A DNA stretch of 64,000 nt from an uncultured Flavobacteriales bacterium (GTDB lineage: Bacteria > Bacteroidota > Bacteroidia > Flavobacteriales_G > Salibacteraceae), in the NCBI GenBank assembly GCA_937899835.1, contig CALCCE010000151.1:1-64000 (forward strand), in the 5' to 3' direction. The position numbers and the translations under genes were made by a program. This document shows positions 1 to 64,000 of the stretch, in pieces (within the stretch, counting starts at the first letter, position 1; every line of letters begins with the position of its first letter). The notes beneath the pieces were generated by a model. It made no database searches. It saw nothing but the letters and a program-made list of their open reading frames with translations, and was not told the DNA's origin.

Positions 1-244
1 CCTGGCAAAAAAGCCGTTGAAAATCAAATGGAATGACTTGTAGGGCCTCGTCCAACTCAGCACGAAAAACATCGGCCTTGCCGTTGGCTTGCAGGGCTGC
101 CGCCAGGCACAATTGCTGCCATTGTTTTAAGGAAATATTAGGGCCCTTTTCCGGTGTAGCGTTCGAAGAAATACCGCAGGCAGTTGACACATTGCTGAAT
201 GAAAAAGGCTTGTGATTGGGTTGGAGTGAGGCAGCTGAAAACAT
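1..244 (-). CDS. Partial unknown protein, N-terminal part, runs off the left edge
   Basis: An open frame reads leftward from an ATG at 244 to the window edge without a stop, giving about 81 residues. It begins MFSAASLQPN and later carries a helical, amphipathic stretch (WQQLCLAAALQANGKADVF). The composition looks like a real protein and the other frames here are broken. I do not recognise the family. It lies downstream of, and in the same direction as, the efflux operon, separated by about 260 bases that hold a long inverted repeat, so it is probably a separate transcription unit. Confidence 0.5.
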   Translation of the reverse strand, partial: MFSAASLQPNHKPFSFSNVSTACGISSNATPEKGPNISLKQWQQLCLAAALQANGKADVFRAELDEALQVIPFDFQRLFCQ

Positions 245-414
245 GAAGATTGATTTTGGACGGTTGGCGCTTAGCATTGGTAGCCCTTAATGGCTGTTTT
301 GCTTGAAATCAAAATTCCCTTTTCCCCCTTTTTCCACCCTCCGTATTTTCCCTGATTTTTATTCCCTCCGTATTTTCTGCAGGCGGCTAAAAATGAGCGG
401 GCTTCAACAGCAAA

Positions 415-472
415 CGGCCCTGTCTTAGCCCCAAGTTCGAACCTAAGGTTGTTTACCTGGGAGACAGGGCCG
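415..472 (-). terminator. Long inverted repeat after the TolC gene, possible terminator
   Basis: An 11-bp perfect stem (CGGCCCTGTCT at 415-425 with AGACAGGGCCG at 462-472) encloses about 36 bases that contain a smaller palindrome (AACCTAAGGTT). It sits 36 bases past the stop of the TolC-like gene, where the five-gene operon should end. There is no good T-run after the stem, so it may be a processing or mRNA-stabilising hairpin rather than a classical intrinsic terminator. Confidence 0.4.
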
Positions 473-507
473 CTCAACCACTGCAGTATGCCGGAGGCCG
501 TTGTCGT

Positions 508-1857
508 TTATCGCACTTGCTGCAACTCTCCGGTGAGAGCGTTGAGGCGAATGGTGGTTTGCACAATGTTCACTTTGGTTACATCTACCTCCATTTTTGC
601 CTGAAGCAGTGCCATTTGCACTTCGCGCAAGTCGAGCGAACTGAGCTTCCCGTTGAAATAGCGGTCTCGAGTTCGGGCAAACGTTTCTTCGTAGGTTTTC
701 AGGTCCTGTTCTCTTCGAACCAGTTGCCGGTTAAGGGTTTGCAAGGTATTCCACTCCTGTGCCACTTGTGCTTCGATGCGTGCCTCGGCTTGCTGGGTTT
801 TCAGCAAAGCCGATTCGCCACCGAGCCGGGCGGTTTGTGTGGCTTTTCGGTTTTGATTGCCATTGAACAACTGGTAGCGAAATGAGAGCCCCAGGCCGTA
901 TCCAATGTTTTCAATCTCTGCCAATTGCTGCACGTCGTTTTGTTGGTTGAAATACCCATAATTGGCAAATGCACTCAACTGTGGCAAGCTCGCCGACCGG
1001 CTGAGCGCAAGCTGCTGTTCTGCGGCCAACTGCCCTTGGCGGGCCAACTGCAAAAGCGGATTTTTTTGCTGTGCGGTTTTCATCAATTCGGCTTCCGACT
1101 TGGGCGCCTGCCGCTCAAAAACCATCGAAAGACGATAGTTGGCAGCCGCCGGTTTGCCGATCAACACGTTGAGTTGCGACAGCAGCTTTTCCCGTGCCAG
1201 TGTCACTTCTTCCAAGGCATTGGTGTCGGTGTTCAGGTCGGTTTTAGCCCTTAGAATTTCCAGGCCGGTGGCCTTCCCGAAATCAAAACGGTCTTGTACT
1301 TTTTGCAGGCGTTCCCGGTCGATTTCCAGGGTCTCTTGCAGCAGTTCTTCTTGCCGTTGTAGTTTCACAATCTCCCCAAACAGGGTAGTGATGTCCACCA
1401 CCGTTTGCTGTATCAAGGCCTCCTGCTTCAGCTTGGCCATGCCCAGCTGGGTTTGCGACAATTGATAGCGGTACCGGCCACTGAATCCGGCAAACACGAT
1501 ATAATCTGCCTGCACTACCGCATTGAGGGTGGTGCTGGCCACTCCCGACTCATCGAAGCGCACTAGGGGAGGAGCCGGGTCTTGCTGAAAGGTGCGGATT
1601 TCAAGGTCGCTGTTGTTGTTGCTGTAATTGCCATTGCCCACCAGGCTAATGGTAGGTAGTTGACCGCTGTTGCCAACAAAAACGTTGTTTTGGGCAATTT
1701 CTGTTTGTTTGCGCTGTATGCGCAAGGCATGGTTGTTTTGCAAGCCGAGGTCTACGGCCGCTTCCAGGCTGAGGGTCGTAACCTGCTCCTTCGTTTGTGC
1801 CTGCCCCAAAAAAGTACCGGCCAGCAGCAGGCCAAGCAGGATGAAGTTTCTTTTCAT
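508..1857 (-). CDS. TolC-family outer membrane efflux channel
   Basis: Outer-membrane exit duct of an RND tripartite pump. The 449-residue product starts with a signal peptide ending near AQTKEQ and has two internally similar halves rich in long helices (about 40-230 and 250-440), the outer membrane efflux protein fold; the length is normal for the family. It is the last gene of the operon TetR, cyclase, adaptor, RND pump, channel, and begins 12 bases after the pump gene ends. Exported substrate cannot be read from the sequence. Confidence 0.93.
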   Translation of the reverse strand: MKRNFILLGLLLAGTFLGQAQTKEQVTTLSLEAAVDLGLQNNHALRIQRKQTEIAQNNVFVGNSGQLPTISLVGNGNYSNNNSDLEIRTFQQDPAPPLVRFDESGVASTTLNAVVQADYIVFAGFSGRYRYQLSQTQLGMAKLKQEALIQQTVVDITTLFGEIVKLQRQEELLQETLEIDRERLQKVQDRFDFGKATGLEILRAKTDLNTDTNALEEVTLAREKLLSQLNVLIGKPAAANYRLSMVFERQAPKSEAELMKTAQQKNPLLQLARQGQLAAEQQLALSRSASLPQLSAFANYGYFNQQNDVQQLAEIENIGYGLGLSFRYQLFNGNQNRKATQTARLGGESALLKTQQAEARIEAQVAQEWNTLQTLNRQLVRREQDLKTYEETFARTRDRYFNGKLSSLDLREVQMALLQAKMEVDVTKVNIVQTTIRLNALTGELQQVR

Positions 1858-1869
1858 AACGATGTGTGC

Positions 1870-4800
1870 TTAGCGGAGTTGATTTTTTAATTCGCGCAGT
1901 TCGATGTCGAGTGCTGCTGCAGTCACGGCTTTGTTGCGTTTCACGATGCGGTGATAAGCCACCTTCAATCCATTCACCAAGGTGAGCACCGAAGGCAGGA
2001 AAAACAAGGTGAGTACCATGCCGAAAATGAGCCCATAAGAAATGGCAATGGCCGTCGGTTTGAGAAACTGGGCGCTAATGGAGTTGTTGAGCAGCAGAGG
2101 CGCCAGGCCAAACACCGTGGTGATGGTAGTGAGCACAATGGGTCGGAACCGCGAAATGGCAGCTTCACGCAGGCTTTCGGCCGAGCTTTTACCCTCCTTG
2201 ATCTTGTCGTTGTAAGTGGAGATCAACACCAATCCATTGTTGATTAAAATGCCCCAAAGGGCAATCATGCCCAACACAGAAAAGATGCTTACCGGAATGC
2301 CGTGCAAAAACGAACCCCAGGCTACGCCCACAAAGGCAAAAGGCAACATGGCCAAAATGGTGATGGTTTTTCCAATCGATCGGTAATTGAGCAACAACAC
2401 GGTGATGATGAGCAGGAACACTACGTTGGTGGGGCCCTGGCTGCTGCTCTGGGTTTCTGCCGAAAGGCGGGCCTCGCCTTCCAGGGTGTAGCGCAAGTTG
2501 GGGTAAGCCTCCCGGATGTCTTTTAAAATACTGGCCTCGGTTTCGGCCAACACCGCAGGCACTGATACCAGCAGGTTTTCCACATCGGCTTCTACCCGGA
2601 TTTCGCGTATTCCGTTTTGGTGTTGGATACTTCGAGGGCCTTCCGCCTGCTGGAAGGTAGCCAGTTCACCAATCGGATAGCTGGCTCCGTTTGGCAATTG
2701 CAAACGGGCGTTTTTAAGGTTTTCCAGGCTTTGGCGATCGCTGCTATCGTAGCGCAGCCAAACCTTCACCTCCTCGTCTCCGCGTTGCAGGTTTTGCGCC
2801 TCCAAGCCAAAAAATCCTTTTCGAATTTGATTGAAGACCATTCCTTCGGACAGGCCCAGAAAGCGCGCCTTAGCCGTTAGCTCCATTTGCAGCTCAGGCA
2901 TGCCCTGTTGGTCCGTATCCGTTACGTCTTTCAAGTCCGTACGCTCTTGCAGGTAGGCCCGCAACATGGCTTTGGCGCCCCGTAAACTTTCCAGGTCGTG
3001 GCCCAATAAGGCAACGGAAACCGGCTTGCCAAACACCGCAATACTTCCGTAAGAAAGGTTAGTCGCCTCAGGAATCGGGCCCACCGTTTCTCGGATTTTG
3101 CTGGCAATGTCAAACGACTTGATGTTCCGGTTGTCGCCCTCCATCAGGTAAATGTTCAGGTAGCCCTCATCGCTGTTGGGCCCCAACACCCGTTCCACAT
3201 AGTTCACCACCGGTCGTTCATCTTCCCGCTGCTGGGTGTAGTGCTCGTTCACCTGCCATACCGCATCCTCCATTTTTTCGAGGTAGTCTTCGGTGATGCT
3301 TTCGTCAGTGCCCAAAGGGAGCGACAGTTTAGCCGTAATCACATCCTGGTCGATGGTAGGGAAGAACGTGCCCTTGATAATACCCGACCCCATGGCCCAA
3401 CCTGTGCCCATCATAATGACCAACACGCCGATTGGAGCCACCCAGGGCCTGCGCAAAAAGAAGCCGATGCTACGGGCGTAAACCCGATCCCGCAAATACA
3501 GCAACGATTGGTTAGTTTTTTGGGTGAGCTTCCAGGGCTTGTCGTTTTTTTGAAGTGCTTTGGACCGTGCGATGTGAATGGGCAAAAACAGCACACTTTC
3601 GATGAGTGCGACAAACAAGGTGGCACACACCACAAAAGAGATGTCAGAAAAGTAATCGCCCAATTGCCCATCGAGAAAAAAGAACAGGGAAAAAGCGAGT
3701 GCGGTGGTGGCCAAAGAAGCCAAGATGGCCGGTATCACTTCGATCGTGCCGCGCACCGCAGCTTGGAGCGGGCTGAGCCCTTCTATGAATTTCTGGTAAA
3801 TGTTTTCGGCCACTACTACACCGTCGTCCACAATTACGCCCAACACGATGATGGTGCCAAACAGCGACACCTGGTTGATGGTGAGGTCGTAAAAAGCCGA
3901 CAGCACAAACATGCCAAGCAGGGCTACCGGAATTTTAAAAGCCACCCAAAAAGCTACCCTGGGGTGTAAAAACAAGCCCAATACGATGAGCACCAGCAAT
4001 ATGCCTTGCCAGGCATTGGTTTGCAAAGTGCCGATGGCCTCTCGAAGCGAAATGCTTTTGTCTTCAATGATGTTGGCGGTAACACTGGCGTTGCTAGCGT
4101 TGAAACCGTCCAGAAATTCGGCCACGTAGCGGGCATTTTCCAAAATATCTTCTTCCGAGCGGCTAAACACCTTCAGTATCACCGCTTGTTGCCCGTTGAT
4201 GTAGGTTCGGTTGGGGCGGTTGGCGAAACGGTCTTCCACCGTGGCAATGTCTTTCAATCGAACCACCTTGCCATCGGGCCGGGCTTTTACCACGAGGTCC
4301 ATCAAGCCTTTGGCGGTGTAGGCGCGGTGGTCAAGGCGCAGTAAGATGTTTTCACGACCAGTTTCCAATTTGCCGCCCGAGGCCTTCAGGTTTTCCGATT
4401 GAATCGCCTGGCTCACTTCGTCAAAAGTCAATCCATAGGCCCGCAGGCTGTTCTCTTTGAACCGAACTTCGATTTCTTCTTCGGGATAACCAGAGACAAA
4501 AATCTGGGACAGTTTTGGCGAAAGCAGCAACTGATCCTTGAGGTTTTTGGCGTGATCTTTCAATCCCTTCAAAGAGGTATTGCCCACCAGACCAACCGTC
4601 ATGGTATAATTCACCACTTCGCGTTTGGCCACCACCGGAGTTTCTACCGCTGGCGGAAACGTGTTGATTTTGTCCACCGCATTGTTGACATCCTGCAGCA
4701 CCTTGTTGGCATCAGCAGCATCCAACAATTCTACCTGGATGGCCGCAAAATTTTCAGCAGCAGTGGAGGTAATGCGGTCAATGCCTTTCAGGCCTTTCAG

Positions 4801-5013
4801 GTTGTCCTCAATCTTGTTCACTACTTCTTCTTCCAGCTCCTGAGGCGAGGCACCGAGGTAGGTCACCCGTATGTCGATGAAGCTCACCGGTTCCGGAGGT
4901 AAAAAATTGGACCGCATTGAGCTCACGGTGAGCAAGCCCATGATGATGATCAGCCCGGTGAAGATGTTGACCATCACCGGCTTTTGCGCGAGGTATTCGA
5001 GTATTTTCTTCAT
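1870..5013 (-). CDS. RND efflux pump, inner-membrane permease subunit
   Basis: Proton-driven inner-membrane transporter of the AcrB/HAE type, 1047 residues, with the family's two halves of a transmembrane helix, large periplasmic loop and helix bundle. The paired aspartates of the proton relay are present in TM4 (GVIVDDGVVVAENI). The TM10 position that is Lys in AcrB reads INNGLVLI, so an Asn replaces it; some RND subfamilies differ here. I take the ATG at 5013 (MKKILEYLAQKP), one base after the adaptor stop, rather than the TTG four codons upstream. Translational coupling with the adaptor is likely. Confidence 0.95.
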   Translation of the reverse strand: MKKILEYLAQKPVMVNIFTGLIIIMGLLTVSSMRSNFLPPEPVSFIDIRVTYLGASPQELEEEVVNKIEDNLKGLKGIDRITSTAAENFAAIQVELLDAADANKVLQDVNNAVDKINTFPPAVETPVVAKREVVNYTMTVGLVGNTSLKGLKDHAKNLKDQLLLSPKLSQIFVSGYPEEEIEVRFKENSLRAYGLTFDEVSQAIQSENLKASGGKLETGRENILLRLDHRAYTAKGLMDLVVKARPDGKVVRLKDIATVEDRFANRPNRTYINGQQAVILKVFSRSEEDILENARYVAEFLDGFNASNASVTANIIEDKSISLREAIGTLQTNAWQGILLVLIVLGLFLHPRVAFWVAFKIPVALLGMFVLSAFYDLTINQVSLFGTIIVLGVIVDDGVVVAENIYQKFIEGLSPLQAAVRGTIEVIPAILASLATTALAFSLFFFLDGQLGDYFSDISFVVCATLFVALIESVLFLPIHIARSKALQKNDKPWKLTQKTNQSLLYLRDRVYARSIGFFLRRPWVAPIGVLVIMMGTGWAMGSGIIKGTFFPTIDQDVITAKLSLPLGTDESITEDYLEKMEDAVWQVNEHYTQQREDERPVVNYVERVLGPNSDEGYLNIYLMEGDNRNIKSFDIASKIRETVGPIPEATNLSYGSIAVFGKPVSVALLGHDLESLRGAKAMLRAYLQERTDLKDVTDTDQQGMPELQMELTAKARFLGLSEGMVFNQIRKGFFGLEAQNLQRGDEEVKVWLRYDSSDRQSLENLKNARLQLPNGASYPIGELATFQQAEGPRSIQHQNGIREIRVEADVENLLVSVPAVLAETEASILKDIREAYPNLRYTLEGEARLSAETQSSSQGPTNVVFLLIITVLLLNYRSIGKTITILAMLPFAFVGVAWGSFLHGIPVSIFSVLGMIALWGILINNGLVLISTYNDKIKEGKSSAESLREAAISRFRPIVLTTITTVFGLAPLLLNNSISAQFLKPTAIAISYGLIFGMVLTLFFLPSVLTLVNGLKVAYHRIVKRNKAVTAAALDIELRELKNQLR

Positions 5014-5014
5014 C

Positions 5015-6145
5015 TCAATCCACAATTATTACGCCTTCTACCGGCACTTCAAATTGGTTGAGCACCAGCAAATCGTCGGTGTTCAGGCCACGAACCACCA
5101 GCGAATCGGAATTGCTTTCCAGCACCTGAACCGCCTTTTTGGCAATCACGTTGTTTTCCAAAACCAACACATTGCGGTCGCGCAGCAACAATTCGCTAGC
5201 GATGCGGGTGGCATTGTCAAAAGTGTTTTGTGGCACTTGCCCTTCGAGGTAAATCCCCGATTTTACACCCGAGCCGAGCACGGTGAGAAATACCGGAATA
5301 TTTTGAGTCTCGGCATCGATAACCGTGTTGATGCGGACCACTATAGCCGCCACCTTTTCCGGCAGGGCCGGACTGTGAAACAGGATGGTATCACCGAGTT
5401 GCAGATGATCAACAACCGTTAGGTTCACAGCGGCTTCAACCTCATAGCGGGTATGGCTAATGAAGGTGCCCAAAGCTTGCCCGGGAGAAACCAGCCCTCC
5501 GTCATCGATTCGAGCTTCGGTAACCATGCCGTCAAAAGGAGCAGTAATGACATATTTCCGAAGCCGTTCTTCGTTGGCCTTGATGCTGTAATAGGTGTTG
5601 TATACCTGATTGGCAGAAAGAAAGTATTTCTCTGGCGCAGAACTGGTGGGCGGAAGAGGGGCCAACGGAGCGGCAAAGTTGTACTGTGCAATGTAGTTGG
5701 ACCACCGATCAAAATTGTCGGGATAATCGGCCTTCATGTCGGGCATGATGCCGGTTAAAATGCTCAAAAAAGCACTTTTTTGAGCTTCCAGGTTCAGCGA
5801 AAATTCCCGACTGTCCAATTGAAGCAAAACCTCACCTTGACGAAAAATGGTTCCTGCTTTGAATGGTCGGCTACCGCGTAGTGGTCTGCCTTGCACTTCG
5901 GCCAACAAGGTGGTGGTGGCAGCAGGGATGACCCGACCACTAATCAGATCAGCATGCTGAATGTTGCGGTTTTGCACCTTTTGCAGTTGCAGGTCGCTTT
6001 TGCGGATAACGTATCCCGATTGGTCGGCTGTGGTGGGAAGGGGCGCCTCGGTCGTGGCGGACTCTGGAGCTTCGCTTTCACCGCAACTACCAATCCCCAA
6101 TGCGCTCAATAGCAGCAAAATGAAATAGACGTTTGATACTCTCAT
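5015..6145 (-). CDS. RND efflux periplasmic adaptor (membrane fusion lipoprotein)
   Basis: HlyD/AcrA-type adaptor, 376 residues, that would bridge pump and channel. The N-terminus is a lipoprotein signal with lipobox GIGSC (Cys about 20), so it is probably anchored in the inner membrane. A lipoyl/barrel-sandwich hybrid region is visible (VILAEVQGRP-like half near 80-115 and APFDGMVTEARIDDGGLVSPGQ near 200-225) around a short helical hairpin, followed by a beta-barrel domain. The ATG overlaps the cyclase stop by four bases. A palindromic TetR-type operator lies 30 bases upstream, inside the cyclase gene. Confidence 0.93.
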   Translation of the reverse strand: MRVSNVYFILLLLSALGIGSCGESEAPESATTEAPLPTTADQSGYVIRKSDLQLQKVQNRNIQHADLISGRVIPAATTTLLAEVQGRPLRGSRPFKAGTIFRQGEVLLQLDSREFSLNLEAQKSAFLSILTGIMPDMKADYPDNFDRWSNYIAQYNFAAPLAPLPPTSSAPEKYFLSANQVYNTYYSIKANEERLRKYVITAPFDGMVTEARIDDGGLVSPGQALGTFISHTRYEVEAAVNLTVVDHLQLGDTILFHSPALPEKVAAIVVRINTVIDAETQNIPVFLTVLGSGVKSGIYLEGQVPQNTFDNATRIASELLLRDRNVLVLENNVIAKKAVQVLESNSDSLVVRGLNTDDLLVLNQFEVPVEGVIIVD

Positions 6146-7290
6146 GATAACAGGAAGATTAGTCGGTTTAATAATGACTGGCAGTCACTATTGGTCTTAA
6201 AAAAAAGGAATGGCTCATGTTGCTTAGACATTAGGTTGATTTTATAGAGTTGAACTGGATGCTTTTTGCCGCGGAGCGGTATACTTTTCATGGCTTTAAA
6301 CTGATAATCAGGGTGTTGTGCCAGTTGCTGTTGAATGATTTCACTGGCTAAAAAATCTACTTTCAGGGTGTGGCAAAGGCCTACCATTCGGGCGGTGGTG
6401 TTGAGCACATCGCCGTGGTAGATGAGTTGGGGAGGAGAATTGCGCATTTCGCTGGCAATGACTTCTCCGCCATGAGTAGCCCCTTTGAAAGAGGGTGCCC
6501 ACCCAAAATCTTGTTCCAATCGTTGCTTTTGTTGCTGCAGGCGTTCTTTGAACCGAAAGAAGAGTTGAACAGCCGCTTCGGTGTCGGCTTCTTTGGACAG
6601 CTCCCAGGTGAGCACCGCTTCATCACCCACGTATTGATACAGTTCCAATGGGCTTTTTGTCAATTCATCGCCCAGGATCTGAAAACAACGGTGCAAGAGG
6701 GCAGCATAACGCTCATGGCCCAAATGTTCTGCAGCTTGGGTAGAACGGTTCATGTCAATGAAAAGAAAACCTTGATTCACTGCTCTGGGAGCGGGAAATT
6801 TCCCGAAAAGGAATTGCAAAGAGCGCATCAACGAACCCAACCTTTGTTCCAGATTGGCGGTCATCAAGAGGAGTAAGGAGATGAACCCATAAAACAAAAT
6901 GCTAAAGCCGAACAATGGGCCTCGGAGCAAGTCATACGAAAGTGAAAATGCTTGAGAAGCGGTGTGAAAAACCGAGAAGAAAAGTCCAAAAAAGAGAAAA
7001 CTGCTGCAACCGTAAACGAAAACACTGAGTAGGGTAGTCGTCGTTGATTTTCCCAAAGGACCTACCTGCCGTTGATCGAGGTAGCGCAACAGACGCCGGT
7101 AATGGATGCCAGCGAAAGAACAGCAAGCAATGCTTCCGTTGATAATGGTGAAAAACCATCCGGCCTTCAGCGGTCCGAAGTGCCAGGAGGCTTCCCAATA
7201 TCCACTTCCGGTGAACCATAGGAGGAAATAGGCATTGAGAAAGAAAAATGCCAAACCGCTCAAAAATATATTGGATGCTCGGTGCTTCAT
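6142..7290 (-). CDS. Membrane-bound class III adenylate/guanylate cyclase
   Basis: Expected to make cAMP or cGMP from the nucleoside triphosphate. Residues 1-150 form about four to five membrane segments; residues 172-330 are a class III cyclase domain. Metal-binding aspartates (D179 in FIDMN, D223 in YVGDE), the Lys/Asp pair that usually selects ATP (K269, D294) and the Asn/Arg transition-state residues (N297, R301 in NTTAR) are all visible, so it should be active, more likely on ATP. It lies between a TetR gene and the RND pump genes and overlaps the adaptor by four bases. A cyclase within an efflux operon is unusual. Its last codons overlap a palindromic operator. Confidence 0.88.
   Translation of the reverse strand: MKHRASNIFLSGLAFFFLNAYFLLWFTGSGYWEASWHFGPLKAGWFFTIINGSIACCSFAGIHYRRLLRYLDQRQVGPLGKSTTTTLLSVFVYGCSSFLFFGLFFSVFHTASQAFSLSYDLLRGPLFGFSILFYGFISLLLLMTANLEQRLGSLMRSLQFLFGKFPAPRAVNQGFLFIDMNRSTQAAEHLGHERYAALLHRCFQILGDELTKSPLELYQYVGDEAVLTWELSKEADTEAAVQLFFRFKERLQQQKQRLEQDFGWAPSFKGATHGGEVIASEMRNSPPQLIYHGDVLNTTARMVGLCHTLKVDFLASEIIQQQLAQHPDYQFKAMKSIPLRGKKHPVQLYKINLMSKQHEPFLFFKTNSDCQSLLNRLIFLLS
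6175..6187. promoter_or_regulatory. Perfect 13-bp palindrome, candidate TetR operator before the adaptor gene
   Basis: TGACTGGCAGTCA is a perfect inverted repeat with a central base, of the TGAC-N5-GTCA type found at many TetR operators. It is 30 bases upstream of the adaptor start and inside the last codons of the cyclase gene. On the minus strand the right half continues as AGTCATTAT, shared with the copy before the TetR gene. Confidence 0.6.
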
Positions 7291-7343
7291 GTCCTGGTGG
7301 GTGCTTCCCTACACAACAGGAGGTAAAGTGAATTACTATAAAA

Positions 7344-7356
7344 TGACTAACGGTCA
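7344..7356. promoter_or_regulatory. TGAC-N5-GTCA palindrome, candidate TetR operator before the cyclase gene
   Basis: TGACTAACGGTCA lies in the 83-base gap between the TetR stop (7374) and the cyclase start (7290). Its outer 4-bp arms match the palindrome at 6175. The placement fits a second, internal point of control. Confidence 0.6.
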
Positions 7357-7373
7357 CTTTTGTTCAAATTTTT

Positions 7374-7988
7374 TTAAGAAATTCCTTTGGTAATCATATC
7401 TGCATAGGTAGAAATCATTCCTTCGAGGCTGATATTGTGCACGTTACGCAAAATTCTTTTTTTGCTTTCCAAAAATTGAACGACCCCTACACAAGACGCC
7501 CACAACACCAATTGACCTTCCCGGGTAGGCAGGTCGGTTCTAATTTCGCCACGCGACTTTCCGGTTTCTATGATGTCTTCGCAAAAATCTTGAAGCTCTT
7601 GACTGATGCGGATGTAATCTTTGATATCAATCTCAAATTCGGGGCGTTCCATGTAGGAAATAAGGTTCCAATAAGCCTTATGACGTACATAGAAGCGATA
7701 AGCCGAAAAGCATATGGAGCGAATTTTTGCGGTGTAGTTACTTTCCTTGGCCGCTCCTTTTTCGAAATCATGCAGCAACATTTCCAAGGCGCGCGCGCTG
7801 ATTACCGCTAATATCTCGTCTTTGCTCTTGAAATACTTGTAAGCTGTACCCTTGGCAATTTCGGCATGCTTCACCACCAGGTCCATGGTAAAACCTTCAA
7901 TTCCTTTGTCTTTCAGCACCGTTTCTGCCGAAGTAAGGATTTGTTGCCGGCGGCTCATGCTGTGCAACTCTGAGGTGACGGGGGACAT
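7374..7988 (-). CDS. TetR/AcrR-family transcriptional regulator
   Basis: A 204-residue one-domain-plus-ligand-pocket repressor. The N-terminal helix-turn-helix is clear (QQILTSAETVLKDKGIEGFTMDLVV, then AKGTAYKYFKSKDEIL, residues about 14-62); the rest is the variable helical ligand domain with no known ligand. It is the first gene of the efflux operon, so it probably represses its own operon. Three related TGAC-type sites lie before this gene, the cyclase and the adaptor. Confidence 0.93.
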   Translation of the reverse strand: MSPVTSELHSMSRRQQILTSAETVLKDKGIEGFTMDLVVKHAEIAKGTAYKYFKSKDEILAVISARALEMLLHDFEKGAAKESNYTAKIRSICFSAYRFYVRHKAYWNLISYMERPEFEIDIKDYIRISQELQDFCEDIIETGKSRGEIRTDLPTREGQLVLWASCVGVVQFLESKKRILRNVHNISLEGMISTYADMITKGIS

Positions 7989-7990
7989 AA

Positions 7991-8003
7991 TGACTGGGCG
8001 TAT
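7991..8003. promoter_or_regulatory. Degenerate third copy of the TetR-type operator
   Basis: On the minus strand this reads ATACGCCCAGTCA: one intact GTCA arm and a poor left arm. The arm and its flank (CAGTCATTAT) equal those of the perfect site at 6175. It is just upstream of the TetR start and close to where transcription should begin, which fits autorepression by blocking the polymerase. Confidence 0.4.
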
Positions 8004-8011
8004 AGTTTCTA

Positions 8012-8019
8012 CAAAGGTA
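8012..8019 (-). promoter_or_regulatory. Candidate -7 element for the TetR-led operon
   Basis: The minus strand reads TACCTTTG, a perfect match to the Bacteroidota -7 consensus TAnnTTTG, 24 bases upstream of the TetR start. No TTG at the usual -33 distance is visible. The degenerate operator at 7991-8003 would overlap the start of the transcript. Confidence 0.4.
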
Positions 8020-8075
8020 ACGTATGCCCTCCAAACTTTTAGTAATCTACAGGTTGGATAGATTTCTTTACCTTA

Positions 8076-8492
8076 ATGGTTGGCTCCCCGCCAACCTTGT
8101 TTTTCATGCATACTGAAGCAGACCACAAGGCCCTGTTGCGGTCCAAAGGTCCATTTAAAATCGATTGCAATACCATCATCTTCTCCGATACCGAGTTGGC
8201 CCTTTTGAAGCGCTATGGACATTGGTTTGAAGCACTTTCTAATGGGCAGTTGACGCCGATCACCGAACAACAAACCCGATTTGTACAAGTAGCGCAAGGT
8301 GAATTACCGCCCTTTTCTCTTGAAGAAGGGGCATGGTTCAAATACCTGGGACGAAAGCGCATCGAAAAAGAAAAAGGCGCAGTGTTGTATCAAACACCAC
8401 GCCTCGACGAAGACCCTTTTTATTCCCGTGAAGGGGCCAAACACCTTAGAAAACAACAATTCAAAACCATTCGCCAGACACACCGGGAATAA
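8076..8492 (+). CDS. DUF413 / MaoP-like protein
   Basis: The centre (residues about 28-95) aligns by eye with E. coli YifE/MaoP, the DUF413 family: phenylalanine-rich start, ELALLKRYG, PITEQQTRFVQVAQGE and WFKYL match that family's conserved line. MaoP is known to help organise the Ori macrodomain in enterobacteria through a DNA site next to its gene; whether that role exists here is unknown. The 138-residue product ends with a basic tail. An ATG at 8106 is an equally good start because residues 1-10 lie outside the family match. Confidence 0.7.
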   Translation: MVGSPPTLFFMHTEADHKALLRSKGPFKIDCNTIIFSDTELALLKRYGHWFEALSNGQLTPITEQQTRFVQVAQGELPPFSLEEGAWFKYLGRKRIEKEKGAVLYQTPRLDEDPFYSREGAKHLRKQQFKTIRQTHRE

Positions 8493-8504
8493 AAGTCTAC
8501 TTGC

Positions 8505-9044
8505 TTAGAAAGGGCCGTAAAGCTCGCCTTGGTTGGCACCAGCACGATCGCGTACAAAGAAACGCCAACCGTTGGTAGGGGTGTATTCTCCCAAAATGTT
8601 GAGCCCATCCTGTGCATTGTAACTCCCCTGAGCAATGTTGTTTACTCCGGCCGAAATGTGCCAACAATAAGCGTGGTTTTGCGCTTGTATGTGCTGCAAA
8701 CGCTGAGCATATTGATTCGGGTTGTTTATGAAGTTGTTGTGTTCTACCGTCAAGTCGTGGCGGCTGGGACCATAGGCCATCCACTGGCACCCCGTCATTT
8801 GATCCGTGAACATGTAGTAGGGGGCTTCCTGCTCCGCAGGCAAAGTATATACATTGTTGTGGTTGGGTTGTGGTTTTACATAGATGCCGTTAATACTGCC
8901 CGTGTTTTGTAACAGTACGGCATGCTGCCCCTGGGCCGCAAATTTAAAAGTGCCCACTCCAGCTGTAGTTTGGTTGGGGATCAAAATGGCATGGTTCTTC
9001 ATGAATGAACCATAGTTGTTTAAAAAGTCATCGCTTAAGCTCAT
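8505..9044 (-). CDS. Unknown 179-residue protein paired with a lectin
   Basis: I do not recognise this family. The product is rich in Asn, Gln and aromatic residues, has no signal peptide or membrane segment, and contains two glycine/tyrosine-rich beta-like blocks (QWMAYGPSRHD near 85 and GWRFFVRDRAGANQGELYGPF at the C-terminus). It lies 40 bases after the ricin-type lectin gene in the same direction, so the two are probably co-transcribed. A carbohydrate-linked or effector-like role is only a guess from the neighbour. Confidence 0.7.
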   Translation of the reverse strand: MSLSDDFLNNYGSFMKNHAILIPNQTTAGVGTFKFAAQGQHAVLLQNTGSINGIYVKPQPNHNNVYTLPAEQEAPYYMFTDQMTGCQWMAYGPSRHDLTVEHNNFINNPNQYAQRLQHIQAQNHAYCWHISAGVNNIAQGSYNAQDGLNILGEYTPTNGWRFFVRDRAGANQGELYGPF

Positions 9045-9084
9045 TGGTATTGGGTTTTAGATTTTTACGATTGGCTGACGGCTA

Positions 9085-9573
9085 TCAGAGAGCTGGAAGG
9101 AATACCCAGCATTGGTTTTCGCCTCCGTGCCAGTCCCACAGCATAACCGGTGTTCCATACACACAACTTTTGCCAGCAGCATCCATGGCCGTGCCCTTTG
9201 TGGCGGTTTGAATCGTCCATAGATGGTTGCCCTGGTCATTTCCTGCTGGCCAGCAGGTAAGGCAAAAATCGGTTTGGCCAAAAGGGTGACTTTCGGCTGC
9301 GGTGGTAAACTGTTTTTCCTTCAGTGGTACTTTAGCAAACTCGCCCGTAGCGCAATTCATGAGGCAATAACCGCCTCCCTGGGCACCTACCACAAAATTG
9401 GGTTGGAGTATCCATTGTTGATACTGATTGTGGGTTTCTAAAGGGGCTATTACCAAGTGGTGGTCAATTGCGGTCACACCAAGGCGATAGCCATCTTTCA
9501 GGCAGTGGTAATTGAGGAGGTAGTAAGCCGGGGCAAGGGGTTGCTTGGTTTCAAGATCGAAAGGAGCATTCAT
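9085..9573 (-). CDS. Ricin-type beta-trefoil lectin domain protein
   Basis: The 162-residue product shows three repeats with the Q-x-W signature of ricin B beta-trefoils (YQQWILQ near 52, NHLWTIQ near 117, NQCWVF near the end) and glycine-rich turns between them. It should bind sugars; there is no catalytic domain and no signal peptide. I choose the ATG at 9573 (MNAPFD) over a TTG eight codons upstream. It leads the two-gene unit with the unknown gene at 8505-9044. Export route, if any, is not visible. Confidence 0.75.
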   Translation of the reverse strand: MNAPFDLETKQPLAPAYYLLNYHCLKDGYRLGVTAIDHHLVIAPLETHNQYQQWILQPNFVVGAQGGGYCLMNCATGEFAKVPLKEKQFTTAAESHPFGQTDFCLTCWPAGNDQGNHLWTIQTATKGTAMDAAGKSCVYGTPVMLWDWHGGENQCWVFLPAL

Positions 9574-9717
9574 TATGGGTTGGGTACAAATGGGCAATGG
9601 GCGACTTCGTGGGTTTTACATCAAAATCTCCGGAAGAACACCCTGAGATTGATGCAACGAAGTTAGCTTGAGGAGGAGGCCTGTGTGGTGTATCCTCCTT
9701 GCAAAGGCTTACCGTTT

Positions 9718-9745
9718 TTGGAAAGTGGCAAAAGGTTTATCTTTG
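9718..9745 (+). promoter_or_regulatory. Bacteroidota consensus promoter
   Basis: TTG at 9718-9720, a 17-base spacer, then TATCTTTG at 9738-9745 match the Bacteroidota pattern TTG-N17-19-TAnnTTTG. The gene at 9772 starts 26 bases downstream, a normal leader. Confidence 0.6.
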
Positions 9746-9771
9746 AGGAACTAACCCCAATTTCTTAAACC

Positions 9772-10311
9772 ATGCCTTCTTTGCAGTTTAGCCGTTCAAT
9801 GGGCCGAATTCATACCTCCTTCATGGTGGTGCCAACTTTCATTATCGTGGCGGTCCTCTTTGTGCTCATCACTGGTTACTTCTTCAGCTGGGTTCCTCTT
9901 TTATTGAGCGGGTTGTTTTTTAAATTAACCAGTACCGGAGTAGACTTCGATTGCGATCGTGATCGTTTTCGGCAGTACACCAATTACGGAGGCCTCTGGA
10001 AACGAGGCGAATGGAAACCCCTTCCACATTATCCTTACATAACTGTCCTGCACAGAAAGCTAAAATCGAAATTCAATTCCCAATATGTGCTTTCGCACGA
10101 CGACGACATTGTTTGGAAAGTTTGCTATGACGTATGCCTACTCTCTAAAACCCACCGGCACAAGGTGCCTGCCATGCGTTTGAAAAGCGAAGAGGAAGCA
10201 CTAAAAGAGGCGCGTAAATTGGCCAAATTGCTGGATAAGGACTTGACCAAATATGCCCCTAAAATTAGCGAAGCTACTGCCAAAAAGAAACGAAAAAGTC
10301 GGTTGAAATAA
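9772..10311 (+). CDS. Membrane protein with C-terminal cytosolic domain, paralogue A
   Basis: A 179-residue protein with two adjacent membrane helices (about 20-60) and a basic cytosolic domain. After the helices comes a line shared with the next gene: GVDFDCDRDRFRQYTNYGG, GEWKPLPHYPYITVL, then a helical KSEEEALKEARKLAKLL segment and a lysine-rich tail. The layout of a membrane hairpin followed by a small beta domain recalls bacterial PH-like proteins, but this is only an impression. A consensus promoter lies just upstream. Confidence 0.8.
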   Translation: MPSLQFSRSMGRIHTSFMVVPTFIIVAVLFVLITGYFFSWVPLLLSGLFFKLTSTGVDFDCDRDRFRQYTNYGGLWKRGEWKPLPHYPYITVLHRKLKSKFNSQYVLSHDDDIVWKVCYDVCLLSKTHRHKVPAMRLKSEEEALKEARKLAKLLDKDLTKYAPKISEATAKKKRKSRLK

Positions 10312-10427
10312 GAAAAACTACTGCTTCTAAAGGAGGACTATCCAAGCACAGTTTTGCTCCTCTTTCCGAGGCATTCAATGGAAGTATTCTGTAATTTTAC
10401 CCTTCCAACCCCACTGAACCCAATTGC

Positions 10428-10937
10428 ATGATCACCAACTCCTTTGGCAAGGCCTTCCCAAGTGCCATCGTGATTCCATCGTATGGCCTAATGGCGATTG
10501 CCGTACTGGTTTTTATTATGGCACCGCTCTTCGGTTTGGTCTTTTTTGTACTCGCTGCTTTTTCGGCATTCACCACCTCAGGGGTTGACATAGACCCTGA
10601 CATTGAGGTGTACCGCTTGTACACCAAATACTGGGGCGTATTGAAAATGGGAGAGTGGAAGCCCATGCAACACTATCCCTACATTTCGGTGCTCCGAAGG
10701 GATTTAGGTACCACGGTTTACAACCGTGTAATGCACCAACAAAAAATATATCATGACACCTTGTTCGATGTGGTGCTGTTGTCGGAAACCCACCGACACA
10801 AGGTGTCGATCATGCGTTTAAAAGGCAATGAGAAAGCCACCGAGGAGGCCCGAAAATTAGCCAAGGCGCTTAGTAAAAAGCTAACCAACTACGCGCCAAA
10901 AATCAGTGAAAAGACCAAAGCACGTAGGAGGAGATAG
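10428..10937 (+). CDS. Membrane protein with C-terminal cytosolic domain, paralogue B
   Basis: A 169-residue paralogue of the gene at 9772-10311: the same two membrane helices, then GVDIDPDIEVYRLYTKYWG, GEWKPMQHYPYISVL, an ARKLAKAL helix and a basic tail. The pair must come from a tandem duplication, though they have diverged strongly in the first 30 residues. The 116-base gap contains no gene. Function unknown; possibly the two proteins form a heteromer or respond to different conditions. Confidence 0.8.
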   Translation: MITNSFGKAFPSAIVIPSYGLMAIAVLVFIMAPLFGLVFFVLAAFSAFTTSGVDIDPDIEVYRLYTKYWGVLKMGEWKPMQHYPYISVLRRDLGTTVYNRVMHQQKIYHDTLFDVVLLSETHRHKVSIMRLKGNEKATEEARKLAKALSKKLTNYAPKISEKTKARRRR

Positions 10938-10984
10938 TGGGGTTGTTACTCCAAAAAATAAATTCAATGTGGGTTGGACAGCCT

Positions 10985-11485
10985 TTACACCCGTTCCTCA
11001 ATAAAGCTCTTTAGCTTGCCATCGGCTTTCATTTTGATGAACTTCTCAATCTTCTTGTCCTTCTTGAAATGATTGCGGTTGCGCTCGTAGAAATCGATAA
11101 CCGCTTCTATACCGGCCATGTTGCCCATCACTTTGTTGTCAAAGTCTTTGTTTTCCAGGGCGTATTTGGTCCAGCCTCCCATAAAAACGGTAAGCATTTC
11201 GGGCGATGATTTCATAAAAGGCACCATATCGCCTTGCAGTTCAATGGTCACGTTGGGACTACCGGTGATCCACAGCATGAAAAATGCGTTGGCTGCTTTG
11301 CGCTTATCGTTTTGCTGGCCGAGTGGAGTGACTTGTAACCAGTTGATGCATTTGATCACATCGTTCTCATATTTGGCATAGTCAGCGGCTTCTTCGAGCT
11401 TAATGTTAGAGGGTACTTCCCAGGCTTGTGCCATGAGGCCTACGGAAAATAAAAGGCTGAACGAAAGGAGGACAATACTTTTCAT
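10985..11485 (-). CDS. Secreted protein of unknown function
   Basis: A 166-residue product with a clear Sec signal peptide (KSIVLLSFSLLFSVGLMAQA) and a mature, mostly helical domain with lysine-rich stretches (HFKKDKKIEKFIKMKADGKL). No membrane anchor, lipobox or metal motif. I do not recognise the family. It stands alone, converging with the membrane-protein pair and diverging from the YdeI-like gene. Confidence 0.75.
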   Translation of the reverse strand: MKSIVLLSFSLLFSVGLMAQAWEVPSNIKLEEAADYAKYENDVIKCINWLQVTPLGQQNDKRKAANAFFMLWITGSPNVTIELQGDMVPFMKSSPEMLTVFMGGWTKYALENKDFDNKVMGNMAGIEAVIDFYERNRNHFKKDKKIEKFIKMKADGKLKSFIEERV

Positions 11486-11635
11486 GTGAAATGATTTTGG
11501 GGTTGAGGTGAAATGAAAATGTCTCTGACGACTTTTACAGCTCTAATATAAGCGATTGCGGGCAGCTTACAGAACAATCCGATTTCAATAGGGTTAGCTA
11601 TTCGGAAACCTCTCACCCTATAAAACCTCAGAAGC

Positions 11636-12214
11636 TTGCTTTCCAACGATCAGTTCCCCAAAATCACCATTAAATCTGCCGATGAATTACGCCAGTGGCT
11701 CTTAGCACACCACACCCAGGCAGGAAGTGTTTGGTTGGTCACCTACAAAAAGGCGAAACCAACGTGGTACGTTTCTACCTCCGAAGTGTTGGACGAGCTG
11801 TTGTGTTTTGGTTGGATGGACGGTATCCGGCGAAAACTGGATGATGACAAAACCATGCAACTGATTGCACCGCGAAAAGCCAAACACTGGTCGAAAACGT
11901 ATAAAGACCGCGCTGCAAGACTGATTGAAAACGGCCGCATGCAGGAAGCCGGACACCGGTCCATTGCTGAATCCAAAGCTTCTGGGTTGTGGGATTTCTT
12001 AGACGATGTGGATCAATTGATTGTACCGGATGATTTGAAAAAAGCCTTGGCCCAAAAAGCGGGGGCAAGCGATTTTTTCAACGCCATCAATCCTTCCAGC
12101 AAGCGGTTTGCACTGCGGTGGTTGAAACTGGCCAAAACCCAGGCTACGCGCGAAAAGCGCTTGGAGAAACTGGCAGTTCTTTCCGCCTCAGGCGAAAAGT
12201 TGCCCGGTAGCTGA
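11636..12214 (+). CDS. YdeI/OmpD-associated family protein
   Basis: A 192-residue cytosolic protein whose N-terminal half carries the family marks: SADELRQWLLAHH, VWLVTYKKAK, then LDELLCFGWMDG and a basic W-S-K region (APRKAKHWSKTY). The C-terminal part ends with the helical repeat FFNAINPSSKRFALRWL typical of this group. The family is linked to bacteriocin protection in annotation, but its biochemistry is unclear. The start must be the TTG at 11636: an in-frame TAA lies five codons upstream and the next ATG is far inside the conserved domain. Confidence 0.85.
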   Translation: MLSNDQFPKITIKSADELRQWLLAHHTQAGSVWLVTYKKAKPTWYVSTSEVLDELLCFGWMDGIRRKLDDDKTMQLIAPRKAKHWSKTYKDRAARLIENGRMQEAGHRSIAESKASGLWDFLDDVDQLIVPDDLKKALAQKAGASDFFNAINPSSKRFALRWLKLAKTQATREKRLEKLAVLSASGEKLPGS

Positions 12215-12223
12215 CGCCAGGTG

Positions 12224-13042
12224 TTATCCCTCCTCTTGCTGCGACTCCACAAACTCGTCGAGACTTTTGAAATGACGGTCGTGATTTTCTATAATCTTGA
12301 TGGTGCGCCCGGAAGCGCCAAACAATAGCTCTAAGGCTTTTAGAATATGATCTTTCAGCGGGTCGATGATCCAATCCAATTCCTTAGGACCCTTGCTTAC
12401 CCGTTGGTGCGTTTTATCCCGCAATTCTTCTTTCAGCTGCAAACACAGTTCAGACGTTTCTGAAGATTTACGCCAGTGTTCGCTGCCGACCATAGGATTT
12501 CGGTATTCCAATACTTCGGCAATTTTCCAGGTGTAATTCAACTCTTTGAAGGACAAAAATTGGGGCATGATGTTGGCGATCATCAAAACGTTGTTTTCCT
12601 CATCGTATTTGATGCGCAGTGCTTTGATATCCACCCCGTATTTGGCCACGATATGCACCTGCAAGGCCCCGATGAACTGGTATTTCTTTTCGTTCCTTTC
12701 AAACTCCTGGTTGGCGGTTCGTGTAAAGTGGGTATCCACTTCCATCAATCCCAGGTCCAGTACTTGTTTAATTCCGGTCACGTTGAGCTTTTCTCCTCGG
12801 AGTTCTTCGTTTTCCTGAATTAGATGGTTAAACCGTTTTTGGGAGGCATTGAGTTGTGATTGTAAGTCATCGATTTTGTTTTCACGCTCTTTTACAAACA
12901 ACTGCCAAATGGAAAAAATGAGGATGACGGCACCAAACAAAATAAGGGCGTAGACCAACATCTCCTGAAAGATGAGTGCCACCGCAATGGCGATAATGGT
13001 CAACAGCACCAAATAGACCTTTAGGGACTTTAGAAATCGCAT
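12224..13042 (-). CDS. Membrane-anchored protein with coiled coil, DUF4230-like
   Basis: A 272-residue protein with two N-terminal membrane helices (about 8-25 and 28-48), a short coiled coil (ERENKIDDLQSQLNASQKRF) and a cytosolic or periplasmic domain. The stretch KYQFIGALQVHIVAKYGVDI with a later ANIMPQFL resembles DUF4230 proteins, but I hold this loosely. It ends only 10 bases from the converging YdeI-like gene and has no operon partner. Confidence 0.75.
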   Translation of the reverse strand: MRFLKSLKVYLVLLTIIAIAVALIFQEMLVYALILFGAVILIFSIWQLFVKERENKIDDLQSQLNASQKRFNHLIQENEELRGEKLNVTGIKQVLDLGLMEVDTHFTRTANQEFERNEKKYQFIGALQVHIVAKYGVDIKALRIKYDEENNVLMIANIMPQFLSFKELNYTWKIAEVLEYRNPMVGSEHWRKSSETSELCLQLKEELRDKTHQRVSKGPKELDWIIDPLKDHILKALELLFGASGRTIKIIENHDRHFKSLDEFVESQQEEG

Positions 13043-13239
13043 CTTTTCGTTTGAATATAGAATTGGTGAACGATGGGGGGATGTCTAAAGATAGGCTAAT
13101 TCTGGTTGTTGAAATTGTCCGTAGTCCTGCGGGATTGTTGTGGTTGGAGAGGGGACGTGGGATTGGGATAATCAATGCAACCCCACAGAAAACAACACAA
13201 GACATTCGGAAAACCGACCAGTCGGTTGCATTAAAACTC

Positions 13240-14148
13240 CTATCGCTTCTGAAACAGCACAAAAATGGAAGAGACGATCAAGTCTTCAAACGCATCGGTT
13301 TTACTGCGGAAACAGGAGGGATATCGCTGAACCAAATCCAGGTGGCGCACGTTGGGGATTTCGTGGTAGCGAATGGTTTTTACCTCATGGGCATACGCTT
13401 GCCACAAGTTTCGATAGCGTTGCAGCGACCATCCGTTCACGTGGGCATAATCGATGCGCTCGGTTCCTATTTCATCGGTGAATTGATGCAGTGTGGCCTC
13501 AGGCCACAGCAATTGACAATATGGTACCCGTACGGATAAACCAGCATGTAATCCGGTTGGAGCCATGTAAAGCGGTCCGAAAGCAAGAAAAAAATACCCA
13601 CCCGGTTGCAACACGCGCAGCCCTTCTTTAAACACCTCATCGGCATGGTGAAAGTGCTCAAACGATGAATAACTAAAAACAAGATCAAAGGTTTGGTCTT
13701 CGAAGTCGAGCGCAGTGGCGTCCATGGCTTGAAACTTCACTCCAGCCTCCACGGCCCGTGGATCGAAACCCAAGTCGCGCAGGTCGATAGCGTGGGCTTG
13801 CAGGCCCTGCTGGTGCAAAAAGTAGCTTACCATACCGTCCCAACAGCCTAATTCCAACGATTTGCGGCATTTCTTTAGCTTACCGCCACCACTTTGCAGC
13901 AATTCCTGGGAGCGTTCCCATCCACGTTGGTAATAGCTGTCGTTGGAATAGCCATAACTCGCCAGGGGAGGGTAGGCTTCATTGAGACGCTCTAAATCTT
14001 GGTAATTCAACCATTCGGGAGAGGAAGGAGCGGCCTCAAAGGCTCTGCGCGCAGCCACCGTCTGTCGCACTTTACGTTCCGAAGCCATTTTCCAAAGGGG
14101 AAACAGCAGCGGTTCCGGAATTGCTTTTTTGAGAAAGGACTTATTCAC
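13240..14148 (-). CDS. Class I SAM-dependent methyltransferase
   Basis: A 302-residue protein with a Rossmann methyltransferase core: SAM-binding motif I LELGCWDG (about 105), an acidic end of strand 2 (AIDLRDL), motif with FDLVFSYSSFEHF (near 160) and LQPGGYFFLAFG. N- and C-terminal extensions may bind the acceptor, which cannot be named. The start is a GTG at 14148, and a TAACTTTG promoter element lies just upstream. No biosynthetic partner genes are adjacent. Confidence 0.88.
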   Translation of the reverse strand: MNKSFLKKAIPEPLLFPLWKMASERKVRQTVAARRAFEAAPSSPEWLNYQDLERLNEAYPPLASYGYSNDSYYQRGWERSQELLQSGGGKLKKCRKSLELGCWDGMVSYFLHQQGLQAHAIDLRDLGFDPRAVEAGVKFQAMDATALDFEDQTFDLVFSYSSFEHFHHADEVFKEGLRVLQPGGYFFLAFGPLYMAPTGLHAGLSVRVPYCQLLWPEATLHQFTDEIGTERIDYAHVNGWSLQRYRNLWQAYAHEVKTIRYHEIPNVRHLDLVQRYPSCFRSKTDAFEDLIVSSIFVLFQKR

Positions 14149-14485
14149 AGAATTAGACTATTCGCTCAAAGTTACGAGAAGTCTACAGATCGGTGTTTTG
14201 ACGTAGGAGGGGTAAGTTTAATATTACACGAGGGACAATTTATACTGCTTGTTGTAAAACGGATAGCAGAGTGTGGTTACAACTAAACCCAACAAAGTGG
14301 GAATTGGAACATTGAAATGACGAGTAATCGAGTTGTTCATTGGAAAACAGGAAGTTGATTACCCGAAGTCTGATCGTAGTTTGCAACTAATATCTGCTAT
14401 CCATCGCATCTTGAATTCGCCATGCACTATTGGCGTGTGAAAAATTGCCACTGGTGAAAAAAGTAGGCTTAAAGTTAAATTGCAA
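14149..14485. other. Intergenic region with one -7 element and a spaced inverted repeat
   Basis: This 337-base, AT-rich gap has no credible gene on either strand. It holds the methyltransferase -7 candidate at 14167-14174 and a 10-bp inverted repeat (GGATAGCAGA at 14261-14270, TCTGCTATCC at 14393-14402) spaced by about 120 bases, which may be chance. Confidence 0.4.
14167..14174 (-). promoter_or_regulatory. Candidate -7 element for the methyltransferase gene
   Basis: The minus strand reads TAACTTTG, matching TAnnTTTG, 19 bases upstream of the GTG start. No -33 TTG at standard spacing is seen. Confidence 0.4.
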
Positions 14486-15316
14486 CTACAATCCAGCAAT
14501 TTCTCCCATCACCATGCGGTTACAATTCAATAGTGTCTCCTGCAATTCATTGCCTTCCGAGCGCAACGGGTCGATGTGCTTGATCAAATCTAACCGAAGT
14601 TGGAATAAGGCTTTTTTATTGGCCTTTTTCGCATCGCGGTGCAATTGAAGTTTCATTTTTTCAGCTTGTTGGTTCTGCTTGGGATTGAACCAGCCATTCA
14701 ATTCCGAACATTGATTACACACGCCTTTTTTGTTCACGAGAGCACATCTTTTTTCAAAAATCTCGGTGAGTGTTTTGCGTCCCAATTGCAGCGCATATTT
14801 CACTTGCCCTTCCGATCTTTTGATAATGGTCATGATCTCCTTGACCGAAAAATCATAGATGTCTTTCAAGATGATCACCACCTGCGTTTCGATGGGTAAA
14901 TTTTTGGCCATACACGTGAAGCAGGTATCGATGTGTTCCCGCATTTCGAATTTTCCATACTCTGAAAGGGTATTTACTTTTTGAATTTCGTGTTGTAGCG
15001 AGGGATGCGTCATAACCATTTCTTTGGCTTGGGTTTTGACATTCGATACCCACCGTTTTCTTTTTTTTAGCTCATTGTAGGCCAGGTTGGTCGCTATTTG
15101 AAATACCCAGGTTTTTAGCGAAGCTCCTCGTTTAAAAGATGGAAGGTTGGAAAATGCTTTTATAAATGCATCGTGCGCCAAATCTTCGGCATCAGCCCGG
15201 CTGGCCATAAGTCGAAACAAGTAAGATTTCAATTGATCTTGGAATTGAGCAAACAAAGCCTGGAAAGCATGAATATCTCCTGCAATGGCCTTCTTCAATA
15301 GCTCGTGATCCTTCAT
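14486..15316 (-). CDS. ECF-like sigma factor with Cys/His insert and C-terminal extension
   Basis: A 276-residue sigma-70 family factor. Region 2 is clear (YLFRLMASRADAEDLAHDAF, then SLKTWVFQIATNLAYNELKK, about 30-82) and a region 4-like helical segment follows (ETQVVIILKDIYDFSVKEIM, about 145-190). Between them is an H-x3-C-x2-C motif (HIDTCFTC), and after region 4 a C-x8-C-x2-C motif (CALVNKKGVCNQC), then about 65 extra residues. ECF factors are usually near 180-200 residues. The Cys/His sites could bind zinc and sense redox state. No anti-sigma gene is adjacent, so control may be within the protein. Confidence 0.85.
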   Translation of the reverse strand: MKDHELLKKAIAGDIHAFQALFAQFQDQLKSYLFRLMASRADAEDLAHDAFIKAFSNLPSFKRGASLKTWVFQIATNLAYNELKKRKRWVSNVKTQAKEMVMTHPSLQHEIQKVNTLSEYGKFEMREHIDTCFTCMAKNLPIETQVVIILKDIYDFSVKEIMTIIKRSEGQVKYALQLGRKTLTEIFEKRCALVNKKGVCNQCSELNGWFNPKQNQQAEKMKLQLHRDAKKANKKALFQLRLDLIKHIDPLRSEGNELQETLLNCNRMVMGEIAGL

Positions 15317-15331
15317 ACGTCTAAAGATATT

Positions 15332-15363
15332 AATCCGCCTTGCTTTTTACAACAAGGCGGATT
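15332..15363 (-). terminator. Hairpin after the STAS-like gene
   Basis: An 11-bp perfect stem (AATCCGCCTTG at 15332-15342, CAAGGCGGATT at 15353-15363) with a 10-base loop lies between the stop of the STAS-like gene and the start of the sigma factor gene. It lacks a long T-run on the minus strand, so termination may be partial. Confidence 0.5.
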
Positions 15364-15385
15364 CTTTAAAATATTGAACTAATCG

Positions 15386-15787
15386 TTACACCAAAACCGA
15401 AGCCTGCATCCAGGCCAAGGCATCTTCTGTCCGGTCGTAGTATTCGGTAGTAAAACCTTCTTCCTTGATGGGAGAATTGCGCATGTAGGTGACATGTTCA
15501 GTATTCATCACGTAGGCTACCTTTTCCACGCCAATCTTTCTGTAGCGATCGTGGTGCTTGGTTTTTTGCCATTCGTGAAACTCGGGAGGTGGCATGTAGT
15601 TGAAATGCTTGGTATCGATCAGAATGTTGGTGGTTTCAAACTCGAAACCGTAGCCGATGAAATTGCAGCAAGCTTCAATAAAGGCTTCGTAGTCTACTTC
15701 AGGATGATTTTCGAGCCAAACAAATTGAAGCGTGTTGGTGGCTTCGTGTAAATCAATGCGGTACGACCGGTCCAAATAAAGATTCAT
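15386..15787 (-). CDS. SpoIIAA/STAS-like small protein
   Basis: A 133-residue cytosolic protein with alternating strands and helices: YRIDLHEATNTLQFVWLENH, YEAFIEACCNFIGYGFEFETTNILIDTKHFNYM, and a C-terminal TEYYDRTEDALAWMQ helix. The last element is typical of the STAS/SEC14-like proteins of Bacteroidota. Function is unknown. It is upstream of the sigma factor in the same direction but separated by a hairpin, so linkage with it is uncertain. Confidence 0.7.
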   Translation of the reverse strand: MNLYLDRSYRIDLHEATNTLQFVWLENHPEVDYEAFIEACCNFIGYGFEFETTNILIDTKHFNYMPPPEFHEWQKTKHHDRYRKIGVEKVAYVMNTEHVTYMRNSPIKEEGFTTEYYDRTEDALAWMQASVLV

Positions 15788-15930
15788 GATAAGGGTATTT
15801 AAGTGTTTCTATTTCCCGACATCTGGTCGGTGGTTTACCCTTTAGACCAACAGCCCTGCACAAACGGATGAAAAACCACGATTTTTTTCAAATGACTGTA
15901 AAAACTGCTGTTTTTTTGAGGTGGAGGCAT

Positions 15931-15960
15931 AAAAAAGGGCAGCCATATTGGCTACCCTTG
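15931..15960 (-). terminator. Intrinsic terminator of the siderophore-interacting reductase gene
   Basis: On the minus strand an AAGGG(T)AGCCA/TGGCT(G)CCCTT stem with one mismatch and a three-base loop (15935-15959) is followed directly by a T-run (complement of 15931-15936). It lies about 70 bases beyond the stop of the gene at 16031. Confidence 0.75.
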
Positions 15961-16030
15961 ATGCGGTAATTCTGTTAAAGACTAATTGGTCCTTCTGTTG
16001 ATGGCTCGCCTGCCTTGCCTATGGATTTAT

Positions 16031-16747
16031 TTATCCCGCAGCAGCGCTTCTTTTGGCCATTTTGTGTTCTTCTTCGGTCAACCCAATTTTCCAATAAGAA
16101 CTGATGTAATGAGAACCACTCTGGTAGGTAGGTGCTTGCAGCAAAAATTGCTTGATTTCTCGGGTTGTACTCAACTCTCCAGCCACAAACACGGAAGGTT
16201 TCCCAGCCAAAGGCTTTATGTTTCGGATGGCTTCCAGCTGTTGGTTGCTTTTCACCTTGGGGTTGGGGTGAACCAACCATTGCACCTGGATACCCTCGGG
16301 GATATGGAGTGCCTGCCGGTCTTGCTCTTCGGTAACTTCTAAAAAGGCGTACCCCTTTGCATCCAAAGACAACGATTCCATAATGGAAATAGCGGCAGGC
16401 AAGGCCGACATATCGGCCGCAAAAAGGTGCCAATCGCCATTGGTGGGGTCGACTCTCAATTTTCCGGGACCTCGGTATTCTATTTGATCGCCAGGTTGAG
16501 CATTTAGGGCCCAGGCCGTGGCCGGGCCGGCCGGTTGGTGAATGGCAAAATCTACGGCCAACACTTGGTTTGCCGCATCATAAGACCGGACGGTATAGGT
16601 TCGAACGGGAGAAATTCCTCCCGGCAGCGCATTGGGGATGCGCAATTTGATGTAGCAGCCCGGTAGCCAATCGATTGGTACATCCACTTCGAAGGCGATG
16701 CGCAGCATGTTGGCGGAAACCTGGGTTTTATTTTTTACGGAGAGCAT
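16031..16747 (-). CDS. Siderophore-interacting protein (NADPH-dependent ferric-chelate reductase)
   Basis: A 238-residue flavoprotein of the SIP family that reduces ferric siderophores in the cytosol to release iron. The FAD domain shows the family signature RTYTVRSYD (R-x-Y-T/S-x-R, about 49-57) and a following FAIHQPAGPATAWA line; the C-terminal part has the NAD(P)H-binding style DMSALPAAISIME and a terminal GSHYISSYWKIGLTEEEH motif seen in this family. It has its own terminator. No siderophore synthesis or uptake gene is next to it. Confidence 0.92.
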   Translation of the reverse strand: MLSVKNKTQVSANMLRIAFEVDVPIDWLPGCYIKLRIPNALPGGISPVRTYTVRSYDAANQVLAVDFAIHQPAGPATAWALNAQPGDQIEYRGPGKLRVDPTNGDWHLFAADMSALPAAISIMESLSLDAKGYAFLEVTEEQDRQALHIPEGIQVQWLVHPNPKVKSNQQLEAIRNIKPLAGKPSVFVAGELSTTREIKQFLLQAPTYQSGSHYISSYWKIGLTEEEHKMAKRSAAAG

Positions 16748-17072
16748 AGGTATTTTGAAGGGTTGGCCTTTCCCAACTACAGGAAGGCGTTACTAAAATA
16801 CGCTGGGAGGGAAGCGAGGAGTCTTTTGCGGAAAGCTGCTTGCCATTCTCGACCAGCGAAGAAAACTACGGTAAAGGTAGGATGGCTTTCGCGGATTGTG
16901 GTGATCCAAAGGACCCGAAGGATGGTAGAAACGGCCGATGTTCTTTGCCATTGTTGGACTCACAGGACTCACTGATTGACTGCCGTATTTATCCTATCGG
17001 GCGGAACTGATTAAACCCAACATTGAAGCATTTTTTCTGTCTCCTTTGGTTTATTTTTTGACAATTAAAACC
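16748..17072. other. Intergenic region, nothing recognised
   Basis: A gap of 325 bases between two leftward genes. It should contain the promoter of the siderophore-interacting protein gene, but I find no clear TAnnTTTG element, repeat or small gene in it. Confidence 0.4.
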
Positions 17073-17924
17073 TCACTTCATGTCCAGGTTTAGGTAAGGA
17101 TCAGGATAGTTTTTGATTCTCCTCAAATTATGTGGCGTATCAACCGTAAAAAAGAAAATGTTGTTGTGGGTAGGTGGATCAAGAGAAGCGTTTATTCGGT
17201 CCCTTGCCGTACGGTTGTAGCCATTGATTTTTACACAAAGCTGACTTGCAGGAGTAGTGGTGTGCCCTTTTTTAAACAGGTCAATTTCCTCCAAATTTCC
17301 GTTTTCCTGCGTTTCATAAAACCTTATCTGGTCGTCCAAAACCTTGAATGGGGAGGCGGAACTTTTAACGCGTAACAACCCGTTGTTTGGGATAGTGTAT
17401 AGCAGGTCTTTCTGCGCATTTTCAACCGCCTCTACTCCGTTGCTTTCGTCGTGTATAACCATCACTTTTCCTCTGAAACCTTGAGGAAGAATGTACATTA
17501 TTTGAGGGCTGGCCCCAGGGGATTGCTGTTGAACAGGAAGAGTGCCTTCACGGTAAAATTTGCCATACTTTCCGATATGATGATCGATTTCGTCCCCACT
17601 TTTAAAATAAACGCAGGCCAGTTCGTTGCCCTGCATTCGAATGACTTTTCGGTAGAGCAGCTCTTGTCGGTTTTTGACGATAACTTCAGGCGGACTTTTG
17701 TGCGCATCGACGGAAAACCAAAGAGAATCTAAGTTGGAGATTTGAGACAGGTTTTGCCCATTCACATACATATAAAATCGGCCGTCTTCTCTGTATTCAA
17801 CCCCACTGTTTTCATTTAGGGTGTTTTTCCATTTCCCAATAAGCTGGCTTTTAATATCCGGGTGATCACTACTCATAAGAGCAGCGCCCAGAAGCAGCAG
17901 TAAAGCGATTTTTACCTTCATCAT
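17073..17924 (-). CDS. Secreted protein with DUF6843-like C-terminal domain
   Basis: A product of about 283 residues with a short hydrophobic signal (MKVKIALLLLLGAALMSS). Residues about 25-125 resemble a lipocalin-like stress or turnover domain (LIGKWKNTL, YREDGRFYMYV). The rest begins with MYILPQGFRGKVMVIHDE and PNNGLLRVKSS, the kind of line I associate with DUF6843. I start at the ATG-ATG at 17924; a TTG twenty codons upstream would bury the signal peptide. No operon partners; role unknown. Confidence 0.7.
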   Translation of the reverse strand: MMKVKIALLLLLGAALMSSDHPDIKSQLIGKWKNTLNENSGVEYREDGRFYMYVNGQNLSQISNLDSLWFSVDAHKSPPEVIVKNRQELLYRKVIRMQGNELACVYFKSGDEIDHHIGKYGKFYREGTLPVQQQSPGASPQIMYILPQGFRGKVMVIHDESNGVEAVENAQKDLLYTIPNNGLLRVKSSASPFKVLDDQIRFYETQENGNLEEIDLFKKGHTTTPASQLCVKINGYNRTARDRINASLDPPTHNNIFFFTVDTPHNLRRIKNYPDPYLNLDMK

Positions 17925-18103
17925 AGCACATTTTTTTTTGATGAAATACTCAGGTTTCTTAGTGAAGATGAATCGAAAACGCAATTTCTTTCGCTCCAGT
18001 ATAAAGATTCAATGATTGTCGATTTGTCTTGCATTATTCGGGTAGTCAACGCCTTTAAGAATTAAATTAGAACCATCGTTTTGCAAACCACAGGTAACCC
18101 TGT

Positions 18104-18898
18104 TTGATCATTCAAATCCCGTTGTCCCCTAAGAATCCATTTTCCGAACGCTACCGCGCCCTTTCCAATGCCGAATTGTTGCTCATTGTCGATTTGGCAA
18201 AGGATTATACCCCACAAGCGGTGACTGCCGCACGCGCTGAATTGATGCAGCGCCAACTTTCGGAAGAAGAACTTCGCGATGCGCGGGAAGAATTGAAGCA
18301 ACAAAAGGAAGAGCAAGACCTACAAAATGATCCATGGAAAGAAACGATCCAGGTGGTGGAGGATACCGTGCCGCGGATGTTGTATTCTTTTTCCCGATCG
18401 GTTCCTACCAAAGAAAAACTGATCCGATCGATAACTATATTTTTTGGGTTGGTTTCCCTGTTTCTTTGGTACCAACACTTTTCCCTGGTTCAATTCATGT
18501 TTCGCAATGCCTACGCCAAATGGGATTTTTTCACCATCGTGATTTTAGTTCCGCTGGTATATGTACCCTCAGGCACCGTGTTGTTTTGGAAAAGGAAAGA
18601 GCTGGGATGGATATTGTTGTCCCTTTACACGATTTGGACCTTGACTTTTGCCGCATTCATGTTATTTGGCTTCTTTTTTACCGAAAGTTCCGATCGATCA
18701 TTGTCAGACTTCTTTACCGCTGGCCCCTTTTTGGGCGGTCCTTTACTTTCCCTTCTGCTTTTTGGAGGCGTAGTAGGCATCCTCAACCACGGTGCGATAA
18801 GGGCTGAATTTAGAATCGATCGAAGGAAAGCCCGCTTTACGCTACTTTTATCCGCACTGGTAGGACTTCTGTTTTTGGCTTCTGTTTTTTTGGGGTAA
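18104..18898 (+). CDS. Multi-spanning membrane protein with N-terminal cytosolic helix domain
   Basis: A 264-residue protein. Residues 10-75 are a charged helical domain (YRALSNAELLLIVDLAKDYT, AVTAARAELMQRQLSEEEL) of a kind often fused to membrane segments in Bacteroidota; residues 105-264 contain about five membrane helices. The start is the TTG at 18104, because an in-frame TAA lies two codons before it and the conserved helical region begins close after. Function is not known. Confidence 0.75.
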   Translation: MIIQIPLSPKNPFSERYRALSNAELLLIVDLAKDYTPQAVTAARAELMQRQLSEEELRDAREELKQQKEEQDLQNDPWKETIQVVEDTVPRMLYSFSRSVPTKEKLIRSITIFFGLVSLFLWYQHFSLVQFMFRNAYAKWDFFTIVILVPLVYVPSGTVLFWKRKELGWILLSLYTIWTLTFAAFMLFGFFFTESSDRSLSDFFTAGPFLGGPLLSLLLFGGVVGILNHGAIRAEFRIDRRKARFTLLLSALVGLLFLASVFLG

Positions 18899-18970
18899 AT
18901 CCTAACTAAGCCCAAAAACGAATAAATAAAAAAGGAAGACCATGAATCGGGTTACGAACGTATCGAAAGC

Positions 18971-19948
18971 TCAGTACAAACGCTGAGCCGCCTGAATCAC
19001 CGCCTCATCCTCAATTTCACGAGCACAACGAAAGTCACCGTAACTGCAGTGGTTGCCTAATTTGGAGCAAGGCCGTTTTTTCAAGTGCTCCGCCTGCAAT
19101 ATGACCGAATCAGGATGGGGCAGGTAAGGATACATGCCCAAATCGGGTGTTGTACATCCCCAAAGCGAAATGATCTTTTTCTGGAAGGCAGAGGCAATGT
19201 GCATCAAGCCCGTATCGTGGGTGAGCACCACCCTGGCTTGCCGGATGAGCGAAGCAGATTGGTGCAGTGTGTAGCGGCCACAACCGTTGTAGATGCGATC
19301 GCTGGCTTGGGCACAAATGTGGTCGGCTGCCTCTTTGTCTTCTGGTCCGCCCAACAAAACCAGTGGGTGTTGCAGTTGTTGGCAGATGGTGATCAACTTA
19401 TCCGTGGGCAATTTTTTGCCCTGGTGTTGACCGCCAATAGCAAAAGCCATATAACCGGAATGAAACGCTGCAGGCAACGATTCAATCGCTACTTCCGCCT
19501 CGGGAGGAATGTAATAATCCAAGCCCTCGCCATCGTTTTTCACGCCCCATTCACGCAAAGTATCCATGTATCGGTCTACCACGTGAAGGTCAGGCATCAG
19601 GTTTTTCTTGAATTTTACCAACACCCATTTTTCGATGTTGAGCTTGGAAAACGCCACGTATTTGGCGTTCAACTTCATCTTTAGACCTCCGGTACGCAGG
19701 TTGTTGTGCAGGTCGATCACCAGATCGTAACCCTCTTCCCGCATTTGCGGCAATACCTCATCAATGGATTTTTGGATGGTGAAGACCTTGGTGATTTGCG
19801 GATGCTGCGCCAGCAGATCACCGTACTTCTCTTTGGTCAGATAGTGGATTTCTGCCCCCTCAAAGGTCTTGTGCAGGCAACGGATCACCGGTGTGGTGAG
19901 CACAATATCACCAATCGAACTGAAGCGTACCACCAGAAATTTCTTCAT
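18971..19948 (-). CDS. Glycosyltransferase family 9 (heptosyltransferase-like)
   Basis: A 325-residue GT-B enzyme of the ADP-heptose:LPS heptosyltransferase family, expected to add a sugar to LPS core or a related surface glycan at the cytosolic face. The start is typical (KKFLVVRFSSIGDIVLTTPVI), and the C-terminal half has LLGGPEDKEAADHI, the THDTGLMHIASAF nucleotide-sugar motif and SLWGCTTPDLGMYPY. A consensus promoter lies just before it. It stands alone, so the acceptor glycan cannot be named. Confidence 0.92.
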   Translation of the reverse strand: MKKFLVVRFSSIGDIVLTTPVIRCLHKTFEGAEIHYLTKEKYGDLLAQHPQITKVFTIQKSIDEVLPQMREEGYDLVIDLHNNLRTGGLKMKLNAKYVAFSKLNIEKWVLVKFKKNLMPDLHVVDRYMDTLREWGVKNDGEGLDYYIPPEAEVAIESLPAAFHSGYMAFAIGGQHQGKKLPTDKLITICQQLQHPLVLLGGPEDKEAADHICAQASDRIYNGCGRYTLHQSASLIRQARVVLTHDTGLMHIASAFQKKIISLWGCTTPDLGMYPYLPHPDSVILQAEHLKKRPCSKLGNHCSYGDFRCAREIEDEAVIQAAQRLY

Positions 19949-19958
19949 GCCAAGGGCA

Positions 19959-19986
19959 CAAAAATAGCACTTTCTTTTCCGCGCAA
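19959..19986 (-). promoter_or_regulatory. Consensus promoter of the glycosyltransferase gene
   Basis: The minus strand carries TTG (19986-19984), a 17-base spacer and TATTTTTG (19966-19959), a full match to the Bacteroidota promoter pattern. The ATG is 10 bases downstream, so the transcript has almost no leader. Confidence 0.6.
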
Positions 19987-20065
19987 GGTGAAACCCAACG
20001 CGGCCTCAGGGAACTGGCGATTGCCTCCACCTAAAAGCGGGTAATCGACACAGAGAAATCTGGTC

Positions 20066-20986
20066 TTAGGCAATCTGCTTTACCGTTCCACCGTGCGTTA
20101 CCTTGCTCACTTCCGAACGAATTACCTGGACCAATGCATCGGTTTGTTCCTTTTTCACAAAAGGGCGATACACCATCATACTGATCTGCCGTAAGGGTTC
20201 AGGAGCAATGAAGGGCCGGGTTTTGCTTTGCCGGTATTTGCTCATGATGTTCACGTAGAGTTCGGGCAGCAGTGTATAGCCTCCAAAATCATCTACGAGG
20301 CCCACCAAGGTAGCGAAGGAGTTGCACTGCATTTCCAAACCGTCCAACTTGCACGATTGGTCGTCGAGCCCGCAAAGGGCAATCACCTGATCTTTCAAGC
20401 AATGGCCTTCTTCTAAAAGCCAAACGGTGCTTTGCTTCACCTCTTGAAAGCTCATGAGCTTTTTGGTTTTGTCTTTTACACCGTATACTTTGAGGGCTTC
20501 GGTATACAGTTCGTATTCGTGCATGTCCGTTTCTTCCACCGGAGTGGCCAAAATCGCTCCATCAATTTGGTCGGCTTCCAGATCAGAAAGGAGTTGATCG
20601 GTGGTAGCTTCCTTAATCTTGAGTTTGATATCGGGATACTTCTTTACAAAGGGTTTGATGATGATCGGCAGCAGCAAAGGCGCCACTGTGGGAATCACTC
20701 CAATGCGCAACGTGCCCGATAACCTGCCCTCCAACGACGACTTCAGGTGTTTCAACTGTTGCGCCTTGGCCATAATGTCCCGGGCGTTTTTGATGACTTG
20801 TTCTCCATGAGAGGTAAGTAAGATGGGGCTGCGACTGCGGTCGAAGATCATGATGTCGAGTTCTTCTTCCAGCTTTTTGATCATGGCACTCAGAGTGGCC
20901 TGACTCACAAAACACTGCTCCGCAGCTTTGCCAAAATGGCCTTGCTCGTGCACAGCAAGGATATATTCGAGTTGTCTAAAATTCAT
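20066..20986 (-). CDS. oxyR: OxyR, LysR-type peroxide-sensing regulator
   Basis: A 306-residue LysR-type regulator. The N-terminal helix-turn-helix (FRQLEYILAVHEQGHFGKAA ... SQATLSAMIKKLEEEL) precedes a ligand-type domain with GHCLKDQVIALC at 194-205: Cys196 and Cys205 have exactly the nine-residue spacing of Cys199 and Cys208 in E. coli OxyR, the disulfide pair oxidised by peroxide. It ends with a short FGGYTLLPE element, also OxyR-like. A perfect OxyR half-box touches its start, so it probably controls itself and the divergent operon. Confidence 0.92.
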   Translation of the reverse strand: MNFRQLEYILAVHEQGHFGKAAEQCFVSQATLSAMIKKLEEELDIMIFDRSRSPILLTSHGEQVIKNARDIMAKAQQLKHLKSSLEGRLSGTLRIGVIPTVAPLLLPIIIKPFVKKYPDIKLKIKEATTDQLLSDLEADQIDGAILATPVEETDMHEYELYTEALKVYGVKDKTKKLMSFQEVKQSTVWLLEEGHCLKDQVIALCGLDDQSCKLDGLEMQCNSFATLVGLVDDFGGYTLLPELYVNIMSKYRQSKTRPFIAPEPLRQISMMVYRPFVKKEQTDALVQVIRSEVSKVTHGGTVKQIA

Positions 20987-20987
20987 G

Positions 20988-21002
20988 ATAGATATTATCT
21001 AT
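20988..21002. promoter_or_regulatory. OxyR-type binding site between oxyR and the divergent operon
   Basis: ATAGATATTATCTAT fits the E. coli OxyR half-operator ATAGnTnnnAnCTAT at every fixed position, within a 17-bp perfect palindrome (20987-21003). After a seven-base spacer a weaker second half follows (21010-21024). The site abuts the oxyR start and lies about 60 bases upstream of the expected transcription start of the rightward operon, the normal activator position. Confidence 0.75.
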
Positions 21003-21046
21003 CGAAAGTATCTAATTTTTCGATAGAATCGAATTGACTTGTTGGG

Positions 21047-21054
21047 TAGTTTTG
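21047..21054 (+). promoter_or_regulatory. -7 element of the OxyR-linked operon
   Basis: TAGTTTTG matches TAnnTTTG. There is no TTG at -33, as expected for an activator-dependent promoter; the second OxyR half-box would end near -37. The first gene starts at 21101. Confidence 0.5.
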
Positions 21055-21100
21055 TAAGGTGATCGACAATAGGTGTGCTCCTTCTCCAATAAAGCACCGA

Positions 21101-21388
21101 ATGAAACTCATAACAAAAAAGTCGTTCGACCCACCCATAAGTTCCATTTCAGAAATGGTCTTCGGACTGCGAACCGATCGTAATCAACCGGCCGATTACC
21201 TGACCTTCAACATCGATTTTGAACTGGGCGTAACCGTTGGCCCTGCTGGTTGGGACCTGGAAGAAGCGAAGTCAGTACCGGGTACCCTGGAGGTCTCAAA
21301 ACACCATTTCCCGGTTTATGAAATACCAAGCTTACCACTAACGGATACGGGCATAGAACATATGGCTTTCACGGAGAGAAAAGAATAG
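21101..21388 (+). CDS. Small unknown protein, first gene of the OxyR-linked operon
   Basis: A 95-residue product starting at the ATG at 21101, chosen over a GTG at 21059 because the promoter element at 21047-21054 would place transcription after that GTG. It has no signal peptide or membrane segment, no cysteine, and reads as a small beta-rich domain (YLTFNIDFELGVTVG). I do not recognise it. It is followed after 48 bases by the DUF6952 gene. Confidence 0.55.
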   Translation: MKLITKKSFDPPISSISEMVFGLRTDRNQPADYLTFNIDFELGVTVGPAGWDLEEAKSVPGTLEVSKHHFPVYEIPSLPLTDTGIEHMAFTERKE

Positions 21389-21436
21389 GAAAGCCATAGC
21401 ATGGGCCGCCTGATGTTCGACTAAAACAATCTGAAA

Positions 21437-21700
21437 ATGAGACTACCCTTGATAAAGCGATTGACCCAATTCACCAAGGAACGTGATGAGGATTTTTTGC
21501 TGGAAACCATAGAAACTTTAGAGCATTTGGCCATGGGCGAAGTGCTCAAAGAAGAAGAACTTGAAGTGGTTGGAGAACTGCTCAGCAACCTCTACGGAGC
21601 CGTGGAGGTAACCAAGGACATTCAAAGTGGCACCCCGGACCGTGACGCCCTCAACGGTTTCATGCAACGGGTAATGGGTTCCATTGCTCCGGCTACTTGA
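21437..21700 (+). CDS. DUF6952 family protein
   Basis: An 87-residue helical protein (LPLIKRLTQFTKERDEDFLL, LEVVGELLSNLYGAVEV, LNGFMQRVMGSI) matching my memory of DUF6952. In many Bacteroidota that family sits beside a peroxiredoxin and a thioredoxin-like gene; here neither is present. It is the second gene of the operon facing oxyR, with 52 bases to the flavoprotein gene. The biochemical role is unknown. Confidence 0.75.
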   Translation: MRLPLIKRLTQFTKERDEDFLLETIETLEHLAMGEVLKEEELEVVGELLSNLYGAVEVTKDIQSGTPDRDALNGFMQRVMGSIAPAT

Positions 21701-21752
21701 TTGCCATTCTTTCACCGGCAGGTGATGAATACCAAAATTCAAACGAAACAAA

Positions 21753-23507
21753 ATGAACGCTGTAAGACATAAAACCAATATATCTAATGTACTCGTCATC
21801 GGCAGTGGTGGTGCTGGCCTTCGGGCTGCGATCGAAGCCAAACTGTCTGGTGTGGAGGTAACGGTGATTGGCAAAAGGAAAAAAGAAGATGTACACACGG
21901 TGCTGGCGGCTGGCGGCATCAATGCTTCTTTTGGTAATGTAGATCCAAAAGATTCCTGGCAACAGCACTTTGCCGACACTATGATCGAAGGCTACCACTT
22001 GTCGGAACCTAAGATGGTGGAGCTCATGGCCAAAGAAGCACCTGGTTTGGTAGAGGAGATCGACCAATGGGGAGCTAATTTCGCCAAACTGGAAAACGGA
22101 AAGATCGACCAACGCTATTTTGGAGCACACACCTACCGCAGAACCTGTTATTCAGGAGACTATACGGGACGTTCGATCTTAAAAGCCTTGATCAAAAAGG
22201 CCAAAGAGCTCAAAATACCCATTTACGATTCGCAATACGTTACTGAGCTGCTGGTGCACAACAACCTCTGCTTTGGTGCGATGGCGTTTGACATCAACAA
22301 CGGGGAACGCACGGTTTTCTTAGCAGATTCTACCATTTTGGCCGCTGGTGGCCATACGCGCATTTGGAGAAAAAGCTCCTCCCGGAGAAATGAAAATTCT
22401 GGCGATGCTTTTTACCTCGGATTGAAAGCCGGTTGCAAGTTGAAAGACATGGAGCTGGTGCAGTTTCACCCTACCGGAATGGTGGTGCCCGAAGAGATTG
22501 CCGGCACACTGGTGACGGAAGCAGTGCGGGGCGAAGGTGGCCACCTCATCAATGGCAAAGGGGAACGCTACATGGCCAAATACGATGCCGATCGGATGGA
22601 GCTTTCTACCCGCGACCGGGTAGCCATGGCCAACTACCTGGAAATCGCCGAAGGAAGAGGTTCCAAAAATGGCGGAGTTTACCTCGACATCAGCCATAAA
22701 TCCAAAGAATTCATCATTCAGAAACTACCTCGGATGTACCGGCAGTTTCTCGATACTCTGATGCTCGACATTTCCAAGGAACCGATGGAGGTGGCCCCTA
22801 CGGCCCATTATTCCATGGGCGGTATCGAAGTTGACCCCGAAACGCACAACACCGGAGTGGAAGGGCTATTTGCCGCAGGTGAGTGTACCGGAGGTTTGCA
22901 CGGGGCCAACCGCCTGGGCGGAAACTCCCTGGCCGAAATCCTGATTTTCGGCAAAAGGGCGGGGCATCATGCCTCTCAGCGCTCGCTTTCACTGGACATT
23001 CAATACCGTTCCAAACAAGTTATCCGCGAAGCGCACGCCAACATCGATCGATTCCTGAAGCACGGCGATCAGGTAGCCCGCCCGCTGCAACGGGAGCTGC
23101 GCAACATCATGTGGGAGCATTGTGGTGTAGTGCGCACCGAAGACAAATTAGAAGAAGGCTTGCGCAGAATTGAAAAACTGAAAATATCGGTCAAACTGCT
23201 GGATGTGCGTCCCGACAGTGAAGGCTTTGAAGACCTGATGTTGGCTTTTGACTTGGAAGGGGCCATTATGGCTGCAGAGGCAACTATTTTGGGTGCCAAA
23301 GCCCGGAAAGAAAGCCGGGGAGCCCACCAGCGGGCCGACTACATCGATACCCATAAGGAACACGAGGTGAACTACACCATCCGCTTGGAAGCCAACCGAA
23401 AGTTGGTGCTGGGCAAAGAAAAATTGAAGCCGCTGACCGATGAACTACGCAGCCTGGTAGACGATACCGACGAAATCACCGATTTCGAAGGAATGCTGTT
23501 GGAATAA
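21753..23507 (+). CDS. Fumarate reductase/succinate dehydrogenase-type flavoprotein, standalone
   Basis: A 584-residue FAD enzyme. The dinucleotide motif VIGSGGAGLRAA (about 15-27) is followed by DVHTVLAAGGINA, where His48 matches the covalent-FAD His of SdhA/FrdA rather than the Ser/Tyr of L-aspartate oxidase. QFHPTG (near 235), VRGEGGHL, HYSMGG (near 351), GANRLGGNSL (near 385) and the C-terminal RGAHQRADY complete the active site. Succinate/fumarate interconversion is expected, but no iron-sulfur or cytochrome subunit gene is adjacent. Third gene of the OxyR-linked operon, closed by a strong hairpin. Confidence 0.85.
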   Translation: MNAVRHKTNISNVLVIGSGGAGLRAAIEAKLSGVEVTVIGKRKKEDVHTVLAAGGINASFGNVDPKDSWQQHFADTMIEGYHLSEPKMVELMAKEAPGLVEEIDQWGANFAKLENGKIDQRYFGAHTYRRTCYSGDYTGRSILKALIKKAKELKIPIYDSQYVTELLVHNNLCFGAMAFDINNGERTVFLADSTILAAGGHTRIWRKSSSRRNENSGDAFYLGLKAGCKLKDMELVQFHPTGMVVPEEIAGTLVTEAVRGEGGHLINGKGERYMAKYDADRMELSTRDRVAMANYLEIAEGRGSKNGGVYLDISHKSKEFIIQKLPRMYRQFLDTLMLDISKEPMEVAPTAHYSMGGIEVDPETHNTGVEGLFAAGECTGGLHGANRLGGNSLAEILIFGKRAGHHASQRSLSLDIQYRSKQVIREAHANIDRFLKHGDQVARPLQRELRNIMWEHCGVVRTEDKLEEGLRRIEKLKISVKLLDVRPDSEGFEDLMLAFDLEGAIMAAEATILGAKARKESRGAHQRADYIDTHKEHEVNYTIRLEANRKLVLGKEKLKPLTDELRSLVDDTDEITDFEGMLLE

Positions 23508-23815
23508 GACCGGCAACTGCACCACCGATAGCGCCCCAAAGGTTTCATACGAATTACCGAGTATAATGATAAGGTTAAACGCTATCCCAACAACGACTAC
23601 CTCCGCTCATGAGTAGTCGACCCTTGCATCTAATCTACCGCCTCCACGAGCCAACCGGCTCGTGGAGGCATTTGAATTAACCGCAGTCCATTCAGCAACC
23701 TGGAGATGTTGCACTCTTAGGTTGTTTGTAAAAGGGGAAACCTGTCCCAATTCCCCATAATTGTCGAAAATGGCCTGCCTGCATCAGTTCATACTGATCC
23801 AAATACGCTTAGGTT
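23508..23815. other. Intergenic region with a terminator
   Basis: A gap of 308 bases between the flavoprotein and the acyl-CoA dehydrogenase-like gene. It holds the hairpin at 23640-23669; I see no gene. The downstream gene must have its own promoter here, but no perfect TAnnTTTG is visible. Confidence 0.5.
23640..23669 (+). terminator. 13-bp perfect hairpin ending the OxyR-linked operon
   Basis: GCCTCCACGAGCC (23640-23652), loop AACC, GGCTCGTGGAGGC (23657-23669), followed by ATTTGAATT. The stem is very stable, but the T-run is weak. It could also serve the opposite strand. Confidence 0.7.
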
Positions 23816-24973
23816 TTGACAGATTACTTCAATATAAAATCCTATTTCAACGACGAACAGATCCTCATCCAGAGTACCATCCGGGATTGGGTCGATCAAC
23901 GCATTAAGCCCGAAGTAGGAAAATATTACCAAGAGGGAAAACCCTTTCCCAACCTGGCCAGTCAACTGGCCGAAATCGGAGCTTTTGGCCTCATCATCCC
24001 TGAGGAATACGGCGGCCTTGGCATGGATTACCTCTCTTATGGTTTGCTCATGCAAGAATTGGAGCGTGCAGATACTTCGCTGCGGGTGATGAGTTCGATA
24101 CAAACCTCCCTGGTGATGTATGCCATTCACCGTTATGGTTCGGAGGAGCAGAAGCAGCGCTACCTGCCCAAGTTGGCCAGTGGAGAACTCCTCGGAGCTT
24201 TTGGCCTCACCGAACCCGATTTTGGGTCCAATACAGCGGCCATGCATTGCCACTACAAGGAAGAGGGCGACAACATCGTGATCAATGGCAGTAAAATGTG
24301 GATCGGCAACTCTTCAGAATGTGACGTAGCCCTGCTGTGGGCGCGAGGGCCCGAAGGCAAGGTAAAGGGAGTGATTGTTGACAAAACTTTGATCACCAAT
24401 TTCGGTACACACGTTTTTAAAGACAAAATGTCGTTCAAGTCCTCCATTACCGGGGAATTGGTTTTTGACGAATCGGTGTTGCCTCAAACCCAGATCTTAG
24501 AAAAGACCAACGGGGTAAAAAATGCCTACGATTGCTTGAATGTGGGCCGGTATGCCGTAGCCTGGGGCTGCGTAGGGATTGCCATGGATTGCTACGAAAC
24601 TGCTTTGCAATACTCCAAAGAGCGCATTCAGTTTGGCAAGCCCATCGGCACCAAGCAATTGGTGCAAAAAAAGTTGGCCGAAATGATTACCGAAATCACC
24701 AAGGCCCAACTCGTTTGCTACCAATTGAGCGTTTTGATGGACAAAGGCATCGCCAACTACGCGCAAATCTCCATGGCTAAAAGAAACAACGTATCCATGG
24801 CGCGCTTTGTAGCCAGCGAAGCACGGCAGGTCTTGGGCGGCATGGGCATTTCTGCCGAATACCCGATTATGCGGCACCTCATGAACCTCGAAACCTTGAT
24901 CACCTATCAAGGCACCCACGAAATTCACTTGCTCATCACCGGCCGGGACATCACCGGCCTCGATGCGATTTAA
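23816..24973 (+). CDS. Glutaryl-CoA dehydrogenase-like acyl-CoA dehydrogenase lacking the catalytic Glu
   Basis: A 385-residue acyl-CoA dehydrogenase fold, nearest by eye to glutaryl-CoA dehydrogenase (GCDH): ELLGAFGLTEPDFGS, QYSKERIQFGKPIG, LVQKKLAEMITEIT, RQVLGGMGIS and TGRDITGLDAI match. The GCDH substrate-binding Arg is kept (R90 in LRVMSS). However, the catalytic base in TYEGTH is Gln365 here (TYQGTHEIH; codon CAA at 24908-24910), and the alternative Glu site of isovaleryl-CoA dehydrogenase is Gly244. The enzyme may be inactive or do other chemistry. The start is TTG; an in-frame TAG lies two codons upstream. Confidence 0.85.
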   Translation: MTDYFNIKSYFNDEQILIQSTIRDWVDQRIKPEVGKYYQEGKPFPNLASQLAEIGAFGLIIPEEYGGLGMDYLSYGLLMQELERADTSLRVMSSIQTSLVMYAIHRYGSEEQKQRYLPKLASGELLGAFGLTEPDFGSNTAAMHCHYKEEGDNIVINGSKMWIGNSSECDVALLWARGPEGKVKGVIVDKTLITNFGTHVFKDKMSFKSSITGELVFDESVLPQTQILEKTNGVKNAYDCLNVGRYAVAWGCVGIAMDCYETALQYSKERIQFGKPIGTKQLVQKKLAEMITEITKAQLVCYQLSVLMDKGIANYAQISMAKRNNVSMARFVASEARQVLGGMGISAEYPIMRHLMNLETLITYQGTHEIHLLITGRDITGLDAI

Positions 24974-25085
24974 GGCACTGAAATTTTTCAGTAGCGTGGC
25001 AAAAGGACGGGGAGGAGGGGTACACCTGCTCCTCTAAAAAGTACCTTTATACCGGCGGTAGAAATTATTCGATTTTGGGGTAAGC

Positions 25086-25502
25086 CTACTTACGGTTGTT
25101 CCGCATCGCCTTCACCTTTTTGATGGAATCATCAGCCAAAAATTGCTGATAGGCTTCGGTTTCTGCTCCGTACATCGCAATTTTTCCCTCCGCATTGCTG
25201 TGGATGCCCCAACCGTAACTTTTGGTCAGCGGAGAAGCGCGAAAACACGGTTGTCCTTTGGAGAAATAGTGGTCGCGCTGTTCGTCCATTTCTCCCGCAA
25301 CAAAAGCTTTTCTAATGGCAAAAACATCAAATAAAACCTCGTCCGAAGTGTAGGCATAAGGGCTTTCATAAAGCATGTCGAACTGTAAATTGGCCACGGT
25401 TTTCTTTTCCCCTTTAACCGGGGGCATTTCTCCTTTATCGGTTTTGCAATCTTCTGCAATTTCGATGAAGGTATTGTAGTAATTGGTGGTGTGCTGTGCC
25501 AT
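25086..25502 (-). CDS. DUF6157 family protein
   Basis: A 138-residue cytosolic protein. Its line TTNYYNTFIEIAEDC, KKTVANLQFDMLYESPY, FSKGQPCFRASPLTKSYGWGIH and a KAMRNNRK tail fits DUF6157, a small family often found beside START-like genes. The ATG at 25502 puts the conserved motif right at the N-terminus; an upstream TTG would add 25 unrelated residues overlapping the neighbour. It begins 5 bases after the SRPBCC gene, so they form an operon. Function unknown. Confidence 0.85.
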   Translation of the reverse strand: MAQHTTNYYNTFIEIAEDCKTDKGEMPPVKGEKKTVANLQFDMLYESPYAYTSDEVLFDVFAIRKAFVAGEMDEQRDHYFSKGQPCFRASPLTKSYGWGIHSNAEGKIAMYGAETEAYQQFLADDSIKKVKAMRNNRK

Positions 25503-25507
25503 GTTAA

Positions 25508-25954
25508 TTAGTTTGGTAAGGTCATCAATTGTCCGGTTTCTACCCAAGTCTTCAAGTTGCTGAGAATAAGGTACCACTGTTCGGCCGCTTCTCGCATGGG
25601 GTTGTTGGCAGAGAATTGATCACTGGATAAAGTGAGGCAAGTAGCTTCCCCAACAGGAGTAATATTAACGGTTACCCTTGAGGTCATTTCCTGGTGGTTT
25701 TCCTGGTAGCTTGGGCCAGGGTGCTCCGTGTAAGAAAGCAGTTTCCCGGGCTCGTAACCCAAAACCTCTCCGTAGCTGTGCACCATTTCTTGTCCTTCAT
25801 GCGATCCCACAAAGGCGATTCGGTCCCCAATTTCGAAAGTAGACGAAATGTTGGCCCGGTAAAAAGCCATAAAGAATTGCTGCGGTGCTACAAAAGCCTG
25901 CCAAACCTTTTCGGAAGAGGCATTGATGTATACTTCGGTATAAAAATCCTTCAT
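25508..25954 (-). CDS. SRPBCC/AHSA1-like START-domain protein
   Basis: A 148-residue START-like fold: KDFYTEVYINASSEKVWQAF at the N-terminus, a GDRIAFVG beta strand, YTEHPGPSYQEN, and a long C-terminal helix (MREAAEQWYLILSNLKTWVE). Such proteins bind a hydrophobic ligand or act as small co-factors; the ligand is not visible. It is followed at once by the DUF6157 gene and preceded by a WYL regulator in the same direction, a combination that suggests a small ligand-responsive unit. Confidence 0.85.
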   Translation of the reverse strand: MKDFYTEVYINASSEKVWQAFVAPQQFFMAFYRANISSTFEIGDRIAFVGSHEGQEMVHSYGEVLGYEPGKLLSYTEHPGPSYQENHQEMTSRVTVNITPVGEATCLTLSSDQFSANNPMREAAEQWYLILSNLKTWVETGQLMTLPN

Positions 25955-25970
25955 TTTTGATCATTTGATT

Positions 25971-25978
25971 CAAAAGTA
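25971..25978 (-). promoter_or_regulatory. Candidate -7 element for the AHSA1-DUF6157 pair
   Basis: The minus strand reads TACTTTTG, matching TAnnTTTG, 17 bases upstream of the AHSA1-like start. No -33 TTG at standard spacing was found. It overlaps the intergenic gap after the WYL regulator. Confidence 0.35.
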
Positions 25979-25991
25979 AAGGCCGGGTGTG

Positions 25992-26726
25992 TCAGCCCTT
26001 TGTCACAGGCCGATCGAAAAGTTTTTTTCGTTGCATCGCCACGTATTCATCCAGGGTCATTTTGTGGGGAATGAACTTTTCCAGGGGAAAGGTCAACGCT
26101 TGAATGCGGTCGATCCTAAAGCTTCTAAACTCTTTCCGCAACCGGCACCAGGCCACCAAAACCCAGTTTTCTGAAGTGTTGTGGTAAATCGCAAAGGGTT
26201 CTACTTCCCGAACACTTGGTTCGGAAGCTCCGTCTTTTTGATATGCTATCCGAATCACCTGAAAATTGGTCAATGCTTTTTGAATTTCCGATAGGTAGTT
26301 GCTGGTGCGCTCGTCGTCCCAGTTCTTTCCAATAATGGTGCGATTGGCCAAAAAGTCAACTTTTTCTTTTTCGCTGCTCCGCAGCACCGATTTGATCTTG
26401 TCGGTCGCTTTTCGAAATTCCTCAATGAGTGAAGCATCTTTGGTTTTGGCAATCAATTTTTCACCAAAAATCAAGGCGTTGGCTTCCTCTTCAGTAAACA
26501 TAATCGGTGGTAGTCGGTAGCCTTCCATCAGGCCGTAGCCTTTGCCTTCGATCGGCACAATGGGCACTCCTGCCTGCTCCAAAGCGCCCAGGTCGCGGTA
26601 GACGGTGCGCTTGCTCACCTCAAAATGAGCGGCCAGGCTTTCCACCGAAACGGCGGGTTGGGCTTGTAGTTTCAACAAGAGGGCGGTGAGCCGTGAAAGC
26701 CTTGAAATGTTATCTGAATACGCCAT
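25992..26726 (-). CDS. YafY-type regulator with HTH and WYL domains
   Basis: A 244-residue transcriptional regulator. Residues 8-62 are an HTH-11-type winged helix (LSRLTALLLKLQAQPAVSVE ... FEVSKRTVYRDLGALEQAGV), and the C-terminal half is a WYL ligand-sensing domain (VIRIAYQKDGA, PFAIYHNTSENWVLVAWCRL, EFRSFRIDRI). WYL domains bind nucleic acid or small ligands. The gene lies upstream of the AHSA1-DUF6157 pair in the same direction and probably controls it. Confidence 0.92.
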   Translation of the reverse strand: MAYSDNISRLSRLTALLLKLQAQPAVSVESLAAHFEVSKRTVYRDLGALEQAGVPIVPIEGKGYGLMEGYRLPPIMFTEEEANALIFGEKLIAKTKDASLIEEFRKATDKIKSVLRSSEKEKVDFLANRTIIGKNWDDERTSNYLSEIQKALTNFQVIRIAYQKDGASEPSVREVEPFAIYHNTSENWVLVAWCRLRKEFRSFRIDRIQALTFPLEKFIPHKMTLDEYVAMQRKKLFDRPVTKG

Positions 26727-27031
26727 AGGGCAGCTCTCTGAATAAACCCTTTTGTTTTGCTTGATTCTGCTGCGAAAGATAAGCTACAGAGGCGAAGACT
26801 TCTAACGCCTACCATGGTTTTTGCTAAGCCATTTGGACAGCAATGCTGCTAGTGACAGCATTAGTAGAACCTATTGATGCAATACGGTAGACGTTTCCTC
26901 CTTTCCAATATGGAACCTGCAATTCCTAATGGTTTTGTTTTGGTTTCAACAAAAAAAAGCGGCTTGAAGTGAACTTAAAGCCGCTTTTAGGGTGCCATCT
27001 TGTAGGAGAGTGCTTTCGTTAGAAAGCAATT
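26727..27031. other. Intergenic region with a terminator
   Basis: A gap of 305 bases. It contains the intrinsic terminator at 26951-26988 and should hold the promoter of the WYL regulator, for which no clear element is seen. No gene is recognised. Confidence 0.5.
26951..26988 (-). terminator. Intrinsic terminator of the oxidoreductase operon
   Basis: AAAAGCGGCTT (26955-26965) and AAGCCGCTTTT (26978-26988) form an 11-bp stem. On the minus strand it is followed by an eight-T run, so it should end the leftward operon whose last gene stops at 27032. Confidence 0.85.
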
Positions 27032-27790
27032 TTACCGTTGGTGCTCCGGACTGTCAAAGCCAGCTTTGCATCCGGCTTCCCACTCGTCGGGCAGGTTGCC
27101 ATAGGCAGGCACTCCACCGTAGTCCTTCAACATCCTGGCCAGGTGTAAACAGTTCCACACCAGAAAGGTCGTGTTCCGGTTGGTGAAATCATTTTCAGGC
27201 CCACCCGAGCCTTCATCCATGTAGGAGGGGCCAGGCCCGGCTTCTCCCATCCACCCGGCATCCGCCTGTGGTGGAACTGTATAGCCAATGTGCGACAGTG
27301 AAAAAAGAATGTTCATGGCGCAATGCTTCACCCCATCCTCGTTTCCGGTAATGAGGGTGGCGCCAACTTTTCCATAGTCCCGGTATTGCCCCTTGGCGTT
27401 GAATTGGTGGGTGTAGCCGTACATCCGCTCCAAGGTGCGGTTGCACACCGACGATTTTTCACCCAACCAAACGGAAGTGCATACAATCACAATGTCGCTG
27501 GCATCAATTTCTTTTTGAATCATTGGCCAGTCGTCTTTCTCCCATTCCGGAGTTTGGGACATGTCCAGCCCCAGGCCAGCCGGAATTTCATAATCTACCG
27601 GACGAATAATTTTAGAGGTCACACCGTTGGCCTCAAAAATTCTTTGTGCCACTTTGATCAGTCCTTCGGTATGGGACAGTACTGGAGTTCTATTGAGGGT
27701 ACAATTGAGAAACAATGCCTTGAGGTCGTTGTACTGTGCGGGTGGGTTGCTGCACAGCTGCTCGGTTTTATTAGATAGTTGTTCAGTCAT
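27032..27790 (-). CDS. Flavodoxin-like NAD(P)H-dependent FMN reductase
   Basis: A 252-residue flavodoxin-fold oxidoreductase. The core begins KALFLNCTLNRTPVLSHTEGL (phosphate-binding loop of the FMN site), then DIVIVCTSVWLGEKSSVCNRTLERM and GATLITGNEDGVKHCAMNI, typical of NADPH-dependent FMN reductases. A 25-residue polar N-terminal lead precedes it. It is last of three tightly spaced genes (SnoaL-like, DUF5996, this gene) with a strong terminator after it. Substrate unknown; quinone or FMN reduction is likely. Confidence 0.88.
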   Translation of the reverse strand: MTEQLSNKTEQLCSNPPAQYNDLKALFLNCTLNRTPVLSHTEGLIKVAQRIFEANGVTSKIIRPVDYEIPAGLGLDMSQTPEWEKDDWPMIQKEIDASDIVIVCTSVWLGEKSSVCNRTLERMYGYTHQFNAKGQYRDYGKVGATLITGNEDGVKHCAMNILFSLSHIGYTVPPQADAGWMGEAGPGPSYMDEGSGGPENDFTNRNTTFLVWNCLHLARMLKDYGGVPAYGNLPDEWEAGCKAGFDSPEHQR

Positions 27791-27796
27791 TTCTAA

Positions 27797-28723
27797 TCAG
27801 TTTTGGGACATCTCCAATTCATTTCTTTGCCAGTTTGAAGTCTTTGCGGCCGCTTCATAAGTGCTTTGCAAAAAGGAAAACAACATTCCTTCCGGGTCTT
27901 CTGCATTTTGTACATCCTCGTACTTCAAAAAGAATTCTCCCATTTTTTCACTGTAAAAAGCCGCTTCTGGAAGCACGTTTTGTTGGCCAAAGGCAGGATC
28001 GCTTGGATAGGCATAGGCATAAAAAGCCGGTGATGGAAAATCCTTTGAGCCTGGCCAAAACCCAGCACTGCTCACTTCTTTGGAATAAGCTTCTTGCATA
28101 ACTTCCAGTGGCATGTTGGGCATGCCACCCTGGTGCAACGGAGCATCTTTGCCCGAAAAACGGGTAACTGCCAGATCGAAAGCACCCCAAAATAAATGTA
28201 CCGGACTGCATTTGCCCACAAACTTGCTTCTGAAACTGTGAAAAACGTGGTTCACCCGAAGCATAGCCAACCAAAGTCGATGGGCTGCGGAAGGATCGTA
28301 AGTGTGGTTGGTGGTATTTTCCTGAAAAGGAATAGCCGGGTCTACCTCATTGGGTTTTCCATGGATTTTAATCTCAATGCCCAAAGCCGACAACTTTTGA
28401 AACACCAAACGGTAGAATTCGGCCACCGTCATAGAAAACAGATCAATGGATTGTGTTTCATGACCGGTGCAATGGATCAGGAGTCGGTGTTGCTCAAAAT
28501 CAAAATCGATCTGGAATACCTTGCTCCCGTATGGGATGGGATTCGTCGTGTATCCGTGGGCAGAAATATAAAGTGCAGCATGCCACGAGTGGTTTTGCCA
28601 CGGCATGCTGCGAAGGCGGATTTTTCCAACGATTTGCAACCACTGGTGTAAGGTTTCCAGGGTAGGTTGAAGTTCTTCAAACTTCAAAACCGGCCACTGG
28701 TTGTTGAATGGTTTCGCTTTCAT
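27797..28723 (-). CDS. DUF5996 family protein
   Basis: A 308-residue cytosolic protein that fits DUF5996: WPVLKFEELQPTLETLHQWLQIVGKIRL, the KVFQIDFDFEQHRLLIH strand set, FRSKFVGKCSPVHLFWGAFDLAVTRFSG and a C-terminal AFYSEKMGEFFLKYEDV. No catalytic motif is known for this family. It lies 6 bases before the flavodoxin-like gene and 12 after the SnoaL-like gene, so the three form one operon. Confidence 0.88.
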   Translation of the reverse strand: MKAKPFNNQWPVLKFEELQPTLETLHQWLQIVGKIRLRSMPWQNHSWHAALYISAHGYTTNPIPYGSKVFQIDFDFEQHRLLIHCTGHETQSIDLFSMTVAEFYRLVFQKLSALGIEIKIHGKPNEVDPAIPFQENTTNHTYDPSAAHRLWLAMLRVNHVFHSFRSKFVGKCSPVHLFWGAFDLAVTRFSGKDAPLHQGGMPNMPLEVMQEAYSKEVSSAGFWPGSKDFPSPAFYAYAYPSDPAFGQQNVLPEAAFYSEKMGEFFLKYEDVQNAEDPEGMLFSFLQSTYEAAAKTSNWQRNELEMSQN

Positions 28724-28735
28724 GATCCTGTTGTT

Positions 28736-29095
28736 TTATGCTTGGTGATCGTAATAGAATCGTTCGTGTACAATTTGGCCTTTGTCCCAGGTCTGAACCG
28801 ATACCTGTTCCATCGTCACCCTGGGACCACCCTTGAAAGTAAGGTCCATCGTTACTTCGATCAGTACTTTTTGCTGGTTTTCATCTTCGGCCATAGCACG
28901 AATTTCCATGCCATGGAAGGTAGCTACACTGGCTACAAATTGTTCTTCTGAGGTTCGGCAGGCAGCTTTTCCCGAGCGTTTGCCACGGGGTTCTTCCATC
29001 ACTACCAGATTGGAATAGTAGTGGTCAAATGCTTCTAAAATCTCACCTTTCCCAATCCGGTTATACAAGTCTTTAGCGCGTTCTAAGTTTGTCAT
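28736..29095 (-). CDS. SnoaL-like / NTF2-fold protein
   Basis: A 119-residue NTF2-fold protein (LERAKDLYNRIGKGEILEAF, VASVATFHGMEIRAMAED, VEVTMDLTFKGG region, VSVQTWDKGQIVHERFYYD). Such domains act as isomerases, hydrolases or binding proteins; no catalytic residue can be assigned. I start at the ATG at 29095 rather than a TTG five codons upstream. First gene of the three-gene oxidoreductase operon. Confidence 0.85.
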   Translation of the reverse strand: MTNLERAKDLYNRIGKGEILEAFDHYYSNLVVMEEPRGKRSGKAACRTSEEQFVASVATFHGMEIRAMAEDENQQKVLIEVTMDLTFKGGPRVTMEQVSVQTWDKGQIVHERFYYDHQA

Positions 29096-29177
29096 TTTGA
29101 TGCTTTTCAACGGTAAGGATCAAAAATGAGCAGCTTAAAACTCTTGTGCATTCACCTATCTGAAGAAATGCCAGGCA

Positions 29178-29726
29178 TCAACCGTTGCGCGCAATTTGAC
29201 TGCGAATGGTGCTAAGTGTTTGTGGTGCGATGCCCAGGAAGGAGGCAATCATGTGTTGCGGAACCCGGTTGGGTAATTCCGGGTAGGTCTTGATGAAGTA
29301 TTGATAGCGGTCTATGGCAGGAGTGCCCATCAACATCAGCACCCGACGTTGTAGCCTGCCAATCCTTCTTAAGAGCAGCTGTTTATTTTCCAAAATTTGA
29401 TCTTTGCTCAAGCTGGCTTTAAACAGGCAATCCTTTTCAAATAGAATGACCTCCGAAGCTTCCAAACACTCTACATACAAGGCTGCGGGTTGGTGGTATT
29501 CCATGGCCTCAATATCGCCAATGATCCACCCTTCAGGAGCGAACATATAAATGTGCTCTTTGCCTTTGCTGTCGATCAAATAACTCCTCAGGAGTCCCTG
29601 CTTAACGTAGATAGGAACAGTGTTGAGGTCACCAGCTCGTTGAATAAGGTCCCCTTTCTGGTAAGATTTATAAGTTGCCTTTGGGCTGGTCAGTAGAATA
29701 TCTTCCAGGTTACTCATCGTTGACAT
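29178..29726 (-). CDS. Crp/Fnr-family regulator
   Basis: A 182-residue cyclic-nucleotide-binding-domain regulator: DLIQRAGDLNTVPIYVKQGLLRSYLID, GWIIGDIEAMEYHQPAALYVECLE in the cNMP fold, and a C-terminal winged helix ending LPNRVPQHMIASFLGIAPQTL. The phosphate-binding Arg/Glu motif of CRP is not clear, so it may not bind cAMP. The exact start is among several ATGs (29717 or 29726). It diverges from a small membrane-protein gene, which it may control. Confidence 0.9.
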   Translation of the reverse strand: MSTMSNLEDILLTSPKATYKSYQKGDLIQRAGDLNTVPIYVKQGLLRSYLIDSKGKEHIYMFAPEGWIIGDIEAMEYHQPAALYVECLEASEVILFEKDCLFKASLSKDQILENKQLLLRRIGRLQRRVLMLMGTPAIDRYQYFIKTYPELPNRVPQHMIASFLGIAPQTLSTIRSQIARNG

Positions 29727-29876
29727 CAACTATTTTTCCTTGGTTGGAGAATGGGGAAACAGGTAAAAATAGAAAAGAACTACACTGCATGAAAGTATAC
29801 CAGAGGCGTCTGTCTGGTAAAATGTTCAACTGTAATTGTTTTCCTCACCACGCATCAATGCATAAATTTACGACCG

Positions 29877-30293
29877 ATGAAAACGACCGTCATTGCGTTG
29901 ACTTTTATTTGGGTAGGAATGGTCCTGGCCATCTCCTTTTTAGAGGCTCCACTCAAATTTCAGGCACCCAACATCACTACTGAATTAGGACTGGGCATTG
30001 GCAGGATCGTTTTTACCGCCCTCAATACCGTGGAGCTGGTCATTGCTGCGGTGATTGCCATTGGCTTGTTTCGAAATACCCGTCCGCTAACCGAGCATTG
30101 GCCCTATGCCATTCCTTTAAGCATATTGTTCGTGCAAAGTGTATGGCTATTGCCTGCTCTCACCCGACGTTTAGACCTCATTTTGGCAGGTGAAACCTTG
30201 CCGAGCAGTTATCACCACGTGCTGTTTATCGTTTTGGAAGTTTCCAAGGTGGTAGGATTGCTCGTAGCCGGGGTTCGCTTTTCAAAGTCCTGA
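29877..30293 (+). CDS. Small four-helix membrane protein
   Basis: A 138-residue protein with four hydrophobic helices (about 3-25, 45-65, 80-97, 115-135). The first contains TFIWVGMVLAISFLEAPLKFQ and the second GRIVFTALNTVELVIAAVIA. I cannot place it in a named family; a DoxX/TMEM205-like fold is possible. It lies between the divergent Crp-type regulator and the convergent truncated haemoglobin gene. Confidence 0.75.
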   Translation: MKTTVIALTFIWVGMVLAISFLEAPLKFQAPNITTELGLGIGRIVFTALNTVELVIAAVIAIGLFRNTRPLTEHWPYAIPLSILFVQSVWLLPALTRRLDLILAGETLPSSYHHVLFIVLEVSKVVGLLVAGVRFSKS

Positions 30294-30369
30294 AGTAGCA
30301 GAACTACGCCAAACGGCTGAGTGTGCACCACATTTCCCTGGAAGAGGCTCCAACCCTAAATAGCTTGGT

Positions 30370-30822
30370 TCATTGGTTGCCAGTAGGAGGCACAATGGGC
30401 GTAAACGATTGTTTTTTTGGCCCTCCATGGCGTTCAGGGCGCGCCCTCCAGGCTGCCAAATACAATCCAGAGGCCATTTGGCGTGCTGTATTTTTGGCTT
30501 TTTCGGCGTTCGGGCCTTCAAACAACCGCTCGATAGTGTCGAACCAAAGGTTGAGCCATTGACCAAAGTGATATTGCTCCATACCATAGTGGATTTGCTT
30601 ATCCACCTTTTGGTGGGCGGCCTTGGGGTTGCCTTTGAATTTTGCGGTGCCCAACAAATGCCCCTCCCAAAAATCAATATGTTTTTCGATGTGAGATGTC
30701 CATTCTTCTTCTGCAATCGCTCCATTAAAAATGGGCCCCAACAAGGCATCTGCTCGAACTGATTGGTAAAATTCATTTACCAGCAAAGCGATTTCTTTTC
30801 GTGAGGTAATGGCTTGTTTCAT
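30370..30822 (-). CDS. Group III truncated haemoglobin
   Basis: A 150-residue haem protein of the 2/2 globin group III. The N-terminal helix carries LVNEFYQSVRADALLGPIFN (B10 Tyr), then EEEWTSHIEKHIDFWEGHLLG, FKGNPKAAH and HFGQWLNLWFDTIERLFEGP, the standard group III line with the FW pair and proximal histidine region. The ATG at 30822 is preferred over an upstream start. Truncated haemoglobins bind oxygen or nitric oxide; here it may serve in nitrosative or low-oxygen stress. The C-terminus has a polar 20-residue tail. Confidence 0.9.
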   Translation of the reverse strand: MKQAITSRKEIALLVNEFYQSVRADALLGPIFNGAIAEEEWTSHIEKHIDFWEGHLLGTAKFKGNPKAAHQKVDKQIHYGMEQYHFGQWLNLWFDTIERLFEGPNAEKAKNTARQMASGLYLAAWRARPERHGGPKKQSFTPIVPPTGNQ

Positions 30823-31081
30823 AACCACTAAAATTTGTTGCAAAGCCTTTAGGGATTGAAATTAGTGATAAAAGGCCATCGATGCTGCACTCACCTACAA
30901 CCTTGTTTCTCGAATGGCCAGATGCAACGAATTTACCTTGAACAGTATCTTGCTCCAAAGTAAATCAGTTGGTCCCGCAAACCGGGCCAACACCATCCAA
31001 ATCATTCATTTTCCGTCCATCCTGGCAAGGTGAAAATCCTTGTCCCTGGCGAACTATACCCTAACCCCAACTCTCATCTAT

Positions 31082-31654
31082 ATGCGTATTGAAATTGGTT
31101 GCGGCAACACGCCCCGCGAAGGATACATCACCTGCGATGTAGCACAACACGCTCACGTCGATCACGTTTGTTCGGCCGACGACCTGCCTTTTAACAACGA
31201 AAGTGTTTGCGAAATTTTTTCGCGCCACCTGGTGGAGCACTTTACTTTTCGCGAGTTTTTATCGGTACTGGTGGAATGGAACCGAGTGTTGAAACCAAAA
31301 GGGGAACTCTACATCATTTGCCCAAACCTGTTGTGGCACCTGCAACAAATCTTATCAGGCGATCATCATTCCTTTTTCAACAAAAAATCGGGAGAAAACA
31401 ACCGTTATTGGGGCTTTGGAAGCCTGTTTGGCTGGCAACAAGACGGCTACGATGTTCATAAATTCGGCTATTACTTCGAGCTCATTCGCGATGTGTTGCA
31501 CCAAATGGGCTTCGATCGTATTGAAGACCTCACGGCCAGCGACCGTGGCCTTGAAAATGCCCCCTGGCACCTGGAAGTTCGCGCCATTAAACACTGCAAG
31601 GCGCCCGATCCACAAGCGCTGCCATTGTTTCATCATTTTGATGTCAAGCATTGA
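31082..31654 (+). CDS. Class I SAM-dependent methyltransferase (methyltransferase 11 type)
   Basis: A 190-residue methyltransferase that begins at once with motif I (RIEIGCGNTPREGYITCDV), so the ATG at 31082 gives the full fold; the upstream TTG would only add a random lead. Later motifs: VCSADDLPFNNESV, IFSRHLVEHF and VLKPKGELYIICPN. The substrate is unknown, possibly a glycan or natural product, since similar short enzymes occur in surface glycan clusters. The next gene follows after 75 bases. Confidence 0.88.
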   Translation: MRIEIGCGNTPREGYITCDVAQHAHVDHVCSADDLPFNNESVCEIFSRHLVEHFTFREFLSVLVEWNRVLKPKGELYIICPNLLWHLQQILSGDHHSFFNKKSGENNRYWGFGSLFGWQQDGYDVHKFGYYFELIRDVLHQMGFDRIEDLTASDRGLENAPWHLEVRAIKHCKAPDPQALPLFHHFDVKH

Positions 31655-31729
31655 TGCAATCTGTGGGATTTTACCAACCCACATGGCTTTTTTAACCGTC
31701 GTCCTGTACTATATCCTACCTTTATTCCG

Positions 31730-32974
31730 GTGAAAAACCGGATCACATGGTTGCTGCTGCTTGTTTTATCTGCCCTTTTTGGGTGGATCATCGGACGATG
31801 GAACTTGCCGGCTCTTGAAGGAAAACTCGCTTGGGTCCTCTTGTTTGGTGTTGTACTTTCTTTTGTAGTCGTACTCGTGCTGTTTCGGAGCATCCTGCGC
31901 AGCAAGTCGAAGGTGGGCACTACTTCCACCCGAAAGCGCAAGCAATTTTTCACGGCAATCATTCTGCTTCAGTTGGCTTTAGGTGTGGGCACGTGGGCTT
32001 ATTTGGCCAATGAGCAAGCGACCTACCTTGAAAACTTCGCCGATGAATTGATGGATGGAAAGCAACAGCTTCAATTCGATCAGGCGGAAACCTTAGCTGC
32101 TTTGCGAAACCGGCAAAACGCACCGCTCATTTCCAACCTGGTGTACCGGGTGAAACAAGAAGCTGAAAAAGATAGCCTGCTGCCCAAAGAGACCATTGTT
32201 GCCCTGGTTTCATTGAATCAAACGTTTGAGCCTTACCTGCTCCCGGAAGGAGATTCGCTGTCCCCACTTCCGTTAAGCCCCGAGAGAGGGCAGTTGCTGT
32301 TGGCGCTAACCCAACTTTCGTTGGATTCTGCACTGTTCGTTCAAATAAAAAAGGAAGTAAGTTTTGCTCATGCAGATTTGCGCAACCAGCAGTTGATGGA
32401 AGTAGATTGGAGCCACGTGCAATTGGAAGGTGCCAACCTGCGTGGTTCTGACTTGTCAGGTGCCTGTCTCCGCAGCGCTTCGCTGGTGAAGGCCGATCTC
32501 TGGGGAGTAAAAATGCCCCAAGCCGATTTGAAGCAAGCCAACCTTCGCCGGGCGATTCTGGCCTGGGCCGACGTAAGCGAGGCCCAGTTGGCAGGTGCCA
32601 GACTTAGTGGTGCGAATTTTCAAAACGCTCACTTGCGCCAGAGCGACTTTTCCAAGGCCATCGCCGAGTGGAGCAATTTCCATGGCAGTGACCTGCGCAA
32701 CAGCAATTGGGAAAAGGCCAATCTAAAGGGGAGCGAGTTTCACCGCGCACACCTGGATTCGGCCAACCTGAGTGCTACCAAACTGGTATGGACCGATTTT
32801 CAGGAAGCTCAACTGCGGCACACGCAATTTGAAGCGGCAGCCGTGCACCAATCAGATTGGTTGACCGGAAAACTCAAAGAATGGCGGATTACTGACCCCA
32901 CTGAGTTACAGCAACGCTACCAATTGATTCCCGACACTACCAAGACTGCCAAATTTTTAATTGTGTCGCAGTAA
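31730..32974 (+). CDS. Pentapeptide-repeat membrane protein
   Basis: A 414-residue protein starting at GTG. Two N-terminal membrane helices (about 4-20, 28-45) and a third (80-98) precede a helical linker (about 110-200) and a run of about 20 pentapeptides of the A(D/N)LxX type (about 215-375: GANLRGSDLSGACL, QADLKQANLRRAIL and so on), forming a right-handed quadrilateral beta-helix. Such helices mediate protein contacts. The function cannot be predicted. It ends two bases from the stop of the converging gene at 32977. Confidence 0.88.
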   Translation: MKNRITWLLLLVLSALFGWIIGRWNLPALEGKLAWVLLFGVVLSFVVVLVLFRSILRSKSKVGTTSTRKRKQFFTAIILLQLALGVGTWAYLANEQATYLENFADELMDGKQQLQFDQAETLAALRNRQNAPLISNLVYRVKQEAEKDSLLPKETIVALVSLNQTFEPYLLPEGDSLSPLPLSPERGQLLLALTQLSLDSALFVQIKKEVSFAHADLRNQQLMEVDWSHVQLEGANLRGSDLSGACLRSASLVKADLWGVKMPQADLKQANLRRAILAWADVSEAQLAGARLSGANFQNAHLRQSDFSKAIAEWSNFHGSDLRNSNWEKANLKGSEFHRAHLDSANLSATKLVWTDFQEAQLRHTQFEAAAVHQSDWLTGKLKEWRITDPTELQQRYQLIPDTTKTAKFLIVSQ

Positions 32975-32976
32975 GG

Positions 32977-33948
32977 TTATTGGTTCAAGCCTTTTGGGTC
33001 GCCCATCACCCGGTTGAGCTTGTGCGCGTAGCGTTGCACCAACTCTTCGTCTGGTCGAAAAGGGCGGAAGTGCACGTGCAGCGCCCAATGGTAATACTCC
33101 AAAACAGCATTGAGGTAATCGGCCATCAATTGAGGCGTCCACCGGGTAGTTCTCGAAACATTAAATTCCTGCTTCAGGCGTGCTCCCAAACGCTGTCCCC
33201 ATTCATTATTGATCATGTCCACGTAATTATCCACCGGGTTTTTGTTGAGATCGGTCAACTGTTTATCGGTGAAAACGCCGGTCATCAACTCCGGCATGTG
33301 GTAGCGTTCGTGAACATCACCCACAAAGTCGGCTAGTTCCGCCGAAAAAAGGGAGGTCATTAGGGCCTGGGCAGTAATGTGGTTGAAAGTGTTGAGAAAA
33401 CCCTTCTCCGAAAGGTCTCTTTCGGGCAAGTGGTCCAAATCTTTCGGATAAATGCGTTTCACCATGCTCGCGGCAATATCATAGAAGGCTTTGTCTCCTT
33501 CTCCAAAAATGGGATACCGCCACCGGGCCAGTACCATCACCCGAAGCAAGTCGTGCCGGTGAAGGGCAACAAACGGACTGCGAATTCCCAACAGGGCTTT
33601 ACTCATCCAGCCCCCGCTACGGGCTTTTGACAGGTCGGCCTCGCTAATTCCCGAAATCAACACACTGGCAACTGCTTGATTGCCGCATTGGTGATGAAGC
33701 CGGACTCCTGCAGGACCTTTGGCACCCACATCCGAAGGGGGATAGGCATATTCAATTTCAACCACTTTTTGAAGGTCTTCCAAAGTGGCGAACCGGCTGG
33801 CCATTAAAGCGCCTTGGGTAGCCAGAGGCTGGTGTTCCAATGAGTTGATAGCAGGCGAGGGAAAGGGGCGATGGGCAAAAGGATCGGTTCCCGCATCGGC
33901 GGCAAGCCCCACAATCAAAACTACCAACAGAAAGAAACGCCACTTCAT
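32977..33948 (-). CDS. Unknown secreted protein of 323 residues
   Basis: The product starts with a hydrophobic signal (MKWRFFLLVVLIVGLAADAG). The mature part contains FNHITAQALMTSLFSAELADFV, GDVHERYHMPEL and YYHWALHVHFRPFRPDEELV; the clustered His, Glu and Tyr residues could bind a metal, but I cannot name a family. The start at 33948 is chosen because the upstream extension is highly basic and non-signal. It diverges from the pectin operon 78 bases away. Confidence 0.8.
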   Translation of the reverse strand: MKWRFFLLVVLIVGLAADAGTDPFAHRPFPSPAINSLEHQPLATQGALMASRFATLEDLQKVVEIEYAYPPSDVGAKGPAGVRLHHQCGNQAVASVLISGISEADLSKARSGGWMSKALLGIRSPFVALHRHDLLRVMVLARWRYPIFGEGDKAFYDIAASMVKRIYPKDLDHLPERDLSEKGFLNTFNHITAQALMTSLFSAELADFVGDVHERYHMPELMTGVFTDKQLTDLNKNPVDNYVDMINNEWGQRLGARLKQEFNVSRTTRWTPQLMADYLNAVLEYYHWALHVHFRPFRPDEELVQRYAHKLNRVMGDPKGLNQ

Positions 33949-34011
33949 GAGCTTGTAAAAATAGCGTCTTCGAATGAAAATTCGCCTTTTTCGCGAAAAG
34001 CGGACAATCAC

Positions 34012-34019
34012 TAACTTTG
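34012..34019 (+). promoter_or_regulatory. -7 element of the rhamnogalacturonan operon
   Basis: TAACTTTG matches TAnnTTTG; the ATG at 34026 starts only six bases downstream, so the transcript would be leaderless or nearly so. A TTC lies where the -33 TTG would be expected. Confidence 0.45.
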
Positions 34020-34025
34020 GCAAAC

Positions 34026-34874
34026 ATGAGGCTTAAAACCAACAAGCGCAGGAGTTTAACCGTGTGCACTTGGGTAGTTTTTACCATTGTTTTGCTGGGA
34101 GCCCAATTCCCTGAACCCGCCGGGCCCACCTTACCTTTTATGATTCCTCAGCTCCAAAAAGCACCATCCATTGATGGTAACCTGGAAGAGTGGAAAGCGC
34201 TGGCGTTCTCCGATGGAGCCTGGGATTTGGATCGGGTAAAAGCCAGCGCATGGTACCAACCCAAGCGTAACCGGCTCACCCTGCACGAAGGGGAAGACCC
34301 CAATAGTCTCGATTTAAAAGCACGCTATTACATGGCTTGGGATCGAAAATACCTTTACCTGGGTGCTGAAGTGAAAGACAATGTCAATGATGTGACGGAG
34401 GCAAAACATGCTCCCAAACGATGGTATTACAAAGATGCCATTGCGTGGTTTTTAGAAGCTCCTCTCGATACGGTAGCGGAAAAATTTGGCGAAGGCGACC
34501 ATGGATTTGCTTTCGTGATTGATACCACACGCCCCGACTATGGAGCCTGGTGGAGACATGGTAGTACGGCAACCAATTATTTGGAAGAACCCTTGCCAGT
34601 GAAAGGCAGTGATTACGCAATCGTGATGCAGCCCACAAAAGACAGTCCGGCGGGATATGTATTGGAAGCACGTATTGCCTGGGCAGCCACTGTAAAAAAG
34701 GGCAGCAGCGCGTGGAAAAAGCCAAAGGTGGGAGACCGCTACCGTTTAATGTTGGTGCATTGTGACCCCGATGGTGGAGAATATGGGGGGCACTTGCTCA
34801 TCTATGGCCAAGGCGATGACGACTCTACCTGGACAGAAGTTAAGTTGGGACCGGCTAAATCCAAGCACTTATGA
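34026..34874 (+). CDS. CBM9-like secreted protein
   Basis: A 282-residue protein with an N-terminal signal/anchor (about 10-25) and a domain resembling carbohydrate-binding module family 9 and related sugar-binding domains (SIDGNLEEWKALAFSDGAWD, ARYYMAWDRKYLYLGAEVKDN, KDAIAWFLEAP, EARIAWAA, YRLMLVHCDPDGG). The ATG at 34026 is preferred to a TTG nine bases earlier. It overlaps the following GH28-like gene by four bases (ATGA) and is the first gene of that operon, so it probably holds or delivers the glycan. Confidence 0.85.
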   Translation: MRLKTNKRRSLTVCTWVVFTIVLLGAQFPEPAGPTLPFMIPQLQKAPSIDGNLEEWKALAFSDGAWDLDRVKASAWYQPKRNRLTLHEGEDPNSLDLKARYYMAWDRKYLYLGAEVKDNVNDVTEAKHAPKRWYYKDAIAWFLEAPLDTVAEKFGEGDHGFAFVIDTTRPDYGAWWRHGSTATNYLEEPLPVKGSDYAIVMQPTKDSPAGYVLEARIAWAATVKKGSSAWKKPKVGDRYRLMLVHCDPDGGEYGGHLLIYGQGDDDSTWTEVKLGPAKSKHL

Positions 34875-36466
34875 AGCAGTATCTTAATCAGCACCGCTTG
34901 TTTTTGCTGGTGCTGTTCGTATCGGTGGTTGGGTGCTACAAAGGCATGGGGCAATCCAACCCATCTTGGAAAAATATCCTTGATTTTGGCGCAACGGCGG
35001 AAAAAGAAGTGGTTTCCACGAAATTTATTCAAGCGGCAATAGACAGTTGTTACCACCAAGGGGGAGGCACCGTTTATTTTCCGCCCGGAGACTACCTCAG
35101 TGGTACATTGATCCTAAAAGACTATGTGACCCTGCACCTGGAATCGGGAGCCACCCTTTGGGCCAGCAGAAACATCGATCATTATAAAGCCCCCCTCATC
35201 GATGCCATTAAACCCATGCTACTCTATGCCAATGGTGCCAAAAACATTGCTATTGAGGGAGGCGGTACCATCCATGTGCAGGCCGAGCGGGTTTACGAAG
35301 ACTTGCGCAATACCGACCGCTTTATAAAGGAGGAAACCGAAAATGCGCGCAAGGCAGGTGTGGAAATGAAGCAATATTACCACGTGCCCCCGGCCGTGGG
35401 CCTGCTCACCTTTGCCGATTGCGAAAACATTAAGGTAGAGGACGTTGCGTTGATTGAGTCGTCCTTTTGGTGTTTGCACATCATTCGCAGCAGGCACATT
35501 TTTATTCGTGGCGTGAGCATTCGGTCGAGTTTGGAGGCAGGTATCAATTCCGATGGCATTGATATTAATTCTTGCCAGGATGTTGTGATCTCCGATTGCC
35601 TGATTTCTACGGGAGACGATGCTATTGTCATGAAAAGCTGGTACGACCAACCCTGCGAAAATATCACCGTGAGCAACTGCGTGTTAGAATCTTCCTCTAC
35701 TGCCTTGAAGTTGGGAACTGAAACCAAGGGCGACATGCGGCACATTGTATTCAACAATTGCGCTATTCGCAATTCTAACCGTGGTTTGAGCATTGTGATG
35801 CGCGATGGTGGAACGGTAGAGGACGTGGTATTTTCCAACATTACGATCGAATGCAGCCGGAGGCATTTCAATTGGTGGGGAAACGGTGACCCGATTTGGA
35901 TCTACCTTACCAAACGCTACCCAAATTCCAAGGTTGGTACCATCCGCAATGTGGTGTTCGACAATGTAATTGCCCGTGGGATGGGCACCAGTAAAATCGA
36001 GTCTACGGAAGGAAAAAACATTCACAACATTCGCCTCAAAAACGTTCAGCTGCACATGGAAGCCGAATCAAAGCCGGATAAAAGGGCCGATCATGGCTTC
36101 TACACCAATGGGGTCGTAGGTTTGCGAATGGTGGGATGCCGCATCACCTGGGACCAGGAAAAAACTGAACCGAAATGGGCAAGCGCAGTTTTTTTAGAAA
36201 ATACCGATGAGGTTCTGATTGATGGCTTGGAAGCTGTACCTGGCCAAAAAGACCCTGCCTATCCGGTGGTGCATCTCCAATCGGTTACCCAAGCCATTAT
36301 TCGAAATTGCAGGGCCCTTGAAGAAGTCGGTTTGTTCGTGAAAGTGGAAGGAAAGGAAAGTGCCTTGATTCAGCTGGAAAACAACAATCCCTTTCAAAAA
36401 GCCAAGTCGTTGTTACGCATTGGCTCCGATGTTCTGCAACCAAACTCCATAAAAACTAAACCATGA
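34871..36466 (+). CDS. GH28-like right-handed beta-helix protein (polygalacturonase family)
   Basis: A 531-residue secreted or lipid-anchored beta-helix (signal with VVGC near 18-21 or cleavage near GMGQS). The GH28 aspartates are visible: NSDGID at 226-231 and GDD at 248-250. The usual G-H-G and R-I-K elements are replaced by STALKLGTETKGD (276-288) and RGLSIVMRDGG (304-314), so the catalytic His is not evident. It may cleave an unusual galacturonide or rhamnogalacturonan bond. Second gene of a four-gene coupled operon; starts and ends in four-base overlaps. Confidence 0.85.
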   Translation: MKQYLNQHRLFLLVLFVSVVGCYKGMGQSNPSWKNILDFGATAEKEVVSTKFIQAAIDSCYHQGGGTVYFPPGDYLSGTLILKDYVTLHLESGATLWASRNIDHYKAPLIDAIKPMLLYANGAKNIAIEGGGTIHVQAERVYEDLRNTDRFIKEETENARKAGVEMKQYYHVPPAVGLLTFADCENIKVEDVALIESSFWCLHIIRSRHIFIRGVSIRSSLEAGINSDGIDINSCQDVVISDCLISTGDDAIVMKSWYDQPCENITVSNCVLESSSTALKLGTETKGDMRHIVFNNCAIRNSNRGLSIVMRDGGTVEDVVFSNITIECSRRHFNWWGNGDPIWIYLTKRYPNSKVGTIRNVVFDNVIARGMGTSKIESTEGKNIHNIRLKNVQLHMEAESKPDKRADHGFYTNGVVGLRMVGCRITWDQEKTEPKWASAVFLENTDEVLIDGLEAVPGQKDPAYPVVHLQSVTQAIIRNCRALEEVGLFVKVEGKESALIQLENNNPFQKAKSLLRIGSDVLQPNSIKTKP

Positions 36467-36957
36467 AGCAGGCATTGATTTTGATTTGGGGAATGCTGTT
36501 GCTAAGCCTGTCCTATCAAGGGAAGACGCAAAACTTTGAGGGGCAACAGCAATTCAAGTTGTATTCCAACGCAACCATTGTTTGGGATCCGGTGAAAGTG
36601 CATTACAAGTCTTACAAGGTAGAAAGCGGCTCAGACCTGGTATTCGAGTTTTCAACCGACAATTCTTCTGATCCAGGCAACCATTCGAAGGTCATTTCGA
36701 AGTTCTCTTTTCAAGTTCCCGAAAAGGCACGGAAGTTTTCATTTACCAACAAGGAGATCACAGCACAAAATGGCATCTACATTGAGTATGGTCAAACGAT
36801 GGATCGGGGGATCAAACCCATAGAAAATGGTACGATTAGCGGCCAAAAGTTGAAAGACGGCAGCTGGGAAATCGAGATAGACATCACCTGGAAAGGCCGC
36901 CTGACCGGAAAAACGTATCGTTTACAATTGACCGAAACCTATCTCTTAGTCAATTGA
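36463..36957 (+). CDS. Small secreted protein in the rhamnogalacturonan operon
   Basis: A 164-residue product with a Sec signal (ALILIWGMLLLSLSYQGKTQ) and an all-beta mature part. I do not recognise it. Its position between a GH28-like and a GH78 gene, with four-base overlaps at both ends, strongly suggests a role in the same glycan pathway, perhaps binding. Confidence 0.75.
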   Translation: MKQALILIWGMLLLSLSYQGKTQNFEGQQQFKLYSNATIVWDPVKVHYKSYKVESGSDLVFEFSTDNSSDPGNHSKVISKFSFQVPEKARKFSFTNKEITAQNGIYIEYGQTMDRGIKPIENGTISGQKLKDGSWEIEIDITWKGRLTGKTYRLQLTETYLLVN

Positions 36958-39764
36958 AAAAGTTAGACCAATGTTGGGTAATAGTGGTTGCTTTAGTGTT
37001 GGGAGCATGTTCCAATCCACCACCCGAGCCACAAACCGATCTTAGGCCTACACACTTACGTTGCGAGTACCTTCAAAATCCTTTGGGCATTGATGCCACT
37101 GCGCCAAGATTAAGTTGGCAGTTGGAAGCTGATAATAGGGGACGTAACCAATTGGCTTACCGCATTTTGGTCGCATCTGATTCCTCTGCGCTGCATTCTG
37201 ATGAGGCTGATCTTTGGGATTCGGATACCGTTTATTCCAGGCAAAGCCTACAGATTGGGTATGAGGGCAAGCCGTTGCATTCTGGCCAGGACTGTTTTTG
37301 GAAAGTGCAGGTTTGGGATCAGGACAGTGCTGTTTCGGTTTGGAGTCCGGTGGCGCGTTGGTCGATGGGCTTGCTCCAGGCATCCGATTGGAAGGCACAT
37401 TGGATTGGCTACGATGCAGCGTGGGCTGACACGACCATTAAAGCCCGTCCGTGGGGCAACGGCATGCGTCAAAAAATGGATTATAGGCCATTGCCGTGCC
37501 CTTATTTGCGCAAAGAGTTTGAAGTCGATCAGGAGGTGAAATCGGCCAAAGTGTATGCCACCAGCCTTGGTGTTTATGAGTTGTACATCAATGGAAAACG
37601 GGTGGGAGAGGAGTATTTAGCCCCGGGATGGACGGATTACCGAAAACGCATCTATTACCGCACTTATGAGGTAGCACCGTTGCTAAAACCGGGTAAAAAC
37701 GTGGTAGCCGCCATCTTGTCCGACGGCTGGTACGCTGGAACAATTGCCAATAAAGGACGGTATTTCTATGGTAGAAACCTTCGCTTAAAAGCACATGTGG
37801 TTTGGACCTCACCGGAAGGAGAGCTTAAGTTAGTAACCACCGATTCCAGTTGGAAAGCCAGTTACGGCCCCTTGCGAGAAGCCGATATGCAAGGCGGAGA
37901 AACCTACGATGCCCGATTGGAAATGCCCGGTTGGAATGCCCCCGGTTTTAAGGATGCGCATTGGGTACCGGTAGTGGTTAGCGATACACAAACTGCTGTA
38001 TTAGAAGCCCATCCTGGGCCACCAGTGGTAGCTACCGAAGCATTGGCTCCCGAATTGATAACCCGCACCGATTCGGGAACCTACATCGTGGACATGGGGC
38101 AAAATTTTGCCGGCTGGGTTCGCATTTCCGGAACGGGTGATTCGGGTCAAAGAATGGTCATAAGGTTTGCCGAAAAACTAAACCAGGACGGAAGCTTGCA
38201 TACCCGTAACCTGCGCACTGCGCGTTGCACCGATACCTACGTGTTTGCCGGAAAAGAGACCGAAACCTTTGAACCCCGATTCACTTATCACGGTTTTCAG
38301 TTTCTTGAAATTAAGGGCTATCCCGGTGAACTGACCAAAGAAAACCTACGAGGCATTGTGGTGCACTCCAACTTGCCAAGGGTCGGAACTTTTGAATGTT
38401 CCAACAGCTTGATTAACCGCATTTATCAAAACATTCTTTGGAGCCAGCGCTCTAATTACTTGGAAGTGCCTACCGATTGCCCGCAACGCGATGAGCGGCT
38501 CGGCTGGACCGGCGATGGCCAGATTTTCATGAAAACCGCTAGCTATAACATGGACCTGGGGGCGTTTTTCACCAAATGGATGGTGGACATTGACGACGGT
38601 CGCTTTCCCGATGGCCGCTATCCCAGCACCGCTCCAAAAGTGTATACCGGAAGTGCTGCCGGTTGGGCGGAGGCGGGAATCATCATTCCCTGGCGCCTGT
38701 ACGAATTGTATCAGGACAAGCGGGTATTGCAACGCTACTATCCTTCCATGCAAGGGTGGATGGATTTTATGCATGCCAACAAGCAAGAAGAATACATCAG
38801 TACGCTGTGGACCTATGGTGACTGGCAAAATGTGGACAGCGAAACCTCTAAAAAAGTCTTGGCCACCGCCTATTACAAACGCACTGCCGATTTGATGCAC
38901 CAAATTGCTACTGTGATCGGGCGAACAGAGGATGCTGCGGACTACGGTGCGCTATCCGATAGCATTAAGGCGGCCTTTCAACGGGAGTTGGTACAGGATA
39001 GCGGCAAAATCGAAGGGAATACACAAACCGCTTATTTACTGGCTTTAGGCTTTGACCTCACTAACGATTCGCTCCAACCTTTGATTGAAAAACAACTGCT
39101 GCGTGCATTGCAGGAAGCCGACTGGCATTTGACCACCGGGATTCATGGCACCCGCTTGCTCCTCCCGGTTTTAACGCGCATGGAACGAACCGATTTGGCT
39201 TATCGGATATTACAACATGAAGATTATCCCTCTTGGGGACATCATGTGGAAAATGGAGCTACTACGATTTGGGAACGGTGGAACAGTTTTTCAGAGGAAG
39301 AGGGCTTTCACAAAGACAGCACCAATTCACTGAATCATTATGCTTACGGAGCGGTAGGAGAGTGGCTTTTCGCTTTTTTGGTGGGAATCTACCATCTATG
39401 TCCCGGTTTCTATAGCCTTAAATTTTGTCCTCTGATTGGGGGGGGGGGCCCGTTCGCCAAAGCCACTTTTCGTTCTCCCAAAGGACCGATTCAAGTGGAT
39501 TGGTCGTTCAAAGCAGGACAGTTGGAACTGAAAGTAGTACTGCCTCCCAATACCACAACGGAGGTACACTTGCCCAGCGATCGGATTGCCGATATTCTGG
39601 AGACCGGTCGAGCCTTGTCAGCATGTCCTGATATTGAGCTATTGAAGAAGGAAAAAGGCTTGACGGTGGTACGCATTGGCTCGGGAAACTTCCATTTCAG
39701 CTTGCCTTTTCACTTGCCTTTGCCCATCTCTAATGGCGAAAAACGGACGGGTAATGACGCATAG
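36954..39764 (+). CDS. GH78 alpha-L-rhamnosidase (lipoprotein)
   Basis: A 936-residue enzyme that removes terminal alpha-L-rhamnose. The TTG start gives a lipoprotein signal with lipobox LGAC (Cys19). N-terminal beta-sandwich modules precede the (alpha/alpha)6 barrel; the catalytic line PTDCPQRDERLGWTGD lies at 507-521, and the conserved GATTIWERWNS near residue 770 supplies the second acidic residue. A C-terminal beta-sandwich follows. A run of 11 G's (39438-39448) lies in the frame near residue 830. Likely acts on rhamnogalacturonan with the GH28-like protein. Confidence 0.93.
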   Translation: MKKLDQCWVIVVALVLGACSNPPPEPQTDLRPTHLRCEYLQNPLGIDATAPRLSWQLEADNRGRNQLAYRILVASDSSALHSDEADLWDSDTVYSRQSLQIGYEGKPLHSGQDCFWKVQVWDQDSAVSVWSPVARWSMGLLQASDWKAHWIGYDAAWADTTIKARPWGNGMRQKMDYRPLPCPYLRKEFEVDQEVKSAKVYATSLGVYELYINGKRVGEEYLAPGWTDYRKRIYYRTYEVAPLLKPGKNVVAAILSDGWYAGTIANKGRYFYGRNLRLKAHVVWTSPEGELKLVTTDSSWKASYGPLREADMQGGETYDARLEMPGWNAPGFKDAHWVPVVVSDTQTAVLEAHPGPPVVATEALAPELITRTDSGTYIVDMGQNFAGWVRISGTGDSGQRMVIRFAEKLNQDGSLHTRNLRTARCTDTYVFAGKETETFEPRFTYHGFQFLEIKGYPGELTKENLRGIVVHSNLPRVGTFECSNSLINRIYQNILWSQRSNYLEVPTDCPQRDERLGWTGDGQIFMKTASYNMDLGAFFTKWMVDIDDGRFPDGRYPSTAPKVYTGSAAGWAEAGIIIPWRLYELYQDKRVLQRYYPSMQGWMDFMHANKQEEYISTLWTYGDWQNVDSETSKKVLATAYYKRTADLMHQIATVIGRTEDAADYGALSDSIKAAFQRELVQDSGKIEGNTQTAYLLALGFDLTNDSLQPLIEKQLLRALQEADWHLTTGIHGTRLLLPVLTRMERTDLAYRILQHEDYPSWGHHVENGATTIWERWNSFSEEEGFHKDSTNSLNHYAYGAVGEWLFAFLVGIYHLCPGFYSLKFCPLIGGGGPFAKATFRSPKGPIQVDWSFKAGQLELKVVLPPNTTTEVHLPSDRIADILETGRALSACPDIELLKKEKGLTVVRIGSGNFHFSLPFHLPLPISNGEKRTGNDA
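39438..39448. repeat. Homopolymer run of 11 G inside the GH78 gene
   Basis: Eleven consecutive G's encode part of IGGGGPF. Long G runs slip during replication, and a one-base change would truncate the protein near residue 830. In the given reading the frame is intact: the following residues (KATFRSPKGPIQVDWSF) match the expected GH78 C-terminus. Confidence 0.8.
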
Positions 39765-39769
39765 CAGCC

Positions 39770-40591
39770 TCAAGGCATAATCGCCACTGGTTGCAATTCA
39801 GAAGAACGGTCTCCCGATGCCAATCCAAAATAATAGATGCCGGGTTTAAGGCCGCGCACGTCCAGGGTTTCCATGCCTTGATGGCCACTGATAGCCACCG
39901 TTTGCAATTGTTGACCCGAAGCGGAAAACAAGCGAATTTCTCCCGATTCTTGTTTGGGACCTAAGCGGTAGCGAAACTCAATAAAACTACGACTGGGGTT
40001 CTGTACCGTTTCCAGGCAAAAAGATTCACAAACGGTGGGTTCGGCCTGTACTACAATGGTAGAGGTGTGCCGACATCCTAAATCATTGCGTGCAATGAGG
40101 TGAATCTGGTAAGTGCCAGCCTCCTCGAAAGTCATGCTGGCATTGAGTTCACTGGTGGTTTCGCCTCCGGGAAGTAACCAGGTAAAACGGTTGGCATTGG
40201 TGGAAAAATTGGTAAACTCCACATCAAAAGGCACCCGATCGCGCGTAGTGCTGGCACCGATTGCCGCTTGCGGAGCGGGCACAACCACCAGCACATCTCT
40301 TTGCGTGGCACTTTCAAATGCGGTGCCGTTCCCCACAGTTAAGGTCACGGAATAAGTTCCGGGTTCTTGGTAGGTATGGATAGGATGCTGTTCGCTGCTT
40401 TGATTGCCGTCTCCAAAGTCCCATTTCCAACTGGTTAACGACCCTTCGGATTTGTCGGTGAATCCGACACTGGTTCCGGTGCAAACCTGGGTTTGAGCAG
40501 GAGTAGCCAACACAAATTCGGCTACCAATTGGGCAGAAATAGAGCAGGGAAATGCCATGCTCACCAGCAAAATGGAGAGAAAACGAATCAT
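39770..40591 (-). CDS. PKD-domain protein with T9SS sorting tail
   Basis: A 273-residue surface or secreted protein: signal peptide to about residue 20, a PKD domain (about 35-105: SWKWDFGDGNQSSEQHPIHTY), a second PKD-like domain (about 110-180: FTWLLPGGETTSE), and a C-terminal type IX secretion tail (GEIRLFSASGQQLQTVAI ... GLKPGIYYFGLASGD). PKD domains bind surfaces or other proteins; there is no enzyme domain. It ends 5 bases from the GH78 stop, so it belongs to a different, convergent unit. Confidence 0.88.
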   Translation of the reverse strand: MIRFLSILLVSMAFPCSISAQLVAEFVLATPAQTQVCTGTSVGFTDKSEGSLTSWKWDFGDGNQSSEQHPIHTYQEPGTYSVTLTVGNGTAFESATQRDVLVVVPAPQAAIGASTTRDRVPFDVEFTNFSTNANRFTWLLPGGETTSELNASMTFEEAGTYQIHLIARNDLGCRHTSTIVVQAEPTVCESFCLETVQNPSRSFIEFRYRLGPKQESGEIRLFSASGQQLQTVAISGHQGMETLDVRGLKPGIYYFGLASGDRSSELQPVAIMP

Positions 40592-40779
40592 CGCAATGAA
40601 AAGGGGTTAGAAAACATGGAAAAGTTTACCGCTCCAATAACGAGGGGTTCTTGCATTTATTGTGGTGGAGCGCAAGGTTTAATAATCGTATTAAGTTTCT
40701 GTTTTACAGTAGGTTGCATTTGTTTGTGAATTTTTGGCATCCGTTTTGGGATAAGTACATCGAAACCGATTAAAACCAA

Positions 40780-41316
40780 ATGCTTATGAAAAGCCTCGTT
40801 CAAAATACCGTCTTTCGATTGATGGCCCTTGTGGCAATTTTTGGGCTTGCGCAAGGATGTGTTGTGGTAGACAACACGCCAGGCCCTCCCGGCTTACCCG
40901 GCAACGCTTGGTTTGGAGTCGGCTACGCATCTTTCGCTCCTTACAGCTATTGGGACGAGAATCCTTCCATTCCTACCAATCCGCTGTTGCACGAATACTA
41001 CATCACCGCACCCGGAACCTATTATTTCGAATACTTTATCGATCCTACGGAGTACTGGTACGGCACCTACACCATCTTCATCAATCCAGGTGGTCAGGGT
41101 GGACCTCGTGGAGAACCTGGATTCAACGGGTTAGATACCTACCTCTTGCTGCAATGCGATCCTTATGGTCCCAATGAAGTTCGTTTCCGTACTGATGGTT
41201 CGCAAGTACAAAACGGCAATGAAGTAGTGCTGGAAGGGGAAGGTTTCACGGTGAAGATGCAAAAAACATCGATTGCTGAACGTCCACCACGACACCAGCC
41301 CGAGAAAAGAAATTAA
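40780..41316 (+). CDS. Small lipoprotein with collagen-like triplets
   Basis: A 178-residue product with lipobox GLAQGC (Cys27 from the first ATG), then a short Gly-Pro-Pro-Gly run (PGPPGLPG) and later GGQGGPRGEPG, both collagen-like Gly-x-y motifs. Aromatic and tyrosine-rich beta segments separate them (YYFEYFIDPTEYWYGTY). I know no family for it. Two close ATGs (40780, 40786) are possible. A bidirectional terminator lies after it. Confidence 0.75.
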   Translation: MLMKSLVQNTVFRLMALVAIFGLAQGCVVVDNTPGPPGLPGNAWFGVGYASFAPYSYWDENPSIPTNPLLHEYYITAPGTYYFEYFIDPTEYWYGTYTIFINPGGQGGPRGEPGFNGLDTYLLLQCDPYGPNEVRFRTDGSQVQNGNEVVLEGEGFTVKMQKTSIAERPPRHQPEKRN

Positions 41317-41342
41317 ACGCTGTTAGGTTGATGGCTGAATGA

Positions 41343-41380
41343 AAAAGGCCCGGTCTCCAATTGAGGAGTCCGGGCCTTTT
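41343..41380. terminator. Bidirectional intrinsic terminator
   Basis: AAAAGGCCCGG-T-CTCC (41343-41358) and GGAG-T-CCGGGCCTTTT (41365-41380) form a 15-bp stem with one mismatch and A/T runs on both sides, between the converging lipoprotein gene and the SPOR-like gene. Confidence 0.85.
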
Positions 41381-41401
41381 CGCTGTTGGCTTAGGTATAT
41401 C

Positions 41402-42901
41402 TTACCGGCGAAATTGCATCGCGTTTTCTGTATCGTTAGATTGATTCTTGCGTTTTTTCTTCTTGGCGGTGTTGGCCATGCGTTCTTCTTCTTTCCGTTG
41501 GTTTTGCACCATGATGGCTTCCCGCACGGTGATTTTGTAGTTACCGTTGAAGGCTACCACAAAAGCATCTCCATAACCCAGGCTTTTAATACGCGCTTTT
41601 TCAGCACTGGCTTCTTCGTAAGTACCGTAAGAACCTACCGTAAGAATGGTGACCTCGCCTTGCGTCATGGCCGTTAGGTTATCAATGTCGAGAAAGGCTT
41701 GAGCTACCCGATCTTCCATGTAATTGGCATAAGCGCCAACTTGTACCCGAAACTCTACTTTGCCATTGGGCGCCCGCTTGATGGGTTGGTTGCCAAGGGT
41801 AACTACTTCTTCAGTAAACCGCTCATTGGCACCATTTACGTCCACAATGAAAGCATCTGGATACCCGGAAGTACGAATCAATTCCAACAGCGTTTCGGCT
41901 TGCCTACGATAGTTGAAACGACCGACTACGTAGCGGTAAACGCCATTTTGATCTACATATACTTCTACGTTTTTCAAGTTTTTGAACTCGGCGGTAAACT
42001 TAGGCTCCAGCAATGCGCCCACTTGCACACCGTACAAAGAAGAGTAAGTGGTGTAGGCAATGGGTTTGGTTTTCACTTCACCCGAATTGTTGACTGGCGT
42101 TAAGCGTTCCCGGATCACAGGTCCCTGACGAATGTCCGGAGCTACCGGTGGTGCTTCTGGCGCTTGAATTACCGGAATCTCAGCTACAACTCCCTCGGTT
42201 GGATCTACCAACGCTACCGGTTCTTCGTCAAAATTGGGCTCGGCGGGTGTCACTTCAATAGGCTCTACTTCACGCTGGGCTAAGTTGCCAGGATTTTCAG
42301 GCTCATTTTGTACTGGGAAGATGGCCGCTGGCATCAAAGGCATTTCTTCTGCCGGTTGATGTTTGGGGCGTTCTGGTTTGCTTTCTTCGGCCAACATCGG
42401 TTCGGCCTCCTCCTTTTCCGGTTCTTCCGGCCAGCATTCGCGCACCCATTTTTGTCCATCAATCAGGTAATACTCATCCTCGTAAGAGTATACCGTGTAA
42501 AACTTGTTCAATGTACCCAGCGCTTTTGGGCATTGACCCGTACGGCTGTAGGCAATAATGAGGTAATAATAAACGTACTCGGGAGAGTGCCGTTCCTTAT
42601 AAGAACCAGGATCATAATCGCGTGAAAAGCTCTTTTCTGCTTCTTCTAATAAGGTCACTACCCGTTTGGGGTCTTGATCCATTTTGGTGAGACAGAGGCC
42701 CAGCAGATAATTGAGGTTTCCATTGTAGCGATCAGTTTTCCACAACTCTTCCAACAAGGGAAGTGCTGCTTCAAATTTGTGATTGGCCAGGTGTAATTTG
42801 GCTTCGTTGAACTGGTCGATGTATGATTGTGGAGGCTGTGCTACAGCTGTAATGACCACAATACCAGAAAGTAAGATCGAAAATAGGACGCGATGAAGCA
42901 T
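41402..42901 (-). CDS. Secreted TPR protein with two SPOR-like domains
   Basis: A 499-residue protein with a signal peptide (LLSGIVVITAVAQ), TPR-like helices (about 25-155), a long Pro/Glu-rich linker (about 165-275) and two SPOR-like domains (about 280-355 and 375-460: FRVQVGAYANYMEDRVAQAF, then YGDAFVVAFNGNYKITVREA). SPOR domains bind denuded peptidoglycan; the linker would reach across the periplasm. A basic tail ends the protein. A -7 promoter element lies upstream. Likely a cell-envelope or division-associated factor. Confidence 0.85.
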   Translation of the reverse strand: MLHRVLFSILLSGIVVITAVAQPPQSYIDQFNEAKLHLANHKFEAALPLLEELWKTDRYNGNLNYLLGLCLTKMDQDPKRVVTLLEEAEKSFSRDYDPGSYKERHSPEYVYYYLIIAYSRTGQCPKALGTLNKFYTVYSYEDEYYLIDGQKWVRECWPEEPEKEEAEPMLAEESKPERPKHQPAEEMPLMPAAIFPVQNEPENPGNLAQREVEPIEVTPAEPNFDEEPVALVDPTEGVVAEIPVIQAPEAPPVAPDIRQGPVIRERLTPVNNSGEVKTKPIAYTTYSSLYGVQVGALLEPKFTAEFKNLKNVEVYVDQNGVYRYVVGRFNYRRQAETLLELIRTSGYPDAFIVDVNGANERFTEEVVTLGNQPIKRAPNGKVEFRVQVGAYANYMEDRVAQAFLDIDNLTAMTQGEVTILTVGSYGTYEEASAEKARIKSLGYGDAFVVAFNGNYKITVREAIMVQNQRKEEERMANTAKKKKRKNQSNDTENAMQFRR

Positions 42902-43218
42902 AGCATTTTCAGTTTAAGTCCGATCAAACTTACCGGTTAATTACTCCCGATTTAGTCCCCTTTTTTGAAGCTTTCAACAATGGGTTTTTAATAACTCTGA
43001 TTCGCCAATAGCCCATCAACCGCGTTTTTCGGCTGGAAGTACAAAAGATTTCAACAGTAGAAAGGGCTTCTTAACTGTGCGTTAATGAACAGTAGTCTGT
43101 ACCATTTCGAACAGCCCAATTCAACTACTTTTCTCCTATCACTTTAAACCCTTGGATTGGTAAGTCAAAGCTCAAGTTGGCACGCACCTTGCGTTGCTGC
43201 CAGCCGAGAATTAGACCT
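42902..43218. other. Divergent intergenic region
   Basis: This 317-base gap between the SPOR-like gene (leftward) and the FtsX-type permease gene (rightward) must hold promoters for both. One -7 candidate for the SPOR-like gene is at 42925-42932. Nothing else is recognised. Confidence 0.5.
42925..42932 (-). promoter_or_regulatory. -7 element of the SPOR-like gene
   Basis: The minus strand reads TAAGTTTG, a perfect TAnnTTTG, 24 bases upstream of the start. No TTG at standard -33 spacing. Confidence 0.4.
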
Positions 43219-45624
43219 ATGTTTCGAAATTATTTGTTGGTCGCTTTTCGCCATTTGAATCGCAATCGGGTGTATTCCCTCATCAACCTTTTCGGCCTTG
43301 CGGCCGGACTAACTTGTTGCATCCTAATCTTTCTCTTTGTGCGGGAGGAACTGAGTTATGATCGTTTCCATACGCACGAAGACCGCATCTTTCGCATCAT
43401 AGAAATCATTGATGCAGAAGGGCAGGGAGAAGAAAGCAGCAGCAATCCTTTTCCGGTAGGGCCCACTTTGCTCAACGATTATCCCCATTTGGTAGAAACC
43501 GCCGTGCGGCTCTTCAATTTCCAAAAACCGACCCTCACCCTGGCTGTGGAGGACATAAAATACAACGAACGTCAACTTTTTCTCGCTGACTCGGGCTTTT
43601 TCCAGGTGTTTGATTTCCAATTGATCGAAGGCAATCCGGCTACAGCACTCGCTCAACCCAATTCGATAGTGGTTACCCAGGAGTTGGCTCGTAAGTATTT
43701 TGGGGACGAAAGCCCGATGGGCAAAACCATTCAGTTTGAAGGTGCTTTGGATTTGCTGGTAACCGGGGTAATGGCGGAAATTCCCGCACAAACCCATTTT
43801 CAATTTCAAGGCTTGATCTCTTTCGCCTCGCTCAGCAATATCATTGGCAGTTCCTGGCAGAAAAATTGGATTTGGAATCCCTGTTGGACGTATTTACTGT
43901 TGAGAGATGGAATACAACCCGAAGAATTGGAAAACCAATTTCCGTATTTCGTCAACAAATATTACCCGGAATTCATCAAGCCACAGATTTCGCATCACTT
44001 ACAAACCTTGGGGAGCATTCATTTGAATTCGCATCTGGAATATGAGATTCAGCCCAACGGAAACCAGCGGGATATTTGGGTGCTGTCGGCCATTGGAATT
44101 TTTATTCTGCTCATTGCCTCTATCAACTTCATGAACCTGTCTACCGCGCGGTCGGCCAAGCGTGCCCGTGAAGTGGGCATGCGCAAAGTATTTGGAGCGG
44201 TGCGCGGTCAATTGGTGCTTCAATTTCTCAGCGAATCGTTAGTGATGGCCTTCATTGCGGTCTTTTTAGCGCTTTGTCTCTTGGAAAAATCCCTACCGGT
44301 GTTCAATGAGCTCACCGGGAAAACATTAGACCTGAACTTATTGGCCCAGCCTTGGTTTCTGGTTGGTATAGTTGGGCTGGGATTGCTGGTAGGGGTGTTT
44401 TCAGGTTGCTATCCTGCTTTTTTCTTATCCTCTTTTCGACCGGTTAAAGTCTTAAAAGGAGGCAAGGAATCGGGGTTGGGGGCACGTCACCTTCGGCGAT
44501 TTTTAGTCGTGGTGCAATTTGCTATTTCGGCGGCACTCATTATTTCCACGGTGGTCATTTATCAACAGTTTCGCTACTTACGATCCTCCGATACCGGTTT
44601 CAACAAAGAAGCGGTGCTTTTGATGCCGGCTAAACGTTCCATTGTTCCGCAATACGATACATTTCGCAACGAATTGAAAAAGCACCAGGGCGTGCTGGAA
44701 GTCACCCAGATGAACGACATTTTTGGGGAAGACCACAACGTGCACGAATACAATTATGAAGGCATGGAACAAGGCAAGTGGATCTATTTTCCCTCGCTGA
44801 TTACCGACGAGCACTTTGTTTCCACCTTTGAAATTGAAATCATTGCAGGGCGCAACTTCTCCACCTCCATGGCTAAAGAGGACTCCTTATCGGTGTTGAT
44901 CAATGAAAGCATGGTGAAAAACCTGGGATGGGAAAGTCCGGAAGCGGCTCTGGGCAAACAATTCTACACTCCCAGTGGTCGCGAACGGGTAATTGGAGTA
45001 ATGCGCGATTTCAATTTTGTTTCCCTGGAGCAACCCATACGCCCCTTTGTGCTCGACATTGCGGGTGAGCGGTCGCGCAACTTTTTCATGACCTACTTAG
45101 CCGTGCGCCTAAGGCCGGAAAACATGGCAGCCACCATCGATTACATGGAGGCAGTATGGGCTGAACTCGCTCCGCAATATCCGTTTGATTATTTCTTTCT
45201 GGACGAACGCTTGGGAGAGCTGTACCGATCTCAGGATAACCTGGGAAAACTGGTGGGTTGCTTTGCTGTTTTGGCCATTTTAATTGCCTGCCTTGGCCTG
45301 TTTGCCCTGGCTTCTTTTACCGCCGAAAAACGCACCCGCGAAATTGGCATTCGCAAGGTTTTGGGCGCATCAGAAGGCAGTGTCATCGGTTTGTTGGCCC
45401 GCGACTTTTTGAAATTGGTAGTAGTTGCGAACCTGATGGCCTGGCCCTTTGTCTGGTATTTTCTCGACCAGTGGCTCACTGGTTTTGCCTTTCATGTAGA
45501 GCTGCATCCGGGTATCTTTTTCCTCACCGGTGGGCTCATCCTGCTCATCGCACTACTCACTGTCATTTTTCAAGCCATCAAAGCTTCCCGCACCGATCCG
45601 GTACGGGCTTTGCGGGTAGAATAA
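43219..45624 (+). CDS. ABC transporter permease, FtsX/MacB-like
   Basis: An 801-residue permease of the type common in Bacteroidota. It has two halves, each with a MacB-like periplasmic domain and FtsX-type membrane segments (about 20-45, 285-430, 680-790); signature lines include NRVYSLINLFGLAAGLTCCI and the internally repeated KRAREVGMRKVFGAVRGQLV / KRTREIGIRKVLGASEGSVI. No ATPase gene is adjacent, so it uses one encoded elsewhere. I choose the ATG at 43219; the ORF upstream of it has an unrelated lead. Substrate unknown; lipoprotein or peptide export is typical. Confidence 0.92.
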   Translation: MFRNYLLVAFRHLNRNRVYSLINLFGLAAGLTCCILIFLFVREELSYDRFHTHEDRIFRIIEIIDAEGQGEESSSNPFPVGPTLLNDYPHLVETAVRLFNFQKPTLTLAVEDIKYNERQLFLADSGFFQVFDFQLIEGNPATALAQPNSIVVTQELARKYFGDESPMGKTIQFEGALDLLVTGVMAEIPAQTHFQFQGLISFASLSNIIGSSWQKNWIWNPCWTYLLLRDGIQPEELENQFPYFVNKYYPEFIKPQISHHLQTLGSIHLNSHLEYEIQPNGNQRDIWVLSAIGIFILLIASINFMNLSTARSAKRAREVGMRKVFGAVRGQLVLQFLSESLVMAFIAVFLALCLLEKSLPVFNELTGKTLDLNLLAQPWFLVGIVGLGLLVGVFSGCYPAFFLSSFRPVKVLKGGKESGLGARHLRRFLVVVQFAISAALIISTVVIYQQFRYLRSSDTGFNKEAVLLMPAKRSIVPQYDTFRNELKKHQGVLEVTQMNDIFGEDHNVHEYNYEGMEQGKWIYFPSLITDEHFVSTFEIEIIAGRNFSTSMAKEDSLSVLINESMVKNLGWESPEAALGKQFYTPSGRERVIGVMRDFNFVSLEQPIRPFVLDIAGERSRNFFMTYLAVRLRPENMAATIDYMEAVWAELAPQYPFDYFFLDERLGELYRSQDNLGKLVGCFAVLAILIACLGLFALASFTAEKRTREIGIRKVLGASEGSVIGLLARDFLKLVVVANLMAWPFVWYFLDQWLTGFAFHVELHPGIFFLTGGLILLIALLTVIFQAIKASRTDPVRALRVE

Positions 45625-45718
45625 GGCCACACAATGATAGGTGACTGCTCGTTGTAGGGCCGTTGGTATGGTTTAGGGTAATTGTTTCCATCCTTCGGCC
45701 CTGCGCGGGTATCACTAG

Positions 45719-47464
45719 CTACTCTATGGGGAGCGCTACATTTCCGCTAAAGCGATATACTGGATAGCGATTGTAGCCCGGTTCAAAATGGGGCGACCGC
45801 TGATAGATGTAGTAGAGCAGGGGCCAGTGGCTATCAAAATCTTTTGAAACTTTGAAGGCCTCGTATTCTGCTTTCAACGCTGGATCTTCCGCCAACAATT
45901 TTGCTGCGGTTTCTTCAAAAACATAATCAGAGAACCATTCTTTTTGCATAAGGATCGGGTCGAAAAAGTTCCAGGCAAAATAGCCGTCGGGGCCGGTAGG
46001 TTCCAGTAGCTCTACGATGAGCCTCCGGTGCGCCTGATCGGTTGGAATAACGTAGTCGCCAGCATAAAACTGGAGGCTTTGCGCTTCAATACGAGTTTTT
46101 ACGTCACTGTGCAAGTGATGTCCTTCGTAGGCTTTGGGCCTTGTTTCATAGGAAACGATGTAATAGGCATCGATGTCCAGCCGCAAGTCACTCTTCAACT
46201 TGTTCACCTCCACACCATGATCGAGCAGGCGTTCGGCTACTGCCGACCACGCCTGGGGAAGGATGTAATACTCAGGCACCTGAATAGCCGGGCCAGGCTG
46301 GTAGTGATTGAAATAGGGAATGGGTTTCGAGTAAGGCGATTTTCGATCGTAATACAACCGTTTTTTTCCGGTTACTTCGCTCTTTTTGTGTTTTCCTTCG
46401 TAGCCATCAAACATCAGGCTCTCAAACCGGGTAGTGTCCAAGGTCCACGCCACGGGAAATGCCGATAGTTTCCGGTTCATTTCCTTGGCCTTTTGGCGGT
46501 TGAACAAAATGGTTTCATAATCCTCGTTGCACTGATCGATCAGGTTTTGCAGAAAAGTGTAGGTCGCCATTACCCGATTTTCGAAGGGTTTCAACATGTG
46601 TGCTTCGGTAGTAAACCCAATGGTTTCAAACAATGCAGTGTAGCCGGTAGAATAGCGAGGAGCATCCAAAAAATCAGCAATGCCCGCTTCGTCCGGTGTA
46701 CGCCCGAGCGAATTGACATAAGGCGTCATCTTTTCCTTGTCGGCCTCCATTTTTCCATACAAACCCGGCAACATGGTGGTGCGCAGGTAATTGCCCAGAT
46801 TGGGATGAAGCTTATCGGGCTGGGTGGCAATAAGCGTCATGTTGTATTGATAGTCGGCTCCGTTGGAGGTGTGCGTATCCACAAAAACATCGGGGTCCAA
46901 TTCACGGATGATGCGTGCAAAAGAGCGAGCGTTTTTAGAATCTGCTTTGATGAAATCGCGGTTGAGGTCGAGGTTTTGAGCATTTCCACGAAAACCGTAT
47001 TCCTCCGGCCCGTTTTGATTGGCGCGGGTACAGCAATTTCGGTTCAGGGCACCGCCGATGTTGTAGACCGGAACAATGCCGATCACCACCTGCGCAAGTT
47101 GGTCTTGCAGTTGTTCGGGAGCACTCAAAAGATCAGTCGCCAGCTTCATGCTGGCATCCACGCCACAGGGTTCGCCGGCATGAATGGCATTGTTGATCAG
47201 CAAGACCACTTTGCCGTCTTTGCGAATTTCGTTTTGTGCAAAACGTCCGTTGGCTGAAATCATGAAAAGGTGCAGGGGCTTGCCAGAATCGGTGGCACCG
47301 TAAGTCAGAAGCTTGGCTTGTGGATGCTTTTTGGCCAATTGGCGGTAGCCTTCAATGGCTTCAGCGTAGGTGAGGGTTTGGTTGTTGCGAAACTTTTCGG
47401 GCGTTTGTGCCCACAAATCAACAGCAAGGCACAGAAGGGCCAAAAGTAAAATCTGGCGTATCAT
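45719..47464 (-). CDS. M14-family zinc carboxypeptidase, secreted
   Basis: A 581-residue enzyme with a signal peptide (LLLALLCLAVDLWAQ). Zinc ligands H95 and E98 (NAIHAGEPCG) and H198 (VFVDTHTSNGADYQ) are present, as are the substrate-binding LNRDF and the catalytic Glu region (TEAHMLKPF, about E287). The catalytic domain spans about 30-330; the C-terminal third is beta-rich. It should trim C-terminal residues or amino-acid conjugates in the periplasm or outside the cell. The TonB-domain gene lies 40 bases upstream in the same direction. Confidence 0.9.
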   Translation of the reverse strand: MIRQILLLALLCLAVDLWAQTPEKFRNNQTLTYAEAIEGYRQLAKKHPQAKLLTYGATDSGKPLHLFMISANGRFAQNEIRKDGKVVLLINNAIHAGEPCGVDASMKLATDLLSAPEQLQDQLAQVVIGIVPVYNIGGALNRNCCTRANQNGPEEYGFRGNAQNLDLNRDFIKADSKNARSFARIIRELDPDVFVDTHTSNGADYQYNMTLIATQPDKLHPNLGNYLRTTMLPGLYGKMEADKEKMTPYVNSLGRTPDEAGIADFLDAPRYSTGYTALFETIGFTTEAHMLKPFENRVMATYTFLQNLIDQCNEDYETILFNRQKAKEMNRKLSAFPVAWTLDTTRFESLMFDGYEGKHKKSEVTGKKRLYYDRKSPYSKPIPYFNHYQPGPAIQVPEYYILPQAWSAVAERLLDHGVEVNKLKSDLRLDIDAYYIVSYETRPKAYEGHHLHSDVKTRIEAQSLQFYAGDYVIPTDQAHRRLIVELLEPTGPDGYFAWNFFDPILMQKEWFSDYVFEETAAKLLAEDPALKAEYEAFKVSKDFDSHWPLLYYIYQRSPHFEPGYNRYPVYRFSGNVALPIE

Positions 47465-47504
47465 TCATCAGAAGGGTTGCAATTGCCACAGCAATTGGTG
47501 AAAC

Positions 47505-47906
47505 TCAAGGTTCGGTTGATTCGCCGAAAGTAAAGGTTACTGTGCCCGTTTGCAAGGCAGGAGCATCGGCCAAGGGTTCAAACAGCGTGGCTTTGGCTGC
47601 ATCTATGGCGGATAGAATCAATTCCGTATTCTCAGTGGTGGAGGCATCTCCTTGAAAAATGGCCGAGTGTACGGTGCCCTCAGGGGTTACCCAAATGTTG
47701 ATCACCACCCGACCAACCCATTTGGGATTGACCATGATTTGCGGCCGCTCTATGATTTTCCGATTGCCCAATTGATCGGGAACCGCAGCACTGCTATCGA
47801 TGGCACTGGAGTCGACTAAAAGCTTGGTATCGGGGTTTTCTTGCGCAATGACCAGCGTGTGGGCCATACAGAAGATTAGGAGCAACCATGTAGTTCGGGG
47901 AAACAT
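47505..47906 (-). CDS. Secreted protein with TonB C-terminal-like domain
   Basis: A 133-residue protein with a cleavable signal peptide (LLIFCMAHTLVIAQE) rather than a membrane anchor, followed by a TonB C-terminal-like domain (VGRVVINIWVTPEGTVHSAIFQGD, then LFEPLADAPALQTGTVTFTFG). Without an anchor or proline-rich linker it is unlikely to be a classic energy transducer. It probably forms an operon with the M14 peptidase gene. Confidence 0.8.
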   Translation of the reverse strand: MFPRTTWLLLIFCMAHTLVIAQENPDTKLLVDSSAIDSSAAVPDQLGNRKIIERPQIMVNPKWVGRVVINIWVTPEGTVHSAIFQGDASTTENTELILSAIDAAKATLFEPLADAPALQTGTVTFTFGESTEP

Positions 47907-47911
47907 ATAAT

Positions 47912-47919
47912 CAAATCTA
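47912..47919 (-). promoter_or_regulatory. -7 element of the TonB-domain/M14 pair
   Basis: The minus strand reads TAGATTTG, matching TAnnTTTG, only five bases upstream of the gene's ATG, so the transcript would be leaderless. A TTG lies 15 bases further upstream, shorter than the usual 17-19. Confidence 0.35.
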
Positions 47920-48033
47920 CAAACTTCCTTTCAGCAAAAGAAGTGCGGTAAGCGCGGCCCTCGCTTCGATTTGATCAAGACGCTAAAAGGAGTTGTTTGC
48001 CAGCTTTTGATCGGGTATTGGGACCAAAAGAAT

Positions 48034-49227
48034 TTACAACAAATCCATTCGTTTCAAAGTCAGATCTTGTGTGACGCCGTCTCGTTCAATGGTGATCGAA
48101 ATTTCTTTGGCATCCTGATCGAAGTAACCGTTTTCGAGCTTCTCGCACCATTTATCCACGGTGAAGTTTTCAAGATTTTCAGTGCCTATTCTTAGAATAA
48201 CATCACCAATTTTGACCTGATTGGCATTTTCGTATACAAAACTAACGACCAGCCGATTGTCCTGTTTCAGGCAATAGAATCCAAAATTCGATAAAGTTGC
48301 CTTTTCGAGGTTGCGAGAAAAGAACATCACTTCTTTCTTGAACCAATCGAATACCAAATCATATTGCTTGAAAAATTGAGTACCGATCGACCTTTTTGTG
48401 GCAGAAGGAAATCTGATAATGTTTTCCGCTATGGGTTGCTCCCCAATTTTACAATCAGCTGCTTTTATGAAAAAGGTGGTATCCTTTTTTCCTAATCCAT
48501 ACAAACCAAACGATTGGCTTCCATAACCATAGGTTTTTGCAATCTTTGGATCATCTTTCTCAAGGTTATCAAGTACATCGTAAGACAATTTAAAACCAGA
48601 GCTTGAGCCCAAATCCAACAATACTCTGTCAACCGTTACGCCATTCAAGTCCAATTGAACATAGGGGGAGCCGGTAACCGAGGTGGTGAAAGGAATTTTG
48701 TGAGCCGGGGGAGGCAACTTCAAAGCGGCTAAGGAATTGGAAAGCGTAATCTCTTGGTGCTGATAATCAATCTTCCAAACTACTGTTCGCATGAGGTTGG
48801 CACCAACCAAACCGTCGACATGGAGGCAACTCAAAAGCTCCTGCGACTTCATATCAATGATAACTGCGCCTTGGTCAGAAAACTCAACTCCACCTAACGA
48901 CATCTTGTCAATCATAGTAAAGCCCAATTGTCCGCTACTTCCTTGGCTATCTCCCACCTTTCGGTCAAAATCCTTGGTAAAGCCCAATTTATCCGCCAGT
49001 GCTTTGGAGATCGAATTGGGTGCGCCCGAGTCCAGCAAAAAATCGTACTCTTTTCCCTGTAGGGTGACTTTCAGAATAACGAGGCCTAATCGATATTCGA
49101 ACGGTATTTTGACCACAAACGCTTCAGGGCTAACGCTGCCACTCTCCATGTATTTTACCGTTCGGTAGGTACTACAACTCGTGTGTAGGGCTGGCAAAAT
49201 CAATAATAGTAGCCATAATTTTTTCAT
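48034..49227 (-). CDS. Retropepsin-like aspartyl protease lipoprotein with PDZ domain
   Basis: A 397-residue lipoprotein (lipobox HTSC near residue 18). Two aspartyl protease-like halves carry FLLDSGAPNSIS (about 62-73) and VLLDLGSSSGFK (about 205-216), as in single-chain retropepsin-like proteins of Bacteroidota; the second site has DLGS rather than DSG/DTG. A PDZ domain closes the protein (VGDVILRIGTENLENFTVDKW, about 340-395). It probably handles envelope or secreted proteins. It stands alone. Confidence 0.85.
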   Translation of the reverse strand: MKKLWLLLLILPALHTSCSTYRTVKYMESGSVSPEAFVVKIPFEYRLGLVILKVTLQGKEYDFLLDSGAPNSISKALADKLGFTKDFDRKVGDSQGSSGQLGFTMIDKMSLGGVEFSDQGAVIIDMKSQELLSCLHVDGLVGANLMRTVVWKIDYQHQEITLSNSLAALKLPPPAHKIPFTTSVTGSPYVQLDLNGVTVDRVLLDLGSSSGFKLSYDVLDNLEKDDPKIAKTYGYGSQSFGLYGLGKKDTTFFIKAADCKIGEQPIAENIIRFPSATKRSIGTQFFKQYDLVFDWFKKEVMFFSRNLEKATLSNFGFYCLKQDNRLVVSFVYENANQVKIGDVILRIGTENLENFTVDKWCEKLENGYFDQDAKEISITIERDGVTQDLTLKRMDLL

Positions 49228-49533
49228 CGCTTCTGGTTGGTTTTTAATGAGGCGAAGGAAGGATAAGAAAGGTTACGATGGTGGAGAAATACCTGATAAT
49301 AAGCTTCATTTGGCCCCGCAACTAGTGGTTGGACCAAGGTAAAGCGAATATTTTTTCTCCTCAATAGGGTAGAATTACCAACAGCAATTCTATTGGTTAG
49401 CCAACAAATTGCAATTGTGTTTTGAAAAATAGAAAAGCAAAACACCACTCATCGAACTTAGAAAGGCATCGATTACTTTCCCAAGGAGGGCAATACAAGA
49501 AAAAGAAAACGCTAAAGAAAGCTCAATAAGCGG
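49228..49533. other. Intergenic region, nothing recognised
   Basis: A gap of 306 bases upstream of the retropepsin gene and downstream of the SusCD operon. I see neither a gene, a clear hairpin nor a perfect promoter element. Confidence 0.4.
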
Positions 49534-51015
49534 TCAACGAATCACCAGGCGCTTTTGGTGGGTACCTTGCTCTGTGCTTAGGCGCAAAACATACACTCCG
49601 GCCGCTTGTGCCGTAAGGTCGAGTTCCAAAGCAGCACCGTTCCAGGTTTGGCGCAAGATCGTTCTGCCTTCCAAATCAATGATTTCCAGCAGGGCCGATT
49701 GGTGAAAAGCCTGTTGAGCGTTCAAGCTGACCAATCCGTTGGATGGGTTGGGGAATACCTTGACCGATTCCAACACCTCCATATTTTCAATGCCAACCAC
49801 GCCTTCGTATTCAGCATCGCCTACACCGATGACGTATTCTCCTTGTTGAAGGAATACGTTGGTAAACGTGATGACGTCATTGTTTTTGGAGGCACCCTTA
49901 CCGGCCAGTTTAAATTCTCCTGAAGTACCTGAGCGGAAGAGCAGGGTATAATTCACTGCAGGTTTACTGTCGTCGAGCATAGTACCGGAGCCGGCGGCAT
50001 CGCTTAGTTTCATCAGGATGTTGGCCTGCACGCTGCCCACCTCAGTAGTGGTCCAAATACGGCTGGTACGCTCAAAACCGTTGGGCACATTGCTTTCCAG
50101 ATCGGCAGTCGAAGTGCCATTGCCACCATCGTGGCCAAAAACCACATAATCGGCGGTGTCCATGCCAGAGCCCACCATGGTCATGCCATTGTTGGTGCTG
50201 GCGACCCGTGGGTCCATGAAAGAAAGTCCGTTCCAGAGACCTTGAAGGTCGTTTTTGCTGGCGGTAGCCGCGTTGGCAATCACCGCCCGTGAAGGGACCC
50301 ATTCGCTGGCATCTACGTTAACGCCAGTGCCATCGTTGCCATTGCCCGACACATCGGGCAGGGTGTTGCCGGTGCTTTGATTGAAATCATAGTAGGCCAG
50401 TAAGCCACTTTCGTTGCCGCTAAGTTCGGTGAACATGGCACCACGAATTTCAGTAGAGGTACGCGCTACGTTCCAAATGCGCACCTCGTCGAGGTTGCCA
50501 AAGGATTGAAAGCTCGACAGGTCCCACGAAGCTACACCAATGATGAGTGGATCGGTATTGGTGCTAATGGGATTTGGACCTACAGCGTGGCTGCCCACCT
50601 GTTTTCCATTGATGTACGTGCGCAAAGAATCTCCACGGGTGAAACTAAAAGCCAGGTGTTGCCAATGCAACGCGGTAGGACTCATCAACCCATCAATGGG
50701 ATCGTAATGTACTGGATTCCATACCTCAGGATAAATACGGCCTTGGTCCACTCCCAACAGAAACCCACTGTTGTTGAGGCCAAACTTGCCGATGATCTTT
50801 TGGTTGTCGCCCAAATCGCGAAATTGGAGCCAAACCTCAACCGTGAGTTCATCGCCGGGATTCAACATATTGGCGTTGCCACAGTTGAAATAACGCCGGA
50901 GGTTGTCGATCTGAAAAGCGTCATAATCGCTGCGAAAAGCATTACCCGCAGGATTTTGTGCCCATCCGGCAACGGTAACCAAACAACAAAGTGCGAGGGA
51001 GTAGAATTTTTTCAT
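49534..51015 (-). CDS. LamG-domain protein with T9SS sorting tail, end of the glycan operon
   Basis: A 493-residue secreted protein: signal peptide (FYSLALCCLVTVAGWAQ), a LamG/concanavalin-like domain (about 25-230: LTVEVWLQFRDLGDNQKIIG, LHWQHLAFSFTRGDSLRTYING, NLDEVRIWNVARTSTEIRGAM), a beta-rich middle, and a type IX tail (VKVFPNPSNGLVSLNAQ ... AAGVYVLRLSTEQGTHQKRLVIR). The ATG at 51015 is chosen for its signal peptide. It lies 37 bases after the PNGase F-like gene, so it probably binds glycans or glycoproteins for that system. Confidence 0.88.
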   Translation of the reverse strand: MKKFYSLALCCLVTVAGWAQNPAGNAFRSDYDAFQIDNLRRYFNCGNANMLNPGDELTVEVWLQFRDLGDNQKIIGKFGLNNSGFLLGVDQGRIYPEVWNPVHYDPIDGLMSPTALHWQHLAFSFTRGDSLRTYINGKQVGSHAVGPNPISTNTDPLIIGVASWDLSSFQSFGNLDEVRIWNVARTSTEIRGAMFTELSGNESGLLAYYDFNQSTGNTLPDVSGNGNDGTGVNVDASEWVPSRAVIANAATASKNDLQGLWNGLSFMDPRVASTNNGMTMVGSGMDTADYVVFGHDGGNGTSTADLESNVPNGFERTSRIWTTTEVGSVQANILMKLSDAAGSGTMLDDSKPAVNYTLLFRSGTSGEFKLAGKGASKNNDVITFTNVFLQQGEYVIGVGDAEYEGVVGIENMEVLESVKVFPNPSNGLVSLNAQQAFHQSALLEIIDLEGRTILRQTWNGAALELDLTAQAAGVYVLRLSTEQGTHQKRLVIR

Positions 51016-51052
51016 AAGAAGCCAATCAATGTAGGTTGTAGTAGGGAAGAGC

Positions 51053-52288
51053 TCAGTTGTCAAGCATCACCTTGAAGTTGTAGGTGCGGCTCTGACTTTG
51101 GATGTTAACAAAATAAATTCCTCGGGCCTGGTCTGTGAGGTCCAGTTGATGGCTCAAACCAAGGAAGCTTTCGGTGAAAATCGTACGCCCCTGCAAGTCG
51201 GTCACTACCACTTCATAGGAGTCGCCCAGGTCCATGGCCAGGTTGAACACACCGGCACTGGGGTTGGGATAAATGCGCGTGTCGTCATCCAGCAAATACT
51301 CTTTGACTGATACGGTAGGGAAGGGGGTGTTGCTGTGCAAAATAAGCTGTCCGGCAATTTTGTAGTGTGGCTCGGTGTGGCCATTGCTGTTGTAGGTACA
51401 CTCGGCACAAGTGGTGCCAGGAGAACAGCCAGGGTTCCAGGGGCTACAAAGGTTGAAGAAAGGCTCCAGGACATAATCCAGGGTCATGGATTGACCAGCC
51501 GTCATAAAACTGTTGAGGTTGTAATCTGCGGGCACAACATCTTCGCCCGGGCACCAACCGGCACGGTCGAATTGCCAGGTACCACCTTGAGGCGAACAAG
51601 GGTTCTGATCACAATCGTCGTTCCACAGAAATTGGGTAAACTCTTGATTGCCATTCACGTGAATGGAGTGGGTTTTAGGAGCAAACTCGGCTGCGTTGTC
51701 GGTGTTGCCTTGTCCGTGGCCGGTGTTGACAATCCGCAATAAGGCAGATTCCGTATTAGCTGGGATATCCACCAACTTTTCGGGGAGATTGATGCTGTAA
51801 AACAAGGTGTCTCCGTAGGTGAATTGATAATCGGACCACAGGTTTTGAACACTGGTGTAGGCGTAAGTAGGGGTGCCGGTGATGAATTCAAATTCGGTAT
51901 TCACCAACCACCCGTTTTGCCACGTTTCAATGTGTGATTTTAAGGTGCGGGTTCCGGTGAGAAAGTTGCGGTATTCGGACACATCAATGGTCCAATCGCA
52001 CCAATCATTGCCATAAGGTGTGATGTAGCGTCCAATTTCGATATCCACACCATCCACTTCCAGGTAGAGATTGGCAAAACGGTCCCAAGGGTCACATCCT
52101 CCTGCGGGACAATCCAACGAAACGTGCATCAGCACTTGATTGTAAGTGCTCACATCTGCTGGAAAGTTGGCCGTTGTGGTGATGGTGCTGCCACCAGTAT
52201 GCAAACCAGCACTAAATCCACTTACCATGGTTTGCCCCAGCACTTGAAGCGTCATCAAAAAGGTACCAAACAGTAAAAGTATCCGCAT
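51053..52288 (-). CDS. PNGase F-like peptide:N-glycosidase with T9SS tail
   Basis: A 411-residue secreted enzyme expected to cut N-glycans from asparagine. It aligns by eye with Elizabethkingia PNGase F through both jelly-roll domains: FPADVSTYN, CDPWDRFAN, EIGRYITPY, ETWQNGW, AAEFAPKTHSI and DRAGWCPG all correspond. The three catalytic acids are kept: Asp69 (PNGase F D60), Glu121 (E118) and Glu201 (E206). A type IX sorting tail follows (IYPNPSAGVFNLAMD ... ARGIYFVNIQSQSRTYNFKVML). Third gene of the SusC-SusD operon. Confidence 0.92.
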   Translation of the reverse strand: MRILLLFGTFLMTLQVLGQTMVSGFSAGLHTGGSTITTTANFPADVSTYNQVLMHVSLDCPAGGCDPWDRFANLYLEVDGVDIEIGRYITPYGNDWCDWTIDVSEYRNFLTGTRTLKSHIETWQNGWLVNTEFEFITGTPTYAYTSVQNLWSDYQFTYGDTLFYSINLPEKLVDIPANTESALLRIVNTGHGQGNTDNAAEFAPKTHSIHVNGNQEFTQFLWNDDCDQNPCSPQGGTWQFDRAGWCPGEDVVPADYNLNSFMTAGQSMTLDYVLEPFFNLCSPWNPGCSPGTTCAECTYNSNGHTEPHYKIAGQLILHSNTPFPTVSVKEYLLDDDTRIYPNPSAGVFNLAMDLGDSYEVVVTDLQGRTIFTESFLGLSHQLDLTDQARGIYFVNIQSQSRTYNFKVMLDN

Positions 52289-52325
52289 CTTCGTTTCTTT
52301 AGGTGTAAAATCCTTTAAATATAGT

Positions 52326-53801
52326 CTATTGCGCCCACCAAACCTTGGAATCCAAATCGTTAATTCCTACGCCGACCGATCGCACATTTTCAGAGTTATT
52401 GAGCACTTCACCCTCAGGATAAGGCAGCCGCTGAGGCAACATTTCCGGAGCGAATAAACTTCCATCAGCATTCTGCAAGTCAGGAAAGCCAGTTCTTCTT
52501 AATTCTGCAAAGGGCTCAAAACCATCTCTGTACTGAAATGTAATCCATTTTTCGGTAATGATTTGCTCCAAAGTGTTGTCAAACGCGCCATCGTTGGAAA
52601 GGTAATTGCTAATGGCCGAATCAGGCAATTGGTAATATTGCATGGAAGATCGAACGCCTTCTTCATACTGCATTTGCGTACTTCCGGCACCCGACCAGCC
52701 CAAAAGGGCGGCTTCAGCCTTGAGGAAACATATTTCGCTGTAGCTCATGGCATTGCCTTCCAAAGCCGTTTCATAAAACCGCCTATCGATGGCTGAGGTA
52801 TTGAAAGAGGTGAAGTTGCCCAACTCGGTAGCTAAAGCAAGACTGGGAACACCCACAAAATCAGGGTTACTGAAAATCAACGATTCCTCTGTAGGATTAG
52901 CGAAAACATCGAGCCGGGGATCGTTCTTGTTTTCCAATAAGTCAATGAAGGTTTGGCTCGGGTAGTAGTGCACCACCGGATTGTCATCCACCAAAACATT
53001 AAAAAGCGAGTAAATCGAAAGGGGGCGAAGTTCGGTATGCGGAAACCGGGCCGATTCAGTCTCAGCGTTGATAAGGCGATTTTCCGTTAGCACTGCTTCC
53101 CCGTGTAGAGCCGCCAAAGCAGCATCTCTTCCAGAAACACGAATGGCCAGGCGGAGGCGCAAAGAATTGGCAAAACGTGCCCACTTGTCCAGGTCACCCT
53201 GGTACATCGGATCGGCTGCTCCGAGGCTCTCCAAATCCGGGTTCATGATGGTTGTTGCAGTCGCCAATTCGTTCAGCAAGTCTCGGTAAATGAACTCCTG
53301 ACTATCGTAGCTCGGGGTAATGATGGATGGATCGTTATTGGCTTGCAGGGCTTCGCTGTAGGGGACATCTCCCCACAAATCGGTGATCCGATGAAAAAGG
53401 TAGGCCCGCCAAATTTTGGCGATGGCCAGCTTGTTGACGCTACCCGGGTCGTTCTCCACAATGCGGATCATCTCTTGCAAGTTAGTGAGGGCACCCACAT
53501 ACCAGCGGTCCCAAATATCGTCGGCAGCAGCCGCTCCGTAGTTGAAAAAGTCACTACTGGTTGCCACACCTCGGATGTCCGACAATTGTTGGTTCCACAC
53601 CATGAGGTTCCACACCTCGGTGCGTACTCCGATCACATCATCGCTGGAACCCCGAACCATCGATTCGGTAAACAAAAACTCCGGGTTCACCGCTGCTGGT
53701 TGAGTGGGGTCCTCCACCAGATCGTCGAAACCACTGCGGCAACTCCATCCCAAAAGAAGACAGCCAAGCATCAGGAGCAAAGAAGCATTTCGTAGCCGCA
53801 T
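52326..53801 (-). CDS. SusD/RagB-like surface glycan-binding lipoprotein
   Basis: A 491-residue SusD-like lipoprotein (lipobox GWSC, Cys21) that would cap the SusC transporter and bind the imported oligosaccharide. The helical TPR scaffold is visible (IAKIWRAYLFHRITDLWGDVPYSEAL near 130-155; GDLDKWARFANSLRLRLAIRVSG near 200-225), of the SusD-like 2 type. It begins four bases after the SusC stop and is followed by the PNGase F-like gene. Confidence 0.92.
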   Translation of the reverse strand: MRLRNASLLLMLGCLLLGWSCRSGFDDLVEDPTQPAAVNPEFLFTESMVRGSSDDVIGVRTEVWNLMVWNQQLSDIRGVATSSDFFNYGAAAADDIWDRWYVGALTNLQEMIRIVENDPGSVNKLAIAKIWRAYLFHRITDLWGDVPYSEALQANNDPSIITPSYDSQEFIYRDLLNELATATTIMNPDLESLGAADPMYQGDLDKWARFANSLRLRLAIRVSGRDAALAALHGEAVLTENRLINAETESARFPHTELRPLSIYSLFNVLVDDNPVVHYYPSQTFIDLLENKNDPRLDVFANPTEESLIFSNPDFVGVPSLALATELGNFTSFNTSAIDRRFYETALEGNAMSYSEICFLKAEAALLGWSGAGSTQMQYEEGVRSSMQYYQLPDSAISNYLSNDGAFDNTLEQIITEKWITFQYRDGFEPFAELRRTGFPDLQNADGSLFAPEMLPQRLPYPEGEVLNNSENVRSVGVGINDLDSKVWWAQ

Positions 53802-53805
53802 CGTA

Positions 53806-56800
53806 TTAAAAATTAAATTTTAGAGTGACCCCCAAACTGCGGGAGATGGGAAAAGTACCATATTCCACCCCTTGTCCGTTTCCGTTGTTGTAAGCCGCTT
53901 CCGGGTCGATGTTGGGCGTATCGCTTTGGATGAGCCATAGGTTGCGGCCAACGATACCGGCCTCCAGGTTGTTGAGCCGAAGCTTTCGGCAAGCCTCTCG
54001 GGGAAAGCGATAACCGATGTACAGTTCTCTAAACTTTACAAAGCCAGCATCATACACATGAGGCTCATGTATTTCGTCCGTCCATTGGGCAAATTGTAAC
54101 CAATAATCTTCTGGGTTCACAAAGCCACTGTAGGTTTGGCCACTCACATCCTCGCCATTTACCACCGTGCCTTCAGCATATACTCCCTCCACGGCATACC
54201 CACCGGTAGGTGTCCAGTCAGCAGGCGAAACACCAGCCGCTTCGCGTGCGGCTTCGGAGGCATACCATTCTTCCCGACCTTCAAGGGTTTGCACCACCGT
54301 GCCTCCGTAGCCGTGGGCATACATATTAGAAGCCGAGTAGATTTGGCCACCACGGCGGATGTCGATCAGGAAACTTAGGGTCCAATTGCCGTAGGTAAAG
54401 GAGTTGGTTACTCCCATCAGCCAATCTGGATTGAAGTTGCCCAATTTCACCGGCTCGGCCGTACGAATGAAAAAGCCGTTGGCATCCACCAGCTGGTTGC
54501 CGTTGCCATCGCGCTCGATGCCATAACCATAAATGTTGCCGTATTCATCGCCGGCCTCTGCACCAATGGTCACATTCCAATGTTCGGCCAGCGGAAAAAT
54601 CGAACCATCGGTGCGAATTTCGCGCACCAACGATTGGTTCGACGAAAAGTTGAAGGTGGTCGTCCAGCTAAATTTTCCCTTCTCAATGGGCATTACATTA
54701 AGGAGCAGTTCTACGCCTTGATTTCTGATTTCACCGGCATTCACCACTGCCGAATTGAATCCACTGGCCGAAGAAATGGGCACGGTGGCAATCTGGTTGG
54801 TGGTAACAGCATGATAATAAGTGAAGTCGAGTCCGATGCGTTTGCCAAAAAAGTTGAGTTCGGCTCCCGCCTCCCAAGAGGTGGTAAACTCTGGTTTCAG
54901 GTCTTGGTTGGCCAAGGGTTGTGAAATGGTGTATTGCGGTTGGCCCAAAAACGATCCGCCTTCCGAGGGCTGAAACGAATTGGTGGTGAGGTAGGGAAGA
55001 CCATCACTGCCCACCCGTGCCCACGACCCGCGCACTTTGCCAAAGCTGAAGTACTTGTTGGTGATTTCAAGATGGTCGGAAAAAGCGTAAGCCAGGTTGA
55101 CCGAAGGATAGAAATAAGAATTATTGTTTTCGGGCAGGGCCGAGGACCAATCGTTGCGGCCACTCAGGTCGAGAAACAAGATGGACTTAAAATCTACCCG
55201 TGCTGTAGCGTAAAGCGAATTGATGCGTTTTTCGAATCGCGTGTAGGAAGTACTGAGGTTGTTGGGATCATCCACGTTGGTGGGCGTGTAGAAATTGGCG
55301 ATGGCCAATCGGTTGGACCCTATGCTACTTCCTTCGCCTTGTTGAATCATTTGATTGCCACCAAAACTGGCGCTCAAAATCCATTTGGGGTGCACCTGAC
55401 GGTTGGCCGCAATTAAAAAATCGGAGTTTACTTCCCGGTAGTTGTTGTTGCTTTCAGAAAAAGCACCTGCCTGGTTGCCGTCGGAACCGGTAGCTATGAG
55501 GTTTTGGCGGTTTTCGTAGTAGAGGTCGATTCCCGTACCTGCTGAAAAAAACAGCCATTCTTTGAGATCATAGCGCAATTGTGCCCGACCCAGCAAGCGG
55601 TCGCGGCTGTCTTCGTTGCGGTTGCGCTCCGCCATCCAAAAGGGATTGGTTTGGTAACCGGCAAAAAATTCGTTCCAGGTCTGTTCGTTGCCGCTAAGGT
55701 CTTCGTAGTTGCGCAGCGATTCAGTACTGATGTTGCGCGGCATGTAATTGTAGTTGCGGGCTACGCCTCGGCCGTCACTTTGGTTTTGACGGTTCACCGC
55801 ATTCTGCCAGGCGTAGGTCAGCTTGCCATCCGCACTCAATTTTTCGCCAAAAGTAGAGGTAGTGCGCAGGCCTACCGAACGCTTTTCAAAGGTACTGTTG
55901 GGAACAATCCCCCGGTTGCGCAATTCTCCGTAAGAAAACCGATAAGTCGAGGTTTCGTTGCCTCCCGAAAGGGCTAAGGAATTGTTTAGGGTATAGCCGG
56001 TTTGAAAAAACTCCTGGTAGTTGTCAGGCTGTGGTGAATATGGGCGGGTTTCTCCGTCCCAATCCACGAACTCCTGACCCTCCATTCGGGGACCCCAGCT
56101 TTTGGGTATGGTTCCCTTGTCAAATTCAGGAAGGCCATCGGCATTGAGGCGAAACTGTCCATTGGAACCCGCTCCGTATTCATTTTGAAATTCTTTTTGA
56201 ATGTCGGCCCGCTGAAAAGAAGTGGTGCTGGCAAAGCTTACACCGATGCCCTTGCGGGAAACGCCTTTTTTTGTGGTAATGATGATCACCCCATTGGCTG
56301 CCCTTGAGCCGTACAGCGCGGCAGCATTTGGGCCCTTCAATACCGTCATCGATTCGATGTCGTCGGGGTTGATGTCGCTGATCGGACTGCCGTAATCCAG
56401 GCCTCCCCATTGTATGGCTCCCCCAAAAGTGGTGTTGTCGATGGGTACGCCGTCCACTACAAATAAAGGCTGGTTATCTTTTTGCAAAGAGCTGTTTCCA
56501 CGCAACACTACCCGGGTGGAGGATTCGGGACCACCGCTGGTTTTGCTCACCTGAATTCCGGCCACTTTACCCGAAAGGCTGTTGACCAAATTGGCTTCCG
56601 GCACTCGGTTGATGGCCTTCGGTTCAATTTTGGCGACCGAATAGCCCAACGATTTTTGCTCTTTGCTCACCCCTAAAGCGGTAACCACCATGGTGTTGAG
56701 CTCCACCAACTGACTTTTTAAACTCACCTTGATCGGATTGCCCAATGCCGTAACGGGTACCTGATGGGATTCAAACCCAATGCTCGAAAATACCAGGGTG

Positions 56801-56997
56801 TCGCCCACTTGAGCCGTCAACGAAAACTTACCGTCAAAATCAGTCACCGTACCCGAGGTTTGCCCCTTTATAAGCACTGTCGTACCCGGTAGCGGCAAAC
56901 TGTCTTCAGCAGCCAATACCAGGCCATTTACCGTTTGACCATAGGTAAGGGTGAAAAAAAAGATTGAAAAACAAAGAAGTAATAGATTCTTAGACAT
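53806..56997 (-). CDS. SusC/RagA TonB-dependent outer-membrane transporter
   Basis: A 1063-residue TonB-linked outer-membrane protein. After the signal peptide comes a carboxypeptidase-regulatory-like domain (VNGLVLAAEDSLPLPGTTVLIKG, about 22-100), the plug (about 115-235: PEANLVNSLSGKVAGIQVS, MTVLKGPNAAALYGSRAANGVIIITTKKG) and a 22-strand beta-barrel. With SusD it imports glycan fragments. It leads the operon SusC, SusD, PNGase F-like, LamG, and diverges from the sugar importer gene 71 bases away. The minus-strand TATAATTG (57026-57019) differs from the -7 consensus by one base. Confidence 0.95.
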   Translation of the reverse strand: MSKNLLLLCFSIFFFTLTYGQTVNGLVLAAEDSLPLPGTTVLIKGQTSGTVTDFDGKFSLTAQVGDTLVFSSIGFESHQVPVTALGNPIKVSLKSQLVELNTMVVTALGVSKEQKSLGYSVAKIEPKAINRVPEANLVNSLSGKVAGIQVSKTSGGPESSTRVVLRGNSSLQKDNQPLFVVDGVPIDNTTFGGAIQWGGLDYGSPISDINPDDIESMTVLKGPNAAALYGSRAANGVIIITTKKGVSRKGIGVSFASTTSFQRADIQKEFQNEYGAGSNGQFRLNADGLPEFDKGTIPKSWGPRMEGQEFVDWDGETRPYSPQPDNYQEFFQTGYTLNNSLALSGGNETSTYRFSYGELRNRGIVPNSTFEKRSVGLRTTSTFGEKLSADGKLTYAWQNAVNRQNQSDGRGVARNYNYMPRNISTESLRNYEDLSGNEQTWNEFFAGYQTNPFWMAERNRNEDSRDRLLGRAQLRYDLKEWLFFSAGTGIDLYYENRQNLIATGSDGNQAGAFSESNNNYREVNSDFLIAANRQVHPKWILSASFGGNQMIQQGEGSSIGSNRLAIANFYTPTNVDDPNNLSTSYTRFEKRINSLYATARVDFKSILFLDLSGRNDWSSALPENNNSYFYPSVNLAYAFSDHLEITNKYFSFGKVRGSWARVGSDGLPYLTTNSFQPSEGGSFLGQPQYTISQPLANQDLKPEFTTSWEAGAELNFFGKRIGLDFTYYHAVTTNQIATVPISSASGFNSAVVNAGEIRNQGVELLLNVMPIEKGKFSWTTTFNFSSNQSLVREIRTDGSIFPLAEHWNVTIGAEAGDEYGNIYGYGIERDGNGNQLVDANGFFIRTAEPVKLGNFNPDWLMGVTNSFTYGNWTLSFLIDIRRGGQIYSASNMYAHGYGGTVVQTLEGREEWYASEAAREAAGVSPADWTPTGGYAVEGVYAEGTVVNGEDVSGQTYSGFVNPEDYWLQFAQWTDEIHEPHVYDAGFVKFRELYIGYRFPREACRKLRLNNLEAGIVGRNLWLIQSDTPNIDPEAAYNNGNGQGVEYGTFPISRSLGVTLKFNF

Positions 56998-57068
56998 CCA
57001 ATTCGTTTCAAATCAATGCAATTATAATAATTTCACACACCTGATTTCGACTTTAATTCTGCGCTATT

Positions 57069-58391
57069 ATGTCAAACTCAAGCGGTCAAAAGAGCTATGT
57101 TGGTGCCTTCATTACCGTTACTTCCCTCTTTTTTCTATGGGGCTTTCTCACCGTTTTTGTCGATTCGCTTATCCCACGCTTGCGTGAGGTTTTTGAGTTG
57201 AGCTACTTTGAATCGGGCTTGGTACAGTTCGCTTTTTTCATGGCTTACTTCTTTTTGTCTATTCCTGCGGGACAATTGCTGCCGCGTTTGGGCTATAAAA
57301 AAGGAGTGATTTTGGGCTTGGGCATCATGGGCATTGGCTGTTTGTTGTTTTGGCCAGCTGCTGGTTACCGCATCTTCGGCCTGTTTTTGGCTGGCTATTT
57401 TATACTTGCCGGTGGCATGACAGTTTTACAAGTGGCGGCCAATCCCTATGTCGCGGTATTGGGCAAACCCTCTGGCGCAGCTGCACGACTGAACCTTGCA
57501 CAGGCTTTTAACTCGGTTGGGACCACTCTGGCACCCATTCTTGGAGCCTTGTTCATTTTGAGTGATACCATTAAAGACAGCGATGCCATTGCTGCCCTGA
57601 GTGCTGCCGAGCGCACGGCTTATTTTGCAGCAGAAGCCAGTGCGGTGCAGCTGCCTTTTTTAGTGGCAGCATTGGCCATCCTTGCCCTGGCAGGGGTGTT
57701 GATTTTTATCAAACTGCCTCAAGTCATTGATACGCAGGTGCAGGGCAGCTATGCTGCGGTTTTCAAGAATCGGAAACTGGTGCTCGGAGCCCTTGGAATT
57801 TTGGTGTATGTAGGTTCTGAAGTAGCCATTGGCAGTTATTTGGTCAATTACTTTCTGGACATGAACCTGGCGGAGGTCATTCGCAACAATTCGTTCATGT
57901 CTTGGATTGCCGAACACACACATTCAGACCTATCGAAGGTAGATGGCAAAGGTATTGTAGGCACTTTTGTGGCCTTCTATTGGGGTGGAGCCATGCTTGG
58001 ACGGTTTGTAGGAGCTGGACTCACCGCTTTGTTTCCTCCCGGTAGGGTGCTCACAGTTTTTGGAGCCTTGGCCATCACCATGTTGTTAATTTCCATGTCC
58101 ACCACCGGATTGGTAGCCATGTGGACCATTTTAGCGGTGGGCTTGTTCAATTCCATTATGTTTCCCACCATTTTTACCCTCGCCATTTCTGATTTAGGCA
58201 TTCATAAACCACAAGGTTCCGGTGTGCTTTGCACTGCCATTGTAGGCGGTGCCATTATTTCACCGTTGTTTGGAAAATTTTATGACCTCGCCGGATTCAA
58301 AGTGGCGATTATCTTGTTGATACTTTGCTATGCCTTTATTGGTTTTTATGGATATTTTACCCGCAAATCGCTTGCGCATGACGCTCAATAG
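57069..58391 (+). CDS. FHS-family sugar:H+ symporter (FucP/GluP-like MFS)
   Basis: A 440-residue, 12-helix MFS transporter of the fucose/galactose/glucose:H+ symporter family. Typical elements: FFLWGFLTVFVDSLIPRLRE at TM1, FFLSIPAGQLLPRLGYKKG, ILAGGMTVLQVAANPYVAVLG and the LNLAQAFNSVGTTLAPILGA line of TM5. It should import a monosaccharide released in the periplasm, possibly mannose given the GH92 partner. It overlaps the GH92 gene by 14 bases. Confidence 0.92.
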   Translation: MSNSSGQKSYVGAFITVTSLFFLWGFLTVFVDSLIPRLREVFELSYFESGLVQFAFFMAYFFLSIPAGQLLPRLGYKKGVILGLGIMGIGCLLFWPAAGYRIFGLFLAGYFILAGGMTVLQVAANPYVAVLGKPSGAAARLNLAQAFNSVGTTLAPILGALFILSDTIKDSDAIAALSAAERTAYFAAEASAVQLPFLVAALAILALAGVLIFIKLPQVIDTQVQGSYAAVFKNRKLVLGALGILVYVGSEVAIGSYLVNYFLDMNLAEVIRNNSFMSWIAEHTHSDLSKVDGKGIVGTFVAFYWGGAMLGRFVGAGLTALFPPGRVLTVFGALAITMLLISMSTTGLVAMWTILAVGLFNSIMFPTIFTLAISDLGIHKPQGSGVLCTAIVGGAIISPLFGKFYDLAGFKVAIILLILCYAFIGFYGYFTRKSLAHDAQ

Positions 58392-61300
58392 TTTTCGTTT
58401 CGAAACCCTTGCTATCCTCATTGGCATTCTAATATTATCAGCATGCCAACAAGCTGAAAATCAACCTGAAAGTCAAACCTTTGAGTTGCCATCCGATGAT
58501 GATCTGGCTGTCCATGTCAATCCCTTTATTGGCACCGGAGGCCACGGGCATACCTTTCCCGGGGCAACCTTGCCCTTCGGCATGGTGCAACTCAGCCCCG
58601 ATACCCGCCTGGAAGGCTGGGATGGATGTTCGGGGTACCACTACACCGATTCCATTGTTTACGGTTATAGCCACACCCATTTGAGTGGTACCGGAGTAGC
58701 AGATTATTGCGATATTTTGTTCAAACCGGGTTTGGGAGAAGTATTCTTAAACAATGGTATGAAGACTGGCCCCGAGCAAGGCTATGCCTCTTATTTTGAA
58801 AAAAGTACGGAAGAGGCTGCTCCTGGATATTATCGCCTGAAACAGTCAGAAGGCATTGATGTAGAGTTAACGGCTACAGCCAGAACCGGGCTGCACCGCT
58901 ACACCTTCGAAAAGAACGATCGGCCACACGTTGTGCTGGATTTGTTGCACCGCGATGAAGTCCTCAGCACGGGTTTGGAGATCATCAACGACAGCACCGT
59001 GCAAGGCTACCGGGTATCTAAATCCTGGGCCACGGAACAACACGTGTATTTCTACGCGGTTTTTTCCAAGCCTTTTTCTGCGCATCAGGAGCAAAGCCAC
59101 ACGAAAGAAGGACAACCGGATGCGGCTGAATTGCTTTCGAAAGCTCATTTTGAGTTTGACCTCGCAGCAGGAGATCAATTGTTATTGAAGGTTGGAATCT
59201 CGGCGGTAGATCAGGCAGGCGCTAAAAAGAACCTGGAAGCGGAGTTGCCCGGCTGGGATTTTGAGGAGGTACGCAAAAATGCCCGCGAAGCCTGGAACCA
59301 GGAATTGCGCAAGGTGCAGGTGGGAGGCGGCTCTGCCGACGACCAAAGTATTTTTTACACGGCTCTCTACCACAGCATGATCGCTCCCAACTTGTTTTCT
59401 GATGTAGATGGGCGCTACCGCAAGGCCCTGCCTAAAAACATAGAGATCAAAGATTTGCCCAATCCAATTGGTCAATTAACCCAAGGGGAAGCCGTGTATA
59501 CCATTTTCAGCTTGTGGGATACTTACCGCGCCACACATCCGCTCTACACCTTGATTGATCAAAAGCGCACCGGACAATACATCAATACCTTCTTGCACCA
59601 ATACCAAGATGGCGGTCAGCTTCCGGTATGGGAGTTGGCCGGCAACTTCACGGGGTGTATGATCGGTTACCACTCCGTTTCTGTAATCGCTGATGCCTAC
59701 GCCAAAGGCATTCAAAATTTTGATACAAAATTGGCCCTGGAAGCCATGCAGCATTCTGCTGAGCAAGACCACCTGGGGTTGCTCCCTTACCGGGAAAAAG
59801 GTTACATCCCCACCACCGCAGAACCTGAATCGGTGAGCAAGACTCTGGAGTATGCCTACGACGATTGGTGCATCGGTGACTTTGCTCAACGCATCGGTCA
59901 ACCGGAAGTGGCGACCCTCTACTTGGCCAGAGCTCAATCTTACAAAAACCTCTACAATGGCAAGAACCTCTTTTTGATGGGGCGTCAGAATGGGGGCTGG
60001 TTTGGTCCGTTTTTGCCCGATGAGGTGAACTTCAATTATACTGAAGCCAACGGATGGCAATACAGCTTAGCGGTTCCGCAGGATGTTTCTGGTTTGATAA
60101 AGCTGATGGGCGGAGAAAAAGCCTTAAGCAAGCATTTGGACAACATGTTTACCGCTGAGAGTGCTACCTCTGGACGGCACCAGGTAGACATTACCGGACT
60201 TATCGGTCAATATGCGCACGGCAACGAACCGAGCCACCACATGGCCTACTTGTATAACTACACCGGAGAACCCTGGAAAACCCAGGCGATGGTGACCCGC
60301 ATCATGCGGGAGATGTACCAAAATGCACCGGATGGCTTGTCGGGTAACGAAGATTGTGGCCAAATGTCGTCTTGGTACGTGCTTTCGGCTTTGGGCTTTT
60401 ATCCGGTTTGCCCAGGTCGACCGGAATACGCCATTGGCCGACCTCAGTTTCCAGTAATGGAGATGACACTCGAAAACGGAAAAACCTTTCGGGTAGAAGC
60501 GCAGAATTGGGAAGACGGTCATTCCTACATTCAGTCGGTACGTTTGAATGATCAGGACCACCCAAAATCCTTTCTTACACACAATGAGGTGATGCAAGGC
60601 GGAGTACTGGTGGTGGAACTCGGCCCGGAGCCCAACAAGCAATGGGCAACCGCCCCCGAAAATCGACCCCAATCGAAGATAGAGGGAGAGGGCATTGCCG
60701 TTGTACCTTCTATCGAAGCACCTTCACAAACGTTTGAAGCCCAATTGGAGGTGGAGTTGAAATCTCCTCAAGCCAATGCTTCTATACATTACACGTTAGA
60801 TGGATCAGCGCCTACTAAGGATTCGCCCCGGTATGCTGATGCGATCGTATTGGAGCAAGATGCGGTAATTAAAGCCATTGGCCTATTGCCCGATGGACGC
60901 ACCAGTCAAGTCGCACACAGCTTGTTTCGAAAAATTAAAGGTGGGCGCACCATACAATTGGCCACCGCCTACGCCAACCAATATTCCGCTGGGGGCGACA
61001 AAGCCCTCATCGACTACCTGCAAGGTGGAAAAGAATTTCGCACTGGCAATTGGCAGGGCTACGAAAAAGTGAACCTTGAAGCTACTGTAGACCTGGGCAG
61101 TAAACAAGCGGTGAATCGCCTAAGTCTGGGGTGTTTGCAAGATGTTAAATCCTGGATTTGGTTTCCCAAAGCGGTTAGTTTTTATCTCTCTAATGATGGT
61201 AAAAACTATCGCAAGGTGGGCGCTGTTCAAACCGATTTTTCCGAAAAGGAATACGGCTCTTACCTAAAAAACTATGTTTACCAACTCAGCAACGAAGAAG

Positions 61301-61407
61301 CGCGTTATGTGAAGGTGGTAGCTGAAAATCGAAGTACTTGTCCACCCTGGCATCCCGGTGCTGGTGATCCTTGTTGGCTTTTTGTAGACGAGTTCACGAT
61401 TGATTAA
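58378..61407 (+). CDS. GH92 alpha-mannosidase lipoprotein with CHB-HEX-C and discoidin-like domains
   Basis: A 1009-residue exo-alpha-mannosidase. The ATG at 58378 gives a lipoprotein signal (lipobox ILSAC). The GH92 N-domain starts HVNPFIGTGGHGHTFPGATL (about 40-60), and the catalytic (alpha/alpha)6 barrel has HGNEPSHHMAYLY (near 615) and GNEDCGQMSSWYV (near 656). Beyond about 790 are a CHB-HEX-C-like domain (IHYTLDGSAPTKDS) and a discoidin-like sandwich (VDLGSKQAVNRLSLG, about 880-1005) that may bind sugars. It would remove mannose from N-glycans. Coupled to the importer gene. Confidence 0.94.
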   Translation: MTLNSFRFETLAILIGILILSACQQAENQPESQTFELPSDDDLAVHVNPFIGTGGHGHTFPGATLPFGMVQLSPDTRLEGWDGCSGYHYTDSIVYGYSHTHLSGTGVADYCDILFKPGLGEVFLNNGMKTGPEQGYASYFEKSTEEAAPGYYRLKQSEGIDVELTATARTGLHRYTFEKNDRPHVVLDLLHRDEVLSTGLEIINDSTVQGYRVSKSWATEQHVYFYAVFSKPFSAHQEQSHTKEGQPDAAELLSKAHFEFDLAAGDQLLLKVGISAVDQAGAKKNLEAELPGWDFEEVRKNAREAWNQELRKVQVGGGSADDQSIFYTALYHSMIAPNLFSDVDGRYRKALPKNIEIKDLPNPIGQLTQGEAVYTIFSLWDTYRATHPLYTLIDQKRTGQYINTFLHQYQDGGQLPVWELAGNFTGCMIGYHSVSVIADAYAKGIQNFDTKLALEAMQHSAEQDHLGLLPYREKGYIPTTAEPESVSKTLEYAYDDWCIGDFAQRIGQPEVATLYLARAQSYKNLYNGKNLFLMGRQNGGWFGPFLPDEVNFNYTEANGWQYSLAVPQDVSGLIKLMGGEKALSKHLDNMFTAESATSGRHQVDITGLIGQYAHGNEPSHHMAYLYNYTGEPWKTQAMVTRIMREMYQNAPDGLSGNEDCGQMSSWYVLSALGFYPVCPGRPEYAIGRPQFPVMEMTLENGKTFRVEAQNWEDGHSYIQSVRLNDQDHPKSFLTHNEVMQGGVLVVELGPEPNKQWATAPENRPQSKIEGEGIAVVPSIEAPSQTFEAQLEVELKSPQANASIHYTLDGSAPTKDSPRYADAIVLEQDAVIKAIGLLPDGRTSQVAHSLFRKIKGGRTIQLATAYANQYSAGGDKALIDYLQGGKEFRTGNWQGYEKVNLEATVDLGSKQAVNRLSLGCLQDVKSWIWFPKAVSFYLSNDGKNYRKVGAVQTDFSEKEYGSYLKNYVYQLSNEEARYVKVVAENRSTCPPWHPGAGDPCWLFVDEFTID

Positions 61408-61608
61408 CAAGCCCACAATGATCCATAATTTAAAAATGGAGCATGTACCATAATTTGTTCTCGTTTTAGGGGCTCGGCTTCCGGTGCATTGATCCAAGGT
61501 TCCAATTGGCTCCCCCAAATGACGTGTTCAAGCGGCTGGTGAGAAATTCTTTATGGAGACCGAAGGTTCAGTCGAGAAAGATGGGGTAACTTACCTTATT
61601 GAACATTT

Positions 61609-62070
61609 ATGAACGCAACTACTACCCTTCGTTTTCTCTTTCTGTTGGCGATGTGTTGTTGTTTTAGTGCTGTGGCGCCCAACAAGCAATACGATGATGA
61701 AGCACAAGAGGCCCAATGCAATGCCCTGCTAAAAACGGTGATTCAAACCGAAGATGGCTTTAAAGCTTATTTCGACCCTGAACTTCGGGCTGGTCAACGG
61801 ATCAAGGAATTCAACCTGTTGCGTGAACGGGCAAAGACCATCAAAAAGAAAAAGAACCGTGCGTTTTATACCACGCTTTTAGACGATGATCAAATTCCCG
61901 GCTACCTCGCGGTCGTTTACAATGCCTTAACCAACCAGCGCATTGCTGAAATAGAGCTGTATTTCGATAATCACTACGATTTATTGATCGACAATTGGAA
62001 GTTTCGTTGGGAAGATCCAGCCCAAATCCAAAAAAGTGCGCCTGGAAATGTTCCGGTTCCTCAATATTGA
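61609..62070 (+). CDS. Small secreted protein of unknown function
   Basis: A 153-residue product with a short signal peptide (FLFLLAMCCCFSAVAPNK) and a charged mature part with lysine-rich (RERAKTIKKKKNRAFYT) and acidic stretches and a beta end (IAEIELYFDNHYDLLIDNWKFRW). I do not recognise it. It lies alone between the GH92 gene and the ABC-F gene. Confidence 0.7.
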   Translation: MNATTTLRFLFLLAMCCCFSAVAPNKQYDDEAQEAQCNALLKTVIQTEDGFKAYFDPELRAGQRIKEFNLLRERAKTIKKKKNRAFYTTLLDDDQIPGYLAVVYNALTNQRIAEIELYFDNHYDLLIDNWKFRWEDPAQIQKSAPGNVPVPQY

Positions 62071-62136
62071 GGAGAGAAAGCCCTTTCTTTCTCGAATCTT
62101 TTTCTTGCACTACATTATTCTTACAAAACGCATTAG

Positions 62137-63789
<1,653 letters not shown>

Positions 63790-63810
63790 GCGATCAACGA
63801 CTTAAAAAGC

Positions 63811-63843
63811 AAGCCCTTGCCACTTTTGGTGAGGGCTTTTTTG
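63811..63843 (+). terminator. Intrinsic terminator of the ABC-F gene
   Basis: AAGCCCTTGCCA (63811-63822), loop CTTT, TGGTGAGGGCTT (63827-63838) form a 12-bp stem with two G-T wobbles, followed by a T-run, 21 bases past the stop codon. Confidence 0.85.
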
Positions 63844-63909
63844 TGGAATGATGGTTGGCTCTTCAACGCAGATTGCCAGCAATACATGACCAAAATTTAA
63901 CTCTACCCA

Positions 63910-64000
63910 ATGGAAGCCAGCACAACTTCTAAATACACCCTTCACAGTTGCTATGCTGATGATGCGGGCAACATTAATTCTATAAGAAGTTTCAGCCACC
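63910..64000 (+). CDS. Possible gene cut by the right edge
   Basis: An ATG at 63910 opens a frame that runs through the window end (about 30 residues, MEASTTSKYTLHSCYADDAG). It lies after the ABC-F terminator, a natural place for a new gene. No promoter match or family mark is seen, so it is a weak call. Confidence 0.3.
   Translation, partial: MEASTTSKYTLHSCYADDAGNINSIRSFSH

Follow-up and report, generated by a model that had tools for sequence, protein, structure and literature searches.

The locus described here lies in a 64-kb stretch of DNA (the window) and raises the question of why a flavoprotein of the SdhA/FrdA type, encoded alone, stands in an operon divergent from oxyR. A sequence-only reading had proposed that peroxide turns on this flavoenzyme through OxyR. 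The coordinates and families that it gave, for an OxyR with Cys196/Cys205 divergent from a 95-aa ORF, a DUF6952 gene and the flavoprotein gene, are right. The flavoprotein gene lies in the promoter slot from which OxyR elsewhere drives catalase and peroxiredoxin genes, and this placing offers a direct handle on the function of its clade. The explanation that we favour, and to which we give an even chance, is a rebuilt OxyR target operon that would produce a cluster-free, peroxide-induced dicarboxylate flavoenzyme.

oxyR and the divergent promoter

The oxyR gene (20066..20986, minus strand) was identified by profile searches and a read-out of its Cys positions, and encodes a LysR-family protein of 306 aa. 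Cys196 and Cys205 are located within GHCLKDQVIALC; the protein thus combines a LysR fold with GHC-x8-C, the peroxide-sensing Cys pair of OxyR, and the same motif is found in all of the class OxyR homologues inspected. The top NCBIfam model for the protein is OxyR, at 205 bits and under the equivalog cut-off of 329.

The palindrome ATAGATATTATCTAT (20988..21002) is positioned 2 nt from the oxyR start codon, beside the gene as expected for an OxyR regulator, and serves the divergent promoter as well. It agrees with the OxyR-box pattern at all fixed bases, as had been claimed. Only four sites in the 6.9-Mb genome match the pattern exactly (reversed control pattern: 9 per strand), and with exact sites so rare a box 2 nt from the oxyR start is not a chance occurrence. 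Within the 64-kb window about one box with at most one mismatch is expected by chance (mean 0.75), so the evidence lies in the position of the box.

The divergent promoter also contains a TAnnTTTG (-7 type) element, TAGTTTTG (21047..21054, plus strand), that begins 61 nt from the oxyR start codon and 44 nt past the box. A comparison of promoter spacing gives 63–66 nt for the distance from the oxyR start codon where prx, dps or catalase genes are divergent from oxyR, and the spacing described in the sequence-only reading recurs at oxyR loci of the class. A -7 match and a box are by themselves no proof of activation.

Both features are common across the class. A box with at most one mismatch lies within ~25 nt of the oxyR start at 14 of 31 loci (0.69 in shuffles) and an exact box at 6 of the 31 (0.01 in shuffles), while a TAnnTTTG starts 55–72 nt from the oxyR ATG at 10 of 31 (0.36 expected). 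Judged by these sequences, the OxyR box is a class-wide feature of oxyR genes, present whatever the neighbour, and because it recurs in this way the box alone is uninformative on the flavoprotein. The slot facing oxyR usually carries catalase, KatG, peroxiredoxin or Dps, as it does in 19 Pfam-checked loci; within the window's own family oxyR faces dps or katG. In two genomes (G140 and G019) oxyR faces prx-trx-DUF6952, with DUF6952 proteins 52% and 61% identical to that of the window. Both of these loci lie outside the window's family.

The operon facing oxyR

The first gene of the operon (21101..21388, plus strand) is an orphan ORF of 95 aa located where prx-trx would be. It has no Pfam, NCBIfam or PHROG match and no convincing match in the PDB. 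After a gap of 48 nt follows a gene (21437..21700, plus strand) for a DUF6952 protein, which is assigned to PF22264 at 72.7 bits (cut-off 27 bits) and whose four-helix model has no match better than E = 1 in the PDB. The flavoprotein gene (21753..23507, plus strand; 584 aa) begins 52 nt further downstream and was identified by Pfam (PF00890 and PF02910), alignment and structure search. There is no second TAnnTTTG element directly 5' of it. A hairpin resembling an intrinsic terminator, with a 13-bp stem containing 10 G-C pairs, marks the end of the operon (23640..23669, plus strand).

The operon encodes no Prx, Trx, SdhB or SdhC, as the first reading had noted. Other contigs of the same genome carry SdhC-SdhA-SdhB, the canonical set with its own SdhA (contig 39, L072), and Trx-DUF6952 facing a Prx (contig 95, L071). 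Trx is encoded directly 5' of DUF6952 in 29 of 30 sampled loci, and the DUF6952 of the window is of the type usually found as prx-trx-DUF6952; we found no paper on this family. The suggestion that one of the small proteins is the redox partner of the flavoprotein is not upheld: neither contains a cysteine, DUF6952 has a four-helix model and is normally encoded behind thioredoxin, and no homologue of the 95-aa ORF was found.

The locus thus has the regulator, box, -7 spacing and DUF6952 in common with the oxyR-divergent peroxide operons of Bacteroidota. Unlike these operons, it has an orphan ORF and a flavoprotein gene in place of the enzyme genes. Control of the operon by OxyR is supported, in that its box, -7 spacing and divergent slot are those seen throughout the class at oxyR loci with genes for peroxide defence. 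That part of the earlier claim stands. However, the box does not serve as a sign specific to the flavoprotein, since it marks oxyR generally and such boxes lie upstream at only 3 of 80 related flavoprotein loci.

Relatives of the flavoprotein and its origin

The flavoprotein belongs to a clade that is distinct in the tree (support 100/97 and 99/97). As delimited from sequence, this clade is defined by the tree, by residues and by its lone gene context, and has members in several major bacterial phyla. The flavoprotein gene stands alone among random neighbours at the other loci examined, and tblastn found no SdhB match at 80 related loci. All-against-all clustering of the neighbours gave nothing that is widely shared; most of what it returned was synteny within genera and ORFs antisense to the GC-rich flavoprotein gene. 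The clade appears to be undescribed in the papers searched, which also held no description of a lone SdhA under OxyR.

Within 34 genomes of the same family there is no orthologue at 1e-90. A protein from a marine MAG (L076) is 80% identical to it. The gene is probably foreign, that is, horizontally acquired, given its absence from the family genomes and its identity to the marine protein. A conserved trio of 95-aa ORF, DUF6952 and flavoprotein beside oxyR, as the sequence-only reading envisaged, is not supported: with OxyR, DUF6952, the 95-aa ORF and the flavoprotein as queries, it was not found elsewhere in 198 class, 60 relative and 395 phylum genomes or in 80 genome contigs.

This distribution bears on a tentative but quite possible alternative, that the flavoprotein gene came to lie behind DUF6952 by chance after transfer and is co-transcribed, with a function unrelated to peroxide as in its lone relatives. 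The random neighbours of related genes and the occurrence of the trio in one genome only are consistent with this. In addition, no OxyR-type regulator adjoins the flavoprotein gene at the related loci inspected, and the upstream boxes at 3 of 80 are close to chance level; the general function of the flavoprotein therefore need not concern peroxide. However, the tight 52-nt gap, a slot reserved for peroxide genes, the clear terminator behind the gene and the lack of a second TAnnTTTG in front of it argue against a chance passenger. LysR genes beside the flavoprotein in Micrococcales were considered as OxyR and rejected, as those tested lack the Cys pair.

Comparison with known SdhA homologues

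Alignment and tree bear out the description of a flavoprotein of the fumarate/succinate type that is encoded without a partner and has the histidine for covalent FAD. This residue is His48 and is present in all 38 readable clade rows of the alignment. The dicarboxylate-site residues (H239, T255, E256, R259, R287, H352 and R387) are all kept, so that both hallmarks of a complex II flavoprotein are found. The structure search ranks M. smegmatis Sdh1 SdhA first (PDB 7d6v; 39% identity, TM 0.87), and the fold, with FAD and capping domains, is like that of complex II SdhA/FrdA in general (7d6v and E. coli FrdA 1kf6; TM 0.87–0.89, 31–39% identity). However, the Fe-S and membrane anchor subunits of complex II are absent from the operon. 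The position of E. coli SdhA Gln50 and FrdA Glu49, after the covalent His, is A53 in the flavoprotein; of the aligned rows, 37 of the 38 from the clade have Ala here and all 11 from complex II have Gln. Further residues specific to the clade are R211, E346 and an invariant Glu (Glu584 in the window) in a C-terminal tail of its own.

Soluble SdhA homologues are already known, namely NadB, flavocytochrome c3 and Osm1. Shewanella flavocytochrome c3 and yeast Osm1/Frd1 are likewise independent of complex II, and flavocytochrome c3 shares LAAGG(I/M)NAA and RLGGN with the clade. These proteins hold FAD non-covalently (flavocytochrome c3 has Asn at the His position), whereas the clade keeps the His. 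Flavocytochrome c3 also has a haem domain, and the flavoprotein is closer to SdhA in overall sequence.

NadB, which is also a lone SdhA homologue, is the sister group of the clade (97/87). The flavoprotein might accordingly be an oxidase, not a reductase or dehydrogenase, and resemble L-aspartate oxidase in taking electrons from a dicarboxylate or an amino acid and giving them to O2, with OxyR control handling the resulting H2O2. Carriers of the gene belong to what we take to be mostly aerobic lineages, which we counted in favour, as we did the use of O2 by NadB as a lone homologue (PMC10238741). We nevertheless consider an oxidase improbable. The join with NadB has long branches, Glu121 of E. 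coli NadB is replaced by Phe as in SdhA, the covalent His that NadB lacks is present, and the NadB model TIGR00551 scores 365 bits against a cut-off of 452.75. Nor is the flavoprotein tied to NadA, which is absent from its own genome, from G445 and from five Actinomarina carriers, against a role in NAD synthesis. A substitute for NadB was likewise rejected: the genome has no NadB above the cut-off, but it also lacks NadA, and Glu121 is absent.

It is very unlikely that the flavoprotein is a displaced complex II or thiol:fumarate reductase (TfrA) subunit with its Fe-S partner encoded elsewhere, as the structural match to Sdh1 SdhA and the top NCBIfam model (TfrA, 556 bits, under the cut-off of 718) could suggest, given that the genome already has SdhC-SdhA-SdhB, related loci across phyla have no adjacent SdhB match, no TfrB partner was seen by inspection of the neighbourhoods, and A53, R211, E346 and the C-terminal Glu set the clade apart.

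Proposed origin and role of the operon

For the favoured explanation, a rebuilt OxyR target operon, the ancestral form of the locus was likely oxyR facing prx-trx-DUF6952. The prx and trx genes would have been lost and the orphan ORF put in their place, with DUF6952 retained and the horizontally acquired flavoprotein gene joined as the last gene. The 'ancestral' form stands on two loci, and the flavoprotein is not linked to OxyR elsewhere; we count both against the rebuilt operon. Peroxide would oxidise OxyR at Cys196 and Cys205, and OxyR acting from the box would switch on the promoter at a distance of 44 nt, so that the flavoprotein is produced together with the peroxide response. Induction of the operon by peroxide is likely, considering the class-wide box, the recurring -7 spacing, a slot usually held by peroxide-defence genes, and the prx-trx-DUF6952 loci of two genomes. 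Gene order, promoter architecture, clade and residues are read from sequence, and from these we infer induction, reaction and purpose.

The flavoprotein most probably has its FAD linked covalently to His48 and would interconvert a C4-dicarboxylate pair of the succinate/fumarate type with no iron-sulphur or membrane subunit. It could sustain such chemistry when cluster enzymes are put out of action by peroxide and a lack of iron, with free flavin, flavodoxin or O2 as candidate electron partners. There is precedent in the heme-less soluble fumarate reductase Osm1, which oxidises free flavins (PMC6242907), and in the induction of the cluster-free isozyme HemF by E. coli OxyR (PMC9576991). If it is induced by peroxide, the flavoprotein would be a candidate for taking over a cluster-dependent step without a cluster, as HemF does for HemN. 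However, autoxidation of Frd is governed by the Fe-S subunit (PMC5210497), and a flavoprotein lacking this subunit might leak electrons to O2; its gene would then be a strange choice for peroxide defence, and this counts against the favoured explanation.

More speculatively, and on the doubtful side, the clade could be a separate class of single-subunit, covalently flavinylated, cluster-free succinate/fumarate oxidoreductases of aerobic lineages, from the streamlined marine Actinomarina to Streptomyces. The member under OxyR would then be a peroxide-proof stand-in for the cluster-dependent complex II, with a soluble partner perhaps docking on the invariant C-terminal tail.

The promoter comparison also describes a simple conserved layout in Bacteroidota, a box at oxyR and a TAnnTTTG ~63 nt from the oxyR start, that helps to predict OxyR targets in the phylum.

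The oxyR-divergent operon

The oxyR gene (20066-20986, minus strand) is divergent from a compact operon of three genes separated by gaps of 48 and 52 nt: a 95-aa ORF (21101-21388), a gene encoding a DUF6952 protein (21437-21700), and the gene for an SdhA/FrdA-type flavoprotein of 584 aa (21753-23507). A 13-bp terminator-like hairpin (23640-23669) ends the operon, and no second TAnnTTTG promoter element precedes the DUF6952 or flavoprotein gene. The sensing pair of OxyR, Cys196/Cys205, lies within GHCLKDQVIALC. The exact OxyR palindrome is found four times in the 6.9-Mb genome, one copy (20988-21002) being 2 nt from the oxyR start. A second OxyR paralogue in this genome (L234, contig 237, 5156-6088; 38% identical) keeps the cysteine pair, and has no recognisable box at its start and no peroxide gene facing it.

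We examined 31 oxyR loci (the window, 29 class relatives and the genome's second oxyR), taking chance levels from composition-preserving shuffles. The box is found near the oxyR start with at most one mismatch at 14 loci (0.69 in shuffles) and exactly at six (0.01). A TAnnTTTG element pointing away from oxyR begins 55–72 nt from its ATG at 10 of the 31 (0.36 in shuffles). This distance is 61 nt in the window (21047-21054), 63 nt ahead of a peroxiredoxin gene (L161), 65 nt ahead of a Dps gene (L184), and 65 and 66 nt ahead of catalase genes (L164, L162). In these loci and five more, the divergent gene encodes a catalase, KatG-type peroxidase, AhpC-type peroxiredoxin or Dps-type ferritin in 19 cases confirmed by Pfam, and in one a carboxymuconolactone-decarboxylase (AhpD-like) protein, also by Pfam. 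A minority of slots hold unrelated genes, such as a tRNA nucleotidyltransferase-like gene and an oxidoreductase. The sequence-only reading placed the flavoprotein operon under an OxyR box. The site is real, and box, spacing and slot taken together make OxyR control of the operon likely. However, the box is a property of oxyR itself and by itself does not point to the flavoprotein.

A clade of lone flavoproteins

In a maximum-likelihood tree the lone flavoproteins form their own group (support 100/97 with 40 rows, 99/97 with 41), separate from the flavoproteins of complex II and from NadB. Long branches are involved in its join to NadB (97/87), which calls for caution. Residues of E. coli SdhA, FrdA and NadB are given with their usual numbering and roles. 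The covalent-FAD His is present in all 38 readable clade rows and the dicarboxylate-site residues are all retained. The position of NadB Glu121 is Phe, and Ala (37/38 rows) replaces a Gln of complex II and NadB rows; Arg211, Glu346 and Gly390 also mark the clade. In all 39 clade proteins the last two residues are a hydrophobic one and Glu (LLE, LVE, LIE, HLE, QLE); of 23 comparison proteins, only one has such an ending. This pair with its invariant Glu (23499-23504 in the window) caps an otherwise variable tail. The structure model (pLDDT 86, pTM 0.90) best matches complex II flavoproteins (7d6v, TM 0.87; E. coli FrdA, TM 0.88-0.89). Flavocytochrome c3 shares the LAAGG(I/M)NAA stretch and RLGGN with the clade, but carries Asn where the clade has its covalent-FAD His.

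No same-family genome (0/34) has the flavoprotein at 1e-90. The nearest copies, 70-80% identical, belong to marine genomes, either metagenome-assembled or single-cell, that carry the labels Flavobacteriaceae, Saprospiraceae, Marinimicrobia and Actinomarina, although misbinned contigs may make some MAG labels wrong. Relatives at about 60-65% follow in Chloroflexi, Rubrobacter and cyanobacteria, and at 51-54% in actinomycetes (Lentzea, Kribbella, Arthrobacter). The window gene was probably imported. One Rubrobacteraceae genome (G608; L228, L229 Rubrobacter) has three members of the clade or its near outgroup.

The flavoprotein gene stands alone in the relatives' neighbourhoods read. The proposed conserved trio beside oxyR is not supported: tblastn of 80 related loci found no SdhB, DUF6952 or 95-aa ORF nearby. 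A glutaryl-CoA-dehydrogenase-like acyl-CoA dehydrogenase adjoins the flavoprotein both in the window (23816-24973) and in its closest relative, L076 (6104-7270); the two are 66% identical and differ in side and orientation. In a Flavobacteriaceae MAG (L088, 7072-7917) a gene that by eye resembles phosphosulfolactate synthase (ComA) lies directly 5' of a 78%-identical flavoprotein. In Micrococcales a divergent LysR-type regulator immediately precedes the lone flavoprotein, at about 6.9-7.9 kb in each locus (L124, L132, L136, L142, L147, L151, L154, L155). Since those checked lack the OxyR cysteines, the ligand of these divergent regulators could be a clue to the flavoprotein's substrate.

DUF6952 and the 95-aa ORF

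DUF6952 comprises two subfamilies. Of 30 loci sampled across the class, 29 have a thioredoxin gene directly ahead of it; it is therefore probably a thioredoxin-linked protein. The window's subfamily is found as peroxiredoxin-thioredoxin-DUF6952, an operon that faces oxyR in two genomes, G140 and G019, whose DUF6952 proteins share 52% and 61% identity with that of the window. Contig 95 of the window's own genome carries the other subfamily (L071, 5693-7053) behind thioredoxin, with a peroxiredoxin facing. A tandem thioredoxin-DUF6952-DUF6952 (L236, G004, 3187-4045) has one copy of each subfamily. Read most simply, the operon in the window would once have been peroxiredoxin-thioredoxin-DUF6952 and would since have lost the first two genes, where the 95-aa ORF now sits. 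However, oxyR loci read in the window's own family face dps or katG, not a peroxiredoxin gene. Searches of 60 relatives and of 395 genomes from the phylum found no homologue of the 95-aa ORF. The suggestion that a small protein could be the flavoprotein's redox partner finds no support: neither contains cysteine, and the confident model of DUF6952 (pLDDT 91) has four helices and no match in the PDB, making both poor candidates for an electron carrier.

Possible functions of the flavoprotein

The sequence shows the gene order, the promoter layout, the clade and the conserved residues; the mechanism is inferred. Oxidation of OxyR by peroxide would activate the divergent promoter, producing a flavoprotein with putative covalent FAD. 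Its substrates may be a C4-dicarboxylate pair and its electron partner a soluble one. We favour a stress logic in which a cluster-free enzyme would be produced when enzymes with iron-sulphur clusters fail. In E. coli, OxyR switches on the cluster-free HemF to replace HemN, which has been explained by iron scarcity (PMC9576991), and the yeast enzyme Osm1, which lacks heme, uses fumarate to oxidise free flavins (PMC6242907). A point against this logic is that, because the autoxidation of Frd is set by its Fe-S subunit (PMC5210497), a lone flavin might leak electrons to O2. A serious rival, to which we give a minority share of the probability, is that the flavoprotein is a passenger with no functional tie to peroxide, since at other loci it has no peroxide link. 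A NadB-like role in NAD synthesis was rejected, as NadA is absent from this genome, G445 and the five Actinomarina genomes carrying the flavoprotein gene; most carriers with NadA have a separate NadB-type protein. That genomes of about 1 Mb have kept the gene points to a general role.

We found no description of the clade or of its OxyR-slot placement in the literature, most subscription journals being outside coverage. Partnerless soluble SdhA homologues are an accepted kind (PMC10238741); among them, the lone clade and its placement in an OxyR slot appear new.
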